A DNA stretch of 64,000 bases from an uncultured Erysipelotrichaceae bacterium (GTDB taxonomy: Bacteria; Bacillota_I; Bacilli_A; Erysipelotrichales; Erysipelotrichaceae). Of this stretch, positions 1-64,000 are shown in pieces. The notes beneath the pieces were generated by a model, which was given only the letters and a program-made list of their open reading frames with translations, had not been told where the DNA came from and did no database searches. The stretch's first letter is position 1. The number at the start of each line of letters is the position of its first letter. The stretch covers positions 62,001 through 126,000 of the forward strand of contig CAMCRE010000003.1 of the NCBI GenBank assembly GCA_945877255.1, in the 5' to 3' direction. The translations under genes and the position numbers were made by a program.

Positions 1-71
1 ATAAATTGGTATTTAGTGTATAACCAAACAATTTCTCTAAAATATAATTTTTGGTGATTTCTTTCTTGCAT
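1..71 (-). CDS. 5' end of an unidentified protein, cut by the window edge
   Basis: An open frame starts at the ATG at 71-69 and runs off the window edge after about 23 codons (MQERNHQKLYFREIVWLYTK...). A purine-rich GGGGGA stretch lies about ten bases upstream. It begins 24 bases after the stop of the GIY-YIG gene, so it could be the next gene of the same operon. Too little is visible to assign a family. Confidence 0.4.
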   Translation of the reverse strand, partial: MQERNHQKLYFREIVWLYTKYQF

Positions 72-94
72 CCAATAATCCCCCTAATACTAAA

Positions 95-958
95 TTATAA
101 AGTATTTTTACTTGATTTTAAAGTGATATTGTCTGCTTTTTTCCAATCAGTTTGACCATTCGAAGAACGTCCTAACACAACAGATGATGCAGCAGAAGGA
201 GACTTAAATTCATAGTTTTGCGAAAATTCGTTTTCCTGTATAATTCCTTCCTGAATTAATACTTTTCTAAGTTTAAAATATGTAGGGCATAGTTCTTCAA
301 ATGAATCTACAAGATCCTTGTCTTGAACTATTTTTGAACCTTTAATAACAGTAAAACCTCCTGTACTATTGAAACCTGTTGCATCAGCATTTTTATTGAC
401 GTTTCTACAATAAAAATATTCCTTTTTATCACTTGGTTTAGGTTTGGGTGATGTTAATATGTTATATCCTAATGTATTAATTAAAATTTTGATAAATTCA
501 ATAAACTCATCCATATTAGCTTTGTGAGATTCTTTAATTACAGTGTTTTTACTCGTATTTTTCGTTAATACTTTATATCGTTTACACTTCCTAGCAATTT
601 CTACTAACCGATGCTCTAAATACTTAATCAATCCTTTATTAAGATCTTTTCCTAAAACAATTAATGCTGTATTCCAAAAATAATTTTCTTCTCTTTGGTC
701 ATATGCGTTTAAATGCTGTAATAGTCGTTGTTTAATATTTTCAGATTCACCGATATATACCGTATCCATTCCTTCCTCTTGACCTATTAAAAAGTATACT
801 CCAATACCATTAATTTCTTCTCTATCACAATTTTTAATATCTGTTTGCGGTATTTTAATTATTTTTCCACTCCAATTGTATATTTCTGCAATTACTAACT
901 CATCCTCTTTTCCATTTACCAAAAATAATTCAATTGTTTTACCATGACTTGACATCAT
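95..958 (-). CDS. GIY-YIG nuclease-fold protein with C-terminal DUF4357
   Basis: The 287-residue protein has the GIY-YIG core near residues 53-70 (GVYFL, then VYIGES), the downstream arginine (about R78) and a conserved-type glutamate in LEHRL. The C-terminal part (GFTVIKGSKI, then SPSAASSVVLGRSSNG) is the DUF4357 signature. Proteins with this pairing occur in Firmicutes and in restriction or mobile contexts. Their substrate is not established, so nuclease activity is inferred from the fold. The start is supported by GGAG five bases before the first of two adjacent ATGs; the second is also possible. Confidence 0.85.
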   Translation of the reverse strand: MMSSHGKTIELFLVNGKEDELVIAEIYNWSGKIIKIPQTDIKNCDREEINGIGVYFLIGQEEGMDTVYIGESENIKQRLLQHLNAYDQREENYFWNTALIVLGKDLNKGLIKYLEHRLVEIARKCKRYKVLTKNTSKNTVIKESHKANMDEFIEFIKILINTLGYNILTSPKPKPSDKKEYFYCRNVNKNADATGFNSTGGFTVIKGSKIVQDKDLVDSFEELCPTYFKLRKVLIQEGIIQENEFSQNYEFKSPSAASSVVLGRSSNGQTDWKKADNITLKSSKNTL

Positions 959-1003
959 ACACGCTCCTTTCCATCCAACTCTACTCTAAATGATTTTGTA
1001 TTA

Positions 1004-1333
1004 CTAATCGGTTATTATTTTTGTAACATTTAAATTCACATCATATATATCATTAACAACAACACACTTTACTTTAAAAATATCGCAAGTGTCATGGACT
1101 AAATTAGAAATTTTTGTTATATGTGACACATTAGATTCTATTTCTTTATCTTCTGAAAAAACAACAATAACCACGCCATTTTTTTCATATACAATATGAA
1201 CTAAATTATTGTATATAACACCATTAATATTCATATGTGGAAACAACCACATTTCATAGTTGCTTTCTTTAGTGCATATTCTTGGTGAAAAAAATATCGA
1301 ATCCTCCGAATTTAAAAAATCTTTAACTGCCAC
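1004..1333 (-). CDS. Unknown 109-residue soluble protein
   Basis: I do not recognise a family. The protein is soluble-looking, with alternating short strands (VHIVYEKNGVVIVVFSEDKE) and no signal peptide or membrane segment. It starts with GTG behind a strong AAAGGAGG site seven bases upstream, which is good evidence that it is translated. A TATAAT box lies at 1354-1359 on the same strand. It ends 45 bases before the start of the GIY-YIG gene, so the two are probably cotranscribed. Confidence 0.65.
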   Translation of the reverse strand: MAVKDFLNSEDSIFFSPRICTKESNYEMWLFPHMNINGVIYNNLVHIVYEKNGVVIVVFSEDKEIESNVSHITKISNLVHDTCDIFKVKCVVVNDIYDVNLNVTKIITD

Positions 1334-1654
1334 TTTTGCCTCCTTTCATACTAATTATACATTACAAAAACACTACAATATCTGGTTTTTGTAATTGCGA
1401 TTAATTTTATTTACATATACTCTTATACAAATATAATTTTATCATTTGATAAAATTTTTGACTGCTTTAAATACGTTCCAAATATCATTTATTAAGATAT
1501 TAAACTTTTATCATTTCTATTAATAATGTTACAATATATTTAATAATTAGTCAATTTATCATTAAATATTGTTCAACACCACGATAAATAAACCGAACTT
1601 TTAAAAATTTTAAATACACTAAAAAATATGCTATAATAAATTAGAGGTGATGAA
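1334..1654. other. AT-rich intergenic region between divergent genes
   Basis: This 321-bp stretch separates the minus-strand genes before it from the plus-strand glycosyltransferase. It holds a perfect 10-bp inverted repeat at 1435-1444/1447-1456 (AATTTTATCA, two-base loop, TGATAAAATT). It also holds promoter-like boxes at both ends. I see no ORF with a ribosome binding site and no RNA gene. Confidence 0.5.
1609..1637 (+). promoter_or_regulatory. Predicted sigma-A promoter of the glycosyltransferase gene
   Basis: TTTAAA (1609-1614), 17 bases, TATAAT (1632-1637). The predicted start of transcription falls at or just before the GAGGTG ribosome binding site, so the 5' leader would be very short. 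The -35 box matches only moderately. Confidence 0.45.
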
Positions 1655-2722
1655 ATGAAAATTGCAATCTTATTTGGGAAATATGGTATGGGACATCAAT
1701 CAGCTGCTATCGCAATTAAAGAACAAATTGAAAAAGATCTTAAAAATATTGAAGTGATAACTGAAGATTTTATCGCATACGCTTATCCTGGCATCAATAA
1801 AATAATGTATGATGGATATAACTTAATCGTCAGTAAAACACCTCTCATTTACACACAAATTTATAAAACGATGGCTAATAAAGAAGATAATTCATTAAAT
1901 GCACAATATTTATTAGCACAAATTAAAAAATATATTAAAGAAAAACAACCAGATATGATTATTTCTACATTACCCGCTGTTTCTCGTGCTGTTTCATTAT
2001 ATAAAGCAAAATATAAATCTAGTTTACCGCTTATTACTTGTATTACGGATATTTCACACTACTATGAATGGGTCCATCTCGAAAGTAATTTATATTTAGT
2101 TGCAGATGAAAGTGTTAAAAAATACTTAGTTCAAAACGGTGTAAACAGAAAAAACATTCGCATTACCGGTATTCCGGTAAAACAAAAATTTCATCAAAAC
2201 AATAACACTCAACACGCCAATAAATTCAACGTATTAATTATGGGTGGAGGTTTAGGTATTATACCTATTAAAAAAACATTTTATGAGAAAATTTCCAATC
2301 AAGACGAAGTTCATGTAACTGTCATATGTGGAAAAAATAAAACACTCTACCAACAACTTCACAATAAATACGCAAACGTTACTGTTGTTGGCTACACAAA
2401 TGAAATTGAAAAATATATGCAACAACATGATCTTGTCATCACAAAAGCTGGTGGAATTACATTATTCGAATGTATATTTTCTAATCTACCTATTTTAGCG
2501 TTTAAACCATTTCTTGCTCAAGAAAAATTTAATGCACACTATATCGAACAAAATAAAATCGGGAAAATTATGTGGAATGGTGATATCAACGATCATATTC
2601 AATCCATTTTAAATAATAAAAATCATATTCAAATGAAATCGAATATGCAACAATTACACAGTACATTACAATTAGATTATTGTAAAGACATAGAAAGAAT
2701 ATTAACACATGAAAAAAAATAA
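1655..2722 (+). CDS. MGDG synthase/UgtP-type glycolipid glycosyltransferase
   Basis: A 355-residue GT-B fold protein. The N-terminal half has the MGDG-synthase type start (FGKYGMGHQSAAIAIKEQ) and the C-terminal half the GT28 nucleotide-sugar region (MGGGLGI, then ITKAGGITLFEC near residue 265). This family transfers a sugar from UDP-glucose or UDP-galactose to diacylglycerol at the inner membrane face. Membrane glycolipid synthesis is therefore the likely role; the exact sugar and number of additions cannot be read. The ATG follows GAGGTGATGAA. The stop overlaps the next gene by 14 bases, which indicates translational coupling with the membrane protein. Confidence 0.85.
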   Translation: MKIAILFGKYGMGHQSAAIAIKEQIEKDLKNIEVITEDFIAYAYPGINKIMYDGYNLIVSKTPLIYTQIYKTMANKEDNSLNAQYLLAQIKKYIKEKQPDMIISTLPAVSRAVSLYKAKYKSSLPLITCITDISHYYEWVHLESNLYLVADESVKKYLVQNGVNRKNIRITGIPVKQKFHQNNNTQHANKFNVLIMGGGLGIIPIKKTFYEKISNQDEVHVTVICGKNKTLYQQLHNKYANVTVVGYTNEIEKYMQQHDLVITKAGGITLFECIFSNLPILAFKPFLAQEKFNAHYIEQNKIGKIMWNGDINDHIQSILNNKNHIQMKSNMQQLHSTLQLDYCKDIERILTHEKK

Positions 2723-3734
2723 AACGATTATTCAGTTACTTTTCTTTGTGTTTTTATTAGTGATAAGTACATACTTATTAATAAAAGATATTCATTATCA
2801 TACATTTAAAAAAATATTAAATAACACTAATATATATTTTATTGGAATAGGTTTAATTATATCGCTAATTTATGTTTCAATGGAATCAATCGCTTTTAAA
2901 TTAGTTTTTAATGTATTAAATGTTAAAACTAAATTTATACAACTACTGCGTTATTCTTTTATTGGTTTTTATTTTTCTGCTATTACGCCTTCTTCAACGG
3001 GAGGACAACCAGCACAAATATACTACATGAAAAAAAATGATATCCCTATTTCTAAATCAACACTAACGTTATTATTGTGTATTTTTGCATATCAAACGAG
3101 TTTAATTTTAATATTTTTAATGTCTTTTATTTTTCAATACCATTATCTTATTGAAATTATCCAACGCATTAAACCACTACTTATTTTTAGTATAACGATT
3201 AACTTTACAATGTGGTTATTATTTTTAATTTTATTGTTTTCAAAAAATATGATTAAATATTTAATCATCTTCACCACAAAAATTTTAAATAAATTCACAA
3301 AACAACCTGAGTCTGCTATCAATAAACTGCATTACATTATAGAAGACTATCATGAATGTGCAATGATTATAAAAACACATCCACAATTACTGTTAAAATT
3401 AATACTTATCCATTCAACACAATTAATTTTACGCTTATCCATCGGATTTTTTGCAGCTAAAGCACTTGGACTACCAACAAATAATGTTGTTGAATTTATC
3501 ACAATCCAAACGATTATTTTATTTACAGTTGCAATGTTACCACTACCTGGTGGAATTGGTATTAGCGAACATTTATATATCACACTTTTCACTAAAATTA
3601 TCCCTAAAAAAATGCTTAATATTGCGGCGATCACAACACAAATTATGAATTATTATTTTATCGTATTGATTGCATTAATTGTTGTAGTGTATTCTCATTT
3701 TAAATACCAAAATAAAAAACCATATTCTACATAA
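2709..3734 (+). CDS. UPF0104 / MprF-flippase-like membrane protein
   Basis: The 341 residues form about eight hydrophobic helices, beginning at residues 5-25. The motif SAITPSSTGGQPAQIYYMKK near residue 95-115 and PLPGGIGISE near 280 are typical of the UPF0104/AglD/YbhN and MprF N-terminal family, associated with lipid or lipid-linked sugar translocation. Coupling to a glycolipid synthase suggests that it handles the glycolipid product; this is inference. It ends at a strong bidirectional terminator. Confidence 0.8.
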   Translation: MKKNKTIIQLLFFVFLLVISTYLLIKDIHYHTFKKILNNTNIYFIGIGLIISLIYVSMESIAFKLVFNVLNVKTKFIQLLRYSFIGFYFSAITPSSTGGQPAQIYYMKKNDIPISKSTLTLLLCIFAYQTSLILIFLMSFIFQYHYLIEIIQRIKPLLIFSITINFTMWLLFLILLFSKNMIKYLIIFTTKILNKFTKQPESAINKLHYIIEDYHECAMIIKTHPQLLLKLILIHSTQLILRLSIGFFAAKALGLPTNNVVEFITIQTIILFTVAMLPLPGGIGISEHLYITLFTKIIPKKMLNIAAITTQIMNYYFIVLIALIVVVYSHFKYQNKKPYST

Positions 3735-3753
3735 TGTTTTAGAATATGGTTTT
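3716..3753. terminator. Bidirectional Rho-independent terminator
   Basis: A perfect 14-bp stem (3716-3729 with 3740-3753) and a 10-base loop, A-rich on the left and T-rich on the right. It sits between the convergent UPF0104 gene and the last gene of the long minus-strand operon and can end both transcripts. Confidence 0.9.
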
Positions 3754-3761
3754 CTTTATAT

Positions 3762-4121
3762 TTATTCCCAACCGTGTTTTTTATTAATATCAATTACTTT
3801 ATCTTTAAAGTATTTAAAGTTAATCCACAATTCATAATCATCTAAATTAATTTCTTGAACCTTAATACGACGTTTCGTTCCAAAATTTTTAACACCATAC
3901 GTTGATAGTGACACACCTATTTTTTTAGCGTCATTTTTAAATGGATTTAATGTTTCTATTTCAGCTTCAAATTTTGATTCAATTAAATCATTCGATTTTA
4001 AATAATCACATAATTCAAAATATTCACTTGCATTAGAAACAATAATTTGAACTTTCATTCGAAATACTTTTCTTAATAACTCACGACTAAACCCTTTACG
4101 GTTAATATTTAAAATATCCAT
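3762..4121 (-). CDS. Unknown 119-residue protein
   Basis: No family is recognised. The N-terminus is basic (MDILNINRKGFSRELLRKVFRMKVQ), followed by mixed alpha/beta sequence and a charged tail. There is no signal peptide or membrane segment. It lies eight bases after the aminopeptidase stop and ends at the operon terminator, and the ATG follows AGGAGGTAAA, so translation is well supported. It is the last gene of the rlmN-to-aminopeptidase run. Confidence 0.65.
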   Translation of the reverse strand: MDILNINRKGFSRELLRKVFRMKVQIIVSNASEYFELCDYLKSNDLIESKFEAEIETLNPFKNDAKKIGVSLSTYGVKNFGTKRRIKVQEINLDDYELWINFKYFKDKVIDINKKHGWE

Positions 4122-4129
4122 TTTACCTC

Positions 4130-5350
4130 CTATAAAATAAATTGACCATTTTTCATGACTTCAATAACTTTTCCATCGTATGTATATCCAATTACTTCTA
4201 AATCTGCCGTTCCAAACATAAAATCAACATGCACATTTGAAATATTTGAACCAATTTCTTGCAATTCTTCACTAGTCATGTTTGCACCATTTTTAACGTT
4301 AATTGGATATGCATTACCTAATGCAATATGACATGCTGCATTTTCATCAAATAATGTGTTGTAAAATAAAATATTCATTTTAGAAATTGGTGAAGTATGT
4401 TCAACTAGTGCAATTTCACCAGTATATGCACTCCCTACATCCATTGATAATAACGATGCTAACGCTTCTTTTCCTTGTTTAGCGTCAAAATCAACAACTT
4501 TACCATTTTCAAATTTCAACCAAAATTCATTAATTAAATTACCTGAATATTCTAATGCTTTAGAACTATACACAATACCATTTAAACGTAATTTATCAGG
4601 CATCGTAAATATTTCTTCGGTTGGAATATTCGCATTAAACTCTACCCCTTTTGTGGATATTTCACTTCCACCACACCAAATATGATCTTTCACAATTCCT
4701 AATTTTAAATCTGTACCTAAACTATTTTTGAAATGAAGATAATCAAAATTTAATTGATTCATAACATTACAACGACGATTTAATTCTTTATTATGCTCTC
4801 TAAATAATTCAATAGCATCTTGATCCTCATAAACATAAGACGCATTGAAAATTGCATTTTGGAGCAATTCTGTGCTATTTTCACCTTCAAATAATTTATT
4901 GGCCCAATCTTCATTAACACCAGCACAAACACACCATTGGTTATGATTTGCCATAAATAATTTTCTAAATGGTTGCATTGCTTTAGCCATTTCTAAATTA
5001 CGCGCTTTAATTTTTTCTGGATCAACACCATCAAACACATTAGAGAACGTTGAACTAATTGAAATATTTGCGGCATTCTCATTTTGAGCTAACGCAATTT
5101 TTTTATTAATCACTGCCGTGTCAATTTCTTTAAGTGTTTCAATGTCTTGATTTAAATAATGCAGTTTCATTAACTGTGAATCAATATAGTCCACAAAAAC
5201 TTTACTCGCCCCATTTTCATAAGCTTTTTTCGTTAATAAACGTGCTAACGTCATACACTCTACAGGTGAATTAATAATTAATGGTTGCCCTTTTTGAATA
5301 TTTACACCTTGTTTAATAATTAATTCCGCATATTTTTCTAATAATTTCAT
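4130..5350 (-). CDS. M29-family metallo-aminopeptidase (AmpS/PepS type)
   Basis: The 406-residue length fits the M29 family. Diagnostic regions are NIPTEEIFTMPDK, TGEIALVEHTSPIS, FYNTLFDENAACHIALGNAYP and VHVDFMFGT, which contain the expected Glu, His, Tyr and Asp metal and catalytic ligands. These cytosolic enzymes use cobalt, zinc or manganese to remove N-terminal residues from peptides. The ATG overlaps the ROK kinase stop by four bases (ATGA). A role in peptide catabolism is inferred. Confidence 0.92.
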   Translation of the reverse strand: MKLLEKYAELIIKQGVNIQKGQPLIINSPVECMTLARLLTKKAYENGASKVFVDYIDSQLMKLHYLNQDIETLKEIDTAVINKKIALAQNENAANISISSTFSNVFDGVDPEKIKARNLEMAKAMQPFRKLFMANHNQWCVCAGVNEDWANKLFEGENSTELLQNAIFNASYVYEDQDAIELFREHNKELNRRCNVMNQLNFDYLHFKNSLGTDLKLGIVKDHIWCGGSEISTKGVEFNANIPTEEIFTMPDKLRLNGIVYSSKALEYSGNLINEFWLKFENGKVVDFDAKQGKEALASLLSMDVGSAYTGEIALVEHTSPISKMNILFYNTLFDENAACHIALGNAYPINVKNGANMTSEELQEIGSNISNVHVDFMFGTADLEVIGYTYDGKVIEVMKNGQFIL

Positions 5351-6246
5351 TTTATACTCTCCTTCGCCAACATCGCAGCGCCAACTATTCCTGGTTCATT
5401 TAATTGAGCTAATTCAAAACGAATATCACGCATCGCATCATGCACTAATTCATCAAAATATTTTTTTACTAATGGTAAAAATAAGTCTTTCGATTGCATC
5501 ACACCCCCACCAAACACAAATACGTGTGGATCAACAACATGTGCAACAGATGATAGCATGACAGCTAAATCATATGCAATATCGTCTACTAATTTGATTG
5601 CTTGTGGATCGTTAGCTTTAACTAAATCAAACAATTGTTTTGCGGAAGTAAATGATGTATTAAATAATTCACGCCCTCTTCTAATCATTGCAAGTCCACT
5701 AGCTTCATTTTCAACAGCGCCAATATTTAAATGATTGTATTTTTTGCGGTTTCGATCAATTATGATATTACCAATTTCACCTGCATATCCAAAACGTCCA
5801 GATAAAACTTTTTTATTAATAACAGCAGCGCCACCAATTCCAGTTGAAACGGTCACATAATAAATAATATTGTCGTTTTTGCCAGCACCATGAACTGCTT
5901 CTGCTAATGCAGCTGAATTAACATCATTATCTAAAAACACTGGTAATCCTATTTCTTTTTCAATAATTTTATAAAATTCATAAAATTCAAACCCTGGCAC
6001 ATTCGTTGCCATCGTCATCACGTTTTCATCTGTTTTAACAGGTCCTGGCACAGCTATTCCAATACCTAAACATGATTGATAATCATCTAATGATTTTATC
6101 ATATCAATCATTTTTGATACGACAAATTCACGTCCTTTTTCCATTTCAGTTTCTTGTTTTACTTCACATAAAACATTACCTAATTCATCTACAACCGCAG
6201 CACGCACATTTGTGCCACCTAAATCTATTCCTATGTATTTTTTCAT
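5347..6246 (-). CDS. ROK-family sugar kinase lacking the zinc motif
   Basis: A 299-residue ASKHA-fold kinase with the phosphate-binding start MKKYIGIDLGGTNVRAA, the LDNDVNSAALAE segment with the probable catalytic Asp, and STGIGGAAVINKK. Where ROK glucokinases carry CxCGxxGCxE, this protein has KKYNHLNIGAVENEASG, with no cysteine or zinc-binding residues. It is probably a cytosolic hexose kinase; its substrate is open. GGAGGG precedes the ATG. It lies between a GNAT protein and the aminopeptidase. Confidence 0.85.
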   Translation of the reverse strand: MKKYIGIDLGGTNVRAAVVDELGNVLCEVKQETEMEKGREFVVSKMIDMIKSLDDYQSCLGIGIAVPGPVKTDENVMTMATNVPGFEFYEFYKIIEKEIGLPVFLDNDVNSAALAEAVHGAGKNDNIIYYVTVSTGIGGAAVINKKVLSGRFGYAGEIGNIIIDRNRKKYNHLNIGAVENEASGLAMIRRGRELFNTSFTSAKQLFDLVKANDPQAIKLVDDIAYDLAVMLSSVAHVVDPHVFVFGGGVMQSKDLFLPLVKKYFDELVHDAMRDIRFELAQLNEPGIVGAAMLAKESIK

Positions 6247-6255
6247 TTTACCCTC

Positions 6256-7164
6256 CTATCTATTAAAAAAATCTTGAAAATAAGATTTTTCAATAAAAAA
6301 ATCTAATAATTCATTTTGTAGTTTAATTTTCTTATTAAATAATTTATTAAATAAAACTAAATGATTAATTTTAATCATAACCGATTTATCTTTCTTATAA
6401 ATAACATCTTTAAATAAACGATGTAACGGTTCAAATTGTGTAACAACTAAAACAATATCAAAATAATTTTCTGAAATAAACGCTAATAACGATTTTAATG
6501 TTGCTGTATTTAAGTAAATAATTTCATCAATTCGACATATCCCATTTTTATTCATATTATAAATGGCATATCCCATACATTTATTATTATGGTATAAACT
6601 TACTATTTTTTTATTACATTCATATACAGTTTTAATTAATTTCTCAAAATATGCTTCATCTTTCACAATATGATTTTTAAACGCTTGTGTAAATTCACGA
6701 TATACTTCACATAAATGTTGTGGATTTGCTTGTTCGTATACGTTACGATAATTAATTTTAGATAACTGTTGTTTTGGAATAGTATACTCATATGTGTCAT
6801 ATATTTTAGTATAACCGTGTTTACTAAATAATTTAGTATTATACGCCCTCACAACACTAAATAAACAGCTTTTTTTAGCATAATAATCTTGAATTTCTAA
6901 TAAATGATTAGCATGTTGGCGATTGCGATAATCAACATGTGTAACGATTTGTTTCAAGAAATGTGATTGAATATTAAATGCATCAAAATTAAGAATCACG
7001 TTATCAGAAAAAATCGCGCTAATTACTTTTTCATCATTTTTTTTTATTATTTTTAAATCAGAATCAAACAATAACTGTTTTGCATCATTTTTATCACGAT
7101 AAGCATACTCCAATAGCATTTTATAAACATCATTATAATGATGCTCTTTCATTAACGCAATCAT
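6256..7164 (-). CDS. GNAT-like acetyltransferase, Eis-type arrangement
   Basis: A 302-residue protein. Residues about 70-130 look like a GNAT acetyl-CoA site (VTHVDYRNRQHANHLLEIQ) followed by the Eis-type KLFSKHGYTKIYDTYEYTIP. A second GNAT-like half covers about residues 135-250. The usual C-terminal sterol-carrier domain of Eis proteins seems absent or degenerate. The substrate is unknown. The start is preceded by AGGA and lies two bases after the stop of the small membrane protein. Confidence 0.6.
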   Translation of the reverse strand: MIALMKEHHYNDVYKMLLEYAYRDKNDAKQLLFDSDLKIIKKNDEKVISAIFSDNVILNFDAFNIQSHFLKQIVTHVDYRNRQHANHLLEIQDYYAKKSCLFSVVRAYNTKLFSKHGYTKIYDTYEYTIPKQQLSKINYRNVYEQANPQHLCEVYREFTQAFKNHIVKDEAYFEKLIKTVYECNKKIVSLYHNNKCMGYAIYNMNKNGICRIDEIIYLNTATLKSLLAFISENYFDIVLVVTQFEPLHRLFKDVIYKKDKSVMIKINHLVLFNKLFNKKIKLQNELLDFFIEKSYFQDFFNR

Positions 7165-7166
7165 AT

Positions 7167-7376
7167 TTAGTCCTCTACTTTTTCAGTATATTCAGCGTTT
7201 AAAACATCATCTTGTTTTTTCTCATCTTTATAAATCGGTGTGCTATAATTTCGTGAAAAACGATGTATAAGATATATCACAATTCCGATAATTAAAAGCG
7301 GAAGAAATAAAAGACGCAAAATAAACATTAATAGAAAAATAATGATTCCAATAAATATAATAACAGATATTTCCAT
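7167..7376 (-). CDS. Small single-pass or hairpin membrane protein, 69 residues
   Basis: The start is placed at the ATG at 7376 because AGGAGGT lies four bases upstream; a start further upstream at 7394 has no such site. The protein has one long hydrophobic stretch (residues about 4-38, ISVIIFIGIIIFLLMFILRL onward) that could span the membrane once or twice, then a charged cytosolic tail ending in EYTEKVED. No family is recognised. It sits between thiN and the GNAT gene. Confidence 0.7.
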   Translation of the reverse strand: MEISVIIFIGIIIFLLMFILRLLFLPLLIIGIVIYLIHRFSRNYSTPIYKDEKKQDDVLNAEYTEKVED

Positions 7377-7377
7377 A

Positions 7378-7956
7378 TTAACCTCCTGTTTCAATTAATA
7401 AAATTTTTCCACTGATTACTTCTACTTCACCTTCATCTGCAATTAAAACGTTTGAAATCGTTTTTAAAGATTGTGGCGTTAATAAAGCGTTTTTTAGTGG
7501 ATATTTAAAATAATGTAACGTTACTTCTGTATTTTCTAATGCAAATAATGAAATATATTGATTTTTATTAATAATACGATGTTTACCAACACTTAATATT
7601 TTAATTGTTTCATCATTATTCCATAGTTCAATATTTTCACTTAATTGCATTAATTTTAGTGTGTATAAAAAATGATCACTTCGCCCACCAAAACAATTCA
7701 CCACAATAATTTTATCGTATTGATCTTTAGAATATAAAATAGCTAATTCTAAATCTGTTTCATCTTTTTCTTTCGGATATACTTTTAATGGAAAATTAAA
7801 ATTTTTTGAAGTAGAATCAAAATCACCAATACCTAAAATAGGACTAATGCCTTGATTAACACAATGTTGGCACCCTTTATCTACACCAATATAATCTGCA
7901 CCCGCAATTTTAGGAATTTCACCTGCCATTGCAGCTACTAATACTACAATTCGCAT
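7378..7956 (-). CDS. thiN: Thiamine pyrophosphokinase
   Basis: A 192-residue enzyme that makes thiamine diphosphate from thiamine and ATP. The motifs GDFDS (44-48), KDETDLELA (64-72) and GGRSDH (90-95) are those of the family, and the length is slightly short of the usual 210. Its start overlaps the rpe stop by 13 bases, giving the common order rsgA-rpe-thiN. It fits with the TPP-riboswitch-controlled uptake operon at 24329-27136: the cell appears able to salvage and pyrophosphorylate the vitamin. Confidence 0.95.
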   Translation of the reverse strand: MRIVVLVAAMAGEIPKIAGADYIGVDKGCQHCVNQGISPILGIGDFDSTSKNFNFPLKVYPKEKDETDLELAILYSKDQYDKIIVVNCFGGRSDHFLYTLKLMQLSENIELWNNDETIKILSVGKHRIINKNQYISLFALENTEVTLHYFKYPLKNALLTPQSLKTISNVLIADEGEVEVISGKILLIETGG

Positions 7957-8597
7957 AACGATTGAATATTTTGAATAATATCGCCTTTAAATACGAAACT
8001 GCCGGCAACTAAAATATCAACACCTGCTTCAACACAAAGTTTACCAGTACTTGCATTAATTCCACCATCTACTTCAATTAATGTTGGTAGTTGTAACTGC
8101 GTAATATGTTGTTTTAAAAATTGTATTTTTTGTGGTGTATTTGCCATAAAAGGTTGTCCTCCAAAACCTGGTTCAACCCCCATTACTAATACTAAATCAA
8201 AATGCGGTAATAACGGTATAATTTCACTAATATCGGTATGTGGTTTAAAACTAATACCCGCTAAAATATTTTTAGAACGAATAACTTTAGCATATTCAAT
8301 TAATTGCTGCGGTGATGCTACTTCATAATGAATCGTTAAACAATGAATGTTTTCTTTTAAAAATATATCTAACGCTAAGTCTAAGTTATCAACCATTAAG
8401 TGGATATCCATTTTTAACCCACTTCGTTTACTTATCCCCCTCAACAAATCAACACCAAATGTATAATTCGGTACAAAATGGCCATCCATTACATCATAAT
8501 GTAACCATTGTGCAGCTGATTTTTTTAATGTGTCTAATTGCTCACTTAATTGCGAATAATCAATCGCTAAAATTGATGGTGCAATAATTTTTTTCAT
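7944..8597 (-). CDS. rpe: Ribulose-phosphate 3-epimerase
   Basis: A 217-residue TIM-barrel enzyme that interconverts ribulose 5-phosphate and xylulose 5-phosphate in the pentose phosphate pathway. Visible are APSILAIDYSQL at the start, HYDVMDGHFVPNYTFG, IHLMVDN, MGVEPGFGGQPF and EVDGGIN, which carry the metal ligands and phosphate-binding glycines. AAGGAG precedes the ATG, and the gene overlaps rsgA by four bases. Length and motifs are full. Confidence 0.97.
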   Translation of the reverse strand: MKKIIAPSILAIDYSQLSEQLDTLKKSAAQWLHYDVMDGHFVPNYTFGVDLLRGISKRSGLKMDIHLMVDNLDLALDIFLKENIHCLTIHYEVASPQQLIEYAKVIRSKNILAGISFKPHTDISEIIPLLPHFDLVLVMGVEPGFGGQPFMANTPQKIQFLKQHITQLQLPTLIEVDGGINASTGKLCVEAGVDILVAGSFVFKGDIIQNIQSLCEL

Positions 8598-9427
8598 TTT
8601 CTTTCTCCTTTTATTAATTGGATAATTTCTAAATAATTTTGATATCGTGTTGGATGAATTTGACCTAGATTCATTTTAACACCACATTCTGGCTCATTAA
8701 TATGGACACAATCTAAAAATTTACATTCGTATTGACTGAACTCAATAAAGCATTTTGATAAATCAGCAACGTTATAATTTGAGAAATCAAGTGAAGAAAA
8801 TCCTGGTGTATCTGCAACCCAACCACCACAAACTTCAAATAATTCACTATGTCGTGTTGTATGTCTTCCTCTTCCGAGTGCTTTAGATGTATCTTGTGTT
8901 TTTAATTGAAATGCAGAATTTAACTTATTTAGTAACGTCGATTTCCCAACACCACTATTACCAGTTAACACACTAATTTTATTTTTGAATAATAATTTTA
9001 GTGCAGTTAAATCATTTTCTAAATCGCTTGTAATAACGTGATAGCCAATAGCACGATATTTATTAATTTCTTCATCTAATTCATCATGAATTAAATCCAT
9101 TTTAGTAAACACAATAATTGGTGTAATATTATGATATTCACTAATTACTAACATTCTATCTAATAATTTATTAGAAAAATTTGGCTGTTTACTACTCATT
9201 AAAATAATTAATTGGTCAACATTAGCAACATTTGGTCGAATTAAATCATTTTTTCTCGTTTCTATTTTTTCAATTCCCATCATTTCATTTAGAAATACGA
9301 TATCCCCAACTTTAGGTGAAACGCCTAAACGTAATTTCCCTGTCGCAAAACATTCGCATTTTTCTTCATTTTCAAGTAAAACTAAATACTGATTAGAAAT
9401 TTGTTTGATGATACGACCTTGTTTCAT
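8594..9427 (-). CDS. rsgA: Small ribosomal subunit maturation GTPase RsgA
   Basis: The 277-residue circularly permuted GTPase has an N-terminal OB fold, the G4 motif FTKMDL (107-112), the G1 loop GNSGVGKST (156-164), DTPGF as G3, and a C-terminal zinc motif (CKFLDCVHINEPECGV). It releases or checks factors late in 30S assembly. Its ATG shares one base with the prkC stop, the usual prkC-rsgA coupling. Confidence 0.97.
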   Translation of the reverse strand: MKQGRIIKQISNQYLVLLENEEKCECFATGKLRLGVSPKVGDIVFLNEMMGIEKIETRKNDLIRPNVANVDQLIILMSSKQPNFSNKLLDRMLVISEYHNITPIIVFTKMDLIHDELDEEINKYRAIGYHVITSDLENDLTALKLLFKNKISVLTGNSGVGKSTLLNKLNSAFQLKTQDTSKALGRGRHTTRHSELFEVCGGWVADTPGFSSLDFSNYNVADLSKCFIEFSQYECKFLDCVHINEPECGVKMNLGQIHPTRYQNYLEIIQLIKGERK

Positions 9428-10959
9428 TAATTACCTTCTAACGTTATTTCTTCATCAATTAAATCAATTACAGTATATGGCGTAATTGATTGTGTCGCAA
9501 CGTTTCCTTCTCCTTCAACAACAACTTTTAAACCAAGTGCTTCTAATTGCTTTTTGGCTTCTACAAGCGATAATCCAATAACTTTAGGAATCATTACTTT
9601 TTTTGGTGTTTTTGCAACTTCCACAATTAATTTAGTTTCGCTCGTTAATACAGTTGGTGTATTCGGTTCAATAGATTGTGATAAAACTGTTCCGACTTGT
9701 TTTTTGGAAGGAACTAATTTTTCTTCAATCGTAATTTGAATTTTATTACTTGCAATATATTGATATACTTCATCAATTTGTTTGTTGATGAAATTATTTA
9801 ATTTAATCGTTCGACCTTTAGAAATTGTAATTTCAATTGATGCATTTTTATCTACAAGTGTGTTATAATTTGGAACACTTGCAGCAACTGATCCACCCAT
9901 ATACACATCAGATTCTATTTCATTAACAGCTACAACAACGTTCAAGTTATTCATTTTTAATATTTCGGTAGCTTCTTCTTTTGATTTACCTAACACATTT
10001 GGTATCATAATTTTTTCACTAACCGTTGCTTTTTGATTAAGCAATAATAACACACCACAATAAATTAATGCGACACCAATCGAAACACCACCCACAATCC
10101 ATGGTAATTTGTGGTTGATTTTTTTATTAACAGCTTTGTGTTCTAATTGAATAGATTGCCAATTTTCTAATGCGTCATACAATTGTTTTGCTGAAGCGTA
10201 ACGTTTTGTTACATCTTTTTCACATGCTTTTTGTATAATGTGTTGAATAGCCAGTGGTATCGAACTATTTTTTTGCGTAATATTTGGCAATAAATCATTA
10301 ATATGTGCCATCGCGACTTGCACTGGTGTATTGCCATTAAAAGGTAATTCACCTAATAATAATTCATAAAATACGATACCTAACGCATAAATATCACTTT
10401 GTTTGGAGGCTTCTTCTCCATTTGTGATTTCTGGTGCTAAATAATGTGCCGATCCTAACACCGTATCCGAAGCAGTGATTTGCATACTGTCGTGTGATAA
10501 AGCAATTCCGAAATCAGTTATTTTAGCAGTGCCATCATCTTTAATTAGCACATTGTGTGGTTTGATATCACGATGCACAATATTGTTGTCATGCGCATGT
10601 ATAATCGCTGCTGTTAATTGTTTCATAATATCAATTACTTCGTCTAACGGTAATGCAATTCTTTTTTGGAGCAATTGTTTTAAAGTTACACCTGGTACAT
10701 ATTCCATTACAATATATGGACGATGTTTATATTCTCCAACATCATATACTTGCACAATATTTTGATGATCCATTTTAGAAATTGCTTTTGCTTCTCTTTT
10801 AAACCTTAATAAAGAAATAGGATCATTTGCCAAGTCAACACGAATCATTTTAAGTGCTATTTTTCTTCCAAGAATTAAATCATCGGCTAGATAAACATCT
10901 GCCATTCCGCCTGTTCCAATCGACTTTATCAACGCATATCTTTCGTTAATAGTTGTCAT
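9427..10959 (-). CDS. prkC: PASTA-domain Ser/Thr protein kinase
   Basis: A 510-residue membrane kinase. The cytosolic kinase domain covers residues about 10-265 (GTGGMADVYLA, catalytic HRDIKPHN, DFG). One transmembrane helix (WIVGGVSIGVALIYCGVLLL) near 285-305 is followed by three extracellular PASTA domains that bind muropeptides or lipid II in this family. It usually controls cell wall synthesis and growth. The ATG at 10959 is chosen because AAAGGAG lies eight bases upstream; an in-frame GTG at 10968 overlaps that site. The stp stop overlaps by 14 bases. Confidence 0.95.
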   Translation of the reverse strand: MTTINERYALIKSIGTGGMADVYLADDLILGRKIALKMIRVDLANDPISLLRFKREAKAISKMDHQNIVQVYDVGEYKHRPYIVMEYVPGVTLKQLLQKRIALPLDEVIDIMKQLTAAIIHAHDNNIVHRDIKPHNVLIKDDGTAKITDFGIALSHDSMQITASDTVLGSAHYLAPEITNGEEASKQSDIYALGIVFYELLLGELPFNGNTPVQVAMAHINDLLPNITQKNSSIPLAIQHIIQKACEKDVTKRYASAKQLYDALENWQSIQLEHKAVNKKINHKLPWIVGGVSIGVALIYCGVLLLLNQKATVSEKIMIPNVLGKSKEEATEILKMNNLNVVVAVNEIESDVYMGGSVAASVPNYNTLVDKNASIEITISKGRTIKLNNFINKQIDEVYQYIASNKIQITIEEKLVPSKKQVGTVLSQSIEPNTPTVLTSETKLIVEVAKTPKKVMIPKVIGLSLVEAKKQLEALGLKVVVEGEGNVATQSITPYTVIDLIDEEITLEGN

Positions 10960-11686
10960 GATTTCCACTCCTTTCTATCACAAAAACAGTAACATTATCA
11001 CTTCCACCACGTTTTAAACTTTCGGCCACAAAACGCTGTGCCAAAGTTTCCACACTTGTTTTTTCAATTAAAATATCTAATATTTCATGGATATTTAAAT
11101 GTTTATACAATCCATCAGTACACAACACAATTTTTTGATAGTGATCTTTTATTTTTAATACATCAACATCTACTACATTATATATTCCTAGTGCATTTGA
11201 AAGTGCATCTTTTCTAGTAGTAATATCTAATTTTATTGTATTGCCTTTTTCTTTAATATATCGCTCTACATTATGATCTTTTGTAAGACATAAAAATTTG
11301 TCATATAAACCGTACGCTCGTGAATCACCAATATTAAATATAAAACTTCCTTTATTAGAAACGATTAAACCAACTAATGTTGTTGCCATCCCAATATATT
11401 TAATATCTTTTTTCCCATATTCAATTAATTTATCATTTGCTTTCTGACAATTAGTAATAATCCATTTTTTAACTTCGTAAGCTGTTTTAAAATTAATAAC
11501 TTTTTTAAACTCTTGTATTAATACTTCAACAACGATTTGTGAGGCTAAACCGCCTCCATAGTTTCCAGCTACCCCATCACACACAATCGCCATAAAATCA
11601 TCATTTGAATTTGTGGCATGTCCAAAAGCATCTTGATTTTCTTCTCTTAACAATCCGATATCGGATAAGCCTGAAAATTTAAGCAT
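10946..11686 (-). CDS. stp: PP2C-type Ser/Thr phosphatase, partner of PrkC
   Basis: A 246-residue PPM phosphatase (PrpC/Stp). Motifs include SDIGLLREENQDAF at the start, CDGVAGNYGGGLAS, GDSRAYG and a C-terminal GGSDNVTVFVIE, which hold the Asp ligands of the metal centre. It reverses PrkC phosphorylation in the cytosol. The start at 11686 is chosen because AAGGAAA lies just upstream and it fits family length; a start further up would give an unlikely 28-residue extension. It overlaps rlmN by eight bases. Confidence 0.95.
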   Translation of the reverse strand: MLKFSGLSDIGLLREENQDAFGHATNSNDDFMAIVCDGVAGNYGGGLASQIVVEVLIQEFKKVINFKTAYEVKKWIITNCQKANDKLIEYGKKDIKYIGMATTLVGLIVSNKGSFIFNIGDSRAYGLYDKFLCLTKDHNVERYIKEKGNTIKLDITTRKDALSNALGIYNVVDVDVLKIKDHYQKIVLCTDGLYKHLNIHEILDILIEKTSVETLAQRFVAESLKRGGSDNVTVFVIERSGNHDNY

Positions 11687-12725
11687 TGTTTTTCCTTTTC
11701 TCGTGCTTCGCACGTAATTGACCACAAGCAGCATCAATATCTGCGCCGTGTTCTTTTCTAATTGTTGCACGAATACCGTTTTTAATTAAGCGATCATAAA
11801 ATTTCATTGCCTTATCAAACGGTGTTTTTTCATAATCGTTTTCAACAACTTTATTATATGGTATTAAATTAACGTAGGCATTCATATTTTTTATGAGTTG
11901 CGATAATTCATCAGCATGTTCAATTTCATCATTAATGTTTTCTAATAGTATATACTCAAAAGTTATTCTACGATTGTTTTTACTTAAATAATAATTAATT
12001 GCGTCCATTAATTTTTCTAATGGATATGCTCTAGTTATCGGCATGATTGATTTTCTTAATTCATTATTTGGTGCATGCAATGATATTGCTAAATTATATT
12101 GTAGTTGCATATCCGCAAATTCGATAATTTTAGGAATCACACCACATGTTGAAATAGTAATATGACGTGCCCCTATTTTTAATCCTAAATCATCATTAAC
12201 GATTGTTAGGAAATCAATTAAATTTTTAAAATTATCAAATGGTTCTCCTATTCCCATCACAACAATATGTGAAACACGACGATTTTTAGCGTCTAAATCT
12301 TTTTGGACGTATAAAATTTGAGAAACAATTTCACCAACCGATAAATCTCTTTTTTTCTTTAATAATCCACTGGCACAAAATGTACACCCCATATTACAAC
12401 CTATTTGCGTTGTTACACATACTGAATCACCATAATCGAAACGCATTAAAACCGTTTCAATTAACGATCCGTCATGTAGTTCAAATAAATATTTAATCGT
12501 CCCATCAAAAGATTCTTGTTTTTCTTTTAATTGAAGTGTATCAAAATAATAGTTTTTAGATAATTGTTCGCGTTCAACTTTTGAAAGATCGCTCATTAAC
12601 TCAAAATCTGCGATTCTTCTTTCATATAACCATTTAAAAATTTGCTTAGCTTTAAATGGTTTCATATTAAATTGGGCTATTTCTTGTATTAGTTTTTCTT
12701 TTGTGTAATCATAAATATTTTTCAT
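11679..12725 (-). CDS. rlmN: 23S rRNA/tRNA adenine C2-methyltransferase RlmN
   Basis: A 348-residue radical SAM enzyme that methylates A2503 of 23S rRNA (and A37 of some tRNAs). The cluster-binding cysteines are C110, C114 and C117 (CNMGCTFC), and GEPFDN and HAPNNELR segments are also present. The C-terminal resolving cysteine is in AACGQLR. The ATG at 12725 with AGGTG five bases upstream is preferred to a TTG five codons earlier. It is the first gene of the stp-prkC-rsgA-rpe-thiN operon. Confidence 0.96.
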   Translation of the reverse strand: MKNIYDYTKEKLIQEIAQFNMKPFKAKQIFKWLYERRIADFELMSDLSKVEREQLSKNYYFDTLQLKEKQESFDGTIKYLFELHDGSLIETVLMRFDYGDSVCVTTQIGCNMGCTFCASGLLKKKRDLSVGEIVSQILYVQKDLDAKNRRVSHIVVMGIGEPFDNFKNLIDFLTIVNDDLGLKIGARHITISTCGVIPKIIEFADMQLQYNLAISLHAPNNELRKSIMPITRAYPLEKLMDAINYYLSKNNRRITFEYILLENINDEIEHADELSQLIKNMNAYVNLIPYNKVVENDYEKTPFDKAMKFYDRLIKNGIRATIRKEHGADIDAACGQLRAKHEKRKNNA

Positions 12726-12792
12726 AAAATCACCTATCAATATTTTACCATATTTTTATAAATATTGCCCACAATATTGTTGTTAAAACAAA

Positions 12793-12824
12793 AAGATTAT
12801 CTAACTATTTTATTAGATAATCTT
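12793..12824 (-). terminator. Rho-independent terminator upstream of rlmN
   Basis: A perfect 12-bp stem (12793-12804 with 12813-12824) with an eight-base loop, followed on the minus strand by TTTTTGTTTT. It overlaps the stop codon of the 62-codon ORF and would end the transcript of the RibU-like gene before rlmN. Confidence 0.85.
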
Positions 12825-13011
12825 ATTTAAATTTGTCTTGGTAAATTAAATAACCATTGCAAGTTAATAGTAGTTTTGATTGCTTATGTATTATTGACGA
12901 CACAAAGTTATTTATTTTTGAGATAATTTCATCTTTATTCACTTTTAAAATAGCAATGCTTTTGTATTCTTTATCTAAAACCCACATCAACTCTAAATTT
13001 TTATTAAACAT
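12823..13011 (-). CDS. Possible small protein of 62 residues
   Basis: The reading frame ends exactly at the terminator and starts 44 bases after the RibU-like gene. Its sequence looks protein-like (VLDKEYKSIAILKVNKDEI, then LLLTCNGYLIYQDKFK), but no clear ribosome binding site precedes the ATG. A plus-strand frame overlaps it and has even less support. No family is recognised. Confidence 0.4.
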   Translation of the reverse strand: MFNKNLELMWVLDKEYKSIAILKVNKDEIISKINNFVSSIIHKQSKLLLTCNGYLIYQDKFK

Positions 13012-13055
13012 ATATCATAGCAATATTTGGATTCATCATTACTTTTCAAAAAAAT

Positions 13056-13634
13056 TCAATATTTTTTAATTTTATTTATACCAGACTTTAATTCTGCATG
13101 ACTAAAAATTAATTTAATATAACTTTTATGAATAAGCATGTAACTACCACTAATTAATCCCCATTTAATTAAATTAAATACGCCGTATACATTTACTGTC
13201 CATATTAAAAATTGATTTGGTAACGGTATTTTTAATATGCTAAAATAAAGTGGTGTTATAAAAACATAATTTAACAACGTTAGTATAACAACGTTAGTTA
13301 AAACCGGCACAACTACAGATAACAATTTTTTATTACAACTTAAAAAATAGTGCATACACATCATAAACAGTATAATTGCTATCACATTAACACTTTGGTC
13401 TATCGGTAATCCTGTAAGTGACCCATTAATAAAAAAATCTAAGCTATTCACTATAAACGTTGCTAAAATCGCATACTTTAAATTGATTACAATCGCTATT
13501 ACAATAATTGGAATACTAGAAAATTCTAATTTTAAGTAAGGTGCAATCGGAATAATTGGAAATGATATACGTTGTAATATAATAGACAACGCCACAAAAA
13601 CACCGATTAAAATTAATTTTTTTGATTTATTCAT
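13056..13634 (-). CDS. ECF transporter substrate-binding (S) component, RibU-like
   Basis: A 192-residue membrane protein with about five or six helices. The segment FPIIPIAPYLKLEFSSIPIIVIA near residues 25-50 resembles the riboflavin-specific RibU proteins (LK-DFSD-P). S components capture a vitamin and work with a shared EcfAA'T module encoded elsewhere. No FMN riboswitch is seen in the 97-bp upstream gap, which holds a TATAAT box. Riboflavin is the likely but unproven ligand. GGGTGAT precedes the ATG. Confidence 0.75.
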   Translation of the reverse strand: MNKSKKLILIGVFVALSIILQRISFPIIPIAPYLKLEFSSIPIIVIAIVINLKYAILATFIVNSLDFFINGSLTGLPIDQSVNVIAIILFMMCMHYFLSCNKKLLSVVVPVLTNVVILTLLNYVFITPLYFSILKIPLPNQFLIWTVNVYGVFNLIKWGLISGSYMLIHKSYIKLIFSHAELKSGINKIKKY

Positions 13635-13731
13635 CTATATCACCCACTAAATTATAGCACATCAAAATTTTCATACATAATCATTAGCATTTTTCATAAA
13701 AAAATGGTAAAATTATAAAGAGGTAAAAAAT

Positions 13732-14223
13732 ATGAGAATTGTTGAAGCATTAATTGAAATCCCGATGGGAAGTCAAAATAAATATGAAGTAAATAAAAAA
13801 ACTGGTAAAATTAAATTAGATCGTGTATTATACTCTGCAACGTTTTATCCAGCAGAATATGGTTATGTTGAAAATACGCTTGCATTAGATAATGACCCGA
13901 TTGATATTTTGGTATTCACATCATATCCAACTTTTCCAGGTTGTTATACCGATGCACGAATTATTGGTGGATTAGATATGATTGATAGTGGCGAAGTTGA
14001 TATTAAAATTATTGCCGTTTGTAATAACGACCCAAGATATGATCATGTTTCTTCACTTGATGACTTAGGTCCACACATTTTAAAAGAAGTGTCTCATTTC
14101 TTCTCAACATATAAATCATTACAAGGAAAATCTACACCTGTTTTAGGTTGGTTAGATTTAAAAACAACATTAAGAATGTTAGATGAATCAATTGAACGCT
14201 ATAATTTAAAACATAAAAAATAA
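13732..14223 (+). CDS. ppa: Soluble inorganic pyrophosphatase (family I)
   Basis: A 163-residue hydrolase of pyrophosphate to two phosphates. It shows the family I signature with the metal-binding aspartates (DNDPIDILVFT, the usual DGDPxDxLV), an early IEIPMGSQNKYE segment and VDIKIIAVCNNDPRYD. Gram-positive bacteria often use family II instead, so the family I form is worth noting. AGAGGT precedes the ATG. Confidence 0.95.
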   Translation: MRIVEALIEIPMGSQNKYEVNKKTGKIKLDRVLYSATFYPAEYGYVENTLALDNDPIDILVFTSYPTFPGCYTDARIIGGLDMIDSGEVDIKIIAVCNNDPRYDHVSSLDDLGPHILKEVSHFFSTYKSLQGKSTPVLGWLDLKTTLRMLDESIERYNLKHKK

Positions 14224-14250
14224 AATACATGTCAAAATGGCATGTATTTT
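14222..14250. terminator. Bidirectional terminator between ppa and the yhfW-like gene
   Basis: A 10-bp stem AAAATACATG (14222-14231) pairs with CATGTATTTT (14241-14250), extendable by a G-U and a C-G pair. A and T runs flank it on both sides of this convergent junction. Confidence 0.88.
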
Positions 14251-15460
14251 ACTTTATAATCTTATTTAAAAATGATGTTCCACACTGTATCGTCGTACCG
14301 AAATATTCTGCTACTGTTGCACCAACATCGGCTAATGTTTCAAGTGTACCAATGTTTGTTACACCGGATATATTAGGTTTATAAACTAATATTGGAACAT
14401 ACTCACGTGTATGGCGGCGATGCCCAATAGTTGGGTCATTACCATGATCCGCCATCACAATTAATATATCATCCGTTTTAATTTTTTCTTGCAATTTCGC
14501 AAGTCTTTCATCAACGATATTTAGTTTTTCAATGTATCGCTCAGCATTTTCATCGTGTCCTGCTAAATCTGTTTCTTGTACATTCAAGAAGAAAAATCCT
14601 TCATCACAACTATCTAAATCATTAATTAATTTAGTCATCGTGTCATATGTATCGACACATGGAAAATTAATTCCTTTTGGATTATCCACAATATTTTCTA
14701 CTTTTCCATAAAAATAATTATTAATGTTTTTTTCTGCTAATTTAATTGGAACTTGCTTTGAAGCATCCACACCGTATCCGATATGAATAACGTTGTAATT
14801 TTTACGATACACACCACTTCCTGGTGCATCCACTCCAATAAATTCATCTTTTGTGAAGATGTTATTTGTGATGTCTTCAATTGTAACATTTGAACCTCCA
14901 AACGCAATAACACGTGGAACTTTCACATGGTTACGAACGATAAATCCAATTTTTTTTATTAAATCAAAACCACAATCGTCTAATGCACCCACAACGTTAA
15001 TTGCTTGTCCTAAATCTGTTTCCATATTATCACCAATACAAATGACATTATTCACTTTCAACAATTGAAGATTATTTTTAGTAATACGCTCTACTATAAA
15101 ACCTTGCTGTAATAAATCTGCTTCTATTGTGTCAATATGATTAGATAACTTTGTGAATTCTGGTTTTTTCACATCAGTACCCGCAATTTCTTGATGTCCA
15201 AAATAAGAATCTGCACCGAAATGTTTTAATTTACTTTTACCAAAAATGCAATTTTTAGAAAATTTAAACTGATCTTTTTCAATACCTAACGCATTTATTA
15301 ATCCTAATTGAATTAAGTTATCCCATTTTTTTTCTGATGGATAATTAATTAATGATAAACACGTATTGCTGCCAATATCAGCAGGTCGTACAATTGGTAC
15401 ATCTTCCATTGCACCAATCCCAAAAGAATCAATCACAACAACGATAAACCTTTTATTCAT
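14249..15460 (-). CDS. Phosphopentomutase-like metalloenzyme (YhfW type)
   Basis: A 403-residue member of the alkaline-phosphatase/phosphopentomutase superfamily: VVIDSFGIGAM at the start, GSNTCLSL with the probable phosphorylated Thr, TDLAGHDENAE, and MADHGNDPTIGHRRHTRE with the metal-binding Asp and His residues. In ordinary phosphopentomutase (DeoB) the context is nucleoside salvage. Here it is the last gene of a cluster that matches E. coli yhf, where the homologous position is YhfW. The substrate is unknown. It overlaps the yhfX-like gene by eight bases. Confidence 0.85.
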   Translation of the reverse strand: MNKRFIVVVIDSFGIGAMEDVPIVRPADIGSNTCLSLINYPSEKKWDNLIQLGLINALGIEKDQFKFSKNCIFGKSKLKHFGADSYFGHQEIAGTDVKKPEFTKLSNHIDTIEADLLQQGFIVERITKNNLQLLKVNNVICIGDNMETDLGQAINVVGALDDCGFDLIKKIGFIVRNHVKVPRVIAFGGSNVTIEDITNNIFTKDEFIGVDAPGSGVYRKNYNVIHIGYGVDASKQVPIKLAEKNINNYFYGKVENIVDNPKGINFPCVDTYDTMTKLINDLDSCDEGFFFLNVQETDLAGHDENAERYIEKLNIVDERLAKLQEKIKTDDILIVMADHGNDPTIGHRRHTREYVPILVYKPNISGVTNIGTLETLADVGATVAEYFGTTIQCGTSFLNKIIK

Positions 15461-16574
15461 ATAATTCTCCTAGACAAGTGTATTCACCCACTATTTCATC
15501 ATTTTCAAGTAATACAACTCTACTACGACACACAAAAAATTGAAAACGGAAAGACATCACAACCGTACTAGAGATCGGATGTAATCCATTTACTTTGAAA
15601 TAATAATCAATCGCCGCATCATTTGGTGGTGTAATATTTATTAGGGTGTGATTAATTAAAGCATGTTTAATATTTGAGCGACGATAATGTCCCCCACCAT
15701 ACACATAAGATTCACCATTATAATGATGCGAAACTTCACTAATATATATAACTGCTGGGGTTTCTTCACGTTCCAATACATGTGCAGGTGTTGTACCAGT
15801 CAATGCATGCCCTGGTTCTAAAACGACGTTTTCTAAATCGATTAAATCAATCACTTCACAACTACTTGCCGAAGGTAAATTAATTATCTCGATATTTAAC
15901 CCGAACTGTTTCATGATTGTAATTGCAGAAATAACAGTATGATAATTATTCGTGTTCACGATTTTTTCTTGGTTATTATCGTATAGAAAACAAGGGAAAG
16001 CTGTTGCACCCACAATTTTAATATTTGGCAACGTTTGTACATCAACAATAAAGTTTTCCAATACATCTAAATGTATTCCACTTTCTTGTCCGCTATATAG
16101 TATGTCATGATTATGTACAACTTTCACAATAATTTTTTGAACGATTCCTAATTCATGTGCAATTGTTTGAATTTCACGCAATTTTTCAAATGAATAAACC
16201 GTTATCACTTCACATCCGTATGCCATAATTTTTTTCAATAGCTGTTTAGGAATTTGCACAAGATGACCGACATTACCTAGTGGAATGTGATGTTTCATCA
16301 TTAATAACGCTTCATTAAAATCAACACAAACTGCCCCACTATATCCTATTTGGACTAATTTTTGTGCTAAATATGGATTTCTACCAACTTGTTTCAACAT
16401 AAAAAATAAACGAATATTTTTTTTTGATGCTTTTTCATAAATTTTGGTAGCATTCGCCACAAAACTATTCACATCAACAACGTATGAATCTGGTAAAATT
16501 TTACCATTTTGATGTAAATTAATGCACTTCTCCACAAAATATGGCTGACTTTTTAAAATTTTCTCTAAAAACAA
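15453..16574 (-). CDS. PLP-dependent alanine-racemase-fold protein (YhfX type)
   Basis: A 373-residue fold-type III PLP protein. The pyridoxal lysine is most likely in FFMLKQVGRNP near residue 62; later segments such as PGHALTGTTPAHV and YVYGGGHYRRSN match the YhfX subgroup. It may act as a racemase or in another amino acid conversion; the reaction is not established for this subgroup. It overlaps the aminotransferase-like gene by ten bases, which indicates coupled translation. Confidence 0.85.
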   Translation of the reverse strand: MFLEKILKSQPYFVEKCINLHQNGKILPDSYVVDVNSFVANATKIYEKASKKNIRLFFMLKQVGRNPYLAQKLVQIGYSGAVCVDFNEALLMMKHHIPLGNVGHLVQIPKQLLKKIMAYGCEVITVYSFEKLREIQTIAHELGIVQKIIVKVVHNHDILYSGQESGIHLDVLENFIVDVQTLPNIKIVGATAFPCFLYDNNQEKIVNTNNYHTVISAITIMKQFGLNIEIINLPSASSCEVIDLIDLENVVLEPGHALTGTTPAHVLEREETPAVIYISEVSHHYNGESYVYGGGHYRRSNIKHALINHTLINITPPNDAAIDYYFKVNGLHPISSTVVMSFRFQFFVCRSRVVLLENDEIVGEYTCLGELYE

Positions 16575-17665
16575 TTTTCCACCTTCTTCACTGCTTCTTC
16601 TAAAATACGAACTATCGTTTGTGTCCCACTACGCATCGGATTAATACGAATCCAATAATCTAAAGCATTACTATCATTTTTTAGCATCGTGCCACTTACT
16701 TTATAAAATAACGGCATAAATTCGTATTTACTTTCTGAACCAACTGGATGTGGTAATGCACCTAATTTTTCAGCTTCAATTAATACTTGTTTCGTAATTG
16801 GTTGCTTAAATTTCACTAATATTACTTTAGATTGTGCATTAACGATATGTGCTTCTTCAATAAAATCATATTTTCCATTGTTTAAAATCTGCACAATTTT
16901 TTCAGTTTCTTCTGCTTGAATCGCTAACGCAACTGGTGCATATATTAACCCTTTTAACACATCTAGTGCTTCATGACCTTGTACTTGACTTCCACCCGAA
17001 TAATGATATAGACGTATTTTATCAATAAAATTTTTATTACCCACAATACAACCTATGCCTTCTGGTCCTAATAATTTAAAACATGAAAAACATGATAAAT
17101 CAGCACCACATTGTGTTCCTATTTTAGCAACCTTTAAAACGGCATAATTATCATCACAAATAACATTGACGCCATATTTTTTAAATACAGCAATAACTTC
17201 ACTAATATCATAGCTATCTTCTAGAACTTGTCTTGTATATTGTACTAATGCAATTTTAACATCCGCATTTTCTTGTATAAATTTTTCTAATTGTGTTATA
17301 TCATTAAAATTTACAGCTAATGGCATGCAATTCAACTGTTGCAATGTAGTTTGCGTTGTAGAATAAATTGGTGCAGTATGTACGAATATTTTACGATTAT
17401 CATTTATTGTAGAAAAAATCGCTTCTTTTATTGCGTTCGTTCCTGAACCACGCACAAAAACTGCATCTTCCGCGTTAAAAAACGTTGCAATTACTTGTTC
17501 TATTTTTCGCGTTGTTTGTGGGATATTGCCGTTTTTATGTACACCAAAATCACCATAATTTAATATTTCATATCCGGTGAAGTATTGCGCTATCGTATCA
17601 ATTAATTTAAATTGTAGTTGTTTAGCTTCTTCAACCGAAATACTTTTTAAAGGATAAACTTTCAT
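16565..17665 (-). CDS. PLP-dependent aminotransferase/lyase-like protein (YhfS type)
   Basis: A 366-residue fold-type I PLP enzyme. The likely Schiff-base lysine lies in SCFKLLGPEGIG near residue 193, the glycine-rich phosphate site in VRGSGTNAIKEA, and the cofactor Asp in VICDDNYAV. It corresponds to E. coli YhfS. The cluster holds two PLP enzymes of different fold, which suggests stepwise chemistry on one amino compound; this is inference. Its ATG overlaps the php stop by four bases. Confidence 0.85.
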   Translation of the reverse strand: MKVYPLKSISVEEAKQLQFKLIDTIAQYFTGYEILNYGDFGVHKNGNIPQTTRKIEQVIATFFNAEDAVFVRGSGTNAIKEAIFSTINDNRKIFVHTAPIYSTTQTTLQQLNCMPLAVNFNDITQLEKFIQENADVKIALVQYTRQVLEDSYDISEVIAVFKKYGVNVICDDNYAVLKVAKIGTQCGADLSCFSCFKLLGPEGIGCIVGNKNFIDKIRLYHYSGGSQVQGHEALDVLKGLIYAPVALAIQAEETEKIVQILNNGKYDFIEEAHIVNAQSKVILVKFKQPITKQVLIEAEKLGALPHPVGSESKYEFMPLFYKVSGTMLKNDSNALDYWIRINPMRSGTQTIVRILEEAVKKVENCF

Positions 17666-18543
17666 TTCAATACTCCAAAAATACGTTGTGGATTTTCCAC
17701 CAACATTTTATTAATTGATTCATCTGTTACACCATATTGTTTGCACATGGGAATAAATACTTCAAATAAATAATTGTATCCAATACCGCCTCGATATTTA
17801 AAATTAGATTTACGTGTAATATCTAATGATAAACATACTGAATCTAATAAGTTTTTATCTTGCAATGTTTTTAACCATTGTGCTTTAATTTCATCTGGAA
17901 AATAATTATTTTTACCAATTGTGTCAAATGCAACATTAAATCCTAATTTAATCAATGTGATAATTTGATCTAAATCTTGGCATAAATCTTGATGACCGAT
18001 AATAACACGTTTAGGGTTTACTTTATTTTCAATAAAATATTTTGCTTGTTCTAATGCATACGTTCCTAATGTCGTATGTGTTGAAATAACTGCATTTGTT
18101 TGATGATGTGCAATTACAGCAGCATCAAACACTTTTTTCTCCATTGGTGTCATTTCATTAAGACTCGTTCCTATTTCACCAATCACACCCGCATTTTGAA
18201 ATTTCCCTTCCATTCCACTTGTGAGTTCACTAATCATTAATTCTGCTAATTCATCCACTGTTTTTGTGTAAACGTATTCTGGTAAAAATGGTTCTTTATA
18301 AAAACCCGTTGCTTGAATAATATTAATATTCGTTAATTCAGATACTTTATTAACGTATTCTACATCACGTCGCATTCCTATAGCTGTAACATCAATAATA
18401 TTTCTAACACCACTCGCATATAATTCTTGATATTCTTTTACTGTTTCATCAAAGCAATCTAAAAAACAGTCTGGTTCATTTTTTATTTTTGATAAATCAA
18501 TTGTTGTATGCTCATGAATAAGCGTTATACCTTCTTTCAACAT
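17662..18543 (-). CDS. php: Phosphotriesterase-homology protein (Php/YhfV type)
   Basis: A 293-residue amidohydrolase-superfamily protein. Metal ligands are visible as HEH (H10, H12), a glutamate in VIGEIGTS in the bridging position, THTT, GHQD and the catalytic Asp of LSLDITRKS. This matches Php rather than true phosphotriesterase, whose bridge is a carbamylated Lys. It probably hydrolyses a lactone, ester or amide; the substrate is unknown. It sits one base from the amidase-like gene. Confidence 0.88.
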   Translation of the reverse strand: MLKEGITLIHEHTTIDLSKIKNEPDCFLDCFDETVKEYQELYASGVRNIIDVTAIGMRRDVEYVNKVSELTNINIIQATGFYKEPFLPEYVYTKTVDELAELMISELTSGMEGKFQNAGVIGEIGTSLNEMTPMEKKVFDAAVIAHHQTNAVISTHTTLGTYALEQAKYFIENKVNPKRVIIGHQDLCQDLDQIITLIKLGFNVAFDTIGKNNYFPDEIKAQWLKTLQDKNLLDSVCLSLDITRKSNFKYRGGIGYNYLFEVFIPMCKQYGVTDESINKMLVENPQRIFGVLK

Positions 18544-18544
18544 A

Positions 18545-19522
18545 CTAATAACCTCCTTTAATACTGAAATAGTTGGTTTCTATTTTACTTCTATTAAATT
18601 TTATTTGATTTGCGATATTTAACATTGCTAGTACATGTTTTTCATCACTTTTGCACACTAATAAATAACCACTTGATAAGTTTTCACTTGGCACAACAAT
18701 CGCAGATAAACCTAACATATTCACAACCGTTAAATAATATTTATGACCTTGCATTTGACGTAATTTAGTCGTTACATCATAATGTCCCATAATTGAATCA
18801 CCATATGCGTAGTAATCAATTGGTCCTTCTTCACAGCATAAAATATTATTTTCAAAGTCGAATGATTTTAAATCTTGCATTAAACTTTCTCTACTGCTAT
18901 TGTCGTAATTTAATTCAATGCGTTTACTGGGTATATTTAAGTTTACTATTTTACTGTAAGGATTTTTAGCGTAACATAATTGTAAAGGTTTTACATCATT
19001 TAGTTTTAATAAATTATGCACAATACAATTAATGTGTTCGATATCTTTTGCAATAAATCCAATGCTCGCAACAAACGCAATACCATCAGTTGAAACTTTT
19101 TGATGTTTTTGGATATTTTTACTAAAGAAAAGTGGTGAAATCATACCATATAAATTTAAAGAAAGAGCCGGTGCAAGCACCGACCCCCCTCCATCAGTAG
19201 CGATCGCTACATCATTTATTTCTAAAAATACATTAATCGCACTACCACTTGATGAACCTGTCATCTGATTAGCGGTAATCGGATTTTTCAATTGTAGATC
19301 GATTGCTCTTCCTCCAGTTGATTTATCTAACGTATGTGTTAAATATCCCATTTTTTCTAGTGTATTAAGCATCTCAAAATCAATAACCGCAGTGTCTTTA
19401 ACACCTAAGTATCCACCTTTTTCTAATTGTGAGAAACGTTCTAAAATATCATAAACTTTAATGACTGAATCTGCTTTTAGTGCCCGAAAGGATTTTCTCG
19501 CATAATCTACAATACGTTGCAT
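18545..19522 (-). CDS. Compact amidase-signature-like protein in the yhf-type operon
   Basis: At 325 residues it is much shorter than the usual 450-500 of the family but keeps the whole Ser-cisSer-Lys set: Lys in GVKDTAV (K42), cis-Ser in TGSSSGSA (S90) and the nucleophile in TDGGGSVLAPA (S114), 24 residues on as in known amidases. It likely cleaves an amide. I know of no such gene in the enterobacterial yhf cluster, so it is an addition here. It shares its boundary base with the yhfT-like gene. Confidence 0.7.
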   Translation of the reverse strand: MQRIVDYARKSFRALKADSVIKVYDILERFSQLEKGGYLGVKDTAVIDFEMLNTLEKMGYLTHTLDKSTGGRAIDLQLKNPITANQMTGSSSGSAINVFLEINDVAIATDGGGSVLAPALSLNLYGMISPLFFSKNIQKHQKVSTDGIAFVASIGFIAKDIEHINCIVHNLLKLNDVKPLQLCYAKNPYSKIVNLNIPSKRIELNYDNSSRESLMQDLKSFDFENNILCCEEGPIDYYAYGDSIMGHYDVTTKLRQMQGHKYYLTVVNMLGLSAIVVPSENLSSGYLLVCKSDEKHVLAMLNIANQIKFNRSKIETNYFSIKGGY

Positions 19523-20814
19523 TATTTAGCAACTACTGGTAATGCGTATAAGCCAACCCAGATTAAAATATTTAATAAGATTCCTAACGAAATAACTGCA
19601 ACTGGTCCTACTGCTAAATCTACTAATGGTTTTTTAGCGTGTTTATTTAATTGATATACCCCAATTACAAATAATGCACCTAATCCTGCAACCATTGCAT
19701 TACCAGCTACAATTGAACCTGCTAAAATAGCTACTTCTAAAACTTTACTCATTGATGTACGAATATGTTCACCCATATCTCTTACACCTGGGAATTTATC
19801 CATTGTTTTCGCAAATGTGTTAATTAAGAATACTTCAGCAACCATTACTAATGCTCCAACCACAAATGCAAGGAATGGATTTCTTAACATAATCCCTACC
19901 ACAAATACAAGTGTTGTTCCTACTGGTGAATACACACCTGTAACTATCGCAGTTGTAAAGATTAACGGAATAAATCCAATTGCTCTTGCTGCAGCAGTAA
20001 TTGTTGCGTTATCAAATTTACCTTCTTTTAAGAACGCTAGTGAAGCTGGATCACCAGCTACTACAGTTAATGCTGTTCCAGCAGCTACTAAACCACCCAT
20101 AATTGCTAAAATAATGAAGTTGCTTTGAATACGTTTTACTTTTTCAGCAAAAACACTAGTTAATTGTGTGTTTGCGTTATTAGATTCTTTACTAGTTGCG
20201 GCATATACAACCATTAATATTGTCCCTATCAACATTGCAATTCCGTCAGCGTTTAACGTTACTTTTCCTGTTCCAAACGTAAATACACCAAATTTTTTAA
20301 CTAAAAACCAAGCAACTACTGTTACTAAACCTGTAATTACACCTTTTTTAAATCCTTGTTGCATTGCTACAGCTACAGCTGGGAAAATCGCAAATGAAAC
20401 AACTACAAAACTTGATACACTTCCTAAATTACCTAAGAAGTTGAATGGTAATGTTTTGAATACGTTTACTACTGCACTTAATCCTACTAAAATTAGTAAT
20501 CCATATACTGCTCCAGCAACAGCTGCTAATATGTTTCCAATTAAATCATCATTAAATATTGTTCCGATAATATCAGTTGCAAGTAAAATGGAATGAATTA
20601 AGATAATTGGTGCACCTATTGATACCGGAATACCAAATCCTACTACTAATCCAAAACTAATCGCAAAACTCATAGCTGCTAATTCTTTACGTGAAATTTT
20701 ATTTTCAAAAAATTGTGGCATTACTGGTCTAAATCCATCATTAAATACCGCAATACCTTTATTTGCAAGTAGTGCCGCTAAAGCACCAAGTGCCATAATT
20801 ACGATGTATTTCAT
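19522..20814 (-). CDS. Multi-pass membrane transporter, YhfT type
   Basis: The 430 residues make about 11-12 hydrophobic helices, starting with MKYIVIMALGALAALLANKG. Length and Gly/Ala-rich helices (VGFGIPVSIGAPIILIHS, TGVYSPVGTTLVF) match YhfT. It probably imports the substrate of the operon, since it lies directly before the enzymes and after the small YhfU-like protein. The transported compound is unknown. AGGAG precedes the start. Confidence 0.82.
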   Translation of the reverse strand: MKYIVIMALGALAALLANKGIAVFNDGFRPVMPQFFENKISRKELAAMSFAISFGLVVGFGIPVSIGAPIILIHSILLATDIIGTIFNDDLIGNILAAVAGAVYGLLILVGLSAVVNVFKTLPFNFLGNLGSVSSFVVVSFAIFPAVAVAMQQGFKKGVITGLVTVVAWFLVKKFGVFTFGTGKVTLNADGIAMLIGTILMVVYAATSKESNNANTQLTSVFAEKVKRIQSNFIILAIMGGLVAAGTALTVVAGDPASLAFLKEGKFDNATITAAARAIGFIPLIFTTAIVTGVYSPVGTTLVFVVGIMLRNPFLAFVVGALVMVAEVFLINTFAKTMDKFPGVRDMGEHIRTSMSKVLEVAILAGSIVAGNAMVAGLGALFVIGVYQLNKHAKKPLVDLAVGPVAVISLGILLNILIWVGLYALPVVAK

Positions 20815-20826
20815 ATTTTTCTCCTT

Positions 20827-21189
20827 CTATTTTTCTAAAATCGCTTTTACTAATACTGGTAATACTTGATCGATATGCTGAGCAGTAAATCCAAATGCTA
20901 TTTTGCCTTTTTTGACTTCTTCTTGAATAAACGCATCGTCTTTAATCATTCCAGGCATTGAAATTGTTGCACAGTTATCGGCACCAAGTAACGCAATAGC
21001 CATTGCTAAGGCACCGCCACCACCTGTATTACATGCACCAATGTAATAGTCGTATTGTTTTTGTTGCATTGCCATTGCTGCTTCTAAATCATTTTTAATT
21101 GTTAGTTCAAATTTTCCTGCACCTAATTGTTCTAATTTATTATAAATTTGCTGTTTATCAATTTGACCACCAATCACAATTTTAATCAT
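20827..21189 (-). CDS. Small YhfU-type (DUF2620) protein
   Basis: A 120-residue alpha/beta protein. The glycine-rich segment YYIGACNTGGGGALAMAIALLG near residues 50-70 and IKDDAFIQEEVKKGKIAFGF are typical of DUF2620. The neighbours suggest it serves the YhfT-like transporter, perhaps as a soluble subunit comparable to a PTS IIB protein; this is inference. It overlaps the PRD gene by eight bases. Confidence 0.82.
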   Translation of the reverse strand: MIKIVIGGQIDKQQIYNKLEQLGAGKFELTIKNDLEAAMAMQQKQYDYYIGACNTGGGGALAMAIALLGADNCATISMPGMIKDDAFIQEEVKKGKIAFGFTAQHIDQVLPVLVKAILEK

Positions 21190-21541
21190 TTTGTACTCCT
21201 TTCTCCACGATATTAGCTAAATGCATCCATAAGAAATGCACTTCATCTTGGGGTAATGGTGTAGATATCGTTTTTAGTGTATTTTCTGTTAAAACGACAA
21301 TTTTATCAAACGTTGCTAAGTTTTTGATTTCATCAATAATGTAATCTTCTACTTTAGCAACCGTTTCATTTTTTTTCACGCGTTGAAGTGCCATTGCTAA
21401 ATGTGTCAAAAATACCACGCTATCTGCACTGCTATATCCGTTATTTAAAATAATTTCTTGATGAACTTTTAATGTATCGTGATATGTTTGGGTATCAATC
21501 ACATTGTTATCTAGCAATATTTTAAATCTTGTTTCTATCAT
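21182..21541 (-). CDS. PRD-domain regulatory protein (YhfY type)
   Basis: The 119 residues form a single PTS regulation domain with the histidine-containing segments LTHLAMALQR (near 46) and EVHFLWMHLANI (near 100). It has no DNA-binding domain. Such domains are phosphorylated by HPr or EII proteins, so it may link this operon to sugar status. It is the first gene, behind the promoter at 21563-21591, with AGAGGTGG upstream of the ATG. Confidence 0.82.
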   Translation of the reverse strand: MIETRFKILLDNNVIDTQTYHDTLKVHQEIILNNGYSSADSVVFLTHLAMALQRVKKNETVAKVEDYIIDEIKNLATFDKIVVLTENTLKTISTPLPQDEVHFLWMHLANIVEKGVQND

Positions 21542-21562
21542 TCATCCACCTCTCTTTACTAG

Positions 21563-21591
21563 ATTATTACACATTATTTCTATATTGTCAA
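21563..21591 (-). promoter_or_regulatory. Promoter of the yhf-type operon
   Basis: On the minus strand TTGACA (21591-21586), 17 bases, AATAAT (21568-21563). The -35 box is a perfect consensus. No cre site or other operator is obvious in the 58-bp gap. Confidence 0.75.
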
Positions 21592-21599
21592 TACTTTTA

Positions 21600-23360
21600 T
21601 TAGTTTTTTGGCAATTCTGGAATATTTAAGTGTGTTCTAATTGAATTTGATATCTCTTTAACCATTGGTCCAATATTCCAATATAAATAAGTTAATGCTC
21701 CTGATGTTCTAAATCCTGACTGCATTTTATTCGTCAACACAATTGTTTGTAGTTGATTCACTGGGTCTGCTATTACATATGTTCCCGTAAATCCATCGTG
21801 CCCAAACACTTGTTCGGTAGCAGAATCTCCCATCCATGATTGATCTAATTTGAAACCAAAACCAAACTCATTAGAAATTCCAGCATTCGTTTGTTTAGTG
21901 GTAAATAAATCAATCGTTTTTGCATCATATAATTTAACGTTTTGATATGTTCCTTTATTTAGCATTAATTGTGTCAATATCGCCAGATCTTCAGCTGTTG
22001 AGAATAACCCTGCATGACCTGAAACACCTTTTGTTGCCATACCTGCATTACCGTCATTCACTAATCCTGTTAATAATCCTGTACGCCATCCTTTAAATGT
22101 TTTAAATTTTTCAGCATGTATTGTTGTATCATAACCAATTTTTGGATATTTTTCTTCATCTACCATTTTATATTCATATGGATTTCCAAATGATGTTGAA
22201 GCGATATTTGATTTTCCAAACGCTAATGGTGTATACATTGTATTATTCATACCTAATGGTTTGTATATATTGTTTAATACGTATGTTTCTAGTGGTATTT
22301 TAGTAACTGCTTCAATGATATACCCTAATGTCATAAATCCTAAATCAGAATAATACGGTTTTTGATTATTAATTGCACCTTCTAAAAATTTCGGATTTAA
22401 ACTTACATTTTTAATAAATTCTAATTGTTGTTGTTTTGTATCGCCGTATAAGAACGTTGGTTCCCATTGTGGTAAACCTGATGTGTGTGTTAGTAATGAT
22501 TTAACAGTAACGTTTTCTTTACCGTTTTTCTCAAATCCCGGTAAATAACGATGTACTGGTGCATTTAAGTCTACTTTTCCTTCCGAAACTAACTTCATAA
22601 TTGATTGTGTTGTTGCCATTACTTTAGTTACTGAAGCTAAGTCGAATAACGTGTCTGTAGTTGTAGCTTCTTTATTTTCTAATGCTACATATACCGGATT
22701 TTCATATTCACTATTTGCATCTTTTGTGAATGCTTTTTTATATCCATATGCTTTATGGGCAATAATTTTACCTTCTTTAGCCACTAGTACGACTCCACTA
22801 GGTATTTTATTAGCTGCAATCCATTCATTCATTGTTTTATCAATTTTTTCTGTTAATGCTACATCAATTTCAACCGGCATTTTTGATGGCGTATTATTTT
22901 TTACTTTTGGTTTTACTGGTATCTTTTTACTATTGACCACTTTTTTATTTTGCGTTGTTTTTTTAGTTGGTGTAGTAACTGCAATAGTTTGTTTAACTTC
23001 CGTGTTTTGTGTTTCTGTATTTTGTGATAATGCTGTTTCTAATATTTCCTTAAATTCTTTTTCTAAAGTTGTTAATTTGTCATTTTCAATTTTACTCAAA
23101 TCTAATTTAATGTAATCATTTAATGCTTGATACTTTTCATCATATTTTGCTTTTAATGTTGCATCTTTAATTTCAATTGATTTTAACAATAATTGCTTAA
23201 TTTCTTCAATCTTTGATTTTAAAGCTGAATTATCCTCCTTTTTCACTTCTGTTACAACTTGTGGTTTTTCTTCAGTTTTTTGTGCTGGTTGACATGCCAT
23301 TAAACTGGTCGCTAAACCAATACTTATACTTGTTAGTATAATTTTTTTTGCCTTTTTCAT
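21600..23360 (-). CDS. Lipoprotein with beta-lactamase/AmiE-type serine hydrolase domain
   Basis: A 586-residue protein. A lipoprotein signal ends at the lipobox LMAC (C23). Residues about 40-110 are charged and probably coiled-coil, then comes a Lys/Thr/Pro-rich linker. From about 165 the serine beta-lactamase fold has SVTK as SxxK, YSD as YxN equivalent, GVSGHAGLFS and HDG as the third motif. This resembles B. subtilis AmiE and PBP4*-type proteins that act on muropeptides outside the cell. The ATG at 23360 is chosen for its AAAGGAG site. Confidence 0.87.
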   Translation of the reverse strand: MKKAKKIILTSISIGLATSLMACQPAQKTEEKPQVVTEVKKEDNSALKSKIEEIKQLLLKSIEIKDATLKAKYDEKYQALNDYIKLDLSKIENDKLTTLEKEFKEILETALSQNTETQNTEVKQTIAVTTPTKKTTQNKKVVNSKKIPVKPKVKNNTPSKMPVEIDVALTEKIDKTMNEWIAANKIPSGVVLVAKEGKIIAHKAYGYKKAFTKDANSEYENPVYVALENKEATTTDTLFDLASVTKVMATTQSIMKLVSEGKVDLNAPVHRYLPGFEKNGKENVTVKSLLTHTSGLPQWEPTFLYGDTKQQQLEFIKNVSLNPKFLEGAINNQKPYYSDLGFMTLGYIIEAVTKIPLETYVLNNIYKPLGMNNTMYTPLAFGKSNIASTSFGNPYEYKMVDEEKYPKIGYDTTIHAEKFKTFKGWRTGLLTGLVNDGNAGMATKGVSGHAGLFSTAEDLAILTQLMLNKGTYQNVKLYDAKTIDLFTTKQTNAGISNEFGFGFKLDQSWMGDSATEQVFGHDGFTGTYVIADPVNQLQTIVLTNKMQSGFRTSGALTYLYWNIGPMVKEISNSIRTHLNIPELPKN

Positions 23361-23497
23361 GATTTCTCCTTTCTTACGCAACAAAATTATAACATAACTT
23401 TTTTAGTTTGTAAATACTTTTTTTGATTTTTTTGTAATTTTATGAAAAAACGCCATAACATTAAACAAAATGTGTAAAAAAAAATAATATTATTGTA

Positions 23498-23555
23498 AAA
23501 AACATATCTTCTTTTAATACAACTAGCTTTGTCGTATTTCAAGAGATATGTTTTT
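23498..23555 (-). terminator. Terminator after the small secreted protein gene
   Basis: A perfect 12-bp stem (23498-23509 with 23544-23555) encloses a long loop with further pairing (AATAC with GTATT). It lies 11 bases after the stop of the 141-residue gene and is followed by an interrupted T run on the minus strand. Confidence 0.75.
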
Positions 23556-23566
23556 CTTTCGATATT

Positions 23567-23992
23567 TCATTCTTCATTCCAATCATCTTTAAAAATATAG
23601 TTCGTATGTACAACTCTAAACAATTGACTTAAGCGACGATTTTTCGTGTTTGAAATATTTTTAATTGTTTTTACTAAGTTGTCTGATAAAACAACTGTTT
23701 GGTTAAATCCGTACGCACCTGCTCCTTCATCTACATTATTTTCGATAATTTCATGTGTAAAATTAAAAACAAACTTTTCAGCTGAGTGACGATCTAAATC
23801 AAAGTAACGCGGCAGTACTAATCCATATTCAAGCAACTTATTTAATAACGTTGTTTTATCAAAAGTTAGTAATTCAATTATTTTAATATTATCTTTGTAT
23901 TTCTCTTCAGCTTCAACTTTAATTGTGAAAAAACACATACTCATTATTACTACAATACCACTAAAAATTCCTATTTTTTTTACTTTTTGCAT
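23567..23992 (-). CDS. Small secreted protein of unknown family
   Basis: A 141-residue protein with a Sec signal peptide (MQKVKKIGIFSGIVVIMSMC..., cleavage probably near VEAEE, residue 28). The mature part is mostly helical and mildly acidic, without Cys apart from the signal. Segments are LLNKLLEYGLVLPRYFD, KFVFNFTHEIIENNVDEGAGAYGF and a basic TKNRRLSQLFRVVH tail. I do not recognise it. AAGGAGGG gives a strong start. It is cotranscribed with the 15-codon ORF upstream and ends at its own terminator. Confidence 0.75.
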   Translation of the reverse strand: MQKVKKIGIFSGIVVIMSMCFFTIKVEAEEKYKDNIKIIELLTFDKTTLLNKLLEYGLVLPRYFDLDRHSAEKFVFNFTHEIIENNVDEGAGAYGFNQTVVLSDNLVKTIKNISNTKNRRLSQLFRVVHTNYIFKDDWNEE

Positions 23993-24039
23993 GATCTTTC
24001 CCTCCTTTATAAATATGCTATTGTAAATGTAATTAGAAA

Positions 24040-24087
24040 TTATATTAAATCACCGTTTTTATATCTTTGAATATTCAACTTTTCCAT
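24040..24087 (-). CDS. 15-residue leader ORF upstream of the secreted protein
   Basis: ATG at 24087 opens MEKLNIQRYKNGDLI and stops at 24040. The ribosome binding site AAAGGAGGGG is the strongest of this neighbourhood, and the ORF lies about 40 bases after a near-consensus promoter and 47 bases before the secreted protein gene. It may be a translated leader that controls the downstream gene or a functional small peptide. Nothing in the sequence decides this. Confidence 0.55.
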   Translation of the reverse strand: MEKLNIQRYKNGDLI

Positions 24088-24133
24088 TTTATCCCCTCCT
24101 TTAGTTTAACTTGAATACTCTTATTATAGTTAA

Positions 24134-24162
24134 ATTATACACCTATCAATTATATTTTGCAA
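24134..24162 (-). promoter_or_regulatory. Promoter of the leader ORF and secreted protein
   Basis: On the minus strand TTGCAA (24162-24157), exactly 17 bases, TATAAT (24139-24134). This is one of the best sigma-A matches in the window and indicates strong expression. Confidence 0.8.
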
Positions 24163-24303
24163 CCCCTTTTTTTATTTTTTTCAAAATATATTTGGAATTT
24201 TTTGAAAATGAATAAAAAAGTAGTATTATTGCTGTTTTATGAATCGATTAAAATGTTTGAAGGGTTTTCATACTTTATTCATTAAGTGTTTTTACAACAA
24301 AAA

Positions 24304-24325
24304 AGCCCTACATTTAAGTAAGACT
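24304..24325 (-). terminator. Terminator of the thiXYZ-type operon
   Basis: On the minus strand AGTCTTAC pairs with GTAGGGCT (eight pairs, two of them G-U) around a six-base loop, followed by TTTTTTG. It begins four bases after the ABC ATPase stop. Confidence 0.75.
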
Positions 24326-24328
24326 AAT

Positions 24329-25039
24329 TTAATATCGTTCTAAAATATCCAATAATTTTTTCTTATAAATAATAAATTCATTAGATGTTATAAACGCATT
24401 GATAGTATTTGATTTTTTTACATCTAAACAATACACAACTTCACCCGGCTGTTTTCCTAAAACATATATTTTATTACATAAAATTAATGCTTCTTCAATA
24501 TCATGTGTTATTAATAATGTAGTCAAGTTAAATTCATTGTGCATTTTTAAATAAAAAGCATGCATCTCTTTTCTTGTAATTGCGTCTAATGCTGAAAAAG
24601 ATTCATCTAACAACATTATTTTCTTATTCATCATTATCGTTCGTAAAAAAGCCACTCTTTGACGCATTCCACCAGAAAGCTGTGCAGGATATAGCTGTGC
24701 AATGTTTTCTAAATTAATTAATTTTAGAAGTTTTTTTGCTTCTAAATATGCTGTTTTTTTAGAAACACGATCAATAATTAAAGGCAAAGCAATATTATCA
24801 ATAACTTTTTTATGTTCCAGCAACAAATCTTTTTGCAACATATAACAAAGTGATGCGTTCATTTCAATAGTACCAACTTGTTTTTTTAATATACCTGCTA
24901 TCAAATTAAATAGCGTTGTTTTTCCAACACCACTCCCACCAATAACACCAACGATTTCATTTTCATTAATTGTTATATTAATGTTTTGCAGTACAGTTTT
25001 ATTGCTATAAGCATAACACAAATTTTTAATTTTCAACAT
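24329..25039 (-). CDS. thiZ: ABC transporter ATP-binding protein, ThiZ/SsuB-like
   Basis: A 236-residue ATPase. Walker A GGSGVGKTT, the Q loop, the signature LSGGMRQRVAFLRT, Walker B IMLLDES and the switch His in LLITHDIEEA are all present. It energises the HMP/thiamine-precursor uptake system with the permease and lipoprotein encoded just upstream. The start at 25039 (MLKIKNL) fits the family; an ATG seven codons earlier is possible, and neither has a clear ribosome binding site, so coupling to the preceding gene is likely. Confidence 0.87.
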   Translation of the reverse strand: MLKIKNLCYAYSNKTVLQNINITINENEIVGVIGGSGVGKTTLFNLIAGILKKQVGTIEMNASLCYMLQKDLLLEHKKVIDNIALPLIIDRVSKKTAYLEAKKLLKLINLENIAQLYPAQLSGGMRQRVAFLRTIMMNKKIMLLDESFSALDAITRKEMHAFYLKMHNEFNLTTLLITHDIEEALILCNKIYVLGKQPGEVVYCLDVKKSNTINAFITSNEFIIYKKKLLDILERY

Positions 25040-25985
25040 AAGCGTTTGTATAACCTTCATTTTTCATAAATGGTGTTTCGACTAATTTATTTTCATACGC
25101 CCACTCAAAAAAACGATTCCAACGCTCACTATCAATCATTCCCCATTTATTAATGTCAGACGCATAATTTTTTGCAAGCCAGCGTTGTGATTTGACTACA
25201 AAATCACGTTGTAATTCTGGAACATGTTTCACTAAAATATCGCTCGCTTCATCTGGATATTGCATTGCATATTGATAGCCTTTTTTTATTGCCGACATAA
25301 TGTTTTTAGCTTCTGTATGCTTGTTTTTTAAATACGCATTATTCGCAATGATTACAGGTGAATAATAATTTAATTCATTCGCAAAATCTTTCAAAAAAAA
25401 GAAATTCATCGGTAAATTTTGATGATCTGACATTATTTTATCCCATCCATAATAAACCCAACCAACATCAAATTGGTTATTAACTAAACCCACAATCGTA
25501 TTATCCGCATTGTTTGGAATAAGTTTCAGCGTATCAAAACTAACGTTTTCTTTTTCCATAATTGTTTTTACCATGGCAAGCTCTATTGGATCATTCCATG
25601 TACCATATCGTTTATTAGCTAAATGTTTTGGTGTGATAACATTTAACGATTGATTCGATATCATGCCACTTGTATTATTCTCAATAATAGCAGCAACTAC
25701 TGTAATTGGAACTTTTTTCTCAAACTGTTTTAAAAGTGTATCTTGAAAACTAATACCAAAAAAAGCTTTATTATTAGCGATTAACTCTACTGCACTACCT
25801 TCCGGTGGTTGTACAATATTCAAATCAATACCAATAGATTTAAAATAACCTTTTTCTTTTGCAACATATAAACCAGTATGATTAGTATTAGGAACCCAAT
25901 CTAACACAAAATCAACTTTTTTTAAACTAGTTGGTGTTTTTGCACAACTAACCAACAACAATATCAACACTAACAATTTTTTCAT
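25026..25985 (-). CDS. thiY: Thiamine-precursor-binding lipoprotein, ThiY/NMT1 type
   Basis: A 319-residue extracellular binding protein with a short lipoprotein signal (LLLVSC, C14). DWVPNTNHTGLYVAKEKGYF at residues about 29-48 is the NMT1/THI5 hallmark, and GWVYYGWDKI and NELNYYSPVIIAN follow. Such proteins bind formylaminopyrimidine or hydroxymethylpyrimidine. The TPP riboswitch upstream supports the assignment. It overlaps the permease by four bases. Confidence 0.9.
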   Translation of the reverse strand: MKKLLVLILLLVSCAKTPTSLKKVDFVLDWVPNTNHTGLYVAKEKGYFKSIGIDLNIVQPPEGSAVELIANNKAFFGISFQDTLLKQFEKKVPITVVAAIIENNTSGMISNQSLNVITPKHLANKRYGTWNDPIELAMVKTIMEKENVSFDTLKLIPNNADNTIVGLVNNQFDVGWVYYGWDKIMSDHQNLPMNFFFLKDFANELNYYSPVIIANNAYLKNKHTEAKNIMSAIKKGYQYAMQYPDEASDILVKHVPELQRDFVVKSQRWLAKNYASDINKWGMIDSERWNRFFEWAYENKLVETPFMKNEGYTNAYVEN

Positions 25986-26743
25986 TTTTTATCCTCCCAT
26001 GGTATACACTTTTTAAAAATAATATCCAAAATTTTAATAAGCAATAAATTAATAATACTCACAAATACGATTACCGCAAATAATTTATCGTATGCAAACG
26101 CCTTTCTAACGCGCATCATATATACACCTAAACCATGAAATCCACCTAACCACTCTGCTACTAACGCACTCACAATAGCATATGAAACACTTAATTTTAA
26201 ACCAGAATAAAAATAATGAATAGCTTGTGGTATTTTAAGATGCCAAATTACTTGTAATTTGCGAGCTTGCATCAAATTAAATAATTGGACCATATCTTTA
26301 TCAACAGAATCAAATCCTTCTAAAATACTTACAACTACAGGGAATAATGATGTCAGTGCAACTAGCACAATTTTCGGTTCAATATCATAACCAAGCCAGA
26401 GTACTAAAAGCGGTGCCACCGCAACAATTGGTATCGTTTGAAAAACAACCGCGTACGAAACGATTATTTTCTTTAGTAGTGGTGAAACTTCTGAAATAAT
26501 CGCTAATATAATAGCTAAAACAACCCCCACTAATAATCCTAAAAACGCCTCTAATAACGTTATACCACTATGTGAAATAATTAAATGAAAATCACTGATA
26601 AATGCAACAATAATTTCTAATGGTGTCGGTAAAATGAATTTTGGTAATAAATTAAAATAACCACATAGTTGCCATATACTGATTATTATAAAAAACGATA
26701 CCAAAACAATATTTTGTTTAACGATGTTTATTAACTTTTTCAT
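25982..26743 (-). CDS. thiX: ABC transporter permease, ThiX-like
   Basis: A 253-residue BPD-type permease with about six helices and the EAA-type loop (FNLMQARKLQVIWHLKIPQAIHYFYSGLKLS near 165-195) that contacts the ATPase. It belongs with ThiY and ThiZ in pyrimidine uptake. The gene overlaps the thiamin-binding protein gene by 26 bases. Confidence 0.9.
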   Translation of the reverse strand: MKKLINIVKQNIVLVSFFIIISIWQLCGYFNLLPKFILPTPLEIIVAFISDFHLIISHSGITLLEAFLGLLVGVVLAIILAIISEVSPLLKKIIVSYAVVFQTIPIVAVAPLLVLWLGYDIEPKIVLVALTSLFPVVVSILEGFDSVDKDMVQLFNLMQARKLQVIWHLKIPQAIHYFYSGLKLSVSYAIVSALVAEWLGGFHGLGVYMMRVRKAFAYDKLFAVIVFVSIINLLLIKILDIIFKKCIPWEDKK

Positions 26744-26999
26744 AAATTGTGGCTATACTATTTTTACTATACATTATTTTAACGTTTACGAAAACTTTAT
26801 TACAATCCGTTATTAAAACAACATTTTTTAAAATTGACATTAAATGATGATACTCACCTTCTATTGTTGTTTCAAATGCAGATACTTCATAAGTCACACC
26901 CGTACTCTTAATATAGTTGATTACTTGATCAACTATATTTATAATATCTTCATATTTTTCACACAACGGTAAAACTTGAATTGCGATACTTGTATTCAT
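26718..26999 (-). CDS. Thiamin-binding MTH1187/YkoF-type protein
   Basis: A 93-residue single-domain protein of the DUF77/YkoF fold. SIAIQVLPLC at the start and SGVTYEVSAFETTIEGEYHHLMSIL in the middle are the family landmarks. It may bind thiamine or its pyrimidine in the cytosol. The ATG at 26999 follows GAGGTG directly behind the riboswitch terminator; a longer reading would run into the terminator hairpin. Confidence 0.85.
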   Translation of the reverse strand: MNTSIAIQVLPLCEKYEDIINIVDQVINYIKSTGVTYEVSAFETTIEGEYHHLMSILKNVVLITDCNKVFVNVKIMYSKNSIATIYEKVNKHR

Positions 27000-27010
27000 A
27001 CTCACCTCAT

Positions 27011-27035
27011 AAAAAAAGTGCAACAAAAGTTGCAC
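27011..27035 (-). terminator. Riboswitch-controlled terminator
   Basis: GTGCAAC, a four-base loop and GTTGCAC, followed by seven Ts on the minus strand, directly before the GAGGTG of the thiamin-binding protein gene. The GUGCA of the riboswitch's P1 can also pair with the UGCAC arm, so P1 formation on TPP binding would favour this terminator. Confidence 0.82.
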
Positions 27036-27052
27036 AAAAAAAATATTTATTA

Positions 27053-27136
27053 TGCACTCCCTACGTTAGTATTATCTAAATCAGGTATAAAAGGTCCAGA
27101 TTTTTCTTCTGTTCTCAGCTTACGCTCCCTCGTACA
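27053..27136 (-). ncRNA. TPP riboswitch (THI element)
   Basis: In minus-strand order one sees GAGGGAGC, GCUGAGA, ACCUUUUAUACCUGAU, UAGAUAAU and CUAACGUAGGGAGUGC, which are the conserved blocks of the TPP aptamer. UGUAC and GUGCA form P1. It controls the four-gene uptake operon downstream by transcription termination. Confidence 0.95.
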
Positions 27137-27167
27137 AATTTAATATAACATATTATTTATTTAAAAG

Positions 27168-28088
27168 CTATTTGTTTGCTTTATAAAAACCACGATTTTC
27201 TAATGCGAAAATTTTAGGCGTAAATTGCCCTGTTTCAATTTGTGAGAAGGCATTTTGAATAGCATTCATTCTTGCATCAATGTTATCAATGTAATGAATA
27301 ATCTCAGCCTCAGGAATTAATGGTAATACCGGAGATCCAAATTCCAACTTACCGTGATGTGATAAAATAATGTGTTTTAATAATATCACAGATTCATCAT
27401 GAATATTTAATTGTTGGGAAATTGCTTCAATTTTACTAACTGCAATCGAAATATGCCCCAATAATATTCCTTCACTAGTATAAGTTGTTGCAATCGGACC
27501 ACTTAATTCAATTACTTTTCCAAAATCGTGTAAAATAATTCCGCCATACAATAAACTTTCATCTAAAAAAGGATAGTTTTTAACTAAACTAGTTGCAACA
27601 TGTAACATCGACACAACATGTTCCCCTAATCCTCTTACATAATTGTGATGGTTTGTCATTGCAGCCGGATATTCAAAAAATTGTTCGTGGTATTGCTTTA
27701 AAATTTCAACTACAATTTTTTTGATCGAATGGTTTGTGATTAAATCAACGTATTTCTTAATTTCATCTTGTAAATACGTTTTAGAATGTGTGCTTACCTT
27801 TAATAATGATTCTAATGGAATAGTTGGATCTTCAACCATTTTCTCAACTTTTAATTGATTCACATTTTTATAATTTAAAACGGTTCCCGTTACTTTATAA
27901 ACTACTCCTGCTTTAATATCATTAATTTGATTTCCGACATCCCAAAACTTGGCATCAATCGTTGCCGTATCATCTTGTAAAACAAGTGATAAATACGGTG
28001 TCCCCTTAGTTGTTACACCTTGTGTTAATGTTTTGACTAAAACATTAATTTCAACTGACATCCCAGACAGCAATTCATTAATCTTCAT
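27168..28088 (-). CDS. yhaM: 3'-5' exoribonuclease YhaM
   Basis: A 306-residue protein with an N-terminal OB-fold (residues about 10-95) and a C-terminal HD hydrolase domain (GLGEHVVSMLHVA, GIILHDFGKV, HIILSHHGKLEFGSP). This is the YhaM layout, an Mn-dependent 3'-5' exonuclease acting in RNA turnover. The ATG at 28088 is preferred to the TTG just before it. It overlaps the end of the glycosyltransferase-RecX gene by 11 bases. Confidence 0.93.
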   Translation of the reverse strand: MKINELLSGMSVEINVLVKTLTQGVTTKGTPYLSLVLQDDTATIDAKFWDVGNQINDIKAGVVYKVTGTVLNYKNVNQLKVEKMVEDPTIPLESLLKVSTHSKTYLQDEIKKYVDLITNHSIKKIVVEILKQYHEQFFEYPAAMTNHHNYVRGLGEHVVSMLHVATSLVKNYPFLDESLLYGGIILHDFGKVIELSGPIATTYTSEGILLGHISIAVSKIEAISQQLNIHDESVILLKHIILSHHGKLEFGSPVLPLIPEAEIIHYIDNIDARMNAIQNAFSQIETGQFTPKIFALENRGFYKANK

Positions 28089-29940
28089 CAACGTTAAATC
28101 CTTTCGTTTTTAAATATAATTTTATGCGTCGTTGTTTTTCAAATCCTTCATATTTTGAATATAAACGATTTGCTTTTTCTAATGTTTTATTTTTCAATAG
28201 TTGTTGTTTATCATCAGATATCGTTATTTCAACGTTTTCAAGTGCATATTGAATTGAAGCTACATCAAAACGATTTTCATACAACTTTTGACGAATTTTA
28301 TTTTTAGTAGCCACGATAGAAAGTGAAGACGTTTTTACTAACTTATTTGCTAGTTTTAATGCTGCAGACTTTTCATCACGTTCAATTTCAATATCAATAC
28401 CTTTTTCAGCTAATAAATTCATTATTTTTTTATTGCTGTATAATGCTAATTTAGATTGTGCTAAAAATGCTTCTACATATTGTGCATCATCAATTAAATG
28501 AATTGCTTTAAAATGTTCAATCCACTGTTGTTTATCAACATTTAAATTCCCCAACATATTTAATACTTCTTTTTCAGTATACATTTTATTAGCTATTTTT
28601 GCAGTAATTTTTTCAATTTCCAACATATTATTGTGTTTTTCAATAAATTGTTCCATTTTTTGTTTAGAGATGTATTTACCTTTAGCTAAATGCTCATCTA
28701 AATATGTATCCATATCAACTAAAAATGAGGCATTATCAGTAATAATTCTAATTCCTTTTTTCTCAAAACGAATTTCGTTAATTAGTGTTTTTTCTTCCAG
28801 CACTTCTTCATACATTTTAACTACTCGCTTTCCAAACGTTATATCATCATAAATCTCAACAGATTTTTCAGCACAATGTGCCATTTCAACTAATTTTGAA
28901 TGTGGTAATTGATTAAAATCATTTAATTTTTGAGCTAATTCTTTTTCATTATCAAAGAAATAACCATTTTCGTTTTCAGTAATTAACGTTTTTACCACTT
29001 CATCTCTTCTCGCAAATACAACTTTACCACATGCTAACGCTTCAATATATGTCATTCCTTGTGTTTCTGAAGTTGACGCACTTGCAAAGCATGATGCAAC
29101 GTTATAAAAGTGATTAATAATACGATTTTCTTTTTTACCTGTGAAAATTACTTTATTTTGAATATTTAATTGTGCGACATAAGATTTTAAATCTTGCAAC
29201 TGTGGCCCATCACCAACAATCATTAATCGCATATTTTCCACATATTTAAACGCATCTATCAACATAATAATATTTTTTTCTGCTGCTATTCTCCCCACAA
29301 ACACAACAATTTTTTCATTTTCTTTAATGTTGTAATCTTTTTTAATATTAGAAATAATTTGCGGTTCAATTTCTTTAAATTTTCTTAAATTTAAACCTGT
29401 TGGAATTTCATAAATTGGTACATCTACACCATAAGACAATAAACTTTTTTTCGTTTTCTCACTTGGTGCAATAACAGCTTTAGTTGCATTCGCAAATGTT
29501 TTAGATAATTTACTAACTGCTTTTTTTGAATATTTTTCAATTGTTGGGTGATCGAATACATTAACGTAATGCGTATAATCTTCATATGCGGTATGATATG
29601 TTGAAACTAGTGGAATATTTAATGCTTTTGCCACAATTCTCCCAAATAATCCCACACCAAATTCTGTATGAACATGAATAATATCCAACTGCATTTTTTC
29701 AATAATTGCTTTACCTTTAAAACTATATAGACCACTCATTGTATAACCATATAATTTTTTTAGTTCAATACCTGGCAATAGTAACACATTTCCTACCATT
29801 TCGATATGTAAACGATTATGATTAGTTATAATGAACACTTCATGTCCTAGTTTCTTTAAGGCGTTTTCTAAAATACCTACACTACTTGCAACGCCATTAA
29901 TATCCGGTGCATATGTATCGCTAAATAAACCTATACGCAT
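28078..29940 (-). CDS. GT4 glycolipid glycosyltransferase fused to RecX
   Basis: One uninterrupted 620-residue frame with two parts. Residues 1 to about 380 are a GT4 enzyme of the diacylglycerol glucosyltransferase (MgdA/Alr-type) group: DTYAPDINGVASSV, HVHTEFGVG, GRIAAEKN and the E-x7-E of SETQGMTYIEA. Residues about 386-620 are a complete RecX-like protein: a strand-rich N-terminus (RFEKKGIRIITDNASFLVD), three-helix repeats (LIDDAQYVEAFLAQSKL) and the final GFEKQRRIKLYLKTKGF. RecX normally modulates RecA. The joined functions are unrelated, and whether the protein is cut is unknown. Confidence 0.88.
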   Translation of the reverse strand: MRIGLFSDTYAPDINGVASSVGILENALKKLGHEVFIITNHNRLHIEMVGNVLLLPGIELKKLYGYTMSGLYSFKGKAIIEKMQLDIIHVHTEFGVGLFGRIVAKALNIPLVSTYHTAYEDYTHYVNVFDHPTIEKYSKKAVSKLSKTFANATKAVIAPSEKTKKSLLSYGVDVPIYEIPTGLNLRKFKEIEPQIISNIKKDYNIKENEKIVVFVGRIAAEKNIIMLIDAFKYVENMRLMIVGDGPQLQDLKSYVAQLNIQNKVIFTGKKENRIINHFYNVASCFASASTSETQGMTYIEALACGKVVFARRDEVVKTLITENENGYFFDNEKELAQKLNDFNQLPHSKLVEMAHCAEKSVEIYDDITFGKRVVKMYEEVLEEKTLINEIRFEKKGIRIITDNASFLVDMDTYLDEHLAKGKYISKQKMEQFIEKHNNMLEIEKITAKIANKMYTEKEVLNMLGNLNVDKQQWIEHFKAIHLIDDAQYVEAFLAQSKLALYSNKKIMNLLAEKGIDIEIERDEKSAALKLANKLVKTSSLSIVATKNKIRQKLYENRFDVASIQYALENVEITISDDKQQLLKNKTLEKANRLYSKYEGFEKQRRIKLYLKTKGFNVDED

Positions 29941-29973
29941 AACATCCTCCTTTTTTTATATTATAACATACTT

Positions 29974-31116
29974 TTATAAAGTAATAATAAATTGTAAACC
30001 TTTCTCTTTGTTTTTAACATCTATTTTGAATGCTTGTCGCTCCACAAACGTTTGCACGATTGACAAGCCTAATCCATGTCCAGCTAATTTTATATTTTTA
30101 CCACGATAAAAACGATTAAACACTTTATATATTTCTTCTTCTGGAATACCTATTCCATTATCCTCAACAATAATATTTTGACCTGTATAAATAACTTTCA
30201 CTTCATCACCTTGACTATATAAAAACGCATTAGAAATTAAATTAGTTAAAATCACAACCATTTTTTCTTCATCACAATTAATTGTTGGTTGCTTAATTTC
30301 TGTTACGAACTGCATATTTCTTTGATGTATTTTACTATTATTGTATGCTCGTGTTAATAAATCCTCAAAAACAATACTCGTTTTTTCAACTAAATACGGT
30401 TCTTTTGTCATTGATAATAATTGATGAACTAAACTTTCTAATTTAATAACTTCTTCTTCCATATCAATTAAAAATTGATTTTTTAATTGTTCGTCGGTTT
30501 CTGGTCTTAATACAATCTCCAACATTCCTTTTAATACGCTAATTGGTGTTTTTAATTCATGCGAAGCATTTTGAATAAATTCTTGCTGAAATAAATCTTT
30601 TTTAACTAATGCCGTAATATTATTTAAGTAAATTAAATTACCCGTTAATTTTTCATTTACAATAATCGGTTCTTTATATATCATATAATACTGATTATTT
30701 AATTTAATCGCAATTTTTTGTTGGTGGTGAGATTTCTCATTCTCAACAATAAAATATTGTAATTCAAACGGAAAAAAGCAAGTTGAATAATGTTTATTTT
30801 GTAGTATTTTCTTTGAAAATTGTTGCATCTTATCGTTATAAGATATAATTTCACCTTTTTCATTCAACAATAAAATTGGTTCTGGAAAAGACTGCAATGA
30901 CACAATTAAATTTTGTTTGCTGGCTAAATATTTTTGCTCCATTTGAGCATAACGCACTTTAAATTGTGCTTCACTATAACGATGTGATTGATTAATTAAT
31001 TGATCTTGTTGGTACAATGCGTATATTAAAATAATAATCACACCAATTAAAAAATATGGTGAATAAAATGACAATATCATTAATAATCCACAACTGAAAA
31101 TTAATATCTTATTCAT
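29974..31116 (-). CDS. Sensor histidine kinase (PhoR/WalK-like)
   Basis: A 380-residue kinase. Two close N-terminal membrane helices (residues about 5-37) leave almost no extracellular domain. A PAS-like region (ILLLNEKGEIISYN) spans about 70-165. HisKA has the phosphorylated His in NASHELKTPISVLKG, and the ATPase domain shows LISNAFLYS, DNGIGIPEEE and GHGLGLSIV. The signal is probably sensed in the membrane or cytosol. It overlaps its response regulator by eight bases. Confidence 0.92.
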   Translation of the reverse strand: MNKILIFSCGLLMILSFYSPYFLIGVIIILIYALYQQDQLINQSHRYSEAQFKVRYAQMEQKYLASKQNLIVSLQSFPEPILLLNEKGEIISYNDKMQQFSKKILQNKHYSTCFFPFELQYFIVENEKSHHQQKIAIKLNNQYYMIYKEPIIVNEKLTGNLIYLNNITALVKKDLFQQEFIQNASHELKTPISVLKGMLEIVLRPETDEQLKNQFLIDMEEEVIKLESLVHQLLSMTKEPYLVEKTSIVFEDLLTRAYNNSKIHQRNMQFVTEIKQPTINCDEEKMVVILTNLISNAFLYSQGDEVKVIYTGQNIIVEDNGIGIPEEEIYKVFNRFYRGKNIKLAGHGLGLSIVQTFVERQAFKIDVKNKEKGLQFIITL

Positions 31117-31753
31117 CTTTTAAAATATACCCCACACCATACACTTTTTCAAAACTTAATGTTGGTAATTTTTGACGTAATTTAGATATATAAACATCAA
31201 CTACTCTTGTATCACCATCATAGCGATACCCCCACACATCATTTAATAAATCATCACGTGTTACGATTGTATTTTTGTTTCGCAATAGTAATAATAGTAA
31301 TCCAAATTCTTTATTCGTTAAAATAATTTTATTATCATGGTAAACTACTTCACGACTTTTACTATTTAAAACAATCTCATTAAATGTATATACTTCTTGT
31401 TTATTTAGATTTTTTAAATGTGCTTTTACTTTTAACATTAACACCCGTGGTGAAAAAGGTTTTGTAATATAGTCATCTACACCTAATTCAAACGCTTCAA
31501 TCATGTCATATTCTTCCGATTTAGCACTAAGCATAATCGTTATTGGTTTTTTGTCAATCATTTTTAAAATTTCAATACCAGAATAATATGGCAACATCCA
31601 ATCTAGCAACATTAAATCATATGTGTAATTTTTTAATAATGTAATTGCTTGTTGCCCATCACTTGCTTCATCTACTTCATAACCTTCTTTACTTAAATCA
31701 TATTTAAGTATTTTTCTTATTTTATCATCATCTTCCACAATTAATATTTTCAT
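31109..31753 (-). CDS. OmpR/PhoB-family response regulator
   Basis: A 214-residue regulator. The receiver has the acidic pocket VEDDD, the phosphoacceptor Asp in LLDWMLP (about D52), the Thr/Ser of IMLSAKS and Lys of TKPF. The C-terminal winged helix ends in DTRVVDVYISKLRQKL and VYGVGYILK. It pairs with the adjacent kinase. Targets cannot be read from the sequence. Confidence 0.95.
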   Translation of the reverse strand: MKILIVEDDDKIRKILKYDLSKEGYEVDEASDGQQAITLLKNYTYDLMLLDWMLPYYSGIEILKMIDKKPITIMLSAKSEEYDMIEAFELGVDDYITKPFSPRVLMLKVKAHLKNLNKQEVYTFNEIVLNSKSREVVYHDNKIILTNKEFGLLLLLLRNKNTIVTRDDLLNDVWGYRYDGDTRVVDVYISKLRQKLPTLSFEKVYGVGYILKDE

Positions 31754-31761
31754 AAATTACC

Positions 31762-33870
31762 TCATAACGATTGACAATTAAAGTCTACAATTAACGTTGA
31801 TCTTCTTTGTTGGCGATATAACTTCACTACTTCATGTAACTGTTGCAACAATAGTTGTTGATCTTTTGTTTTGAAAATGAGTCGTTGGCGATATAAATTT
31901 TTAATACGATATAATTCATGTGGTCCTAAATATGACATGTCTTTTAATAAACGCACAAAATATGCCACATCTTCTGTCAGTTTTTCAACATTATAATTTT
32001 GAATCACAATGCTCGTTAAATATACATAAGGTGGATAACTTCCTAAATGGCGATACGCCATTTCTTCCACAAAAAATTTTTTATAGTTTTCTTCAATAGC
32101 CGATTGAATAGCATAATGTTGCGTGTCGTATACTTGTAAATAAACTTTACCCGGTTTTTTTCTTGCACTTCGACCAAATGATTGGACTAAAAATTGATAC
32201 ATCGTTTCGACACTTTGAAAACTTTCGCGTGACAATAAATCATCGCCATTAACCATTCCAACTAACGTTACATTAGAGAAGTCTAATCCTTTTGACAACA
32301 TTTGTGTGCCAATTAAAATATGATATTCACCATTTTCAAATTGTTCCAACATCGTTGTTAAACTATTTTTTTTAGTTGTTGAATCTTTATCAATTCGTGC
32401 AATCTTATATTCTGGAAAAAGTTTTGCAACGTACTCCGCTAATTTCTGTGTTCCAACACCTTGGTAAGTTAATAGTTCACTGCCACAATTTAAACAGTGA
32501 TTAACCATTTCTTTACTAAAATCACATATATGACATAAATAACGATGATTATGATGATATTTTAATGCCACATCACAATTATCACATTTTTCAACATGAC
32601 CACAATTTAAACATTTGACATAATTGGCATATCCACGTTTATTTAATATTAACACGACTTGTTCTGATCGTAATAAAGTGTTTTTAATTTCTTGAATTAG
32701 TTGTTTTGACAATATGTAATCATTTTTTCGTGACTCTTTTTTCATATCAATTAACACGATTTCACGTTGAACATTAAACACTTTTTGTGTCATTTCAATC
32801 AAAACATAGCGTTTTTTATATGCACGAGCATAACTATTTACACTTGGGGTAGCACTCGCTAATACTAATGCACAATTGTGATATTGTTTTCTAAACTCAG
32901 CTATTTCAATCGTGTCATATAACACACCTTTGTCTTGTTTATAGCTCCCGTCATGCTCTTCATCTATAATGATTAATCCTAGATCTGAAAAAGGTAAAAA
33001 TATTGCAGATCGTGTCCCTACTACGATATTAACTTGTTGGTTTTTAACCATTTGAAAACATTCGTATTTTTCTTGTTCGTTTAAATTAGAATGATATAAC
33101 GTAACATTTCCTTCAAAACGATGTAATAAAAATTTAACCATTTGCGAAACTAACGATATTTCTGGAACTAATAATAAAACTTGTTTATTTTGGTTTAAAA
33201 CATTTTTTATCACACTAAAAAATACTTCCGACTTCCCACTTGCAGTTACACCATGTAATAATGCTGTTTCATTATTTAAACTTAAAATTCGTTGTACGGC
33301 ATTTTGTTGTTGAGTAGTTAAATTTACTGTTTGATTTTGTTGCAGTAATATCGGATTTCCTTTTTTTTCTTGATAATAAACTTCTACAAAATTATCTTTA
33401 ATTAATTTGGTTGCGACAGATTTGAATTGCTTCAAAAATATAGTTTTTAATTTGTCTTCTTGTAAAAAATCAATTGCTTCTTGTTGTTTTTTTGTTTTGA
33501 CTTGCCTATTTTTTATCTTAACCCACGCTTCTAAATTAGGTGCTTTAGCATTCGATTTCGGTTGTAATTTTTTTGGTAAAATTTGAAATAAGGCACTAAT
33601 TTTTGTGGTGAAATATTGATTTGCCATCCAATTAGCTAGTTGCGATAATTCATCGGTAATAATCGGTTCATCGTCTATTACACTTAAAATAGGTTGTGTT
33701 ATAAAATCCAATGTTTTATACGGATAAACTTCCACCACAAATCCAATAATTTCTTTGTGATTAAACGCAATTTTCACTCTTACATTTTTTTGTAGTTGCA
33801 TATCACTGTGATACGTAAAAACTTGCTCAATATTTTGATATTCAACTAAAACATCTACTAAGTAACGCAT
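31762..33870 (-). CDS. priA: Primosomal protein N' (PriA helicase)
   Basis: A 702-residue replication-restart helicase. The N-terminal DNA-binding domain, the helicase lobe with HGVTASGKSEV (Walker A) and DEEHD (DEAH), a cysteine-rich zinc region (CLNCGHVEKCDNC, then CHICDF and CLNCGSE) and motifs V and VI (GTQMLSKGLDF, QSFGRSARKKPGK) are all seen. The length is close to family norm. The ATG is two bases after the mgtE stop. Confidence 0.96.
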   Translation of the reverse strand: MRYLVDVLVEYQNIEQVFTYHSDMQLQKNVRVKIAFNHKEIIGFVVEVYPYKTLDFITQPILSVIDDEPIITDELSQLANWMANQYFTTKISALFQILPKKLQPKSNAKAPNLEAWVKIKNRQVKTKKQQEAIDFLQEDKLKTIFLKQFKSVATKLIKDNFVEVYYQEKKGNPILLQQNQTVNLTTQQQNAVQRILSLNNETALLHGVTASGKSEVFFSVIKNVLNQNKQVLLLVPEISLVSQMVKFLLHRFEGNVTLYHSNLNEQEKYECFQMVKNQQVNIVVGTRSAIFLPFSDLGLIIIDEEHDGSYKQDKGVLYDTIEIAEFRKQYHNCALVLASATPSVNSYARAYKKRYVLIEMTQKVFNVQREIVLIDMKKESRKNDYILSKQLIQEIKNTLLRSEQVVLILNKRGYANYVKCLNCGHVEKCDNCDVALKYHHNHRYLCHICDFSKEMVNHCLNCGSELLTYQGVGTQKLAEYVAKLFPEYKIARIDKDSTTKKNSLTTMLEQFENGEYHILIGTQMLSKGLDFSNVTLVGMVNGDDLLSRESFQSVETMYQFLVQSFGRSARKKPGKVYLQVYDTQHYAIQSAIEENYKKFFVEEMAYRHLGSYPPYVYLTSIVIQNYNVEKLTEDVAYFVRLLKDMSYLGPHELYRIKNLYRQRLIFKTKDQQLLLQQLHEVVKLYRQQRRSTLIVDFNCQSL

Positions 33871-33871
33871 A

Positions 33872-35236
33872 CTATATCCTTAATATTAATATCGCAAGCA
33901 CAAAATAAATCGAAAGACTTGTTGCATCAATTATCGTTGTAATAATCGGAGATGCCATTGTAGCAGGGTCTAATTTCAATGATTTTGCAATTAATGGCAA
34001 TGATGCACCAACTAAATTAGCTAACGTTAACGAAATAAATAACGTTAAACTGACAACTAATGAAACTTCAAAACTATTTAATCCACTTACCGCCACAATT
34101 CGTAAAATATTAGCAATAAATATTATTCCACCACAAATCAGTGATACACTCAATTCTTTTTTTAACACTTTTAATAAATCCGTTTTAAGTGATAAATTAT
34201 CTGTTGAAATACTACGAATAATCGTTGCACTAGATTGACTACCCGCATTACCAGATGTAGACATAATGACAGGAATACTCACCGCTAAAATTGTTGCGAC
34301 GGATAGTTTATTTTCAAATATTTGTAAAATGGTTCCTGTAAAAGAGGCAGAAATCATTAATATCAATAACCATCCCACACGTGATAATATCATATCTTTA
34401 ATATTCATTTTTAAATACGATCCTTCAACATAACTAATCCCACTCATTTTATGAATATCTTCTGTTGCTTCTTCAACTAATACGTCTAAAACGTCGTCAG
34501 CCGTAATAATTCCAATTAAACGGTTTTGATCATTCAATACCGGTATGGAAGTAATATCGTATTCTCGTAATTTTCGAACAACTTCTTCTTGGTCAGTATC
34601 CGTATGCACAAATATCTCTGTTTCTTCAATTAATGATGTGACTAAAACAGTATTTTTTGACACAATTAAATCACGTAAATGTACAACACCTAAATAATTT
34701 CGTAATTCATCTACAACATAACATACATTAATCGTATCGGCTAAATTAGCTTCATTTTTAACGACTTGAATTGCTTCTTGTACATTTTGCGTGTTTTCTA
34801 ATTCAATGTAATCCGTAGACATAATCGAACCAGCTGTAAATTCTTGATAACTTAATAATGCGTTAATTTCATCGCGTTGTTCTTTACTTGCTGATGCTAA
34901 TATTTTTTTAATAACATTAGCTGGTAATTCTTCTAAAAAGTCTACAATATCGTCACTAAACATATTGTCGAATAAATGCGTTACATCACGTGATGACAAC
35001 ATCTCAACAAGTTTTAATTTCAAATCATTATCTAAATATGAAAAAAATTCACCACTTATAGTTTTTGGAAGTATTCTAAACACAAACACTAAATTAGATA
35101 ATTCTAAATTGTTGAAAATTTCAGCTAAGTCTACGATATTATATTCTTCAAAGATATGACGAATTTTCATAATATTTTTGTTTTCAACAAACTCCGGTAA
35201 CAACGTTATGAGTTCTTGTTTATTGTAATATGTCAT
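33872..35236 (-). CDS. mgtE: Magnesium transporter MgtE, first of two paralogues
   Basis: A 454-residue Mg2+ channel. An N-terminal superhelical domain (1-125), a CBS pair (about 135-255, with DLIVSKN and ITADDVLDVLVEEATEDIHKM), a connecting helix and five C-terminal membrane helices containing MSTSGNAGSQSSATIIR, LTLANLVGASLPLIA and the pore-lining DPATMASPIITTIIDATSL. CBS-bound magnesium closes the pore. Its ATG overlaps the second mgtE stop by four bases. Confidence 0.95.
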   Translation of the reverse strand: MTYYNKQELITLLPEFVENKNIMKIRHIFEEYNIVDLAEIFNNLELSNLVFVFRILPKTISGEFFSYLDNDLKLKLVEMLSSRDVTHLFDNMFSDDIVDFLEELPANVIKKILASASKEQRDEINALLSYQEFTAGSIMSTDYIELENTQNVQEAIQVVKNEANLADTINVCYVVDELRNYLGVVHLRDLIVSKNTVLVTSLIEETEIFVHTDTDQEEVVRKLREYDITSIPVLNDQNRLIGIITADDVLDVLVEEATEDIHKMSGISYVEGSYLKMNIKDMILSRVGWLLILMISASFTGTILQIFENKLSVATILAVSIPVIMSTSGNAGSQSSATIIRSISTDNLSLKTDLLKVLKKELSVSLICGGIIFIANILRIVAVSGLNSFEVSLVVSLTLFISLTLANLVGASLPLIAKSLKLDPATMASPIITTIIDATSLSIYFVLAILILRI

Positions 35237-36546
35237 AGCATTCCTCCTAAATAAAGTGTTGCTAATGCAAAGTAAATAATTAATGAAATCGCATCACATA
35301 AAGTAGTTAGTACTGGTCCACTCATACTTGTAGGGTCAATTTTTAATTGTGTGGCAATTAATGGTAATAATCCACCTATTAAATTGGCAATAATAACGAT
35401 TATCCATATCGTAATCGAAACTAACAATGCAACACCTATTTCAATATTTGGCATAAATATCACAATTCTTAATATGTTTACAACACACAAAATAAAACCT
35501 AGTACAATAGAATTAAGCAATTCTTTTTTTAGTATTGTATAAAAGTGGCGTATCGCAAGATTATCTACAATAATACCACGAATAACCATCGCACTAGATT
35601 GACTGCCTGCATTTCCTGCTGTCCCCATTAACATTGGCATAAAAATTAATAACGTTGGTAGTTTTACACTAATATGATCATTCGCACTAATAATCGCACC
35701 TGAAAATGTTGCAGAAATTAATAAAATTAATAACCAAACTATTCTACTTTTCACAATTTCTTTAATCGGCATCATTAAATATGAACCTTCGGTAGGCGTA
35801 ATCCCCCCCATACGTTGAATATCTTCTGTTGTTTCTTGCTCAATAATATCTAAAATATCATCAATCGTAATAATTCCTAAAATATGGTGTTGTTTATCAA
35901 CAACTGGTATGGCTTCTAAGTCATATTTTGATATTTGATTAGAAACAATTTCTTGATCATCATCAATATCTACACTAATAATATCCGTATTCATTAAATC
36001 TTTAATCATTGCGTTTTCTGGTGCAACTAATATTTCACGCATCGATATCGTTCCTATTAAATGATGTTGCTCATTTGTAACGTAACAATACGAAATAATC
36101 TCTGCTATTTTTTCTTGCGATTTAATTTTATTCATCGCAATAAACGCTGTATCATCTTCACTAATCTCCACAAAGTCCATCGACATTAAAGCACCTGCTG
36201 AATTTTCTTTAAATGTTGCTTGTACTTTTAATTGTCTTCTTTTTAATGGAGACGCATTTTCTAATATTTTACTATAAACAGCTTCATCTTCTTCTAATAG
36301 TTCTTGAATATCATCAGTAAATAAATATTCAACTAATTTCCCCACAAAATCATTCTTAAAATGTAAAATTAAAGATTTTTGTGTTTCTTTAGACAAATAT
36401 GGAAATACTTCAGATGCGCGTTCTGCTTTTAATAAATAAAAAACTTCACAAGCTTCATGAATTGGCAGTGATTCGATTTTTTTTGATAATGCAGTAACAT
36501 TACCAGCTATTAATTCTTCATATGTTTCGCTCATCTGTTCTTTCAT
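35233..36546 (-). CDS. mgtE: Magnesium transporter MgtE, second paralogue
   Basis: A 437-residue homologue of the neighbour with the same domain order. Signature parts are TTEDIQRMGGI at the CBS exit, MGTAGNAGSQSSAMVIRG, LIGGLLPLIATQLKIDPTSMSGPVLTTLCDAISL. Differences between the two are spread along their length, so the pair is not a recent duplication. AGGAGG precedes the ATG. No M-box riboswitch is seen; nadE lies immediately upstream. Confidence 0.95.
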   Translation of the reverse strand: MKEQMSETYEELIAGNVTALSKKIESLPIHEACEVFYLLKAERASEVFPYLSKETQKSLILHFKNDFVGKLVEYLFTDDIQELLEEDEAVYSKILENASPLKRRQLKVQATFKENSAGALMSMDFVEISEDDTAFIAMNKIKSQEKIAEIISYCYVTNEQHHLIGTISMREILVAPENAMIKDLMNTDIISVDIDDDQEIVSNQISKYDLEAIPVVDKQHHILGIITIDDILDIIEQETTEDIQRMGGITPTEGSYLMMPIKEIVKSRIVWLLILLISATFSGAIISANDHISVKLPTLLIFMPMLMGTAGNAGSQSSAMVIRGIIVDNLAIRHFYTILKKELLNSIVLGFILCVVNILRIVIFMPNIEIGVALLVSITIWIIVIIANLIGGLLPLIATQLKIDPTSMSGPVLTTLCDAISLIIYFALATLYLGGML

Positions 36547-36555
36547 AATTCCTCC

Positions 36556-38124
36556 TTATTCAATAAAGTTAAACTGTGTTATAGCTCGATTACTACTATA
36601 TGCATTGTTCGTCAATACTAGCATTGGTGGTGCTTGTAGTAATTTGAATTTATTTTTTTGCATCGTAGCAACAAGCCATTCAATGTCAGTTATAAATTGT
36701 TCTCTAACATCTAAACCGTAGTATTTTATCCATTTTTGAACATCTTTTGGTAATTTCTTTTGATCATACATGTCAATAAACTGTGGTATTGTGAATTGAA
36801 TACCTAAGTTTCCTATTATATAATCGTGATAAAACCATTTCATTGGATCAAATTGACCTTGTGCTAGTTCAGCTGATGGTTTTTGTTGCCAGAAAATTTC
36901 ATCATCACTAATAATTGGTAATAATGATTGTGGTATCACTTCTTTTTCAAATTGGTGATTAATTTGCTTACTTAAATCAAATAGCTGTACTTTTGTAATA
37001 TCCGCAATTGGTGAAAAAGCGCCAATTAAATCACCATATAACGTTGCATATCCTAATGCTGTTTCAACTTTATTTCCGTTATTAATAATGACTGCATTAT
37101 TTTCTGCCGCAAAACTAGATAATAAATGCCCTCTTACTCTTGCTTGAATATTTTGTTTCACTAAATCTTTTTCAACATTATAACCGTATTGTTGCATCGT
37201 GTATAACGTTGCATCCACAATTGGTGTAATTTCTCCTTCATGATATTCGATATTTAATGCTGTTGCAATATGTTTTGCAATATTTTTTGTTGAAGCAGTG
37301 TTGTGTTGTGTCGCCATATTATAGCCAATAATTCTTTCTTTTCCTAAAGCAAGACATGCTATTGCAGCACACACACTGCTATCTAATCCCCCTGATAAAC
37401 CAATTACCCATTTCATATTTTTATTAAACATTATTTCATCATAATTTTTAAACGCAAACACGATTTTTTCTAATAAAGTTGTATGATAGATTGGTATATT
37501 TAAATTAAACGATTGATTATGTAACTGATTATTTTTAAAACATTGCCCATTATCGAATTTTTGAATCGTGCCATCAAACACGACTAGACTTTTATTTATA
37601 CTTTCGAATCCGAAATGATTAATTATCACACCGTTTTTTAATTCAAATGTTTTATCGGTGTAATATTCATCAAAATATAACACAAAGTGATTTGATGGTT
37701 GTAATCGTCCGTATTGGATTTCTATTTTTTTATTATCAACTTCAATTATTTTAGTCGTTGGTAATACTGCTTTATAATATTTTGATTCATTAAATAACGC
37801 TTCGTTTTTTAATGGTTTATATACTACTTCAAAATAATCATCTTTGGCAATTAAAATTGCTTGAGTGTGATTGTACACATTTCCCCAAACAACCAAAATA
37901 TCTTTGGCTAGATTTTTAATTTTTTCGTTATAAGAAATAACTTTTTCATAGAAATTTGCATCTTGAATATATTCATCTAAAAATACGCCTGCAATACAAT
38001 TAGATTGAAATACTATAATTTTTACACCTTCTTGTTTTGCTTCTATAATTGCTGCTTTGATTTTTTGGTAATTTGCATGACATTGTCCTTGTAAAACTTG
38101 TTGTCGAATAAATTTAATATCCAT
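36556..38124 (-). CDS. nadE: NAD+ synthetase with degenerate glutaminase domain
   Basis: A 522-residue two-domain NadE. The synthetase half is intact, with the P-loop WVIGLSGGLDSSV near 243-255, the INNGNKVETALGYATLYGD segment and a C-terminal KPSAEL motif. The N-terminal nitrilase-like half has lost key residues: the catalytic Glu region normally reading VFPE is VFQS (S41), and no Cys lies between residues 44 and about 195 where the nucleophile should be. Only the Lys region (K103) remains. It probably uses free ammonia. Confidence 0.9.
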   Translation of the reverse strand: MDIKFIRQQVLQGQCHANYQKIKAAIIEAKQEGVKIIVFQSNCIAGVFLDEYIQDANFYEKVISYNEKIKNLAKDILVVWGNVYNHTQAILIAKDDYFEVVYKPLKNEALFNESKYYKAVLPTTKIIEVDNKKIEIQYGRLQPSNHFVLYFDEYYTDKTFELKNGVIINHFGFESINKSLVVFDGTIQKFDNGQCFKNNQLHNQSFNLNIPIYHTTLLEKIVFAFKNYDEIMFNKNMKWVIGLSGGLDSSVCAAIACLALGKERIIGYNMATQHNTASTKNIAKHIATALNIEYHEGEITPIVDATLYTMQQYGYNVEKDLVKQNIQARVRGHLLSSFAAENNAVIINNGNKVETALGYATLYGDLIGAFSPIADITKVQLFDLSKQINHQFEKEVIPQSLLPIISDDEIFWQQKPSAELAQGQFDPMKWFYHDYIIGNLGIQFTIPQFIDMYDQKKLPKDVQKWIKYYGLDVREQFITDIEWLVATMQKNKFKLLQAPPMLVLTNNAYSSNRAITQFNFIE

Positions 38125-38182
38125 AGTCCACCTCTCAATATATAATATTATACCACAAAAATAAAATTCTTGTTGTGTTAAT

Positions 38183-38207
38183 AAAAAAAACCAATCGATT
38201 GATTGGT
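38183..38207 (-). terminator. Terminator of rpsO
   Basis: ACCAATC and GATTGGT form a seven-bp stem with a four-base loop and are followed by TTTTTTT on the minus strand, five bases after the rpsO stop. Confidence 0.88.
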
Positions 38208-38211
38208 AATT

Positions 38212-38478
38212 TTAACGACGTAGTCCTAATTTAGTAATAATTGCTTTGTAACGGTTTAAGTCTTTGTCTTTAACGTAAGTTAAAAAGTTACGACGGTGTC
38301 CTACCATCTTCATTAAACCTCTTCTTGAGTGGAAATCATGTTTATGAACTTTTAAGTGTTCAGTTAAACGGTTGATTTTCTCAGTTAATACTGCAATTTG
38401 TACTTCTGGAGAACCTGTATCTCCTTCAAATAAAGCGTTAGCTTTAATGATTGCTTGTTTTTCTGCTTTTGACAACAT
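38212..38478 (-). CDS. rpsO: 30S ribosomal protein S15
   Basis: The 88 residues match S15 along the whole length ([27 protein letters not shown], then [24 protein letters not shown]). It binds the three-way junction of 16S rRNA early in 30S assembly. AGGAGGG precedes the ATG. The long leader holds a hairpin that may serve autoregulation. Confidence 0.98.
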
Positions 38479-38509
38479 TGTTTTTCCCTCCTAATTGTGT
38501 CATTTAAAT

Positions 38510-38540
38510 CCAAGTAATTGACTGGGAATCAATAACCTAG
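38510..38540 (-). promoter_or_regulatory. Candidate S15 autoregulatory hairpin in the rpsO leader
   Basis: In the minus-strand leader CTAGGT pairs with ACTTGG (with G-U pairs) and ATTGA with TCAAT, around the loop TTCCCAG, about 30 bases before the rpsO ATG. A stem with adjacent G-U and G-C pairs recalls the S15 recognition element. The assignment is inference. Confidence 0.5.
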
Positions 38541-38555
38541 AAATAAACCATTATT

Positions 38556-38584
38556 ATTGTACTTTTTTTTTCGTTTAAAATCAA
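38556..38584 (-). promoter_or_regulatory. rpsO promoter
   Basis: On the minus strand TTGATT (38584-38579), 17 bases, TACAAT (38561-38556). The transcript would have a leader of about 70 bases that contains the hairpin at 38510-38540. Confidence 0.72.
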
Positions 38585-38609
38585 GTAAAATATATCCGGA
38601 GGAGCGAAT

Positions 38610-39656
38610 ATGAAAATTGTAATTGTTGGTGGTGGGATCGTCGGAATGACACTTGCCTATTATTTATCAAAAACGAACAACGCTATTACTTTAATTGATG
38701 ACGGAAATGGTCAAGCAACTAAAAATGCTGTAGGTATTATTTGCCCGTGGTTAAGTCAACGTCGTAATAAAAAATGGTTGAACCTCGTTCATGAAGGTGC
38801 ATTATTTTATAATCAATTGAAAATTGATTTAGCATCTGATAATGTAGTACTTCCTTTATATAACAATGGAACTGTTGCATTCAAAAAAAATGATAAAATT
38901 ATTCAATCAATTATTAATAATATTAATAAAAATCAATTTAATTTAACTATTCAAAATAATTTAAGCGTACCTGAAATTGCATTAGATTTACCAAATATTT
39001 TTTGTGCTGAAGGATCCTATTTAGATGGCAAAGAATATCTTGAGCGATTAAAAACATATCTTTTACCTAAAGTAACGTTTATTAATAATAAATGTGTATT
39101 TAAAAATGATCAGTTGCTTTGTCATAATGAAATTATCGAATACGACAAAGTGATATTTTGTTGTGGTGCATGGATAAACGAAACACTACCAGATTATCAT
39201 GTTGCAGTTTACCCGCAAAAAGGTCAATTACTTGAAATTTCTACGAATCATCAACAATCAATTTCAACTTTAATGTTAGCGAATGAAATAGATATTTTAC
39301 CAAAAAATGATGGTACTTTTGTGGTTGGTGCAACACATGAAAATGATATGGCGTTTGATTTATCAATTGATATGAATAAAATAAACGACATGTATCAACT
39401 TGCAACTAGTACATTACCACTTTTAAAATCGTTTCCGATTACGAATATACGTGTTGGAACACGTGCTTACACTACTGATTTTCAGCCTTTCTTTGGTCAG
39501 TTAACGCAAAATATTTATGTTGCTAGTGGCTTAGGTTCATCCGGTCTAACGAGTGGTCCTATTATCGCTTATTTATTAAGTCGATTAATTTTAAATCAAA
39601 ATATCGATTTTCCAATTGAAGATTATTCTCCAAAACAATATATTACAAAAATATAA
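38610..39656 (+). CDS. FAD-dependent D-amino-acid-type oxidoreductase
   Basis: A 348-residue protein of the DAO family. The Rossmann start IVIVGGGIVGMTLAYYLSK binds FAD; KGQLLEIS, VVGATHE and GLGSSGLTSGPIIAYLL near the C-terminus complete the fold. It resembles glycine oxidase or D-amino acid dehydrogenase, and the substrate is not readable. GGAGGAG precedes the ATG. It is a single-gene unit that ends at a strong bidirectional terminator. Confidence 0.85.
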   Translation: MKIVIVGGGIVGMTLAYYLSKTNNAITLIDDGNGQATKNAVGIICPWLSQRRNKKWLNLVHEGALFYNQLKIDLASDNVVLPLYNNGTVAFKKNDKIIQSIINNINKNQFNLTIQNNLSVPEIALDLPNIFCAEGSYLDGKEYLERLKTYLLPKVTFINNKCVFKNDQLLCHNEIIEYDKVIFCCGAWINETLPDYHVAVYPQKGQLLEISTNHQQSISTLMLANEIDILPKNDGTFVVGATHENDMAFDLSIDMNKINDMYQLATSTLPLLKSFPITNIRVGTRAYTTDFQPFFGQLTQNIYVASGLGSSGLTSGPIIAYLLSRLILNQNIDFPIEDYSPKQYITKI

Positions 39657-39690
39657 TAAAAATGTGCTGAAATGCACATTTTTATTATAT
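39651..39690. terminator. Bidirectional terminator with a 17-bp perfect stem
   Basis: Bases 39651-39667 pair fully with 39674-39690 around the loop TGAAAT. The stem covers the ends of both convergent genes, including the stop codons. Confidence 0.92.
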
Positions 39691-42600
39691 TTGCGATAAT
39701 GCAACTAAACGTTTATACCTTCTTTGTGCATCATCACGTGATTTTTCTAATAAATGATAACTTGATTCACCATGAATTTTTGGTAATTGATTATAGCGTG
39801 TTTCACTCAACACGAAATCAATATATTTATCAAAGTCAGGTGCTTTCGAATCAATTGTTAGTCGTTTATCTTCTTTGCGTGGATCATAACGATACAACAC
39901 CCAATATCCTGCCTCCACAGCTTTTCGTTGGGTAATTTGATGATTACCTAACCCCCCTTGAACACCATGCTCAATACATGGTGAGTACGCAATAATTAAT
40001 GATGGACCATCATAACTTTCAGCTTCTTTTAATGCTTTTAATGTTTGATTTTTATTCGCTCCCATCGCAATTGATGCAACATATACATGCTCATACGTCA
40101 TCATAATTTGCCCAATGTCTTTTTTACTTGTGTTTTTACCATTAGCACTGAATTTTGCAATTGACGCAAATTGACTCGCTTTAGAAGACTGTCCACCAGT
40201 ATTAGAGTATACTTCTGTATCTAAAATCAATACATTCACATTTAGATTATTTGCGAGTACATGATCTAGCCCACCAAAACCAATGTCATACGCCCATCCA
40301 TCACCACCAATAATCCAAACAGATTTTTCAACTAAATCTTCTTGCATAGCAAGTAGTTTTTCACAATTTGGATGTTGATAATTTTGCATTGCAACGATCA
40401 AATCCTTAACAATTAATCGCTGTAAATCACGATTATTTTTAGCTTCAAAATATTTATTGATAACATCTACTAAATTTTCAGGTGCAACTTGTTTTAATTC
40501 TTCAAGTAATTGATAAATAACGATTCGTTTATTATTTTGTGCTAACGCCATCCCATAACCATATTCGGCATTGTCTTCAAATAGTGAATTTCCCCAAGCA
40601 ATACCTTGACCATTTTCATCCGTCACAAATGGTGTCGTTGGTGCCGTTCCACAATAAATTGATGAACATCCTGTCGCATTAGCAATTAACATATCTTTCC
40701 CAAATAATTGTGAAGCTAAGCGATAATATGGTGTTTCACCACATCCTGCACATGCTGAACTAACTTCAAAATACGGCATTGCAAATTGTGCACCTTTTAC
40801 AGTATCTAATGCAAAATATTCTGTTTTATAAGCCGTTTTTTTATACAAATAGTTAGCTAGTGGCGCTTCATGCATCATTTCATCTACATTTACCATTTCA
40901 AGTGCTTTTTTACCACTTTTACCCGGACATTCCGTTACACACAACGTACATCCAACACAGTTGTCTGGTGATACTTGGATTCTAAATCTTAATTCACCAA
41001 CATCTTTCCCTAACGCTTTTAACGATTCAAAATCTTGTGGCGCATTCGCAATTTCAGTTCCATCTAATAAAAACGCACGTATCGTCGCATGCGGACAAGC
41101 AAACGTACAAAATCCGCATTGAATACAATTTTCAGGTATCCATTTAGGTACTTGTGTTGCAATTTTACGATGTTCGCTGTATGCAATGTTTGGTTTGATT
41201 GTACCATCTAATTTATCCCCTATAAACATTGATACTGGTAAGTCGTTTCCTTCTAGACGATTAATTTTATCAACGTATGTTTCAAAGTAATCATTACTAT
41301 GTTTTTTATTGTTGCGATTAAATGGTAAATTTTTCCATTCCGGATTAACATTCACTTCTACCAGTCCTACTTCACCATAATCTACACCTTTTTGGTTAGC
41401 GATTACGATTGCTTCGCCATTTTTCCCATAAGTAGCCGCTATCGCTTCTTTCATTTTTTGTTTCGCAAGATCATAATCTAATAAGTGTTGATTTAAGGCG
41501 AAAAAAGCTGATTGCATGATTGTGTTAATTCTTTTTCCTAAATTGTTTTCTTGTGCGATTTTAAATGCGTCGATAATAAAGAAACGACACTGTTTTTCAG
41601 CTAACTGTACTTTTATCCGATTTGGTAAAAATGATTCAATTTTATCTTTTGGAAAACTTGTGTTTAATAAAAACGTTCCACCTTTTTTAATATATTTCAA
41701 CATATCATACTGCATTAAAAATGTATCCATACTTGCAGAAATAAAATCAGCTTCTTGAACATAATAAGTTGAGCGTATCGGTGATTGACTAATTCTTAAA
41801 TGACTTCTAGTTGATGCTCCAGCTTTTTTAGAGTCATATGCAAAATACGCTTGAACATGATTATTTGTGTTTTCACCGATTATTTTTATAGCATTTTTAT
41901 TAGCTGAAACCGTACCATCTGATCCTAATCCATAAAACAAACATGAAATACATGTTTCATTTGTGGAAAATGGTGTTTCTTGTAATGATAAAAACGTTAC
42001 ATCATCATGAATACCAATCGTAAAACTATCAATACTATTTTCTTGCTCTAAATTATCATATACCGCTTTAATTTGTGAAGGTGTTGTATCTTTACTACTT
42101 AAACCATATCTACCACCTATAATTTTTAAATTTTCGTTTTTAAACGCTTCAACAACTTCTAAATATAGTGGTTCACGTGTCCCCAATTCTTTACTTCTAT
42201 CTAAAACAGCTATTTTAGTTACTGTTGATGGTATAACAGATTTCAAGTGTTTAATTGAGAACGGTCTAAATAAATGTACTTTAACTAATCCAACTTTCTC
42301 ATTCATCGCATCAATTGTTTCTTGGATCGTTTCCGTAACAGAACCCATCGCAATTATAATTTTTTCAGCATTTGGATGACCGTAATACGTAAATGGTTTA
42401 TATTCTCGATTTGTGTGTTTAGAAATTTCATCCATATAATACGCAACAACATCAACTACATAATTATAGTGATGATTTTGTGCCTCACGGCCTTGAAAAT
42501 ATGTGTCATCATTTTCAGCTCCACCACGAACGACTGGATTAAGGTGTGGATTTAGTGCTTTTTTTCTAAAATGATGTAAAGCATCATTATCTAATAATGT

Positions 42601-43173
42601 TTTTAGAAAATCTTGCTCGATTACTGCTATTTTTTGCATTTCATGTGAAGTTCTAAAGCCATCAAAAAAATGCACAAACGGTACACTTGCTTTAATTGCA
42701 CTTAAATGTGCTACACCTGCTAAATCCATTACTTCTTGCACACTGTGAGAACATAATATCGGGATACCTGTTTGACGAATCGCATAAATATCTTGATGAT
42801 CACCAAAAATAGACAATGCGCGTGTGGCAATAGAGCGTGCAGCAACATGAATAACACCTGGTAGTAATTCTCCTACCATTTTATAAATATTTGGTATCAT
42901 TAATAATAAACCTTGCGATGCAGTGAAAGTCGTCGCTAAACTTCCAGCTTGTAACGCACCATGAACCGCTGCAATGGCACCTGCTTCAGATTGCATTTCA
43001 CTCACAATTGCTACGCTATCAAAAATATTTTTGCGTTGTTCTACTGCGTATTGATCAACAATCTCAGCCATTGTAGAGGAAGGTGTAATAGGATAAATCG
43101 CTGCTATTTCACTAAAAGCATATGCTATATATGCAGCAGCTGCATTACCATCCATTGTTGAGAATTTTTTCAT
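39685..43173 (-). CDS. nifJ: Pyruvate:ferredoxin (flavodoxin) oxidoreductase
   Basis: A 1162-residue single-chain PFOR that converts pyruvate and CoA to acetyl-CoA and CO2 with reduction of ferredoxin or flavodoxin. The N-terminal domain begins MDGNAAAAYIAYAFSEIAAIYPITPSS. Two 4Fe-4S sites lie in CIQCGFCTFACPHA and CVGCTLCVTECPG, a further cluster-binding Cys in SSACAGCGETPYYRL, and the TPP site in GGDGWAYDIGFGGLDH. It shows an anaerobic fermentative metabolism. AGGAGG precedes the ATG and a TATAAT box lies upstream. Confidence 0.97.
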   Translation of the reverse strand: MKKFSTMDGNAAAAYIAYAFSEIAAIYPITPSSTMAEIVDQYAVEQRKNIFDSVAIVSEMQSEAGAIAAVHGALQAGSLATTFTASQGLLLMIPNIYKMVGELLPGVIHVAARSIATRALSIFGDHQDIYAIRQTGIPILCSHSVQEVMDLAGVAHLSAIKASVPFVHFFDGFRTSHEMQKIAVIEQDFLKTLLDNDALHHFRKKALNPHLNPVVRGGAENDDTYFQGREAQNHHYNYVVDVVAYYMDEISKHTNREYKPFTYYGHPNAEKIIIAMGSVTETIQETIDAMNEKVGLVKVHLFRPFSIKHLKSVIPSTVTKIAVLDRSKELGTREPLYLEVVEAFKNENLKIIGGRYGLSSKDTTPSQIKAVYDNLEQENSIDSFTIGIHDDVTFLSLQETPFSTNETCISCLFYGLGSDGTVSANKNAIKIIGENTNNHVQAYFAYDSKKAGASTRSHLRISQSPIRSTYYVQEADFISASMDTFLMQYDMLKYIKKGGTFLLNTSFPKDKIESFLPNRIKVQLAEKQCRFFIIDAFKIAQENNLGKRINTIMQSAFFALNQHLLDYDLAKQKMKEAIAATYGKNGEAIVIANQKGVDYGEVGLVEVNVNPEWKNLPFNRNNKKHSNDYFETYVDKINRLEGNDLPVSMFIGDKLDGTIKPNIAYSEHRKIATQVPKWIPENCIQCGFCTFACPHATIRAFLLDGTEIANAPQDFESLKALGKDVGELRFRIQVSPDNCVGCTLCVTECPGKSGKKALEMVNVDEMMHEAPLANYLYKKTAYKTEYFALDTVKGAQFAMPYFEVSSACAGCGETPYYRLASQLFGKDMLIANATGCSSIYCGTAPTTPFVTDENGQGIAWGNSLFEDNAEYGYGMALAQNNKRIVIYQLLEELKQVAPENLVDVINKYFEAKNNRDLQRLIVKDLIVAMQNYQHPNCEKLLAMQEDLVEKSVWIIGGDGWAYDIGFGGLDHVLANNLNVNVLILDTEVYSNTGGQSSKASQFASIAKFSANGKNTSKKDIGQIMMTYEHVYVASIAMGANKNQTLKALKEAESYDGPSLIIAYSPCIEHGVQGGLGNHQITQRKAVEAGYWVLYRYDPRKEDKRLTIDSKAPDFDKYIDFVLSETRYNQLPKIHGESSYHLLEKSRDDAQRRYKRLVALSQI

Positions 43174-43288
43174 AGTGATACCTCCTTATAATATTATACT
43201 TTTTTTTTTATTATTTTAAAAGTGCAATGAAACTTACAAGAAGCGTTACTAAATACGCACGATTAGAAAATGAAAATTTTAGAATTTC

Positions 43289-43495
43289 TTACTTTTCTTC
43301 ACCTTTTTTATAAGCATCATAAATATTAAAAAATCGATTGAAATCATGTCTGTTTACTAACCCTGGTCTAATTACTACACTATGTGGGTTTAACTTTTGA
43401 ATTTTTTTAAAATATTGATACATTGTTTTTTTACTCGTTGGTACAATTTTTATTGCTTCTTTAACGTCTATATATTCTGGTATAATGTATGTCAT
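43289..43495 (-). CDS. Small helix-turn-helix (excisionase/MerR-like) protein
   Basis: A 68-residue protein that looks like one winged-helix DNA-binding domain: YIDVKEAIKIVPTSKKTMYQYFKKIQK as the helix-turn-helix and VVIRPGLVNRHDFNRFF as wing and final helix. AAAGGAAAGGG precedes the ATG. Its promoter carries an inverted repeat over the -35 box, so autoregulation is plausible. It is divergent from the ABC transporter/two-component cassette and could control it. Confidence 0.7.
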   Translation of the reverse strand: MTYIIPEYIDVKEAIKIVPTSKKTMYQYFKKIQKLNPHSVVIRPGLVNRHDFNRFFNIYDAYKKGEEK

Positions 43496-43520
43496 GATTT
43501 ATTCCCTTTCCTTTTTTTAA

Positions 43521-43549
43521 ATTATACAATAACAATGTAGTGTTTTAAA
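43521..43549 (-). promoter_or_regulatory. Promoter of the small HTH gene
   Basis: On the minus strand TTTAAA (43549-43544), 17 bases, TATAAT (43526-43521), shortly before the ribosome binding site. Confidence 0.65.
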
Positions 43550-43563
43550 GAAAAAACACTACA
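43536..43563. promoter_or_regulatory. 11-bp inverted repeat over the -35 box, possible operator
   Basis: TGTAGTGTTTT (43536-43546) and AAAACACTACA (43553-43563) are perfect inverted copies with six bases between. They cover the -35 region of the HTH gene and no T run follows, so an operator is more likely than a terminator. Confidence 0.6.
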
Positions 43564-43621
43564 CTAACACCAGATTATTTGTTTTACTCAATAATTTCAA
43601 TTACACATACATATTACATTT

Positions 43622-43639
43622 GTCACATCAAATTGTGAC
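43622..43639. promoter_or_regulatory. Palindrome GTCACA-N6-TGTGAC upstream of the ABC cassette
   Basis: A perfect 6-6-6 inverted repeat lies about ten bases before the weak -35 position (43649) of the cassette, whose -10 TAAAAT is at 43672-43677. The placement fits a binding site for the cassette's own LuxR-type regulator. This is inference from position and symmetry. Confidence 0.45.
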
Positions 43640-43695
43640 TACCGATACTGTTTTGTTATTTTTATTTTTGCTAAAATATAGATGGAGGAATTATT

Positions 43696-44574
43696 ATGAT
43701 GTTAAAAGTAAAGAAAGTAAACAAAACAATAAAAAATAAAGAAATTCTAAAAAATGTGTCATTTAACGTAAATGCTGGAGAATGCGTCGCTTTAATAGGT
43801 CCAAACGGCGCAGGAAAAACAACATTATTTAAAATTTTATTAAATAACATTAACGCAATATCAGGAAATGTTACAATAAACAACTTAGATGTTAGCAATA
43901 CTAAATTAAAACATGAAATTGCTATATTAAATCAAGAAAATTTAGTTCCACATAATTTAAAAGTAAGAGAATTAATCAATTTTTTTAAATCAATTCATAA
44001 AAATACATTAACTAATGAACAAATCGATAATCTTTTAAACTTTAATAAAAAAGAAAAAAATCAATTAATATCTAGTTTATCGGGTGGAGAAAAAAGATTT
44101 TTACTTTTTATTTTAGCATTAATAGGACAACCGAAAATATTATTTTTAGATGAACCTACTACTGCGATGGATACTTCTACAAGAAAAAGATTTTGGGAGA
44201 TTATTAATGATTTAAAAGAACAAGGCACGACAATATTTTATTCAACTCATTATATTGAAGAAGTTGAACATAGTGCAGATAGAGTATTATTTTTAAATCA
44301 CGGAGAATTAATTAGAGATACTACTCCTTTTGCTCTAAAAGCAGAAAAGTTAGAAAAATATTTTACAGTACCAGTTAAATACGCTGAACTTATTAACAAT
44401 TTAGAATTTGTATATCATATAGAATTAAAACAAGATAATGTAACATTTATTACTAAAAAAGCTACAGAAGTTTGGCAACAATTAGAAAATTGTGGTTGTA
44501 CTATTGAAGAAATAGAAATTCAAAATAGAACTTTATTAACTAGCGTTTTCGACACTACAAAGGAAGGTGAATAA
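43696..44574 (+). CDS. ABC transporter ATPase, YvfR/drug-export type
   Basis: A 292-residue ATPase. Walker A is GPNGAGKTT, the signature SSLSGGEKRFLLFILAL, Walker B ILFLDEPTT and the switch His in STHYIEEVEH. A C-terminal extension of about 80 residues is usual for ABC-2 export systems. Gene order with the next three genes equals B. subtilis yvfRSTU. AGA is the main Arg codon, unlike the neighbouring core genes. GGAGG precedes the start. Confidence 0.88.
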   Translation: MMLKVKKVNKTIKNKEILKNVSFNVNAGECVALIGPNGAGKTTLFKILLNNINAISGNVTINNLDVSNTKLKHEIAILNQENLVPHNLKVRELINFFKSIHKNTLTNEQIDNLLNFNKKEKNQLISSLSGGEKRFLLFILALIGQPKILFLDEPTTAMDTSTRKRFWEIINDLKEQGTTIFYSTHYIEEVEHSADRVLFLNHGELIRDTTPFALKAEKLEKYFTVPVKYAELINNLEFVYHIELKQDNVTFITKKATEVWQQLENCGCTIEEIEIQNRTLLTSVFDTTKEGE

Positions 44575-44576
44575 CT

Positions 44577-45314
44577 ATGAAAAATTTATTAAATCTATTA
44601 AAAATTGAATATATTTTTACAAAAAGAAATGTTGGTTCATTTGTTATAGGAATAGGATTACCCGTAGGATTATTTCTTTTAATAACGACTATGATGACTA
44701 AAGATATACCCCAAGAAGTTTTGCCTATCGTTGTTCGTGATTTTATGGTATCTATGGCTATTTATAGTAGTCTTAGCTTCGCACTTTTTACATTCCCTAT
44801 TGCACTAGTTGAAGATAGAAATAATAACTGGTTTTTATTCATTGAACAAGCACCAATAAAAATATGGCAGTATTACATAGCAAAATTTATCCGTGTATTC
44901 ATTAACTTTGTTATAGGTATTATTATCGTTTTTTCTATTGCAAAATATTTCAAATGTGTAAACTTAGAATTGAGAGAATGGATTATTTCATTATCACTAG
45001 CTCTTCTAGGGAGTATTTGCATGTTAGGATTTGGTATTTTACTAAGTCAAATAAAATCTACCGAGAAATTGTCAGTTGTTTCTAACGTTTTATATATTTT
45101 TCTAGGTATGATTGGAGGACTATGGTGGCCTATTAGCCAATTCCCTGACTCACTAAAAAATATCGCCAAAATAATGCCAACTCACCATGCAAGAGAATTA
45201 GTAGTTAATTATCTTAACAATCACGAAATTGCATATAATAGTTTATTAATTTTATTTGGATATATTATAATTTTAATAGTAATTACGATAATCGTTAGAA
45301 ATAAACAGAGGTGA
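44577..45314 (+). CDS. ABC-2 type permease, YvfS type
   Basis: A 245-residue membrane protein with about six helices (first VGSFVIGIGLPVGLFLLITT). The segment GMIGGLWWPISQFPDSLKNIAKIMPTHHARE near 178-208 is typical of ABC-2 permeases. It lies two bases after the ATPase gene. The exported compound is unknown; drugs, peptides or lipids are all possible. Confidence 0.85.
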   Translation: MKNLLNLLKIEYIFTKRNVGSFVIGIGLPVGLFLLITTMMTKDIPQEVLPIVVRDFMVSMAIYSSLSFALFTFPIALVEDRNNNWFLFIEQAPIKIWQYYIAKFIRVFINFVIGIIIVFSIAKYFKCVNLELREWIISLSLALLGSICMLGFGILLSQIKSTEKLSVVSNVLYIFLGMIGGLWWPISQFPDSLKNIAKIMPTHHARELVVNYLNNHEIAYNSLLILFGYIIILIVITIIVRNKQR

Positions 45315-45319
45315 TGTAA

Positions 45320-46399
45320 TTGAAAATTTTGAAAAATGATGTAATGTTTTTAATATCATTAGTTTGGCTCGTATTTCCACTTTATTATAGTGTTGAAAGT
45401 GGCATTAAATATTTTCCGCTTATTACGACAATATTAATGGCAATTTGCTTTTTAGCAAGTTTATACGTAAAAAACAAAATAGTAATTTCATCAATGTGGA
45501 TATATATGTGTTTATATATTATAGCAACTGTATATTTTTCAAATGTTGCTAATGTATTATGCTTTATGTATTTAAGTAGTTTAATAAATTACAAATATGA
45601 AGAAACAAATTTTAAAACTTTTAAAAATATAGTATTTATTATTACTACAATTTGTCTAATCTTCATCATCTCATTAAAAATTACGACTAACTTTGAAAAA
45701 TTAGTAGGACTTACAATGTTATCTGTTTGTGTTTTTATGCACTTTGCAACGAGATATGCTATTATTGATAGAAAAAATAAAGAACATATTTTAAAACAAA
45801 ATGAATATATTAACAACCTACTCGCAGAAAATGAACGTAATCGTATTGGGCGTGATCTTCATGACACGCTGGGACATATTTTTGCGATGTTAAGTTTAAA
45901 GTCCGAATTATCACTAAAACTTTTAGAAAAAGAAAAATATGATGAATTAAAAACTGAACTTAGTGAAATAAATACAACGACAAAAAAAGCGATGAAAGAT
46001 GTCAGAAAAATAGTTCATAACATCTCTTATATAACGATTAAAGAAGAGTTGGCTATATCAGAAAAAACACTTAACTTAGCAAATATTGATTTAAAAATTA
46101 TAGAAAAGGTAAATATTACATCATTAAGCCCGACTTTCCAATCTACACTTTCTATGGTTATAAGAGAAAGTATTAATAACATTATTAAACATAGTGAAGC
46201 CACATTAGCTAAAATAACTATTTCAGAAGAAAATGACTTTATCATTTTGCTAATAGAAGACAATGGAAAAGGCTTCGACAATTACCAAGAATTAAAAAAT
46301 ATTAATTCAAGAATAAATGCTTTTGGGGGCAGTGTAAAAATAAAAAATTTAAAAGACCCAACAATTATAAAAGTTATTTTATCTCAAGAAAGGAGTTAG
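45320..46399 (+). CDS. DesK/LiaS-type sensor histidine kinase (YvfT type)
   Basis: A 359-residue kinase with about five membrane helices in residues 1-150 and no extracellular domain. The HisKA_3 box is [20 protein letters not shown] near 172-191, and the ATPase domain has DNGKGF. The start is TTG with GAGGTG upstream, since no ATG lies in a suitable place. The membrane-embedded input suggests sensing of membrane state or of the transporter substrate. Confidence 0.88.
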
Positions 46400-46401
46400 C
46401 T

Positions 46402-47001
46402 ATGGATATTTTACTTGCAGAAGACCAGAGTATGTTACGTGATGCTTTAGCGAAATTACTTAGTTTGAACGATGAAGTTAAACATGTTAGTCTAGCTAAA
46501 GATGGCGAAGAAGCTATACAAATTTTACAACTGAAAATTTTTGATGTCGTAATTTTAGATATAGAAATGCCAAAAAAGACAGGTCTAGATGTTCTAGAGT
46601 GGATACGCAAAAATAAAATTAACACAAAAGTAATAATCATTACAACTTTTAAAAGATGCGGATATTTCGAAAGAGCAATCAACAATAACATAGACGCATA
46701 CGTTTTAAAAGAACGTTCAATAGATGAATTAATGAAAACTATAAAAAATGTTATAGCTGGAAATAAAGAATATTCTCCCGAACTAATGGAAAATATCTTT
46801 ACAACAAAAAATCCATTAACAACTCAAGAAGTAGAAATTTTAAAAAAAATTTCTTTAGGATTATCTAACAAAGAAATTGCCGAAAATCTACATTTTTCCA
46901 ATGGCACTATAAGAAATTACATTTCTATAATTTTAATGAAATTAAATACAAATAATCGATTATTAGCTGTCAAATTAGCAAAAGAAAATGGATGGATATA
47001 A
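46402..47001 (+). CDS. NarL/LuxR-family response regulator (YvfU type)
   Basis: A 199-residue regulator. The receiver has LAEDQSM, the phosphoacceptor Asp in [13 protein letters not shown] (about D53), Thr in IITTF and Lys in VLKERS. The C-terminal LuxR helix-turn-helix reads [25 protein letters not shown]. It starts two bases after the kinase gene. It probably controls the transporter genes, perhaps through the palindrome at 43622-43639. Confidence 0.9.
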
Positions 47002-47124
47002 AATGAAGTTAATTAGATGATACCTATCTATTACTTACTTTATATCTAAGTTTCAAATAATAAATTACTAACCTATTTAAGTCATAATTGTACAAAAATA
47101 TTAGTTTTACTAGTGAACTACACA

Positions 47125-47140
47125 CTATGCTGAAGCATAG
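47125..47140 (-). repeat. Right-end hairpin of the IS200/IS605 element
   Basis: CTATGC, loop TGAA, GCATAG. It lies about 125 bases beyond the tnpB stop, in the region where the omega RNA of TnpB would end. Confidence 0.7.
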
Positions 47141-47265
47141 GTGCTTCCTGCTTCATCCTTTACTGCACTTATCGTCTTATTACTAAGAACAAAAATGTCT
47201 TACACAAAGTCCACAGGCTTATATTCGGGTAGTCCCTACCCTATGTATTTTATTATTTTTCTATT

Positions 47266-48360
47266 CTATGCTATTTTTAGCTGTCTTAGTCCTTCGTTTT
47301 TTATATTTATTGCGGCATTTACGTCTCTGTCTATTCTATTACCACACTCACAACTATATACTCTCTCAGATAACTTTATTTGTTTTTTATTTTTACATTT
47401 GCTACAAATTTGACTGCTTGGATACCACTTATCTATTTTTACAAAATATTTTCCTCTGTCTTGTAATTTATACGCCAACATATTTTGAAAAAGTCCATAG
47501 CCATTATCCAGTGTCGCTTTTCCATTCCCAAAATCTTTATTTGATATAGCTTTCATATCTAAACTTTCTACACATATGACGTCATACAAGTTGGCTATCC
47601 TTGTACTTTCTTTATGCAGAAAATCTCGTCTTTGATTTGATATATGATTTTGTAACTTTGCAACTTTCATCCTTGCATTTTTTCTATTGTTTGAACCTTT
47701 TTCTTTTTTTGATAATTTTCTTTGTAGTCTTGCTAATTTCTTCTCAGATTTTCTATAATATTTAGGACTTCCACAAGTTTTACCATTACTATCTGTATAT
47801 AGTCCATCTGACTTATAGTCTAATCCTATTACTTTATCTGTAATGACTACTTTTTCAATTTGTTTGTTATATTCGTATAGAATACTTGCATAGTATGTCC
47901 CATCTTTTTCTTGGGTTATTGTTGCTGATTTTATAATCCAACCTTCTTCTGCTTGTCTGTGTATTTTTGCTTTTATCTCTCCTATTTTAGGCAATTTTAT
48001 TTTATTTATATTTATTTGAATTGTTCCTTTTTGATTATTTGTTGTATATGTTTTTTTACTCTTTTTTGCTGATTTATATTTTGGAAAACCTATTTTCTTG
48101 TCTCTAAAAAAAATTTTATACGCTTTTTGTAAATTTAATTGAATATTTGTTAGTGCTAAACTATCTACTTCTTTAAGGTATTCATATTCTTTTTTGTATT
48201 TTGCTGGAGTTGTCTGTAAGGATTTTTTCGTTTCTTTATAGTAATTGATTTTGTCTGATAACATCAAATTCCATATTTTTCTGCAACATCCAAATGTTTT
48301 TTGTAATAATTCTTCTTGGTTTTTATTTGGATATATTCGATATTTTATCGCTTTATTCAT
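47266..48360 (-). CDS. tnpB: TnpB RNA-guided nuclease of IS200/IS605
   Basis: A full-length 364-residue TnpB. The RuvC residues are D181 (GLDYKSDG), E265 (ICVESLDM) and D346 (RDVNAAINI), and the zinc ribbon has C319, C322, C337 and C339. TnpB cuts DNA matching a guide RNA made from the element's right end. The gene looks intact, in contrast to tnpA. GGAGG stands upstream of the ATG, 13 bases after the position of the original tnpA stop. Confidence 0.95.
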   Translation of the reverse strand: MNKAIKYRIYPNKNQEELLQKTFGCCRKIWNLMLSDKINYYKETKKSLQTTPAKYKKEYEYLKEVDSLALTNIQLNLQKAYKIFFRDKKIGFPKYKSAKKSKKTYTTNNQKGTIQININKIKLPKIGEIKAKIHRQAEEGWIIKSATITQEKDGTYYASILYEYNKQIEKVVITDKVIGLDYKSDGLYTDSNGKTCGSPKYYRKSEKKLARLQRKLSKKEKGSNNRKNARMKVAKLQNHISNQRRDFLHKESTRIANLYDVICVESLDMKAISNKDFGNGKATLDNGYGLFQNMLAYKLQDRGKYFVKIDKWYPSSQICSKCKNKKQIKLSERVYSCECGNRIDRDVNAAINIKNEGLRQLKIA

Positions 48361-48387
48361 TACAAACTGCCTCCTATCCTTGATTTT

Positions 48388-48774
48388 CTATATAATTTTT
48401 AGCGTTTCTTCTGACACATTGCCTACTGAACAAATGAAATAGCCATCTGTCCAAAAGGTTTTTTCCTTCCAAAAGTGCTTTTTCAAATAAACATCATATT
48501 TCTTCCATATATGATAAGTCGTATAACTTTTTATAGTTTTTACCAATATTGACAAATTTATATTTGGTTTTGTTTCTATCATATAATGTATATGGTCTTT
48601 ATCTGTTTCCACATATTTTATATTTACATGATGTCTTTTACAAATAACACAAGAATATTGTTTTATATCATTAGATATTTGATTTGATATTAGTAGTTTT
48701 TTTCTATATTTACATACAAGTATCAAATGATACTGTAATAAGTATTTATTATGACTTCCACCATTCCATTTCAT
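48388..48774 (-). pseudogene. tnpA: IS200-type Y1 transposase TnpA, frameshifted before the catalytic Tyr
   Basis: The 128-residue frame has the HUH motif (H61, H63 in DHIHYMI) and the conserved YFICSVGNVSEET, but stops at LKII. Adding one A to the A5 run at 48396-48400 would restore LKNYIENQG and a stop at 48374, the normal end of this family with its nucleophilic Tyr. The protein as read therefore lacks the catalytic Tyr and cannot transpose. Confidence 0.88.
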
Positions 48775-48822
48775 ATTTTTATTGTACCATACATAAAAGT
48801 AAAATTATACCAATTCATCTCA

Positions 48823-48838
48823 CGAAGCTAAAGCTTCG
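48823..48838 (-). repeat. Left-end hairpin of the IS200/IS605 element
   Basis: CGAAGCT, two-base loop, AGCTTCG, about 50 bases upstream of tnpA. Such imperfectly placed hairpins are recognised by TnpA at each end. Confidence 0.7.
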
Positions 48839-48894
48839 GAGAGTTCTTGGAGTGTTTTTTTAAATCATCATTAGAAAAACTACGCTATCATACA

Positions 48895-48929
48895 AAAAAA
48901 TGTGTACCAAATTTGGATACACATTTTTT
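48895..48929 (-). terminator. Terminator of the envelope/division block
   Basis: AAAAAATGTGTA (48895-48906) pairs with TACACATTTTTT (48918-48929) and CCAAA with TTTGG inside. It lies 15 bases after the stop of the beta-lactamase-like gene. It can work in both directions. Confidence 0.88.
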
Positions 48930-48943
48930 ACATATCATTCTCA

Positions 48944-49882
48944 CTACTGATCATTTTTAAAATATTCGACACTAATATCTACAATATCAGCCATCACTTG
49001 TTGAGCTAATTTAAATCCTAAATTTTTAGTGTATATTGACATCGTAAATGGTTTTTCAGTAAACACAATTCCTAAAACATTGTAGTTCCCATCATAATCA
49101 CCATATTTTTGAGCAATATCCAGTCCTCTTTTATTGTAATCTAAATAATTACCACGATTAGCTTTACGCAATAAATTTAAAATATATTCATATTGTGTGC
49201 GGTTATTATATAACGTTAATAATACATCATTTGCGAAATTAGCAGAAATGAAATTGCCGTTTTTTGCAATATTCACAATATTATAATTTGCGCTATATTT
49301 ATTAGCAAGCTGTGTAAACTGTGAATATCCTCCTAAATATCGATATAATAAATGACCTGGGGTGTTTTCTGAGAATTGTAGTAATTGTGTCAATAAAACA
49401 TCTAATTTGACTTTACTACCTGCTTTATATGTTCTTCCAATATAATCATTATCATAATCAGAAGCAGCAACAGTATATCTTGTATTCAACGTGATCTCAC
49501 CACTATTAATACGATCAACATAAAGCATCGCTAAACTTAATTTATACGTACTGGCAGCAACTCTTACAACATCTGGATTTAAAGTGTATATTTTTTCATT
49601 TGAATTCGCATCAGAAATAACGATACTGACATTATCTGTATTAATTTTTTTGCTTTCTAAATAATCATCAATTTTATCTTTAAATAATTGTTGTGAATCA
49701 ACTTCTTTATTTACGACTACCGTTTCAACTTGTGTTACAACAGGTGTTTGCTTACGCAACTCTAATCGTTGTAACGCTATTCTAAAAATTTGAAACGTCA
49801 AAAATATTAAAATAGCCAGTAAAATTAGAAGAATAGAAAACAGTACTATCAAGCGATCGTATCTTAGTTTTCTTTTCTTCAT
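48944..49882 (-). CDS. Membrane-anchored class A beta-lactamase-like serine hydrolase
   Basis: A 312-residue protein with one N-terminal membrane anchor (residues about 11-34) and an extracellular domain with STYK as SxxK, SEN as SxN and KYG in place of KTG. It resembles PBP-related class A beta-lactamase-fold proteins of Firmicutes. The altered third motif and membrane anchor suggest a cell wall function rather than drug resistance. It lies three bases after fakA. Confidence 0.82.
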   Translation of the reverse strand: MKKRKLRYDRLIVLFSILLILLAILIFLTFQIFRIALQRLELRKQTPVVTQVETVVVNKEVDSQQLFKDKIDDYLESKKINTDNVSIVISDANSNEKIYTLNPDVVRVAASTYKLSLAMLYVDRINSGEITLNTRYTVAASDYDNDYIGRTYKAGSKVKLDVLLTQLLQFSENTPGHLLYRYLGGYSQFTQLANKYSANYNIVNIAKNGNFISANFANDVLLTLYNNRTQYEYILNLLRKANRGNYLDYNKRGLDIAQKYGDYDGNYNVLGIVFTEKPFTMSIYTKNLGFKLAQQVMADIVDISVEYFKNDQ

Positions 49883-49885
49883 ATT

Positions 49886-51475
49886 TTAAATTACACCAAC
49901 GATAAAACTATATACCGGTTGGTTACCTTGATATACCTCTAATTCAATATCAAATGTTTCTTCAATATAAGATTCAATTTCTGATTGTTCTTCCGCACTA
50001 ACATCTTCACCTACTAATAAGTAGACTACTTCAGAATCTTCATTTATCATCACATTCAATAAATTTTTCAAAGCTTCTTTTTTAGATACTGATGAGGCAA
50101 TAATTGATTTTTCTTTAATTGCTATAAACTCATTCTCTTTAATTTCAATTCCATCAAATACTGTATCTTTCACAGCATATGTAATTTGACCAGTTTGAAT
50201 TTCTTCAATTGCTGCCATCATATTGTTTGTGTTATCTTCCACTTTTCCTTCAGGATTATACATCATACACGCATTCATTCCTTGTGGGAAAGATTTACTT
50301 GGAATAACAATAACATTTTTATGCTCTACAATTTCACTTGCTTGTTGTGCTGCTAAAATAATATTTGAATTATTTGGTAAAATATAAATTGTTTCTGCGT
50401 TTACTTTTTCAATTGCACTCACAAAATCCTCTGTTGATGGATTCATTGTTTGTCCACCAGACACAACATAATCAACACGCAACGACTTAAACATTTCAGT
50501 TACACCTTCACCAACACCAACTGCAATTAAACCAAATTTTGATTGTGGTTGTGATACCGTTAAGTTTTCATGTTGTTCTTGCATATTTTCTATTTTTAAT
50601 TTCACAAATTCACCATATTGTTGACCATAATTTAATGCTACTCCAGGTGTTAAAGTATGAACATGTACTTTTACAAGATCATCTTCTGACACAACAACTA
50701 ATGAATTACCAATTGATAATAATTCTTCTTTTAATTTTTCATCTGAATAATATTTAGATGCATCTAAACGAATAATAAATTCTGTACAATATCCAAACTC
50801 TTCGTGATCGTGTTCAATAGCTGCATTTGATGTTGCTGCAGCAATTTTTTCACTTGTAATGATATTACCTTTTAATGCTTCTAAAAAACCTTCTAAAATG
50901 TAAACTAAACCACGCCCACCACTATCAACGACATTAGCTTCTTTTAATATTGGTAATAATTCTGGTGTTCTTTCTAAACTAGCAAGTGCTTCAGCAACAA
51001 ATTTTTCAAATAATTCAACACAGCACATATTATCTTCTGCATAATGTAATGTATAATATGCTGCTTCTCTAATAACTGTTAAAATTGTGCCTTCAACAGG
51101 TTTAATTACAGCTTTATATGCGACAGCAGCACCTTCATTAAATGCACCAGCCAATGTTTTAGCGTCCACTACTTCATAATTTTGAAGATAATTTGCTACT
51201 CCTCTAAAAATTTGCGATAAAATTACACCTGAGTTACCTCTTGCACCCATTAATAGTCCACGTGATAGTGCTTTACTAGCTTCTGCGATACTTTTGTGAT
51301 TAGACTTTAAAGTATCATTTACCCCTGCTGTAAATGTCATCGTCATATTGGAACCAGTATCTCCATCTGGTACAGGGAAAACATTTAACGCATCAACAAC
51401 ATGTTGATGATTTGCTAAATTATTTTTTCCATTCTCCAACATTTTTAAAAATATTTCTAAGTTAATTTTATTCAT
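49886..51475 (-). CDS. fakA: Fatty acid kinase FakA (DAK/YloV family)
   Basis: A 529-residue protein. The N-terminal DhaL-like ATP-binding domain has NVFPVPDGDTGSNMTMT and RGARGNSGVILSQ, with VVDSGGRGLVYILEG next; the C-terminal DegV-like part ends near SFIVGVI. FakA phosphorylates FakB-bound fatty acids for phospholipid synthesis. The FakB partner is not in this window. It is paired with an Asp23-family gene seven bases upstream, as in B. subtilis yloU-yloV. Confidence 0.94.
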   Translation of the reverse strand: MNKINLEIFLKMLENGKNNLANHQHVVDALNVFPVPDGDTGSNMTMTFTAGVNDTLKSNHKSIAEASKALSRGLLMGARGNSGVILSQIFRGVANYLQNYEVVDAKTLAGAFNEGAAVAYKAVIKPVEGTILTVIREAAYYTLHYAEDNMCCVELFEKFVAEALASLERTPELLPILKEANVVDSGGRGLVYILEGFLEALKGNIITSEKIAAATSNAAIEHDHEEFGYCTEFIIRLDASKYYSDEKLKEELLSIGNSLVVVSEDDLVKVHVHTLTPGVALNYGQQYGEFVKLKIENMQEQHENLTVSQPQSKFGLIAVGVGEGVTEMFKSLRVDYVVSGGQTMNPSTEDFVSAIEKVNAETIYILPNNSNIILAAQQASEIVEHKNVIVIPSKSFPQGMNACMMYNPEGKVEDNTNNMMAAIEEIQTGQITYAVKDTVFDGIEIKENEFIAIKEKSIIASSVSKKEALKNLLNVMINEDSEVVYLLVGEDVSAEEQSEIESYIEETFDIELEVYQGNQPVYSFIVGVI

Positions 51476-51482
51476 AGTTCAC

Positions 51483-51842
51483 CTACTTAATTTCTTTAAC
51501 TCCTTGTACGTATACATTAATTTGGTTAAATGATAAATCTAAAACATTTTCTAATGTATATTTTACTTTTTTTTGTACTTCATGTACAACTTCTGAAATT
51601 TTCACCCCAAAAGAAACCACAATATATAAATCAAGTGCTAATTCATTTTCAACTTCACGTACGACAACACCTTTAGTGTAATTATTTTTCTTTAATAATT
51701 CTGAAATACCATCTTTAATAAAATTTTTAGATGCCATTCCTACGACACCATAACATTCACTAATGACACCACCTGTTAAAGAAGCAATTGCTTCTGTAGT
51801 AACATTAATTGTTCCTAATTCTGTTGTTTGTTTTATTGACAT
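51483..51842 (-). CDS. Asp23/Gls24-family protein (YloU type)
   Basis: A 119-residue protein with TTEAIASLTGGVISECYGVVGMAS and LDLYIVVSFGVKISEVVHEVQKKVKYTLE, both typical of the family. It likely contributes to envelope homeostasis next to FakA; the molecular task of the single-domain forms is not clear. AGGAAA precedes the ATG. Confidence 0.92.
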   Translation of the reverse strand: MSIKQTTELGTINVTTEAIASLTGGVISECYGVVGMASKNFIKDGISELLKKNNYTKGVVVREVENELALDLYIVVSFGVKISEVVHEVQKKVKYTLENVLDLSFNQINVYVQGVKEIK

Positions 51843-51855
51843 ATTTCCTCACTTT

Positions 51856-52635
51856 CTATGGACATGCAAATTTATATGCACTATTGTTTACGCCATCTAA
51901 TTGTATACAGATTCGATTACCACCGATTGATTCAATAATGTTGTTGTAATTTGAAATGAGTGATAAATCTCCTAAACTCGCAAATATTTGATTGCCGTCA
52001 TCCATCATTAATTTAATCATATTTTTATCATAACTAGTTGCATAACCACTAATTTCTGAAATACGACTAATGATATTAGAATCTAATTCAGATAATGATT
52101 TAATAACTTTATCAAAAAATGCTTCCTCGCTAATATTAATTTTAGGTAAATTAATAATATAATCAGAAATAGTTGGTAATTTTATTTTTTTCAAATCACC
52201 ACTAATGAAATCAATACTATCTTCATTAATAACATATCCTAATAATTTTATTTCAGTTACATCTATTACAATTTCACCTAAATAATTATTTTTGATTTTA
52301 TACGATTTAATGAAATCACTTTTTGCTTTTGGTTTGAATATATTATTAATAAACAAATATTTCATTTTTGTCGTTATTCCAACTGCTTCAACAACTTGAT
52401 CATGCGTTAAAATTTTATTGTTGGTGACACGAATATTAGCAACATTTGAAACATCCAACAATAAGTATACCACAAATAACAATAAAAAGCCGATAATTTT
52501 AATTTTGCGGTATTTTTTTCGCTTTTTGACTTTCTCTTTTTTTAAAGTTTTATAATTAGCTTCCTCTTCTTCTAAAGATATATCCGAAAAAACCGCATCA
52601 TCATTTAATAAAGGAATATCTAATTCATCACGCAT
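51856..52635 (-). CDS. divIB: Cell division protein DivIB/FtsQ
   Basis: A 259-residue single-pass protein: an acidic then basic cytosolic region, a membrane helix (residues about 46-63, IKIIGFLLLFVVYLLLDVS), a POTRA domain (VANIRVTNNKILTHDQVVEAVGI) and the beta domain. It bridges division proteins at the septum. It overlaps murG by eight bases, matching the cell wall cluster order known in Firmicutes. Confidence 0.88.
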   Translation of the reverse strand: MRDELDIPLLNDDAVFSDISLEEEEANYKTLKKEKVKKRKKYRKIKIIGFLLLFVVYLLLDVSNVANIRVTNNKILTHDQVVEAVGITTKMKYLFINNIFKPKAKSDFIKSYKIKNNYLGEIVIDVTEIKLLGYVINEDSIDFISGDLKKIKLPTISDYIINLPKINISEEAFFDKVIKSLSELDSNIISRISEISGYATSYDKNMIKLMMDDGNQIFASLGDLSLISNYNNIIESIGGNRICIQLDGVNNSAYKFACP

Positions 52636-53692
52636 TTAAAATTTCCTCAATATAATTCAAAATATCATCAATTGCATTTGGTGTACCTAACTTCAACGCA
52701 TTTTCTTGTAATGTTTTTTTAAATATTTCATTACCTAATACTTGAGAAATACAATTGTTTAAACGATCAACTGTTACATCTTCTTCTTTAATTCGTACAC
52801 TTGCTTTTTCTTTAATTAATACATTGGCATTAAAATTTTGATGATTATGTGCCACAAACGGACTTGGAATTAAAATTGATGCCATACCTAACGCAGTAAT
52901 TTCAGAAACAGTTGTTGCACCTGCTCGTGTAACAATTAAATCAATATTTTTTAATATTTTCCCTAATTCTAAATAATCATACACATGAATGTTTTTATTT
53001 GTGATTTTATCTCTAAATTTTAAATAATCACGCTTACCTATCACATATAAATATTCATATTCTGGAGAAGCTTGATTAAAAAAATCAATTAACTTATGAT
53101 TCATTGTAACAGAACCTTGGCTTCCCATTACAAATAATACTTTTTGTTTAGTGGCAGATAAATTTAATGCTTGATAATATTCATCATCATATGCCGTAAT
53201 AATTTCACTTGCTCTTGGATTTCCTAATAAACGAACTTTTGCGTCTTTGTATTCGTTTAGTAAATTTTTATAACAAACAATCACACCATCGGTTTTTTTG
53301 TAAACGAGTTGATTTGTTTTTCCCATAATTGAGTTTTGTTCGTGAATCATTGTTTTAATATTCATTTTTTGTGCAACCAACAACAATGGTAAACTAATAT
53401 AACCCCCGAACCCCATTACTAAATCTGGTTTAAATTGTTTAATTATTTTTCGTGCAACAACCATACATTTTGCCACACTCGTCAATGCTTGAATACGCTG
53501 AATGACATTTCCCTCATAACTTGTGATTTTCATCGCTTCAAATGCAAAACCGTGTTGCGGAATAATTGTTTTTTCCATACGATCATCACTTCCAACGAAT
53601 AAAATTTCATGTTTGTGTTGCAGTCTTTTAGCAAGTGCTAATGCTGGATAAATATGTCCACCTGTTCCGCCTGTTGCAAATAAAATACGCAT
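52628..53692 (-). CDS. murG: UDP-GlcNAc transferase MurG
   Basis: A 354-residue GT28 enzyme that converts lipid I to lipid II at the inner membrane face. Motifs are FATGGTGGHIYPALALA, GFGGYISLPLLLVA, HEQNSIMGKTN and TRAGATTVSEITALGMASILIPSPF. Length is normal. Its ATG lies one base after the sortase stop. Confidence 0.97.
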   Translation of the reverse strand: MRILFATGGTGGHIYPALALAKRLQHKHEILFVGSDDRMEKTIIPQHGFAFEAMKITSYEGNVIQRIQALTSVAKCMVVARKIIKQFKPDLVMGFGGYISLPLLLVAQKMNIKTMIHEQNSIMGKTNQLVYKKTDGVIVCYKNLLNEYKDAKVRLLGNPRASEIITAYDDEYYQALNLSATKQKVLFVMGSQGSVTMNHKLIDFFNQASPEYEYLYVIGKRDYLKFRDKITNKNIHVYDYLELGKILKNIDLIVTRAGATTVSEITALGMASILIPSPFVAHNHQNFNANVLIKEKASVRIKEEDVTVDRLNNCISQVLGNEIFKKTLQENALKLGTPNAIDDILNYIEEILNA

Positions 53693-53693
53693 A

Positions 53694-54446
53694 TTATTTC
53701 AACTCTCTCACACGTAAGTGTAATAAGTCACGTGTGTTTTCTGCATCATAATAACCACAAGTTGACAGCGACACAATACTATCTGATTTTGTAACTTCTA
53801 TATCACGGATATATTTTGCATTTTTTTTCATATTTGCTAACCAAACAGCCATTTCAGCATCTGTATCTAGTCCAACCGTTTCATATGCTTGACCACCTAC
53901 TTTTGATGTTTCAAATGCAATAATATCTAATTGATAATTTTTTTCTGGTGTGAAAATATAAACTGTATCACGTTTGTCAAAAAACTCTTTAGAAAGAAAC
54001 TCTTTAATATCACCGAACATTGTACGATTACGCATATCATGACCATAAATAAACGTATGACGATCAGTAAAATTTGGATTGGCATCACCATCTAAAAATA
54101 TAGAACCTGGTGGCGAATAATTACCTTTTAAATCACGTCTTAAATAATAATTCGTGTTATTTTTTTTATAAACAATCGGATAAGAAATATTAGTGTTTGG
54201 AACTAAAATATACCCTACAATATCTGGATTAATTTCACGCAATTTATCAAAATTAACTTTAAACTCTTTATTTTCTTCAATTTTTTCTGGTATTTGAACA
54301 CTAATTGCGACATCTTCCTTAATTTGTTGTTGTTGGTGATCAGCCCAAAAAGAAATTCCTAGTTGTGTTGCACTATACACAAATACAACTAAACATATTA
54401 ATACAAGTATTTTTCTTAAAATAGATTTCCAATTTCTTTTTTTCAT
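53694..54446 (-). CDS. srtB: Class B sortase
   Basis: A 250-residue membrane-anchored transpeptidase with a helix at residues about 12-31. The catalytic His is in FIYGHDMRNRTMFGD, the Cys in VSLSTCGYYD and the Arg in LLHLRVREL. SrtB enzymes attach proteins to peptidoglycan, often for haem uptake or pili. No substrate with a sorting signal is seen in the window, so the target is unknown. It is encoded within the murG-divIB block. Confidence 0.92.
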   Translation of the reverse strand: MKKRNWKSILRKILVLICLVVFVYSATQLGISFWADHQQQQIKEDVAISVQIPEKIEENKEFKVNFDKLREINPDIVGYILVPNTNISYPIVYKKNNTNYYLRRDLKGNYSPPGSIFLDGDANPNFTDRHTFIYGHDMRNRTMFGDIKEFLSKEFFDKRDTVYIFTPEKNYQLDIIAFETSKVGGQAYETVGLDTDAEMAVWLANMKKNAKYIRDIEVTKSDSIVSLSTCGYYDAENTRDLLHLRVRELK

Positions 54447-54454
54447 AATTCCTC

Positions 54455-55315
54455 CTACTCAAATGGATCAATGTGAAACAATCCATTTAATTGTTCTGTT
54501 TTGACAGCATTAACGAATGCACAATTATCAATTTTTCGAATAATCTTAATTGCCGCACTTAATTGCTCTTCACTTACTACTGTATATAACATTTCTTTTT
54601 TAGCATTTGAATAACATCCTGTCCCACTAAATTTTGTGACGCCGTGATGGACATCAGCAATTAATGCATCACCGATTTCTTGATATTTTTCACTGATTAT
54701 AAACAAACAAACTTTTTTATATCGTCGATGAAATGTATTGATCACTTGGATAGAGCAAAATTGAAATAAAATCGAATACAAAGCTTTATTCCAATCAAAC
54801 AATATTCCTGATATTACAATGATACAAGCATTAAAAATTAGTACATAATTCCATGTTGAAATTTTCCATTTGTTGCTAGCGGCTAGTGCTAGAAAATCTG
54901 TACCACCTGAACTTAAATCACCTTTCAATAATACTAAAATACCTATTCCATTCACAATACCACCAAATAAAGCATAAAGTATCGGATCCCCTGTTAACAA
55001 CTTAACTGGAATGGCATCTACTAAAATAGATGTTAATATTAATGCTAAAATAGAAAAGAAAGTAAATTTTTTCCCTACGAAACGATAAGCAACTAACGCT
55101 GGGATAAAATTTAAAATAGCATTTAGTAGCGTATACGATATTTCAATACTATAAAATGACTTTAAAATTTGCTGGAGAAGAATAGCTAATCCACTAAATC
55201 CACCTGGAAATAACCCCGCACTTTTAACAAGTGTTTGAATATTAATCGCAACAATTCCACTTCCAATTATTACACATACTAAACGAAATAATAATTTATT
55301 TTTCAATTTAAACAT
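54455..55315 (-). CDS. YitT-family membrane protein
   Basis: A 286-residue protein. About five or six helices (SGIVAINIQTLVKSAGLFPGGFSGLAILLQQ is the family landmark at residues about 20-50, and GDLSSGGTDFLALA lies further on) are followed by a C-terminal DUF2179 domain (HHGVTKFSGTGCYSNAKKEMLYTVV). Function is not established; a transport role is often suggested. Confidence 0.9.
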   Translation of the reverse strand: MFKLKNKLLFRLVCVIIGSGIVAINIQTLVKSAGLFPGGFSGLAILLQQILKSFYSIEISYTLLNAILNFIPALVAYRFVGKKFTFFSILALILTSILVDAIPVKLLTGDPILYALFGGIVNGIGILVLLKGDLSSGGTDFLALAASNKWKISTWNYVLIFNACIIVISGILFDWNKALYSILFQFCSIQVINTFHRRYKKVCLFIISEKYQEIGDALIADVHHGVTKFSGTGCYSNAKKEMLYTVVSEEQLSAAIKIIRKIDNCAFVNAVKTEQLNGLFHIDPFE

Positions 55316-55351
55316 AACGCCTCACTCATATATTTTAGCATATTCACATTA

Positions 55352-56041
55352 TTATGACAATGATTTCTTTTTCATAATGCTAACTGCTAAAGTAATAAGT
55401 GCCATCCAAAGCATAAACCAACCAATAATTTTAAATACTAAAGCGTGAAATAATTCTAATGGAAACATGTTAATCATACGATCAACATTTGGATCGAGTA
55501 ACCATAATTCATTTGTAAAGAGCAAACGATGGAAACTATCCCAAAAATAATCAAAATTAGCTACTGCTATTACAATAATTAATAGCAATGCACTACTAAA
55601 AATAACTAAAGCTTGTTTGTAGTATTTAATGATTTTTAATGCGTCTTTTCTAAATTTAATATACATAAAAGATAACATACAAAACATCATAAACAATAAC
55701 ACCATTACAAAAGTTTTTGCAGAACTATATAAATTTCTAACATCAACCATGTGTGTTATTTCTTTATTATTAAATACTGATATTGTTTGATTATCTTGTT
55801 TCATTGTTGCTGTAATTGGTTTATTTTTATTAATGTATTCTAATAAACTTTTAGTTGCATCACGATATTCTATTTTTGTCATTTGGGTTGTTTTTTCAAT
55901 ATTTAATTTTGTATATTGTTTTTCAAAAAAACTCATGTTATTAACGTTCATAAAAATTGTTGAAAACAACACCAACAAAAACAAACAAATAAAAATGAAA
56001 ATAGCTGATATTTTTTTTAGTATTGGATATACTTTCGACAT
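55352..56041 (-). CDS. TIGR01906/DUF1461 membrane protein
   Basis: A 229-residue protein with about four helices. The C-terminal landmark FDYFWDSFHRLLFTNELWLLDPNVDRMINMFP is typical of DUF1461; the function is unknown. The start at 56041 is chosen because GGAG lies nine bases upstream and it leaves only a four-base gap to the RidA gene; a longer frame would overlap RidA by 80 bases. Confidence 0.82.
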   Translation of the reverse strand: MSKVYPILKKISAIFIFICLFLLVLFSTIFMNVNNMSFFEKQYTKLNIEKTTQMTKIEYRDATKSLLEYINKNKPITATMKQDNQTISVFNNKEITHMVDVRNLYSSAKTFVMVLLFMMFCMLSFMYIKFRKDALKIIKYYKQALVIFSSALLLIIVIAVANFDYFWDSFHRLLFTNELWLLDPNVDRMINMFPLELFHALVFKIIGWFMLWMALITLAVSIMKKKSLS

Positions 56042-56045
56042 CCGT

Positions 56046-56498
56046 TTATTCTCCACAACAGCAACTTTCATCACAGCAATCATCACAGTGGCAACTATGC
56101 ATATTTTCATATGCTGTTGTATCAATAGCCATTACTTCAATTTCAACTTTTACATCTTTTGGTAGTCTTGCAACTTCTACAGTTGAACGTGCTGGATATG
56201 GTTCTTGAAAATATTGACTGTACACTTCATTCACAGCACTAAAATCATTCATATCTTTCACAAATATTGTTGTTTTGACGATATGATACATTGCTAATCC
56301 ATTATCTTCTAGTAATGATTTAATATTTTCCATAACTTGTCTTGTTTGTGCTTGAATATCACCAGAAACGATTTCATTTGTGATTGGCGATAACGGAATT
56401 TGACCTGATAAAAACACAAAATCTCCTAATCTTACTGCTGGTGAATATGGACCAATTGCTTTTGGTGCATTGTCTGATTGTAATTTTCTTAAAAACAT
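56046..56498 (-). CDS. RidA-family deaminase with a cysteine-rich C-terminal tail
   Basis: A 150-residue protein. The first 125 residues are a normal RidA (IGPYSPAVRLGDFVFLSGQIP, then YPARSTVEVARLPKDVKVEIEVMAID, with the conserved Arg), which hydrolyses reactive enamines or imines. The tail adds HSCHCDDCCDESCCCGE, with seven Cys and two His in 17 residues, which I do not know from ordinary RidA proteins. It could bind a metal. GGAGGA precedes the ATG. Confidence 0.9.
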   Translation of the reverse strand: MFLRKLQSDNAPKAIGPYSPAVRLGDFVFLSGQIPLSPITNEIVSGDIQAQTRQVMENIKSLLEDNGLAMYHIVKTTIFVKDMNDFSAVNEVYSQYFQEPYPARSTVEVARLPKDVKVEIEVMAIDTTAYENMHSCHCDDCCDESCCCGE

Positions 56499-56507
56499 AA
56501 TTTCCTC

Positions 56508-57752
56508 CTATGAATTAATTTCCAATTCTAATTTTGTTGCTTTTCCTTCTTTTGTTTCTAATACAGTTATAAATAAATTTTCGTAAATAATTTCTTTATT
56601 TTTTCTAACTTTTTTATTACCTGCTAATTCATAAATCCATTCGCTGAAATTACGACTTTCAGTGTCTGGTAATATACATTCTGTATATTTACTAAAAAAT
56701 TGCTTTAATTGAACTTCCCCTTGTATTAAAAATGTATGATTCCCTATTTCAATTACATCTTTTGGAATAGCATCATGTTCATCATAAATTTCACCTACTA
56801 ACTCTTCTAAAATATCTTCGAGTGTAATTATCCCAACATACTGGTTATTTTTTAAATTTTCTACAACTACTGCGATATGTTCGCGTGATTTTTGTATACT
56901 TTCCAGTACTTCTGGTAATTTTTTCCTCTGAGAAACAAAAATTGGTTTCTTCATTAATTTTTTCACAGATATTGATTGATTATCTAATAAGCAGTCAAAA
57001 ACATCTTTACTTTTTAAAATACCAATCACTTGTTTCGTTTGGTATGAAATCACCGGAATACGTGAGTATTTTTCTTTTTTTAAAATTTCTCTTAATTGCG
57101 AATACGTTACATTGTCATATATAAATACTACATCTTCTTTTTTTACCATAATATCTTTTATCGTTGTATCATTAAATTCAATAACGTTCTCGATTAATTC
57201 ACGCTCTTCTTGTTGTAATACACCTTCTTGTTCGATTGTAGATACGATTTCTAATAATTCAGATTCTGTAGCAGTAACACTTTCTTCTATTTTAATATAT
57301 TTGTCTTGCAATTTTCCTACTATAACAGTTATTGGATAAAAAATAAATAAAATAATTTTCAACACAATTACTAATCGTAGTGCTGTTGTTTCTGGATATT
57401 GTCTTGCAATAATTTTAGGTGAAATTTCACCAAATATTAGTATTAATATTGTCATAATAATTGTTGCATAAGCAACACCATATACCCCAAACATTTTTGT
57501 GAGTAGTGCCGTTGCAATACCTGATGCTAATATATTGACTAAATTATTTGCAATTAAAATTGATGTAATACATTGCGTTAACTTAGTATTACATTCTTGC
57601 AAAAACATTGCTCTAGTGTCACCGTTTTTCGCAAATTGTTTAATTCTAATAAAGTTTAAACTCGTAATTGCTGTTTCTGTTGCACTAAAAAGTGCCGATA
57701 ATGTGATTAGTACACACAATAATAACCATAATCCTATCTGGGGACTATCCAA
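56508..57752 (-). CDS. CNNM/CorC-family (HlyC-like) membrane protein
   Basis: A 414-residue protein: a DUF21 domain with about four helices (1-190), a CBS pair (about 205-335, with IMVKKEDVVFI and YVGIITLEDILEELVGEIYDEHD) and a C-terminal CorC/HlyC domain. The family is tied to magnesium efflux or tolerance. The start is TTG behind AGAGGTGG; no in-frame ATG lies near. A TATAAT-like box stands further upstream. Confidence 0.92.
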   Translation of the reverse strand: MDSPQIGLWLLLCVLITLSALFSATETAITSLNFIRIKQFAKNGDTRAMFLQECNTKLTQCITSILIANNLVNILASGIATALLTKMFGVYGVAYATIIMTILILIFGEISPKIIARQYPETTALRLVIVLKIILFIFYPITVIVGKLQDKYIKIEESVTATESELLEIVSTIEQEGVLQQEERELIENVIEFNDTTIKDIMVKKEDVVFIYDNVTYSQLREILKKEKYSRIPVISYQTKQVIGILKSKDVFDCLLDNQSISVKKLMKKPIFVSQRKKLPEVLESIQKSREHIAVVVENLKNNQYVGIITLEDILEELVGEIYDEHDAIPKDVIEIGNHTFLIQGEVQLKQFFSKYTECILPDTESRNFSEWIYELAGNKKVRKNKEIIYENLFITVLETKEGKATKLELEINS

Positions 57753-57820
57753 TTAAACCACCTCTTTCTATTATATTATACTCTATTTTTATTGAACTAT
57801 CATTTAATGTACACATAATG

Positions 57821-57846
57821 AAAAAAGCGACTTACATCGCTTTTTT
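57821..57846 (-). terminator. Terminator of rpsU
   Basis: AAAAAAGCGA (57821-57830) pairs with TCGCTTTTTT (57837-57846) around a six-base loop, one base after the rpsU stop. Flanking A and T runs allow action in both directions. Confidence 0.9.
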
Positions 57847-57847
57847 A

Positions 57848-58027
57848 TTATTTTCCTCTACGAGCTTTGCGTGCTGCCTCTTGTTTTAATTTACGACGTA
57901 CACCTGGTTTTACATAGAATTCTCTTTTACGAGCTTCTACTAGGGCTCCATTGCGAGATACTTGTCGCTTGAAACGACGTAAAGCATCATCAAGAAGTTC
58001 GTTTTCTTTTACTATTACTTTTGCCAT
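57848..58027 (-). CDS. rpsU: 30S ribosomal protein S21
   Basis: A 59-residue basic protein starting [20 protein letters not shown] and containing [20 protein letters not shown], which is S21 over its whole length. It binds late in 30S assembly near the anti-Shine-Dalgarno end of 16S rRNA. GAGGGGGTG precedes the ATG. Confidence 0.97.
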
Positions 58028-58056
58028 CTTTCACACCCCCTCAAACCTGCATTTTA

Positions 58057-58085
58057 ATTATACGCTTATTCTAATTAAAAATCAA
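58057..58085 (-). promoter_or_regulatory. rpsU promoter
   Basis: On the minus strand TTGATT (58085-58080), 17 bases, TATAAT (58062-58057). The same -35 box and spacing are seen at rpsO. Confidence 0.8.
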
Positions 58086-58276
58086 GTATTACTGCTACTT
58101 ATTTACGGAAAATCTATTTTTCGTATTCAAATATTATATTTAACTAGTAATTTTTGTATTAGTTAATACCCTTTAATATAAATTAAGTTTAGTTGCTATT
58201 GTTCCAATCCCTCATCACTTTCTCTAATAAAGAACAATTACAATGCGAAAACAGTATTTTACCAGTTCTTAACTGA

Positions 58277-58444
58277 TTATATATTATACTGTATAATACA
58301 ATTGCACGCAACTGAATGTGTTAATTTATATTTGACAATTAATTCCATCTTGCATTTTCCTGATGAATATTCCTCTATCACTTTACGTTTAAATTTAACT
58401 GTATATGACGTATTTCTTTTCCTTTTGGTTTTAAACCGTCCTTT
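58277..58444 (-). pseudogene. Possible remnant of an IS3-type transposase OrfA
   Basis: The minus-strand frame between stops at 58444 and 58277 reads TKRKRNTSYTVKFKRKVIEE followed by YSSGKCKMELIVKYKL. This resembles the first helices of IS3/IS150-family OrfA (Y-x-EFK-x-x-V-x-EY-x-G). There is no start codon or partner orfB, so it would be a relic. The match is short. Confidence 0.3.
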
Positions 58445-58571
58445 TCAACTGAACACATTTATAATTTTTGTGTTTAGTTTCTAGGACGATGTTCTAAGTG
58501 GATATTTTTATTTTCCCTTTTTTGAGTGCTTTTATTGTAACATTAACACCCGCCTCCTTTAGGCATAAGAA

Positions 58572-58600
58572 AAGCCCTATTGGATTGCTCCATCAAGGCT
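58572..58600 (-). terminator. Terminator after the CptN-like toxin gene
   Basis: On the minus strand AGCCTTGAT pairs, with one bulge and a wobble, with ATCCAATAGGGCT and is followed by TTTTC. It lies ten bases after the toxin stop. Confidence 0.65.
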
Positions 58601-58609
58601 TAACTACAA

Positions 58610-59080
58610 TTAATTTGTTGTTATCAGTGTGTATATTTTGTCTACATCTACAAAGAATACTTGTATGCCTTTTTTATGTAGAACAAGACATGTTTTCAAT
58701 TTACTCTGTAGCTCTTGCGTTAATTTCTTATGTAGTAATATGGGTTGATCGTTAATGGTATGAACATGATCAACATATTGTGCTATAACTGGAAATGCAT
58801 TTTGTATTAAAAACGAACTTTGCTTTCCGCCAAATTTCCCTAAAACAATCGTATCACATCTTCCTAATCTTTTTACTTTATCATCATGTATTTTTTGATA
58901 TTTAATGTATTGAGAACTAATAGGAATCATCCAGTACACATCTTTATTGTTAGAATCTTGTATTGCACAAAAATGTGGACGATATCCCCCATTTTCTTTA
59001 TTTGACATTAAACAGTTATCATTAACCAAAGTAAAAAATAAATCTTTTAGATGATAACTATACCCTTGATAAATTTGCAT
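58610..59080 (-). CDS. cptN: Type III toxin-antitoxin endoribonuclease, CptN-like
   Basis: A 156-residue protein that I recognise as a CptIN-family toxin: YHLKDLFFTLVNDNCLMSNKENGGYRPHF at the start, VYWMIPISSQYIKYQ, CDTIVLGKFGGKQSSFLIQNAFPV in the middle and IQVFFVDVDKIY at the end. Such toxins cut RNA and are inhibited by a repeat RNA encoded just upstream. That context is present: two 48-bp repeats and a terminator between them and this gene. GGGGTG precedes the ATG. No other function fits both sequence and layout. Confidence 0.82.
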   Translation of the reverse strand: MQIYQGYSYHLKDLFFTLVNDNCLMSNKENGGYRPHFCAIQDSNNKDVYWMIPISSQYIKYQKIHDDKVKRLGRCDTIVLGKFGGKQSSFLIQNAFPVIAQYVDHVHTINDQPILLHKKLTQELQSKLKTCLVLHKKGIQVFFVDVDKIYTLITTN

Positions 59081-59091
59081 TCCACACCCCT

Positions 59092-59121
59092 ATAAAAATA
59101 GCCCCATCCTAAGATGTGGCT
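59092..59121 (-). terminator. Attenuating terminator between antitoxin repeats and toxin
   Basis: On the minus strand AGCCACATC and GATGGGGCT pair (nine positions, one A-G mismatch) around TTAG, then TATTTTTATA. The imperfect stem would let some transcripts continue into the toxin gene, as in other type III systems. Its sequence recalls the GCCAC and GGGG parts of the repeats. Confidence 0.8.
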
Positions 59122-59216
59122 TTACAAACTGAATTATTTATACCCCACACCATCAGCAAGTGGCACTATTTACGTACTGAATTATTTATACCCCACACCA
59201 TCAGCAAGTGGCAAAA
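59121..59216 (-). repeat. Two tandem 48-bp antitoxin repeats
   Basis: Two copies with a period of 48 bases. The conserved core of 38 bases is identical in both (59128-59165 and 59176-59213; plus-strand start ACTGAATTATTTATACCCCA); the preceding TTTAC and the flanking bases are nearly the same. A third, decayed copy may be part of the terminator. Confidence 0.92.
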
Positions 59217-59289
59217 TCATCAATTAAATGGATTTTCAGTCTCCATTCTAATCAAGGATAGTAGGTTTAAGCACCCTTATCTTAACTAC

Positions 59290-59318
59290 ATTTTACCATA
59301 TCGTCATCCTTTGTTCAA
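59290..59318 (-). promoter_or_regulatory. Promoter of the CptIN locus
   Basis: On the minus strand TTGAAC (59318-59313), 17 bases, TAAAAT (59295-59290). It points at the repeats and is the only good promoter in the gap. Confidence 0.75.
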
Positions 59319-59450
59319 GTATCATACCTCATGTATAATTCACATGTGGTAATATCCAATGAAATCGCCCAAAAATCTAAAAACAATATGCGACATTTGA
59401 TTTTGTAATTTACGAATTTACGTCATTTTCGTATTTTATGATAATATCAC

Positions 59451-59479
59451 TTTACATCCATTCAATATTTTGGTAAAAT
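59451..59479 (+). promoter_or_regulatory. tRNA-His promoter
   Basis: TTTACA (59451-59456), 17 bases, TAAAAT (59474-59479), about 18 bases before the tRNA. Confidence 0.78.
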
Positions 59480-59496
59480 AATAAAGCACCAGAAAT

Positions 59497-59573
59497 GGCG
59501 ATCGTGGTGAAGTGGTTAACACAGCGGGTTGTGGTCCCGTCATGCGTGGGTTCGAACCCCATCGGTCGCCCCA
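59497..59573 (+). tRNA. tRNA-His (anticodon GTG)
   Basis: A full cloverleaf. The anticodon loop TTGTGGT carries GTG; the T arm is GTGGG-TTCGAAC-CCCAT. The extra G-1 (59497) faces discriminator C (59570), the identity element of tRNA-His, and CCA is encoded (59571-59573). The acceptor stem pairs GCGATCG with CGGTCGC including a T-G pair. Confidence 0.98.
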
Positions 59574-59587
59574 ATTAAAAATTAAGT

Positions 59588-59615
59588 GAATTGATGAAAG
59601 TCAATTCTTTTTTTT
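59588..59615 (+). terminator. Terminator of tRNA-His
   Basis: GAATTGA, loop TGAAAG, TCAATTC and then a run of T, 15 bases after the tRNA. Confidence 0.88.
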
Positions 59616-59624
59616 AGGCATTAG

Positions 59625-60548
59625 CTACTTATTAGCTAATGCCTTTATTTTTCTAAAACGATGTGCAAGACCTGATTTTGATATTTCTTGTCCGTATTCT
59701 TCTTCAAAAAGTAATACTAAATCATTTAAACTTTCTTCCGGATATTTTATTCTCAATAACGCAACTTGACGCAATTTTTCATCCATAAAAGTGAATAATC
59801 CATTTTGTTGCAAAAACGCAATATCTTTTAATTGTTCTTGTCCACTACGATACGTTTTCATATCATTTGCAGTTGCACAATTATCTAAACGCGTAATACT
59901 ATTTTTAAAATCTCGACGAATACGCATATCTTCAAACTTCATCAATGCTTGCGATGTACACATCGCACGTAAAAAATCGCCAATTTGTTCACTTGCCTTC
60001 ACATATACGACGTGATTTTCACGTCGTATAATACGTTTTGCATCAATATAAATTGATTTTAATAACGAAATAATAAATTCTGCCATTTCTTGTGTATCCA
60101 AGCGAAATTCTAAATGATAGTTTGCGTTTTCAGGAGAATTAATCGATCCAACCGCCACAAAAACACCTGATAAATATTGTCTAATTTTCTCGTTGCTATT
60201 TAAAAAAGACATGTCGGGAAAATTCAAAAAACCACGACTATCTTTTAAGCATAATTGCTGTAAAATATTTTCAACATCATTTAATATTTTAATAATATAT
60301 ATGTTTTTTTTACCAAACTTCATATTTCGCATTGTTGATATTTCGATATGAATATTAAAAAAATGTTTTAATAACTTTACAACTCTTCTAATTATCGTAA
60401 TATTTTCGTTTGCTACTTCAATAAAAATACCATTCTTATTTAATTTATACACACCAAGCATTTTTAATAATGCACTCAATTGTGTTTTATCTGCATCACA
60501 AACATCCATATGCACGATTTCTTGTTTGATTTCATTCGCAAAACTCAT
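59625..60548 (-). CDS. whiA: DNA-binding protein WhiA
   Basis: A 307-residue protein with an N-terminal LAGLIDADG-like domain and a C-terminal helix-turn-helix (YPEESLNDLVLLFEEEYGQEISKSGLAHRFRKI). SVNSPE-type signatures appear as VAVGSINSPENANYHLEFRL. In Firmicutes WhiA affects chromosome segregation and cell division. It overlaps yvcK by 17 bases. Confidence 0.96.
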   Translation of the reverse strand: MSFANEIKQEIVHMDVCDADKTQLSALLKMLGVYKLNKNGIFIEVANENITIIRRVVKLLKHFFNIHIEISTMRNMKFGKKNIYIIKILNDVENILQQLCLKDSRGFLNFPDMSFLNSNEKIRQYLSGVFVAVGSINSPENANYHLEFRLDTQEMAEFIISLLKSIYIDAKRIIRRENHVVYVKASEQIGDFLRAMCTSQALMKFEDMRIRRDFKNSITRLDNCATANDMKTYRSGQEQLKDIAFLQQNGLFTFMDEKLRQVALLRIKYPEESLNDLVLLFEEEYGQEISKSGLAHRFRKIKALANK

Positions 60549-61485
60549 CTTTGCTCTCCATTATTTTTTTCAATACTTTTTTTACTTTTAAACTATCATG
60601 ACGAATTAATTTAGATTCGAAATCTAATAAATCTTCATAAATTAATTTAAAACGATGATTTTCAGCAGTTACTTTTACTGGGAAAGAATTTTTCTCAGCA
60701 TATAACGCTAATCTTTTTTCATACATTTCATTGTTATACGTCACAACAATATCAACGATTTCTGAATTAGCATGACGATTAATCGCATCAACATGATCTT
60801 CCAATGTATAGTTGTCCGTTTCTTTATATTGTGTCATCGCATTACAAAAATAAATTTTTTTAGCACGGGATTTTAAAATCGCTTCTTTGATACCTGGAAT
60901 AATAATGTTTGGCATAATACTCGTATATAGCGAACCAATACCGTATATAATATAATCCGCCTCTAGAATAGCATTGATCGCTTCAACCGATGCTTCAACA
61001 TGTTCTTGATAAAAAACATCTCTAATTCTAATTCCACTTTGCGGAATATTACTTTCTCCTTCAACAATCGTTCCATCTTCAAGTTTCGCATATAAATGCA
61101 CTGTTTGAATTGTAGAAGGTATAATTTCACCCTTCACATTTAATACTTCACTTAATTTTCTAATTGCCTCTTGAAAATTACCAGTCGTTTTAATTAATGC
61201 AGCCAGCATCAAATTACCTAAATTATGACCACCTACATCATCATCTCCTTCAAAACGATAGTCCATTAGTTGTTTCAAAAGCGTTTCTGATTTCGCCATT
61301 GAAATCATCACGTTACGAATATCACCAACTGCTGGGATCTGATATTTTTCACGCAAACGTCCCGTACTTCCACCATCATCAGCAACAGTTACAATCGCAG
61401 ATAATTTAACGTTTTTTAATGTTTTAAAACCTTTTAGCATCGTGGATAACCCAGTTCCACCACCAATAATTACAACGTTTTTCAT
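60532..61485 (-). CDS. glmR: Gluconeogenesis factor YvcK/GlmR (CofD-like fold)
   Basis: A 317-residue protein with NVVIIGGGTGLSTMLKG at the start, VADDGGSTGRLREK, GHNLGNLMLAAL and YGIGSLYTSIMPNIIIPGI. YvcK binds UDP-GlcNAc and stimulates GlmS, linking central carbon flow to wall synthesis; PrkC is a known kinase of YvcK. It shares one base with the rapZ stop. Confidence 0.96.
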   Translation of the reverse strand: MKNVVIIGGGTGLSTMLKGFKTLKNVKLSAIVTVADDGGSTGRLREKYQIPAVGDIRNVMISMAKSETLLKQLMDYRFEGDDDVGGHNLGNLMLAALIKTTGNFQEAIRKLSEVLNVKGEIIPSTIQTVHLYAKLEDGTIVEGESNIPQSGIRIRDVFYQEHVEASVEAINAILEADYIIYGIGSLYTSIMPNIIIPGIKEAILKSRAKKIYFCNAMTQYKETDNYTLEDHVDAINRHANSEIVDIVVTYNNEMYEKRLALYAEKNSFPVKVTAENHRFKLIYEDLLDFESKLIRHDSLKVKKVLKKIMESKDEFCE

Positions 61486-62327
61486 TAATGCACCTCAATA
61501 TCACGATGTTTTTTAAAACAGTGATAATTACGACTATACTTTTCAAACAATTCATTAACGAATGATACCGAGCGATGTTTTCCACCCGTGCATCCTATCG
61601 CAATACTGACATGGGAGCGTCCATCTTTTTCATATTGTGCTAATAAGTAATCACACATTAAAAATAATTTTTCTAACGTTTCTTGTGATTGCATACTATT
61701 CATAACATAATCATACACTTCAATTTCATTACCGGTTAAATGCTTTAGATGTTCTTCGTAATATGGATTAGGTAAATAGCGAATATCCAACATAAAATCG
61801 CAATCTTGGGGGATACCATATTTAAACCCAAAAGACACAAATGAAACACTAAAACTAATTTTTTGATCAATTTTCGCAAATGACTCAATGACTTCTTTCA
61901 ATTCATAATTCGTCATTTTAGTCGTATTAATTAGTTTAGCATCTTTCGTAAAAATATTCGCAAAAAAACTGCGTTCTTTTTTTATAGCATCATCTAGTGT
62001 TGTAGTTAAGTTTGCTGCTAAAAACGGATGTTGACGCCTTGTAAATTTATACCTTAATATTAATTGTTCGTCATTGCAATCTAAAAATATTGTTTGAGTT
62101 GGCACTTTTTTTTGTTTAAAGAAATTATAAAACACCGAATAATCAAAAGCGTTCGTCGATAAACATACTTTATTATAAGAATCATCGTTATTAATCAATG
62201 CATATAAGCTGTCTAATAATTCAACTGGAAAACGATCGATACAATGATAACCCATATCATCTAATATTTTCATAGCTGTTGTTTTCCCTGCTCCTGACAT
62301 TCCTGTAACTAATATTACTTTCTTCAT
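61485..62327 (-). CDS. rapZ: RNase adapter/nucleotide-binding protein RapZ (YvcJ)
   Basis: A 280-residue P-loop protein: Walker A GMSGAGKTTAM near residues 8-18, LDIRYLPNPYYEEHLKHLTG, and the C-terminal IAIGCTGGKHRSVSFVNEL. It binds nucleotides, and in Gram-positives YvcJ is linked to competence. It is first in the rapZ-yvcK-whiA operon; GAGGTGAG precedes the ATG and a TATAAT box lies at 62345-62350. Confidence 0.95.
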   Translation of the reverse strand: MKKVILVTGMSGAGKTTAMKILDDMGYHCIDRFPVELLDSLYALINNDDSYNKVCLSTNAFDYSVFYNFFKQKKVPTQTIFLDCNDEQLILRYKFTRRQHPFLAANLTTTLDDAIKKERSFFANIFTKDAKLINTTKMTNYELKEVIESFAKIDQKISFSVSFVSFGFKYGIPQDCDFMLDIRYLPNPYYEEHLKHLTGNEIEVYDYVMNSMQSQETLEKLFLMCDYLLAQYEKDGRSHVSIAIGCTGGKHRSVSFVNELFEKYSRNYHCFKKHRDIEVH

Positions 62328-62353
62328 ATTCTCACCTCTTTATTATTATACCA

Positions 62354-62382
62354 TTGAATTAATTAAAAATCTGCTATATAAT
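62354..62382 (+). promoter_or_regulatory. Promoter of mnmM
   Basis: TTGAAT (62354-62359), 17 bases, TATAAT (62377-62382), followed by AAGGAG and the ATG at 62402. It is divergent from the rapZ promoter. Confidence 0.78.
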
Positions 62383-62401
62383 ATACATAAAAGGAGTTTA
62401 T

Positions 62402-62923
62402 ATGAAAAAAATTATTCATTATGCGCATTTATTCATTCAACAACAATTAAAAAATAATGCTATTTTTGTGGACTTTACATTAGGCAATGGTCATGATAGT
62501 GCCAAATTTTTTCATGAGGTACAATCATTATATGCTTTTGATATTCAAGAAAATGCAATTAAAAATACATTACATAATTACCCGTTTTTATGCAATGCAC
62601 ACTTAATCTTAGATTCACATGAAAATATTAAACGTTATATTCCAAACTTTGATGCTGGTATATTTAATCTTGGTTATTTGCCGACTGGCGATAAATCTAT
62701 TACAACTAATGTTTCTTCTACTATCAACGCTTTAAATAACGCACTTGATATTTTAAATCCTGATGGCATTATTGTGGTTGTGGTGTATATTGGGCATGAA
62801 AATGGAAAACACGAAAGTGAAGCGTTATTGGAATATTCCGCTACATTAAAATCAGTTACTGTTTCAAAGTTTGAACTTTTAAACAGAAAAAATTCTCCTT
62901 ATATTTTAGTGTTTCAGAAATAG
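62402..62923 (+). CDS. mnmM: tRNA mnm5U34 methyltransferase MnmM (YtqB family)
   Basis: A 173-residue Rossmann methyltransferase. Motif I is FVDFTLGNGHDSAKFF (residues about 23-38); FNLGYLPTGDKSITT and VVVVYIGHENGKHESEALLEY are specific to the YtqB group. It methylates the nm5 group of wobble uridine. Length matches. Thirty bases separate it from the next gene, so the two may be cotranscribed. Confidence 0.87.
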   Translation: MKKIIHYAHLFIQQQLKNNAIFVDFTLGNGHDSAKFFHEVQSLYAFDIQENAIKNTLHNYPFLCNAHLILDSHENIKRYIPNFDAGIFNLGYLPTGDKSITTNVSSTINALNNALDILNPDGIIVVVVYIGHENGKHESEALLEYSATLKSVTVSKFELLNRKNSPYILVFQK

Positions 62924-62953
62924 TTTATGGTATAATAATATAGAGGTGAAACG

Positions 62954-64000
62954 ATGCAATTAAATAAAAATGATGTTTTTATTGTGGATATTATTGATAT
63001 GAATATTGATGGATTTGGTATAGCTAAAATTAATGGCTTCCCTATTTTCATTGAAAATACTATTACAAATGAAGTTTGTGAAATTAAAATGATTAAAGTG
63101 ACTAAAAAATATGGAATTGGTAAACTTTTGAGAATTATTAGCGAATCAAAAAATCGTGTTGCTATTCATGATCCTAAAGGTACTTGGGTGGGCACGATGC
63201 CTTTACAGCATCTTAATTACGAAACACAACTGTTATTAAAACAACAGTTTGTTGCACAAACATTAAAAAAAGTTGGTGGTTTGAATATTAATGTTGCATC
63301 AACATTACCATGTGATGCTTTAGTTGGCTATCGCAACAAAGCACAAATACCTGTGCGAATGATTGATAATGTGTTGACTACTGGTTTTTATCGTAAAAAT
63401 TCACATACTTTAATTCCAATTGAAGATTTTATTATTCAAGATAAGTATATTGATTTTGTTGTTTTAAAAGTGCGTGATATTTTAAGAAAATATCATATTC
63501 TTGCTTATGATGAAATAACGCATTCTGGTGTCATAAGGGAAATTATTGTGCGTCGCTCTGCCAAGTTAAAACAAGTTCAAGTTGTTTTAGTCGCACTAAT
63601 TCAGTCTTTCCCCCACCAACAAGTAATTATTGATGAAATTTGTCAAATTGAAGAAGTTGTTAGTGTTGTATTAAATATTAATTCTAAAATCACTAATGTG
63701 ATTTTAGGTGATGAAAATATTATACTTTATCGTGATGATTATATTTTCGATGAACTTTTTGATTTAAAATTTAAAATTAGTTCTCGCTCATTTTATCAAG
63801 TAAATCATTTTCAAACTGAAAAATTGTATGCATTGGCATATCAACTTGCCAATTTACAATCGTCTGATATTGTTTTAGATGCTTATTGTGGTATTGGGAC
63901 GATTGGTTTACCAATTGCTAAAAAAGTTAAACATGTTTATGGTATTGAAGTCGTGGCAGATGCCATTACTATGGCGAATGAAAACATTAAATTAAACAAC
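62954..64000 (+). CDS. RlmCD/TrmA-type 23S rRNA uracil-5 methyltransferase, 3' end cut
   Basis: Reads open for 349 codons to the window edge. A TRAM domain (residues about 1-55) precedes the RNA-binding domain and the SAM domain (SRSFYQVNHFQTEKLY, VLDAYCGIGTIGLPIAKK). The four iron-sulfur cysteines usual in this family are missing: the CGGCxLQHL position reads TWVGTMPLQHL, followed by NYETQ. The catalytic Cys lies beyond the window. GAGGTG precedes the ATG. Confidence 0.9.
   Translation, partial: MQLNKNDVFIVDIIDMNIDGFGIAKINGFPIFIENTITNEVCEIKMIKVTKKYGIGKLLRIISESKNRVAIHDPKGTWVGTMPLQHLNYETQLLLKQQFVAQTLKKVGGLNINVASTLPCDALVGYRNKAQIPVRMIDNVLTTGFYRKNSHTLIPIEDFIIQDKYIDFVVLKVRDILRKYHILAYDEITHSGVIREIIVRRSAKLKQVQVVLVALIQSFPHQQVIIDEICQIEEVVSVVLNINSKITNVILGDENIILYRDDYIFDELFDLKFKISSRSFYQVNHFQTEKLYALAYQLANLQSSDIVLDAYCGIGTIGLPIAKKVKHVYGIEVVADAITMANENIKLNN

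Follow-up and report, generated by a model that had tools for sequence, protein, structure and literature searches.

The window analysed here, a stretch of 64,000 nucleotides, carries on its minus strand, between positions 14249 and 21541, a yhfYUT-amidase-php-yhfSXW operon of eight open reading frames spaced by -10 to +12 bp (Table 1). All eight genes lie where the first-pass annotation had placed them, and the families it had named are backed by profile searches against Pfam and NCBIfam and by sequence matches in the PDB, with YhfT, DUF2620, YhfS-like_C, YhfX-like_C and PRD all scoring above their Pfam gathering cut-offs. That annotation captured the eight genes but overlooked two features of the locus, namely the recurrent neighbour encoding a PBP4B/AmiE-family hydrolase and the absence of yhfZ, of which no copy was found in the neighbourhood of the operon or in a search of the whole 98%-complete genome. 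The gene yhfZ is an adjacent regulator, an accessory and not an enzyme. The source genome measures 1.26 Mb and is 98.45% complete, and the nearest YhfT, with 71% identity, is that of an Erysipelotrichaceae MAG.

Table 1. Genes and sequence features of the yhf locus; positions are those of the window.
Feature	Position	Strand	Evidence and remarks
yhfY, single PRD protein, 119 aa	21182-21541	-	Pfam PRD 7.5e-07
yhfU, DUF2620, small RpiB-fold protein	20827-21189	-	Pfam 3.3e-44
yhfT, polytopic membrane protein, presumed transporter	19522-20814	-	Pfam YhfT 1.2e-154
Amidase-signature enzyme, optional operon part	18545-19522	-	Pfam Amidase 1.6e-08
php, phosphotriesterase-family metallohydrolase	17662-18543	-	Pfam PTE 1e-75
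yhfS, fold-type I PLP enzyme	16565-17665	-	Pfam YhfS-like_C 9.7e-39
yhfX, fold-type III PLP enzyme, TTG start	15453-16574	-	Ala_racemase_N + YhfX-like_C 4e-27
yhfW, DeoB/iPGM-superfamily phosphomutase, altered cap	14249-15460	-	Pfam Metalloenzyme 2.1e-39; PRK12383
PBP4B/AmiE-family serine hydrolase lipoprotein	21600-23384	-	PRK03642 3.4e-69; 58 bp upstream of yhfY
Promoter-like site TTGACA-17-TG-AATAAT, right before yhfY	21563-21591	-	Consensus scan 11/12; consensus match only
Terminator-like inverted repeat, 14 pairs	14221-14251		Between yhfW and a convergent pyrophosphatase gene

The yhf operon itself is already known and widely annotated, yet uncharacterised; literature searches on the gene names returned no function, the hits being lists from genome papers or genes that share a name but are unrelated, in keeping with the earlier remark that the pathway is unsettled. 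As had also been claimed, all but one of the eight genes can be paired with an E. coli gene, and the window shares seven orthologous families with yhfZYXW-php-yhfUTS of E. coli K-12, including the PLP pair, Php, YhfW, YhfU and YhfT (36% identity between the two YhfT proteins). The K-12 operon has another gene order and lacks the amidase, whereas the window has an amidase and a PBP4B neighbour but no yhfZ. A scan of GTDB contigs yielded 220 YhfT relatives, from which 80 loci were kept, whole-genome searches added loci in Bacillota, Spirochaetota and Actinomycetota, and a plasmid search contributed a complete, PGAP-annotated set from Cetobacterium (Fusobacteriota). Together these make approximately 100 syntenic yhf loci, with YhfZ-Y-U-T-(amidase)-Php-S-X-W as the strongly conserved gene order, and the recurrence of both set and order at this scale excludes chance. 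In E. coli the operon was found, with at least 80% of the query covered, in 5,032 of 5,426 genomes (about 93% of complete genomes). The description of this locus as a Gram-positive version of the operon is an understatement, as most of the occurrences recovered here belong to Bacillota and E. coli represents one distant branch. The amidase is the variable component; it lies on the operon strand in 71 of 103 loci, its presence changes 12 times on the tree, and it is missing from Lactobacillus, E. coli (L106) and others.

The catalytic residues of the encoded enzymes are complete and invariant or nearly so, and all parts of the operon look functional. The amidase retains its Lys42-Ser91-Ser114 triad in 57-58 of 58 homologues. 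In Php, the metal ligands H10, H12, E123, H156, H184 and D241 are present in 95 of 95 homologues, and Arg244, presumably a phosphate-binding residue, aligns with the arginine of the LDAGR segment in 3msr and 3ovg. The best PDB sequence matches of Php are 1bf6 and 4lef, and its score against the PRK09875 equivalog (304 bits) falls below the cut-off of 486; with 1bf6 as best match and a complete set of ligands, we regard it as a Php-like member of the phosphotriesterase family and not as the equivalog. Of the two PLP enzymes, YhfS is closest to the E. coli YhfS structure 4j8l (E 4e-110) and keeps Lys197, Asp171 and Arg340 in 97 of 97 homologues, while YhfX is closest to E. coli YhfX, 4kbx (E 6e-93), with Lys61 present in 97 of 97 and Met1-Phe2 conserved. 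The pairing of these enzymes implies that at one stage the alpha-amino group of the compound is free. YhfW has invariant metal ligands (D11, D298, H302, D338, H339 and H350) and a Ser/Thr85 nucleophile in 91 of 91 homologues.

Across 104 loci, we ranked the families whose genes lie on the same strand and at most two genes from the operon; the most frequent were NagB (11 loci), PBP4B/AmiE-type hydrolases (10) and ABC ATPases (10), the last being an expected background superfamily. NagB, the glucosamine-6-phosphate deaminase, lies directly behind yhfW in all 11 cases, starting -20 to +16 bp, often -4 to +16 bp, from the yhfW stop in eight of them (L080, L091, L096, L097, L098, L132, L146 and L147); in the other three (L029, L035 and L043) the distance is 59-105 bp. 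On the YhfT tree, nagB presence switches state 6 times, and on the NagB tree itself, where the label changes 5 times, a single clade of operon copies is rejected (AU p 9.7e-06); recruitment of nagB to the position behind yhfW was therefore a repeated event. Most genomes with an operon nagB encode a further NagB elsewhere, which makes the operon copy a dedicated one; the NLDEY motif is intact in every operon copy and GHxxFNEP in all but one. The comparison of neighbourhoods that the first-pass annotation had proposed thus brought out a link absent from that annotation, and this repeated recruitment narrows the end product, which is likely to be glucosamine-6-phosphate. In 93 of the 104 loci no NagB lies next door, however, and the link could concern some lineages only, or NagB may serve elsewhere. 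As a separate observation, the c47 gene at L018-L020 encodes a small zinc-ribbon-like membrane protein with no link to the operon.

YhfW scores above the cut-off of PRK12383 (495 against 254 bits), a model whose name is phosphopentomutase, and its best PDB sequence matches are DeoB structures, with which it has in common the core fold, the metal ligands, the position of the nucleophile and the lysine of the GK motif. If YhfW were a true phosphopentomutase, the operon could degrade an amino-acid conjugate derived from ribose or a nucleoside to ribose-5-phosphate, and pseudouridine, transketolase or transaldolase genes do occur at single loci. The alignment with DeoB, however, is limited to the catalytic core. 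YhfW falls below the cut-offs of both DeoB equivalogs (TIGR01696, 130 against 341 bits; PRK05362, 153 against 256 bits), and alignment with E. coli DeoB places a different stretch where the cap domain lies, in which the DeoB cap arginines are not conserved. In DeoB these arginines hold the pentose 5-phosphate, and their absence means that the phosphopentomutase annotation is doubtful and should not be read as naming the substrate. Since the recurrent neighbour is moreover NagB and not a pentose enzyme, we consider a ribose-based route distinctly improbable.

The exported hydrolase points to a possible origin of the compound. At 10 of 104 loci, the window included, a PBP4B-family gene adjoins the operon, with 8 changes on the tree; in L015 and L039 it sits between yhfZ and yhfY, in L070 it separates yhfU from yhfT, and in L029, L035 and L043 it comes after NagB. 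The protein encoded in the window shares 34% identity with E. coli YfeW (1e-64) and keeps the SVTK (SxxK), YSD and HxG motifs, its score against the PRK03642 equivalog (234 bits) lies below the cut-off of 385, and its true start is likely the ATG 8 codons into the reading frame, at about 23360. AmiE of B. subtilis belongs to the same hydrolase family. An exported hydrolase of this kind beside sugar uptake is a feature that the yhf loci share with the MurNAc operons murQP-yfeW of E. coli, where yfeW is located behind murQ-murP, and murQRP-amiE-nagZ of B. subtilis, although the yhf operon has neither MurQ nor MurP. AmiE, encoded in the MurNAc operon of B. subtilis, is an amidase that acts on extracellular muropeptides (PMC5061867). 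The recurrence of the family next to yhf, its membership in MurNAc operons and the intact triad of the operon amidase could all be read as salvage of D-amino-acid peptides from peptidoglycan, in which the PBP4B/AmiE-like enzyme would free the peptides, the amidase and Php would trim them, YhfX and YhfS would racemise and deaminate the D-residues, and the sugar genes would be incidental. Such a route leaves YhfW and NagB unaccounted for, the operon includes no peptide permease or peptidase, and no MurQ-like etherase was recognised in the operons examined; of the explanations considered here, we find it the least probable.

Uptake and its control would depend on YhfY, YhfU and YhfT. YhfY is a single PRD protein in which His47, Arg54 and Glu100 are invariant in 83 of 83 homologues. 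HPr-like genes occur within the operon at four loci in three lineages, after NagB in L091 and L096, after yhfW in L131, and before yhfY in L141, where the gene is accompanied by EI-like and IIA-like genes. Together with the invariant PRD histidine, these genes are circumstantial evidence for phosphotransfer to proteins of the operon, and the earlier suggestion of PTS control has gained support from them. The AF2 model of YhfT is confident (pLDDT 91.7), and a search against the PDB gave no solved match (best probability 0.15). The assignment of YhfT as a classical EIIC was rejected, as no EIIC-like fold matched, and apart from its own family YhfT fitted none in Pfam or NCBIfam. The model of YhfU (pLDDT 97) has a five-strand alpha/beta fold, and its top Foldseek matches are RpiB isomerases (probability 1.00, TMq 0.62-0.67, best E 2e-03), with the invariant Cys53 and its CxTGxG loop standing where RpiB has its catalytic CGTGxG. 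From sequence alone the evidence for kinship with RpiB is weak, the profile matching E. coli RpiB with an E of 0.0088 over 60 columns and PDB entries with E values of 0.09-0.8. Two alignments used for structure prediction contained no E. coli rows. A IIB assignment for YhfU was also discarded, because the cysteine follows strand 3 of an RpiB-like fold, which is not a IIB topology. With no EIIC-like fold match for YhfT and with YhfU resembling RpiB, phosphorylation on entry finds no support in the structures.

A second gene cluster, of the EF_0829/AHA_3910 type, provides a further comparison. It consists of PRD, Gly_rich_SFCGS and DUF4310-4312 proteins, an amidohydrolase, DgaE and DgaF, and like yhf it has a PRD protein and a small Cys/Gly-rich protein, followed by membrane proteins and then by an amidohydrolase together with a PLP enzyme of fold type I. 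YhfY is homologous to the PRD protein of this cluster (profile match, E 8e-08) and YhfU to its Gly_rich_SFCGS protein (E 1e-07). YhfT has no detectable similarity to DUF4310 or DUF4311, and the idea that it is a fusion of the two was dropped, although a control with E. coli gave a faint signal for EF_0832. DgaE and DgaF are needed for growth on D-glucosaminate (PMC7396535, PMC4987338), and in the Salmonella dga and gfr operons an amino sugar acid or a sugar-amino acid conjugate is used under PTS/PRD control (PMC4987338), much as we propose for yhf, though through a mannose-family PTS permease in place of YhfT. This opens the possibility of a dga-like route for an imported sugar-type alpha-amino acid resembling D-glucosaminate, of which Php would open the lactone or amide, YhfX would epimerise C2 and YhfS would remove ammonia, glucosamine-6-phosphate never being formed. 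A substrate of this type accounts for both PLP enzymes, and YhfS is distantly alignable to DgaE (E 2e-07). The yhf operon differs from the EF_0829-type cluster in lacking an aldolase, and it alone has YhfX, YhfW and Php. Against the dga-like route, a KDG(P) aldolase and an oxidoreductase are both missing from the operon, and YhfW and the repeated recruitment of NagB would go unexplained. We therefore hold the route to be unlikely. A broader proposal, which we regard as speculative and unlikely, is that YhfY-YhfU-YhfT and the PRD/SFCGS/DUF4310-4312 cluster constitute a class of PTS-coupled transporter that has so far gone unrecognised, whose membrane fold resembles no solved structure and in which an RpiB-like Cys protein acts as the relay or as a coupled isomerase; it would feed a new route by which an amino sugar linked to an amino acid is turned into glucosamine-6-phosphate.

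The reading that we tentatively favor, at a little short of even chances, is that the yhf operon encodes a PTS-linked catabolic route by which an amino sugar coupled to a primary-amine amino acid is broken down to glucosamine-6-phosphate. It is based on the protein families, the intact active sites, the conserved order, the repeated recruitment of nagB and the associations with HPr and PBP4B, and the homology of YhfY and YhfU to proteins of clusters with DgaE and DgaF also speaks for it; the substrate, the order of the steps, phosphorylation on entry and the reaction of YhfW we infer. In the proposed pathway, the exported PBP4B/AmiE-type hydrolase would release the compound outside the cell, and YhfT with YhfU, under the control of YhfY and connected to HPr, would take it up. 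Inside, amide, acyl or lactone groups may be taken off by the optional amidase and by Php, after which PLP chemistry would act on the amino-acid part, with YhfX as the putative epimerase and YhfS performing an elimination or a deamination. YhfW would move the phosphate to give glucosamine-6-phosphate, which NagB would convert to fructose-6-phosphate and ammonia. These enzymes agree with the general idea of the first-pass annotation, hydrolysis and epimerisation of an amino compound, whereas its more specific suggestions, transamination and acylated amino acids, are conjectures. The operon contains no kinase, which counts against the proposed pathway, and so do other neighbours, which suggest routes through pentose or hexose phosphates: PsuG-like in L093, zwf/gnd-like in L012 and transketolase in L141. 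In L. rhamnosus, transketolase and transaldolase are neighbours of the operon (PMC7513527).

What is new here is the evidence from neighbouring genes and the structural comparison, through which an orphan operon becomes directly testable. The capture of nagB, a PBP4B-family exo-enzyme and HPr offers the first concrete end product and source for such testing, and YhfT looks like a transporter fold that has no solved relative. The whole yhf enzyme set is retained in a genome as small as that of the bacterium studied here.

yhfY and the gene for the PBP4B-like serine hydrolase lipoprotein are each preceded by a predicted sigma-70-like promoter, and may therefore belong to two distinct transcription units, as judged from these sequence motifs. 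At the other end of the operon, yhfW and the inorganic pyrophosphatase gene have a 14-pair terminator-like repeat in common. The ABC set beyond the PBP4B-like gene appears, by eye, to resemble a set for uptake of the thiamine precursor HMP.

Features flanking the yhf operon
Feature	Position in window	Remarks
Inorganic pyrophosphatase gene	13732-14251	Convergent with yhfW
Promoter-like site, sigma-70-like, extended -10 (TG)	21563-21591	Directly 5' of yhfY; strong consensus match
Promoter-like site, sigma-70-like, extended -10 (TG)	23386-23414	Directly 5' of PBP4B-like gene; strong consensus match
Genes for an ABC ATPase, a substrate-binding lipoprotein and a permease	24329-26743	Judged by eye

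Among the compared loci, a whole PTS set flanks the yhf operon of a spirochaete (L141), with EI-like, HPr and IIA genes upstream of yhfY and UlaB/UlaA-like and transketolase genes downstream of yhfW. Genes for a pseudouridine-5-phosphate glycosidase-like protein and a sugar kinase follow yhfW in L093, at spacings of 20 and 10 bp. In a single lineage (L012, L045, L061 and L145) 6-phosphogluconolactonase-, 6-phosphogluconate dehydrogenase- and glucose-6-phosphate dehydrogenase-like genes lie ahead of the operon, upstream of yhfZ.

The YhfT of L143 is highly divergent (26% identity to that of the window), and no other yhf genes were recognised near it. Copies of the EF_0829-type cluster (L160-L169; PRD, SFCGS, DUF4310-4312, DgaE and DgaF) look like a second transport class, as uncharacterised as yhf; some include a KDG kinase and others are without the enzymes.

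What the first reader, a model, noticed from the sequence alone, without database searches (positions are those of the whole stretch)
58572..59318. A CptIN-type type III toxin-antitoxin locus
The sequence shows a promoter (TTGAAC-17-TAAAAT), two 48-bp tandem repeats with an identical 38-base core, an imperfect terminator and then a 156-residue gene, all on the minus strand. This is the exact plan of type III systems. The protein reads like CptN toxins (WMIPISS, FLIQNAFPV). The repeats lie in a gap that gene callers leave blank, so the antitoxin RNA is easily missed. It stands beside a tRNA gene, a frequent site of accessory insertions.
Basis: partly seen in the sequence, partly recalled or inferred. 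Interest (0 to 1): 0.85.

Follow-up and report, generated by a model that had tools for sequence, protein, structure and literature searches.

The report
CptIN type III toxin-antitoxin locus
This is an ordinary but genuine CptIN toxin-antitoxin locus, in which a small RNA of two knotted repeats is expected to hold an RNA-cutting toxin in check; many related loci build that RNA from two or three different units rather than copies of one.

Summary
The minus-strand ORF 58610-59080 is a CptN toxin: NCBIfam CptIN E 9e-54, 181 bits against a cut-off of 90; nearest solved structure 4RMO; AlphaFold model (pLDDT 90) against 4RMO Z 21.2, rmsd 1.9 A. Upstream lie two 48-nt units, a hairpin with a U run and a promoter-like site.

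The antitoxin RNA was tested by covariation. In 84 distinct units, aligned by sequence alone, an H-type pseudoknot pairs in 99.2% of cells, with 139 double-change cells (shuffles: mean 52, largest 68). The loop keeps the A29 and U30 needed in E. rectale CptI.

It is a new member of a known family, with one match in its genome, among housekeeping genes; no tRNA-end repeat marks an insertion.

The more interesting result lies in the relatives: in 59 of 66 loci with two or more parsed units, the units carry different S2 helices, and TRF sees only 25 of the 66 arrays. The window is one of seven same-stem loci. No activity or transcript was shown.

The parts
59290..59318 (-). candidate sigma-70 promoter TTGAAC-17-TAAAAT with TG before the -10
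   Evidence: not above shuffle expectation
59214..59285 (-). leader of about 70 nt between promoter and first unit, folds as a hairpin
   Evidence: -13.9 kcal/mol, z -2.32, 3 of 200 shuffles as good; a profile of the 5'-most unit of three-unit relatives has no real match in it (-0.6 bits; its 3.1-bit best match lies inside unit 1)
59166..59213 (-). antitoxin unit 1 (48 nt): S1 CCAC 59211-59208 / GUGG 59196-59193; S2 GCUGA 59205-59201 / UCAGU 59180-59176; loop UAUAAAU 59190-59184
   Evidence: base positions counted by hand
59118..59165 (-). antitoxin unit 2 (48 nt), same stems: S1 59163-59160 / 59148-59145; S2 59157-59153 / 59132-59128
   Evidence: base positions counted by hand
59091..59121 (-). 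imperfect hairpin plus U run between antitoxin and toxin, expected to terminate most transcripts
   Evidence: -10.9 kcal/mol, z -1.59; not listed by the scan
58610..59080 (-). cptN toxin gene, 156 aa, ATG start with AGGGGTG ahead of it
58572..58601 (-). terminator-like hairpin after the toxin gene
   Evidence: -14.9 kcal/mol, z -3.24

Best explanation
A CptIN type III toxin-antitoxin locus. One promoter gives a short RNA of two pseudoknot units; a leaky terminator lets a minority of transcripts run on into cptN, so that antitoxin RNA exceeds toxin mRNA. CptN, an endoribonuclease of MazF-like fold, cuts the precursor in the A-rich single-stranded linkers (around GUAAA) and stays bound to the released pseudoknots of about 48 nt, which block its active site. 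If the supply of antitoxin stops (loss of the locus, or shut-off of host transcription), free CptN cuts cellular RNAs and arrests growth. Shown here: toxin family and predicted fold, locus plan, pseudoknot by covariation. Inferred from E. rectale CptIN and type III systems in general: co-transcription, cleavage, complex formation, toxicity. The most likely role is self-maintenance of the locus; phage defence is possible but was not observed for the two CptIN systems tested (PMC4627078, PMC5086642).
For: NCBIfam NF047359 CptIN E 9.2e-54, 181 bits against a cut-off of 90; phrog_33519 E 2e-22; 4RMO by sequence E 4.8e-22 and by fold TM 0.86, Z 21.2. Two 48-nt units in the expected place. Pseudoknot: 99.2% of cells paired in 84 distinct units, against 34-44% when slid and a mean of 85.5% (largest 87.6%) when shuffled; 139 double-change cells against a shuffle mean of 52, largest 68. 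58 of 65 upstream regions (window and the 64 loci) have at least two parsed units (from the tables). S55, S56 and K60 are invariant in 54 of 54 aligned toxins. The loop UAUAAAU keeps the equivalents of A29 and U30, whose change abolished rescue by E. rectale CptI (register by hand from L086).
Against: No transcript, toxicity or processing data. Pfam and PADLOC give no match and Rfam none for the RNA. The promoter is not above chance; the internal terminator is weak. In one search the number of further pair types (11) is no more than shuffles give (mean 11.0), and the units come from related loci, so the shuffle control is lenient. Nested folding of each unit is no better than shuffles (z +1.08 and +0.72), as a pseudoknot would give but also as no structure would. 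Tyr104 of E. rectale CptN is His107 here and the Arg after the Ser pair is Gln57, though His is in 49 of 54 relatives and Arg in only 3 of 54.
Confidence: 0.95

Rival explanations
1. A decayed or silent CptIN remnant: the genes are recognisable but the locus no longer works.
For: The toxin sits on a long branch (0.6) with no close relative among the 55 rows of the tree; the promoter is at chance level.
Against: Open frame of full length with the invariant residues of the family; both units keep S1, S2 and the loop; hairpin after the gene.
Confidence: 0.06
2. The repeats are a cis regulator (attenuator or processing leader) of cptN rather than a diffusible antitoxin.
For: They stand directly upstream of the gene, with a hairpin between.
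Against: E. rectale CptI rescues cells when co-overexpressed with CptN, and a single repeat suffices (PMC4627078 Results; the construct section was not read); the window units share its stem plan and loop.
Confidence: 0.03
3. The locus is a recent insertion at the tRNA-His gene, part of a mobile element.
For: tRNA-His at 59498; relatives of cptN occur on 7 plasmid records at 25-37% identity and beside phage head-tail genes (L063); none of 59 kin genomes has a match over the family cut-off.
Against: No second copy of the tRNA 3' end in the window; flanks are whiA-yvcK-rapZ and CNNM/CBS and RidA-like genes. The 29 kin loci fetched around whiA carry neither tRNA nor cptN within up to 1.5 kb, so there is no clean empty site to compare.
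Confidence: 0.2

Closest known systems
CptIN of Eubacterium rectale (PDB 4RMO; PMC4627078)
   Same: Locus plan, toxin family and fold (30% identity, Z 21.2), two units, S1-L1-S2-L2 pseudoknot order, loop with the A29 and U30 equivalents.
   Different: Unit 48 nt against 45; His107 for Tyr104 and Gln57 for the Arg after the Ser pair; loop and S2-S1 junction each one base longer in the window (by hand).
CptIN loci mostly of Lachnospiraceae (L002-L055)
   Same: Nearest toxins, up to 60% identity over the full length; units spaced 45-49 nt; S1 CCAC/GUGG or CCGC/GCGG in most units, UCGC/GCGA or CCGU/ACGG in others.
   Different: Among those with two or more parsed units, only L022 and L039 have same-stem units like the window; 22 of all 66 arrays have three units.
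ToxIN, AbiQ (PDB 2XD0, 7D8O, 4ATO, 4GLK)
   Same: MazF-like fold, Z 13.2-13.6; RNA pseudoknot antitoxin upstream (PMC5086642).
   Different: 10-12% sequence identity; units of 34-36 nt and hexameric complexes in the studied systems (PMC5086642); no family other than CptIN names the toxin in four libraries.

Membership tests
CptIN type III toxin-antitoxin | toxin belongs to the CptN sequence family | tested here: met
   NF047359, 181.4 bits against a cut-off of 90
CptIN type III toxin-antitoxin | CptN fold | tested here: met
   model pLDDT 90; 4RMO TM 0.86, Z 21.2, rmsd 1.9 A over 150 residues
CptIN type III toxin-antitoxin | tandem repeats of about 45-48 nt directly upstream | tested here: met
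   48 nt x 1.9; in the Table 3 rows seen in PMC6315513 cptIN loci have 45-47 nt x 2-2.2, in Fusobacterium 40-41 nt x 2.9-3.1
CptIN type III toxin-antitoxin | units form an H-type pseudoknot with A-rich L2 | tested here: met
   covariation in 84 distinct units; UAUAA in the loop of 120 of 155 parsed units
CptIN type III toxin-antitoxin | terminator between antitoxin and toxin | tested here: inconclusive
   hairpin with U run present, z -1.59, 17 of 200 shuffles as good; not listed
CptIN type III toxin-antitoxin | active-site Ser-Ser-Arg | tested here: inconclusive
   S55-S56 present (54 of 54); Gln57 at the next place, where Arg is found in 3 of 54. That this place is the published Arg is my reading
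CptIN type III toxin-antitoxin | toxicity, rescue by the RNA, processing, 2:2 complex | not testable with these tools
   needs experiments
ToxIN / TenpIN | toxin belongs to the ToxN or TenpN sequence family | tested here: inconclusive
   no such family at E 1 or better in Pfam, NCBIfam, PADLOC or PHROGs, but I did not check that each library holds those models; the named type III match is CptIN

The most novel reading that the evidence does not exclude
Type III antitoxins of the CptIN family are usually ordered heterotypic arrays: each position in the array carries its own S2 helix, kept by compensating changes across many genera, which hinders neighbouring units from exchanging strands during folding and makes the array resist loss by repeat slippage; the processed complexes may hold two different RNAs. 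The window would be one of the rarer loci whose units share one stem.
Probability: 0.42. Interest if true: 0.55.

Novelty: new member of a known kind. Interest (0 to 1): 0.36.

Why it matters
The locus adds a well-supported CptIN whose nearest toxins are only about 60% identical. It also exposes a practical point: the published criteria ask for a tandem array upstream of the toxin (PMC5086642), but TRF sees an array in only 25 of 66 loci that have two or three parsed pseudoknot units. Searching for the pseudoknot rather than the repeat should recover antitoxins that look absent, and the unit-specific stems make it testable whether mixed units matter for folding, stability of the array or assembly.

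Tried and rejected
Not preferred: ToxIN or TenpIN membership. Rejected: a third, degenerate unit in the leader (-0.6 bits there; the leader folds as a plain hairpin). Not supported: duplication of the tRNA end. Only partly borne out: the idea that neighbouring units cannot swap S2 strands. Adjacent swaps are limited to 4 pairs or fewer in both directions in 38 of 66 loci; 14 loci allow 6 pairs in one direction and 3 in the other, and 9 allow 5 or more in both. Nor is S2 the only part that differs between the last two units: the 3' tail is 60% identical and the 5' tail 67%, near the 58% of S2 (tail register follows the parsed stem length and is rough).

Led nowhere: phage records (no match); paper searches for unequal type III antitoxin units (in 47 and 64 the term ToxIN also matched the plain word toxin); 4 papers held at least 3 of the 6 terms, and none of the 4 held 'non-identical repeats', 'imperfect repeats' or 'divergent repeats'. 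Blower et al. 2012, the original survey, is not held and may already note unit differences. PMC8040213 (passages) reports candidate RNAs of 106, 68 and 38 bp upstream of 'ToxN' in Clostridiales and Leptotrichia; these may include the same RNAs, which I did not check.

Two earlier parsers were replaced: that gave 13 hits in shuffled regions against 171 in real ones, that missed units because its loop pattern was too narrow. Two units that one search placed in terminators (L006 at -36, L052 at -94) were dropped. One search misses the middle unit of L008 and L058, whose S1 has a mismatch.

Full report
OBSERVATION. The repeat is the best tandem array of the window (TRF score 172; the other nine rows score 54 or less). 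The promoter hexamers are real but of a quality that shuffled sequence gives as often, and the internal terminator is a modest hairpin.

TOXIN. The 156-residue product matches the NCBIfam CptIN model at 181 bits against a cut-off of 90, a phage family of unknown function (phrog_33519) and, among solved structures, CptN of E. rectale. Pfam and PADLOC give no match. AlphaFold2 on an alignment of 20 sequences (window and 19 relatives) gives pLDDT 90 and pTM 0.87. The model superposes on 4RMO at Z 21.2 and on ToxN and AbiQ chains at Z 13.2-13.6; MazF and CcdB chains follow at 10.4 and below. In 54 aligned toxins the Ser-Ser pair and Lys60 never vary; the place of Tyr104 of 4RMO is His in 49 of 54, the window included, and the residue after the Ser pair is Gln or Lys in 51 of 54. 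So the window belongs to a large branch of the family in which the residue that contacts the scissile adenine differs from the solved one. Only products of 135-200 residues were aligned: of 74 read, 20 that came out shorter or longer (for instance because the locus was on the other strand or the contig ended) were left out.

ANTITOXIN RNA. A profile started from the window unit found 124 units in 62 of 79 upstream regions and none in 395 shuffled ones. The 79 were the window, the 64 loci and 14 loci; four of the 14 (L076, L077, L078, L083) carry the match on the minus strand, so the stretch read there was not the true upstream. Aligning the 84 distinct units by sequence alone and laying the pseudoknot of the window on them gives 99.2% paired cells. 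Slid versions give 34-44%, shuffled columns a mean of 85.5% (largest 87.6%); cells changed on both sides number 139 against a mean of 52 (largest 68) in 500 shuffles. The number of further pair types (11) is not above the shuffles. The units come from related loci, so shuffles are a lenient control; the slid versions (at most 22 double-change cells) keep relatedness. Examples: CCAC/GUGG and CCGC/GCGG in S1; GCUGA/UCAGU, GCCGA/UCGGU and ACCGA/UCGGU in S2. The locus L086, whose CptN is 98% identical to 4RMO, carries a 45-nt unit. Counted by hand, it fits the positions named in PMC4627078 (abstract, Introduction, Results and Discussion read): U4, G13, U23, A27, A29, U30, A31, A33, G35, G44 and A45 agree; position 6 reads U where the paper says C. 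On that register the window loop GGUAUAAAUAAU keeps A29 and U30, whose change abolished rescue there.

UNEQUAL UNITS IN RELATIVES. A structure parser was applied to 74 upstream regions: the window, the 64 loci, and nine loci (L072, L073, L075, L079, L084, L086, L089, L090, L091) that I chose after seeing them, so these nine are not a fair sample. It found at least two units in 66 (44 with two, 22 with three; one region with one, seven with none). Without the nine, 58 of 65 have at least two. Of the seven empty regions, three have under 80 bases before the contig ends (L026, L042, L060), in L051 the match start falls inside the array and L056 has two evident repeats that the parser missed; in L057 and L062 it finds none. 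In 59 of 66 loci the units have different S2 cores (55 of 58 without the nine). The seven same-stem loci are the window, L022, L039, L072, L075, L079 and L086. Between the last two units, identity is 87% in the S1 5' strand, 77% in the loop, 67% in the 5' tail, 60% in the 3' tail and 58% in the S2 5' strand. The stems recur by array position: CCGU, CCAC, CCAC arrays with three unlike S2 helices in Lachnoanaerobaculum (L002, L004, L005) and in L029, L035 and others; GCUGA then GCUAUAC in many Lachnospiraceae. TRF reports an array in 25 of 66. The loci are related: on the toxin tree the same-stem/different-stem trait needs 4 changes among 51 labelled rows (46 different, 5 same; the E. rectale toxin is in twice, as ER and L086), so 59 of 66 is far from 59 independent events. 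The parser requires pairing and is biased to structure; shuffled regions give 0.008 units each.

SETTING. Of 60 genomes searched (own and 59 kin), 6 have a match at E 0.001 or better, the own included, and only the own passes the cut-off. Of 392 genomes of the phylum, 11 match E. rectale CptN, the own included; one of them, in the window's family, does so at 72% identity over 102 residues. On the toxin tree the window is a lone branch beside Lachnospiraceae toxins, its place open. Neighbours are whiA, yvcK and rapZ on one side and CNNM/CBS and RidA-like genes on the other. WhiA was found in 36 of 37 genomes; in the 29 kin loci fetched, no tRNA and no cptN lies within up to 1.5 kb. Relatives sit on 7 plasmid records and in 3 viral contigs, in one of them beside phage head-tail genes (4 of 7 ORFs tested match such families); 50,697 phage records gave no match. 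So the family moves; nothing marks a recent move here.

LITERATURE. [quoted passage not shown] PMC6315513 (passages) lists gut cptIN loci: 45-47 nt x 2-2.2 in the rows seen, 40-41 nt x 2.9-3.1 in Fusobacterium. PMC12373285 (passages) and PMC8040213 (passages) mention RNAs upstream of toxins; I saw no statement on unequal CptI units, but the RNAs of PMC8040213 may overlap with these. Searches for the point. The original survey could not be read.

VERDICT. A true CptIN locus, a new member of a known kind, supported by sequence, predicted fold and RNA covariation. Interest is modest for the locus itself and somewhat higher for the unit diversity that it led to.

Noticed in passing
upstream regions of L002-L055, e.g. 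L003 at 86-179 bases before cptN: CptI arrays of two or three pseudoknots with different S2 helices by position, most of them not seen by tandem-repeat search.
   Followed up: partly
L073, L084 (genome G124) and L076 (G143): CptN matches in one-contig genomes of 0.9-1.0 Mb with in-frame TGA, possibly read as Trp there (L073 also has an in-frame TAA); G124 has two copies about 2 kb apart, the one of L073 with three antitoxin units.
   Followed up: no
L067-L069 (genomes G044, G040, G045): CptN-like matches below the family cut-off inside longer open frames of 274-279 aa; no unit found in the 500 bases before the match.
   Followed up: no
window 56046-56498 (-): RidA-like protein (PF01042) with an odd Cys/His-rich C-terminal tail.
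   Followed up: no
window 27041-27141 (-): TPP riboswitch, 66.9 bits.
   Followed up: no
L063: CptIN beside phage tail and head-closure genes in a viral contig.
   Followed up: partly
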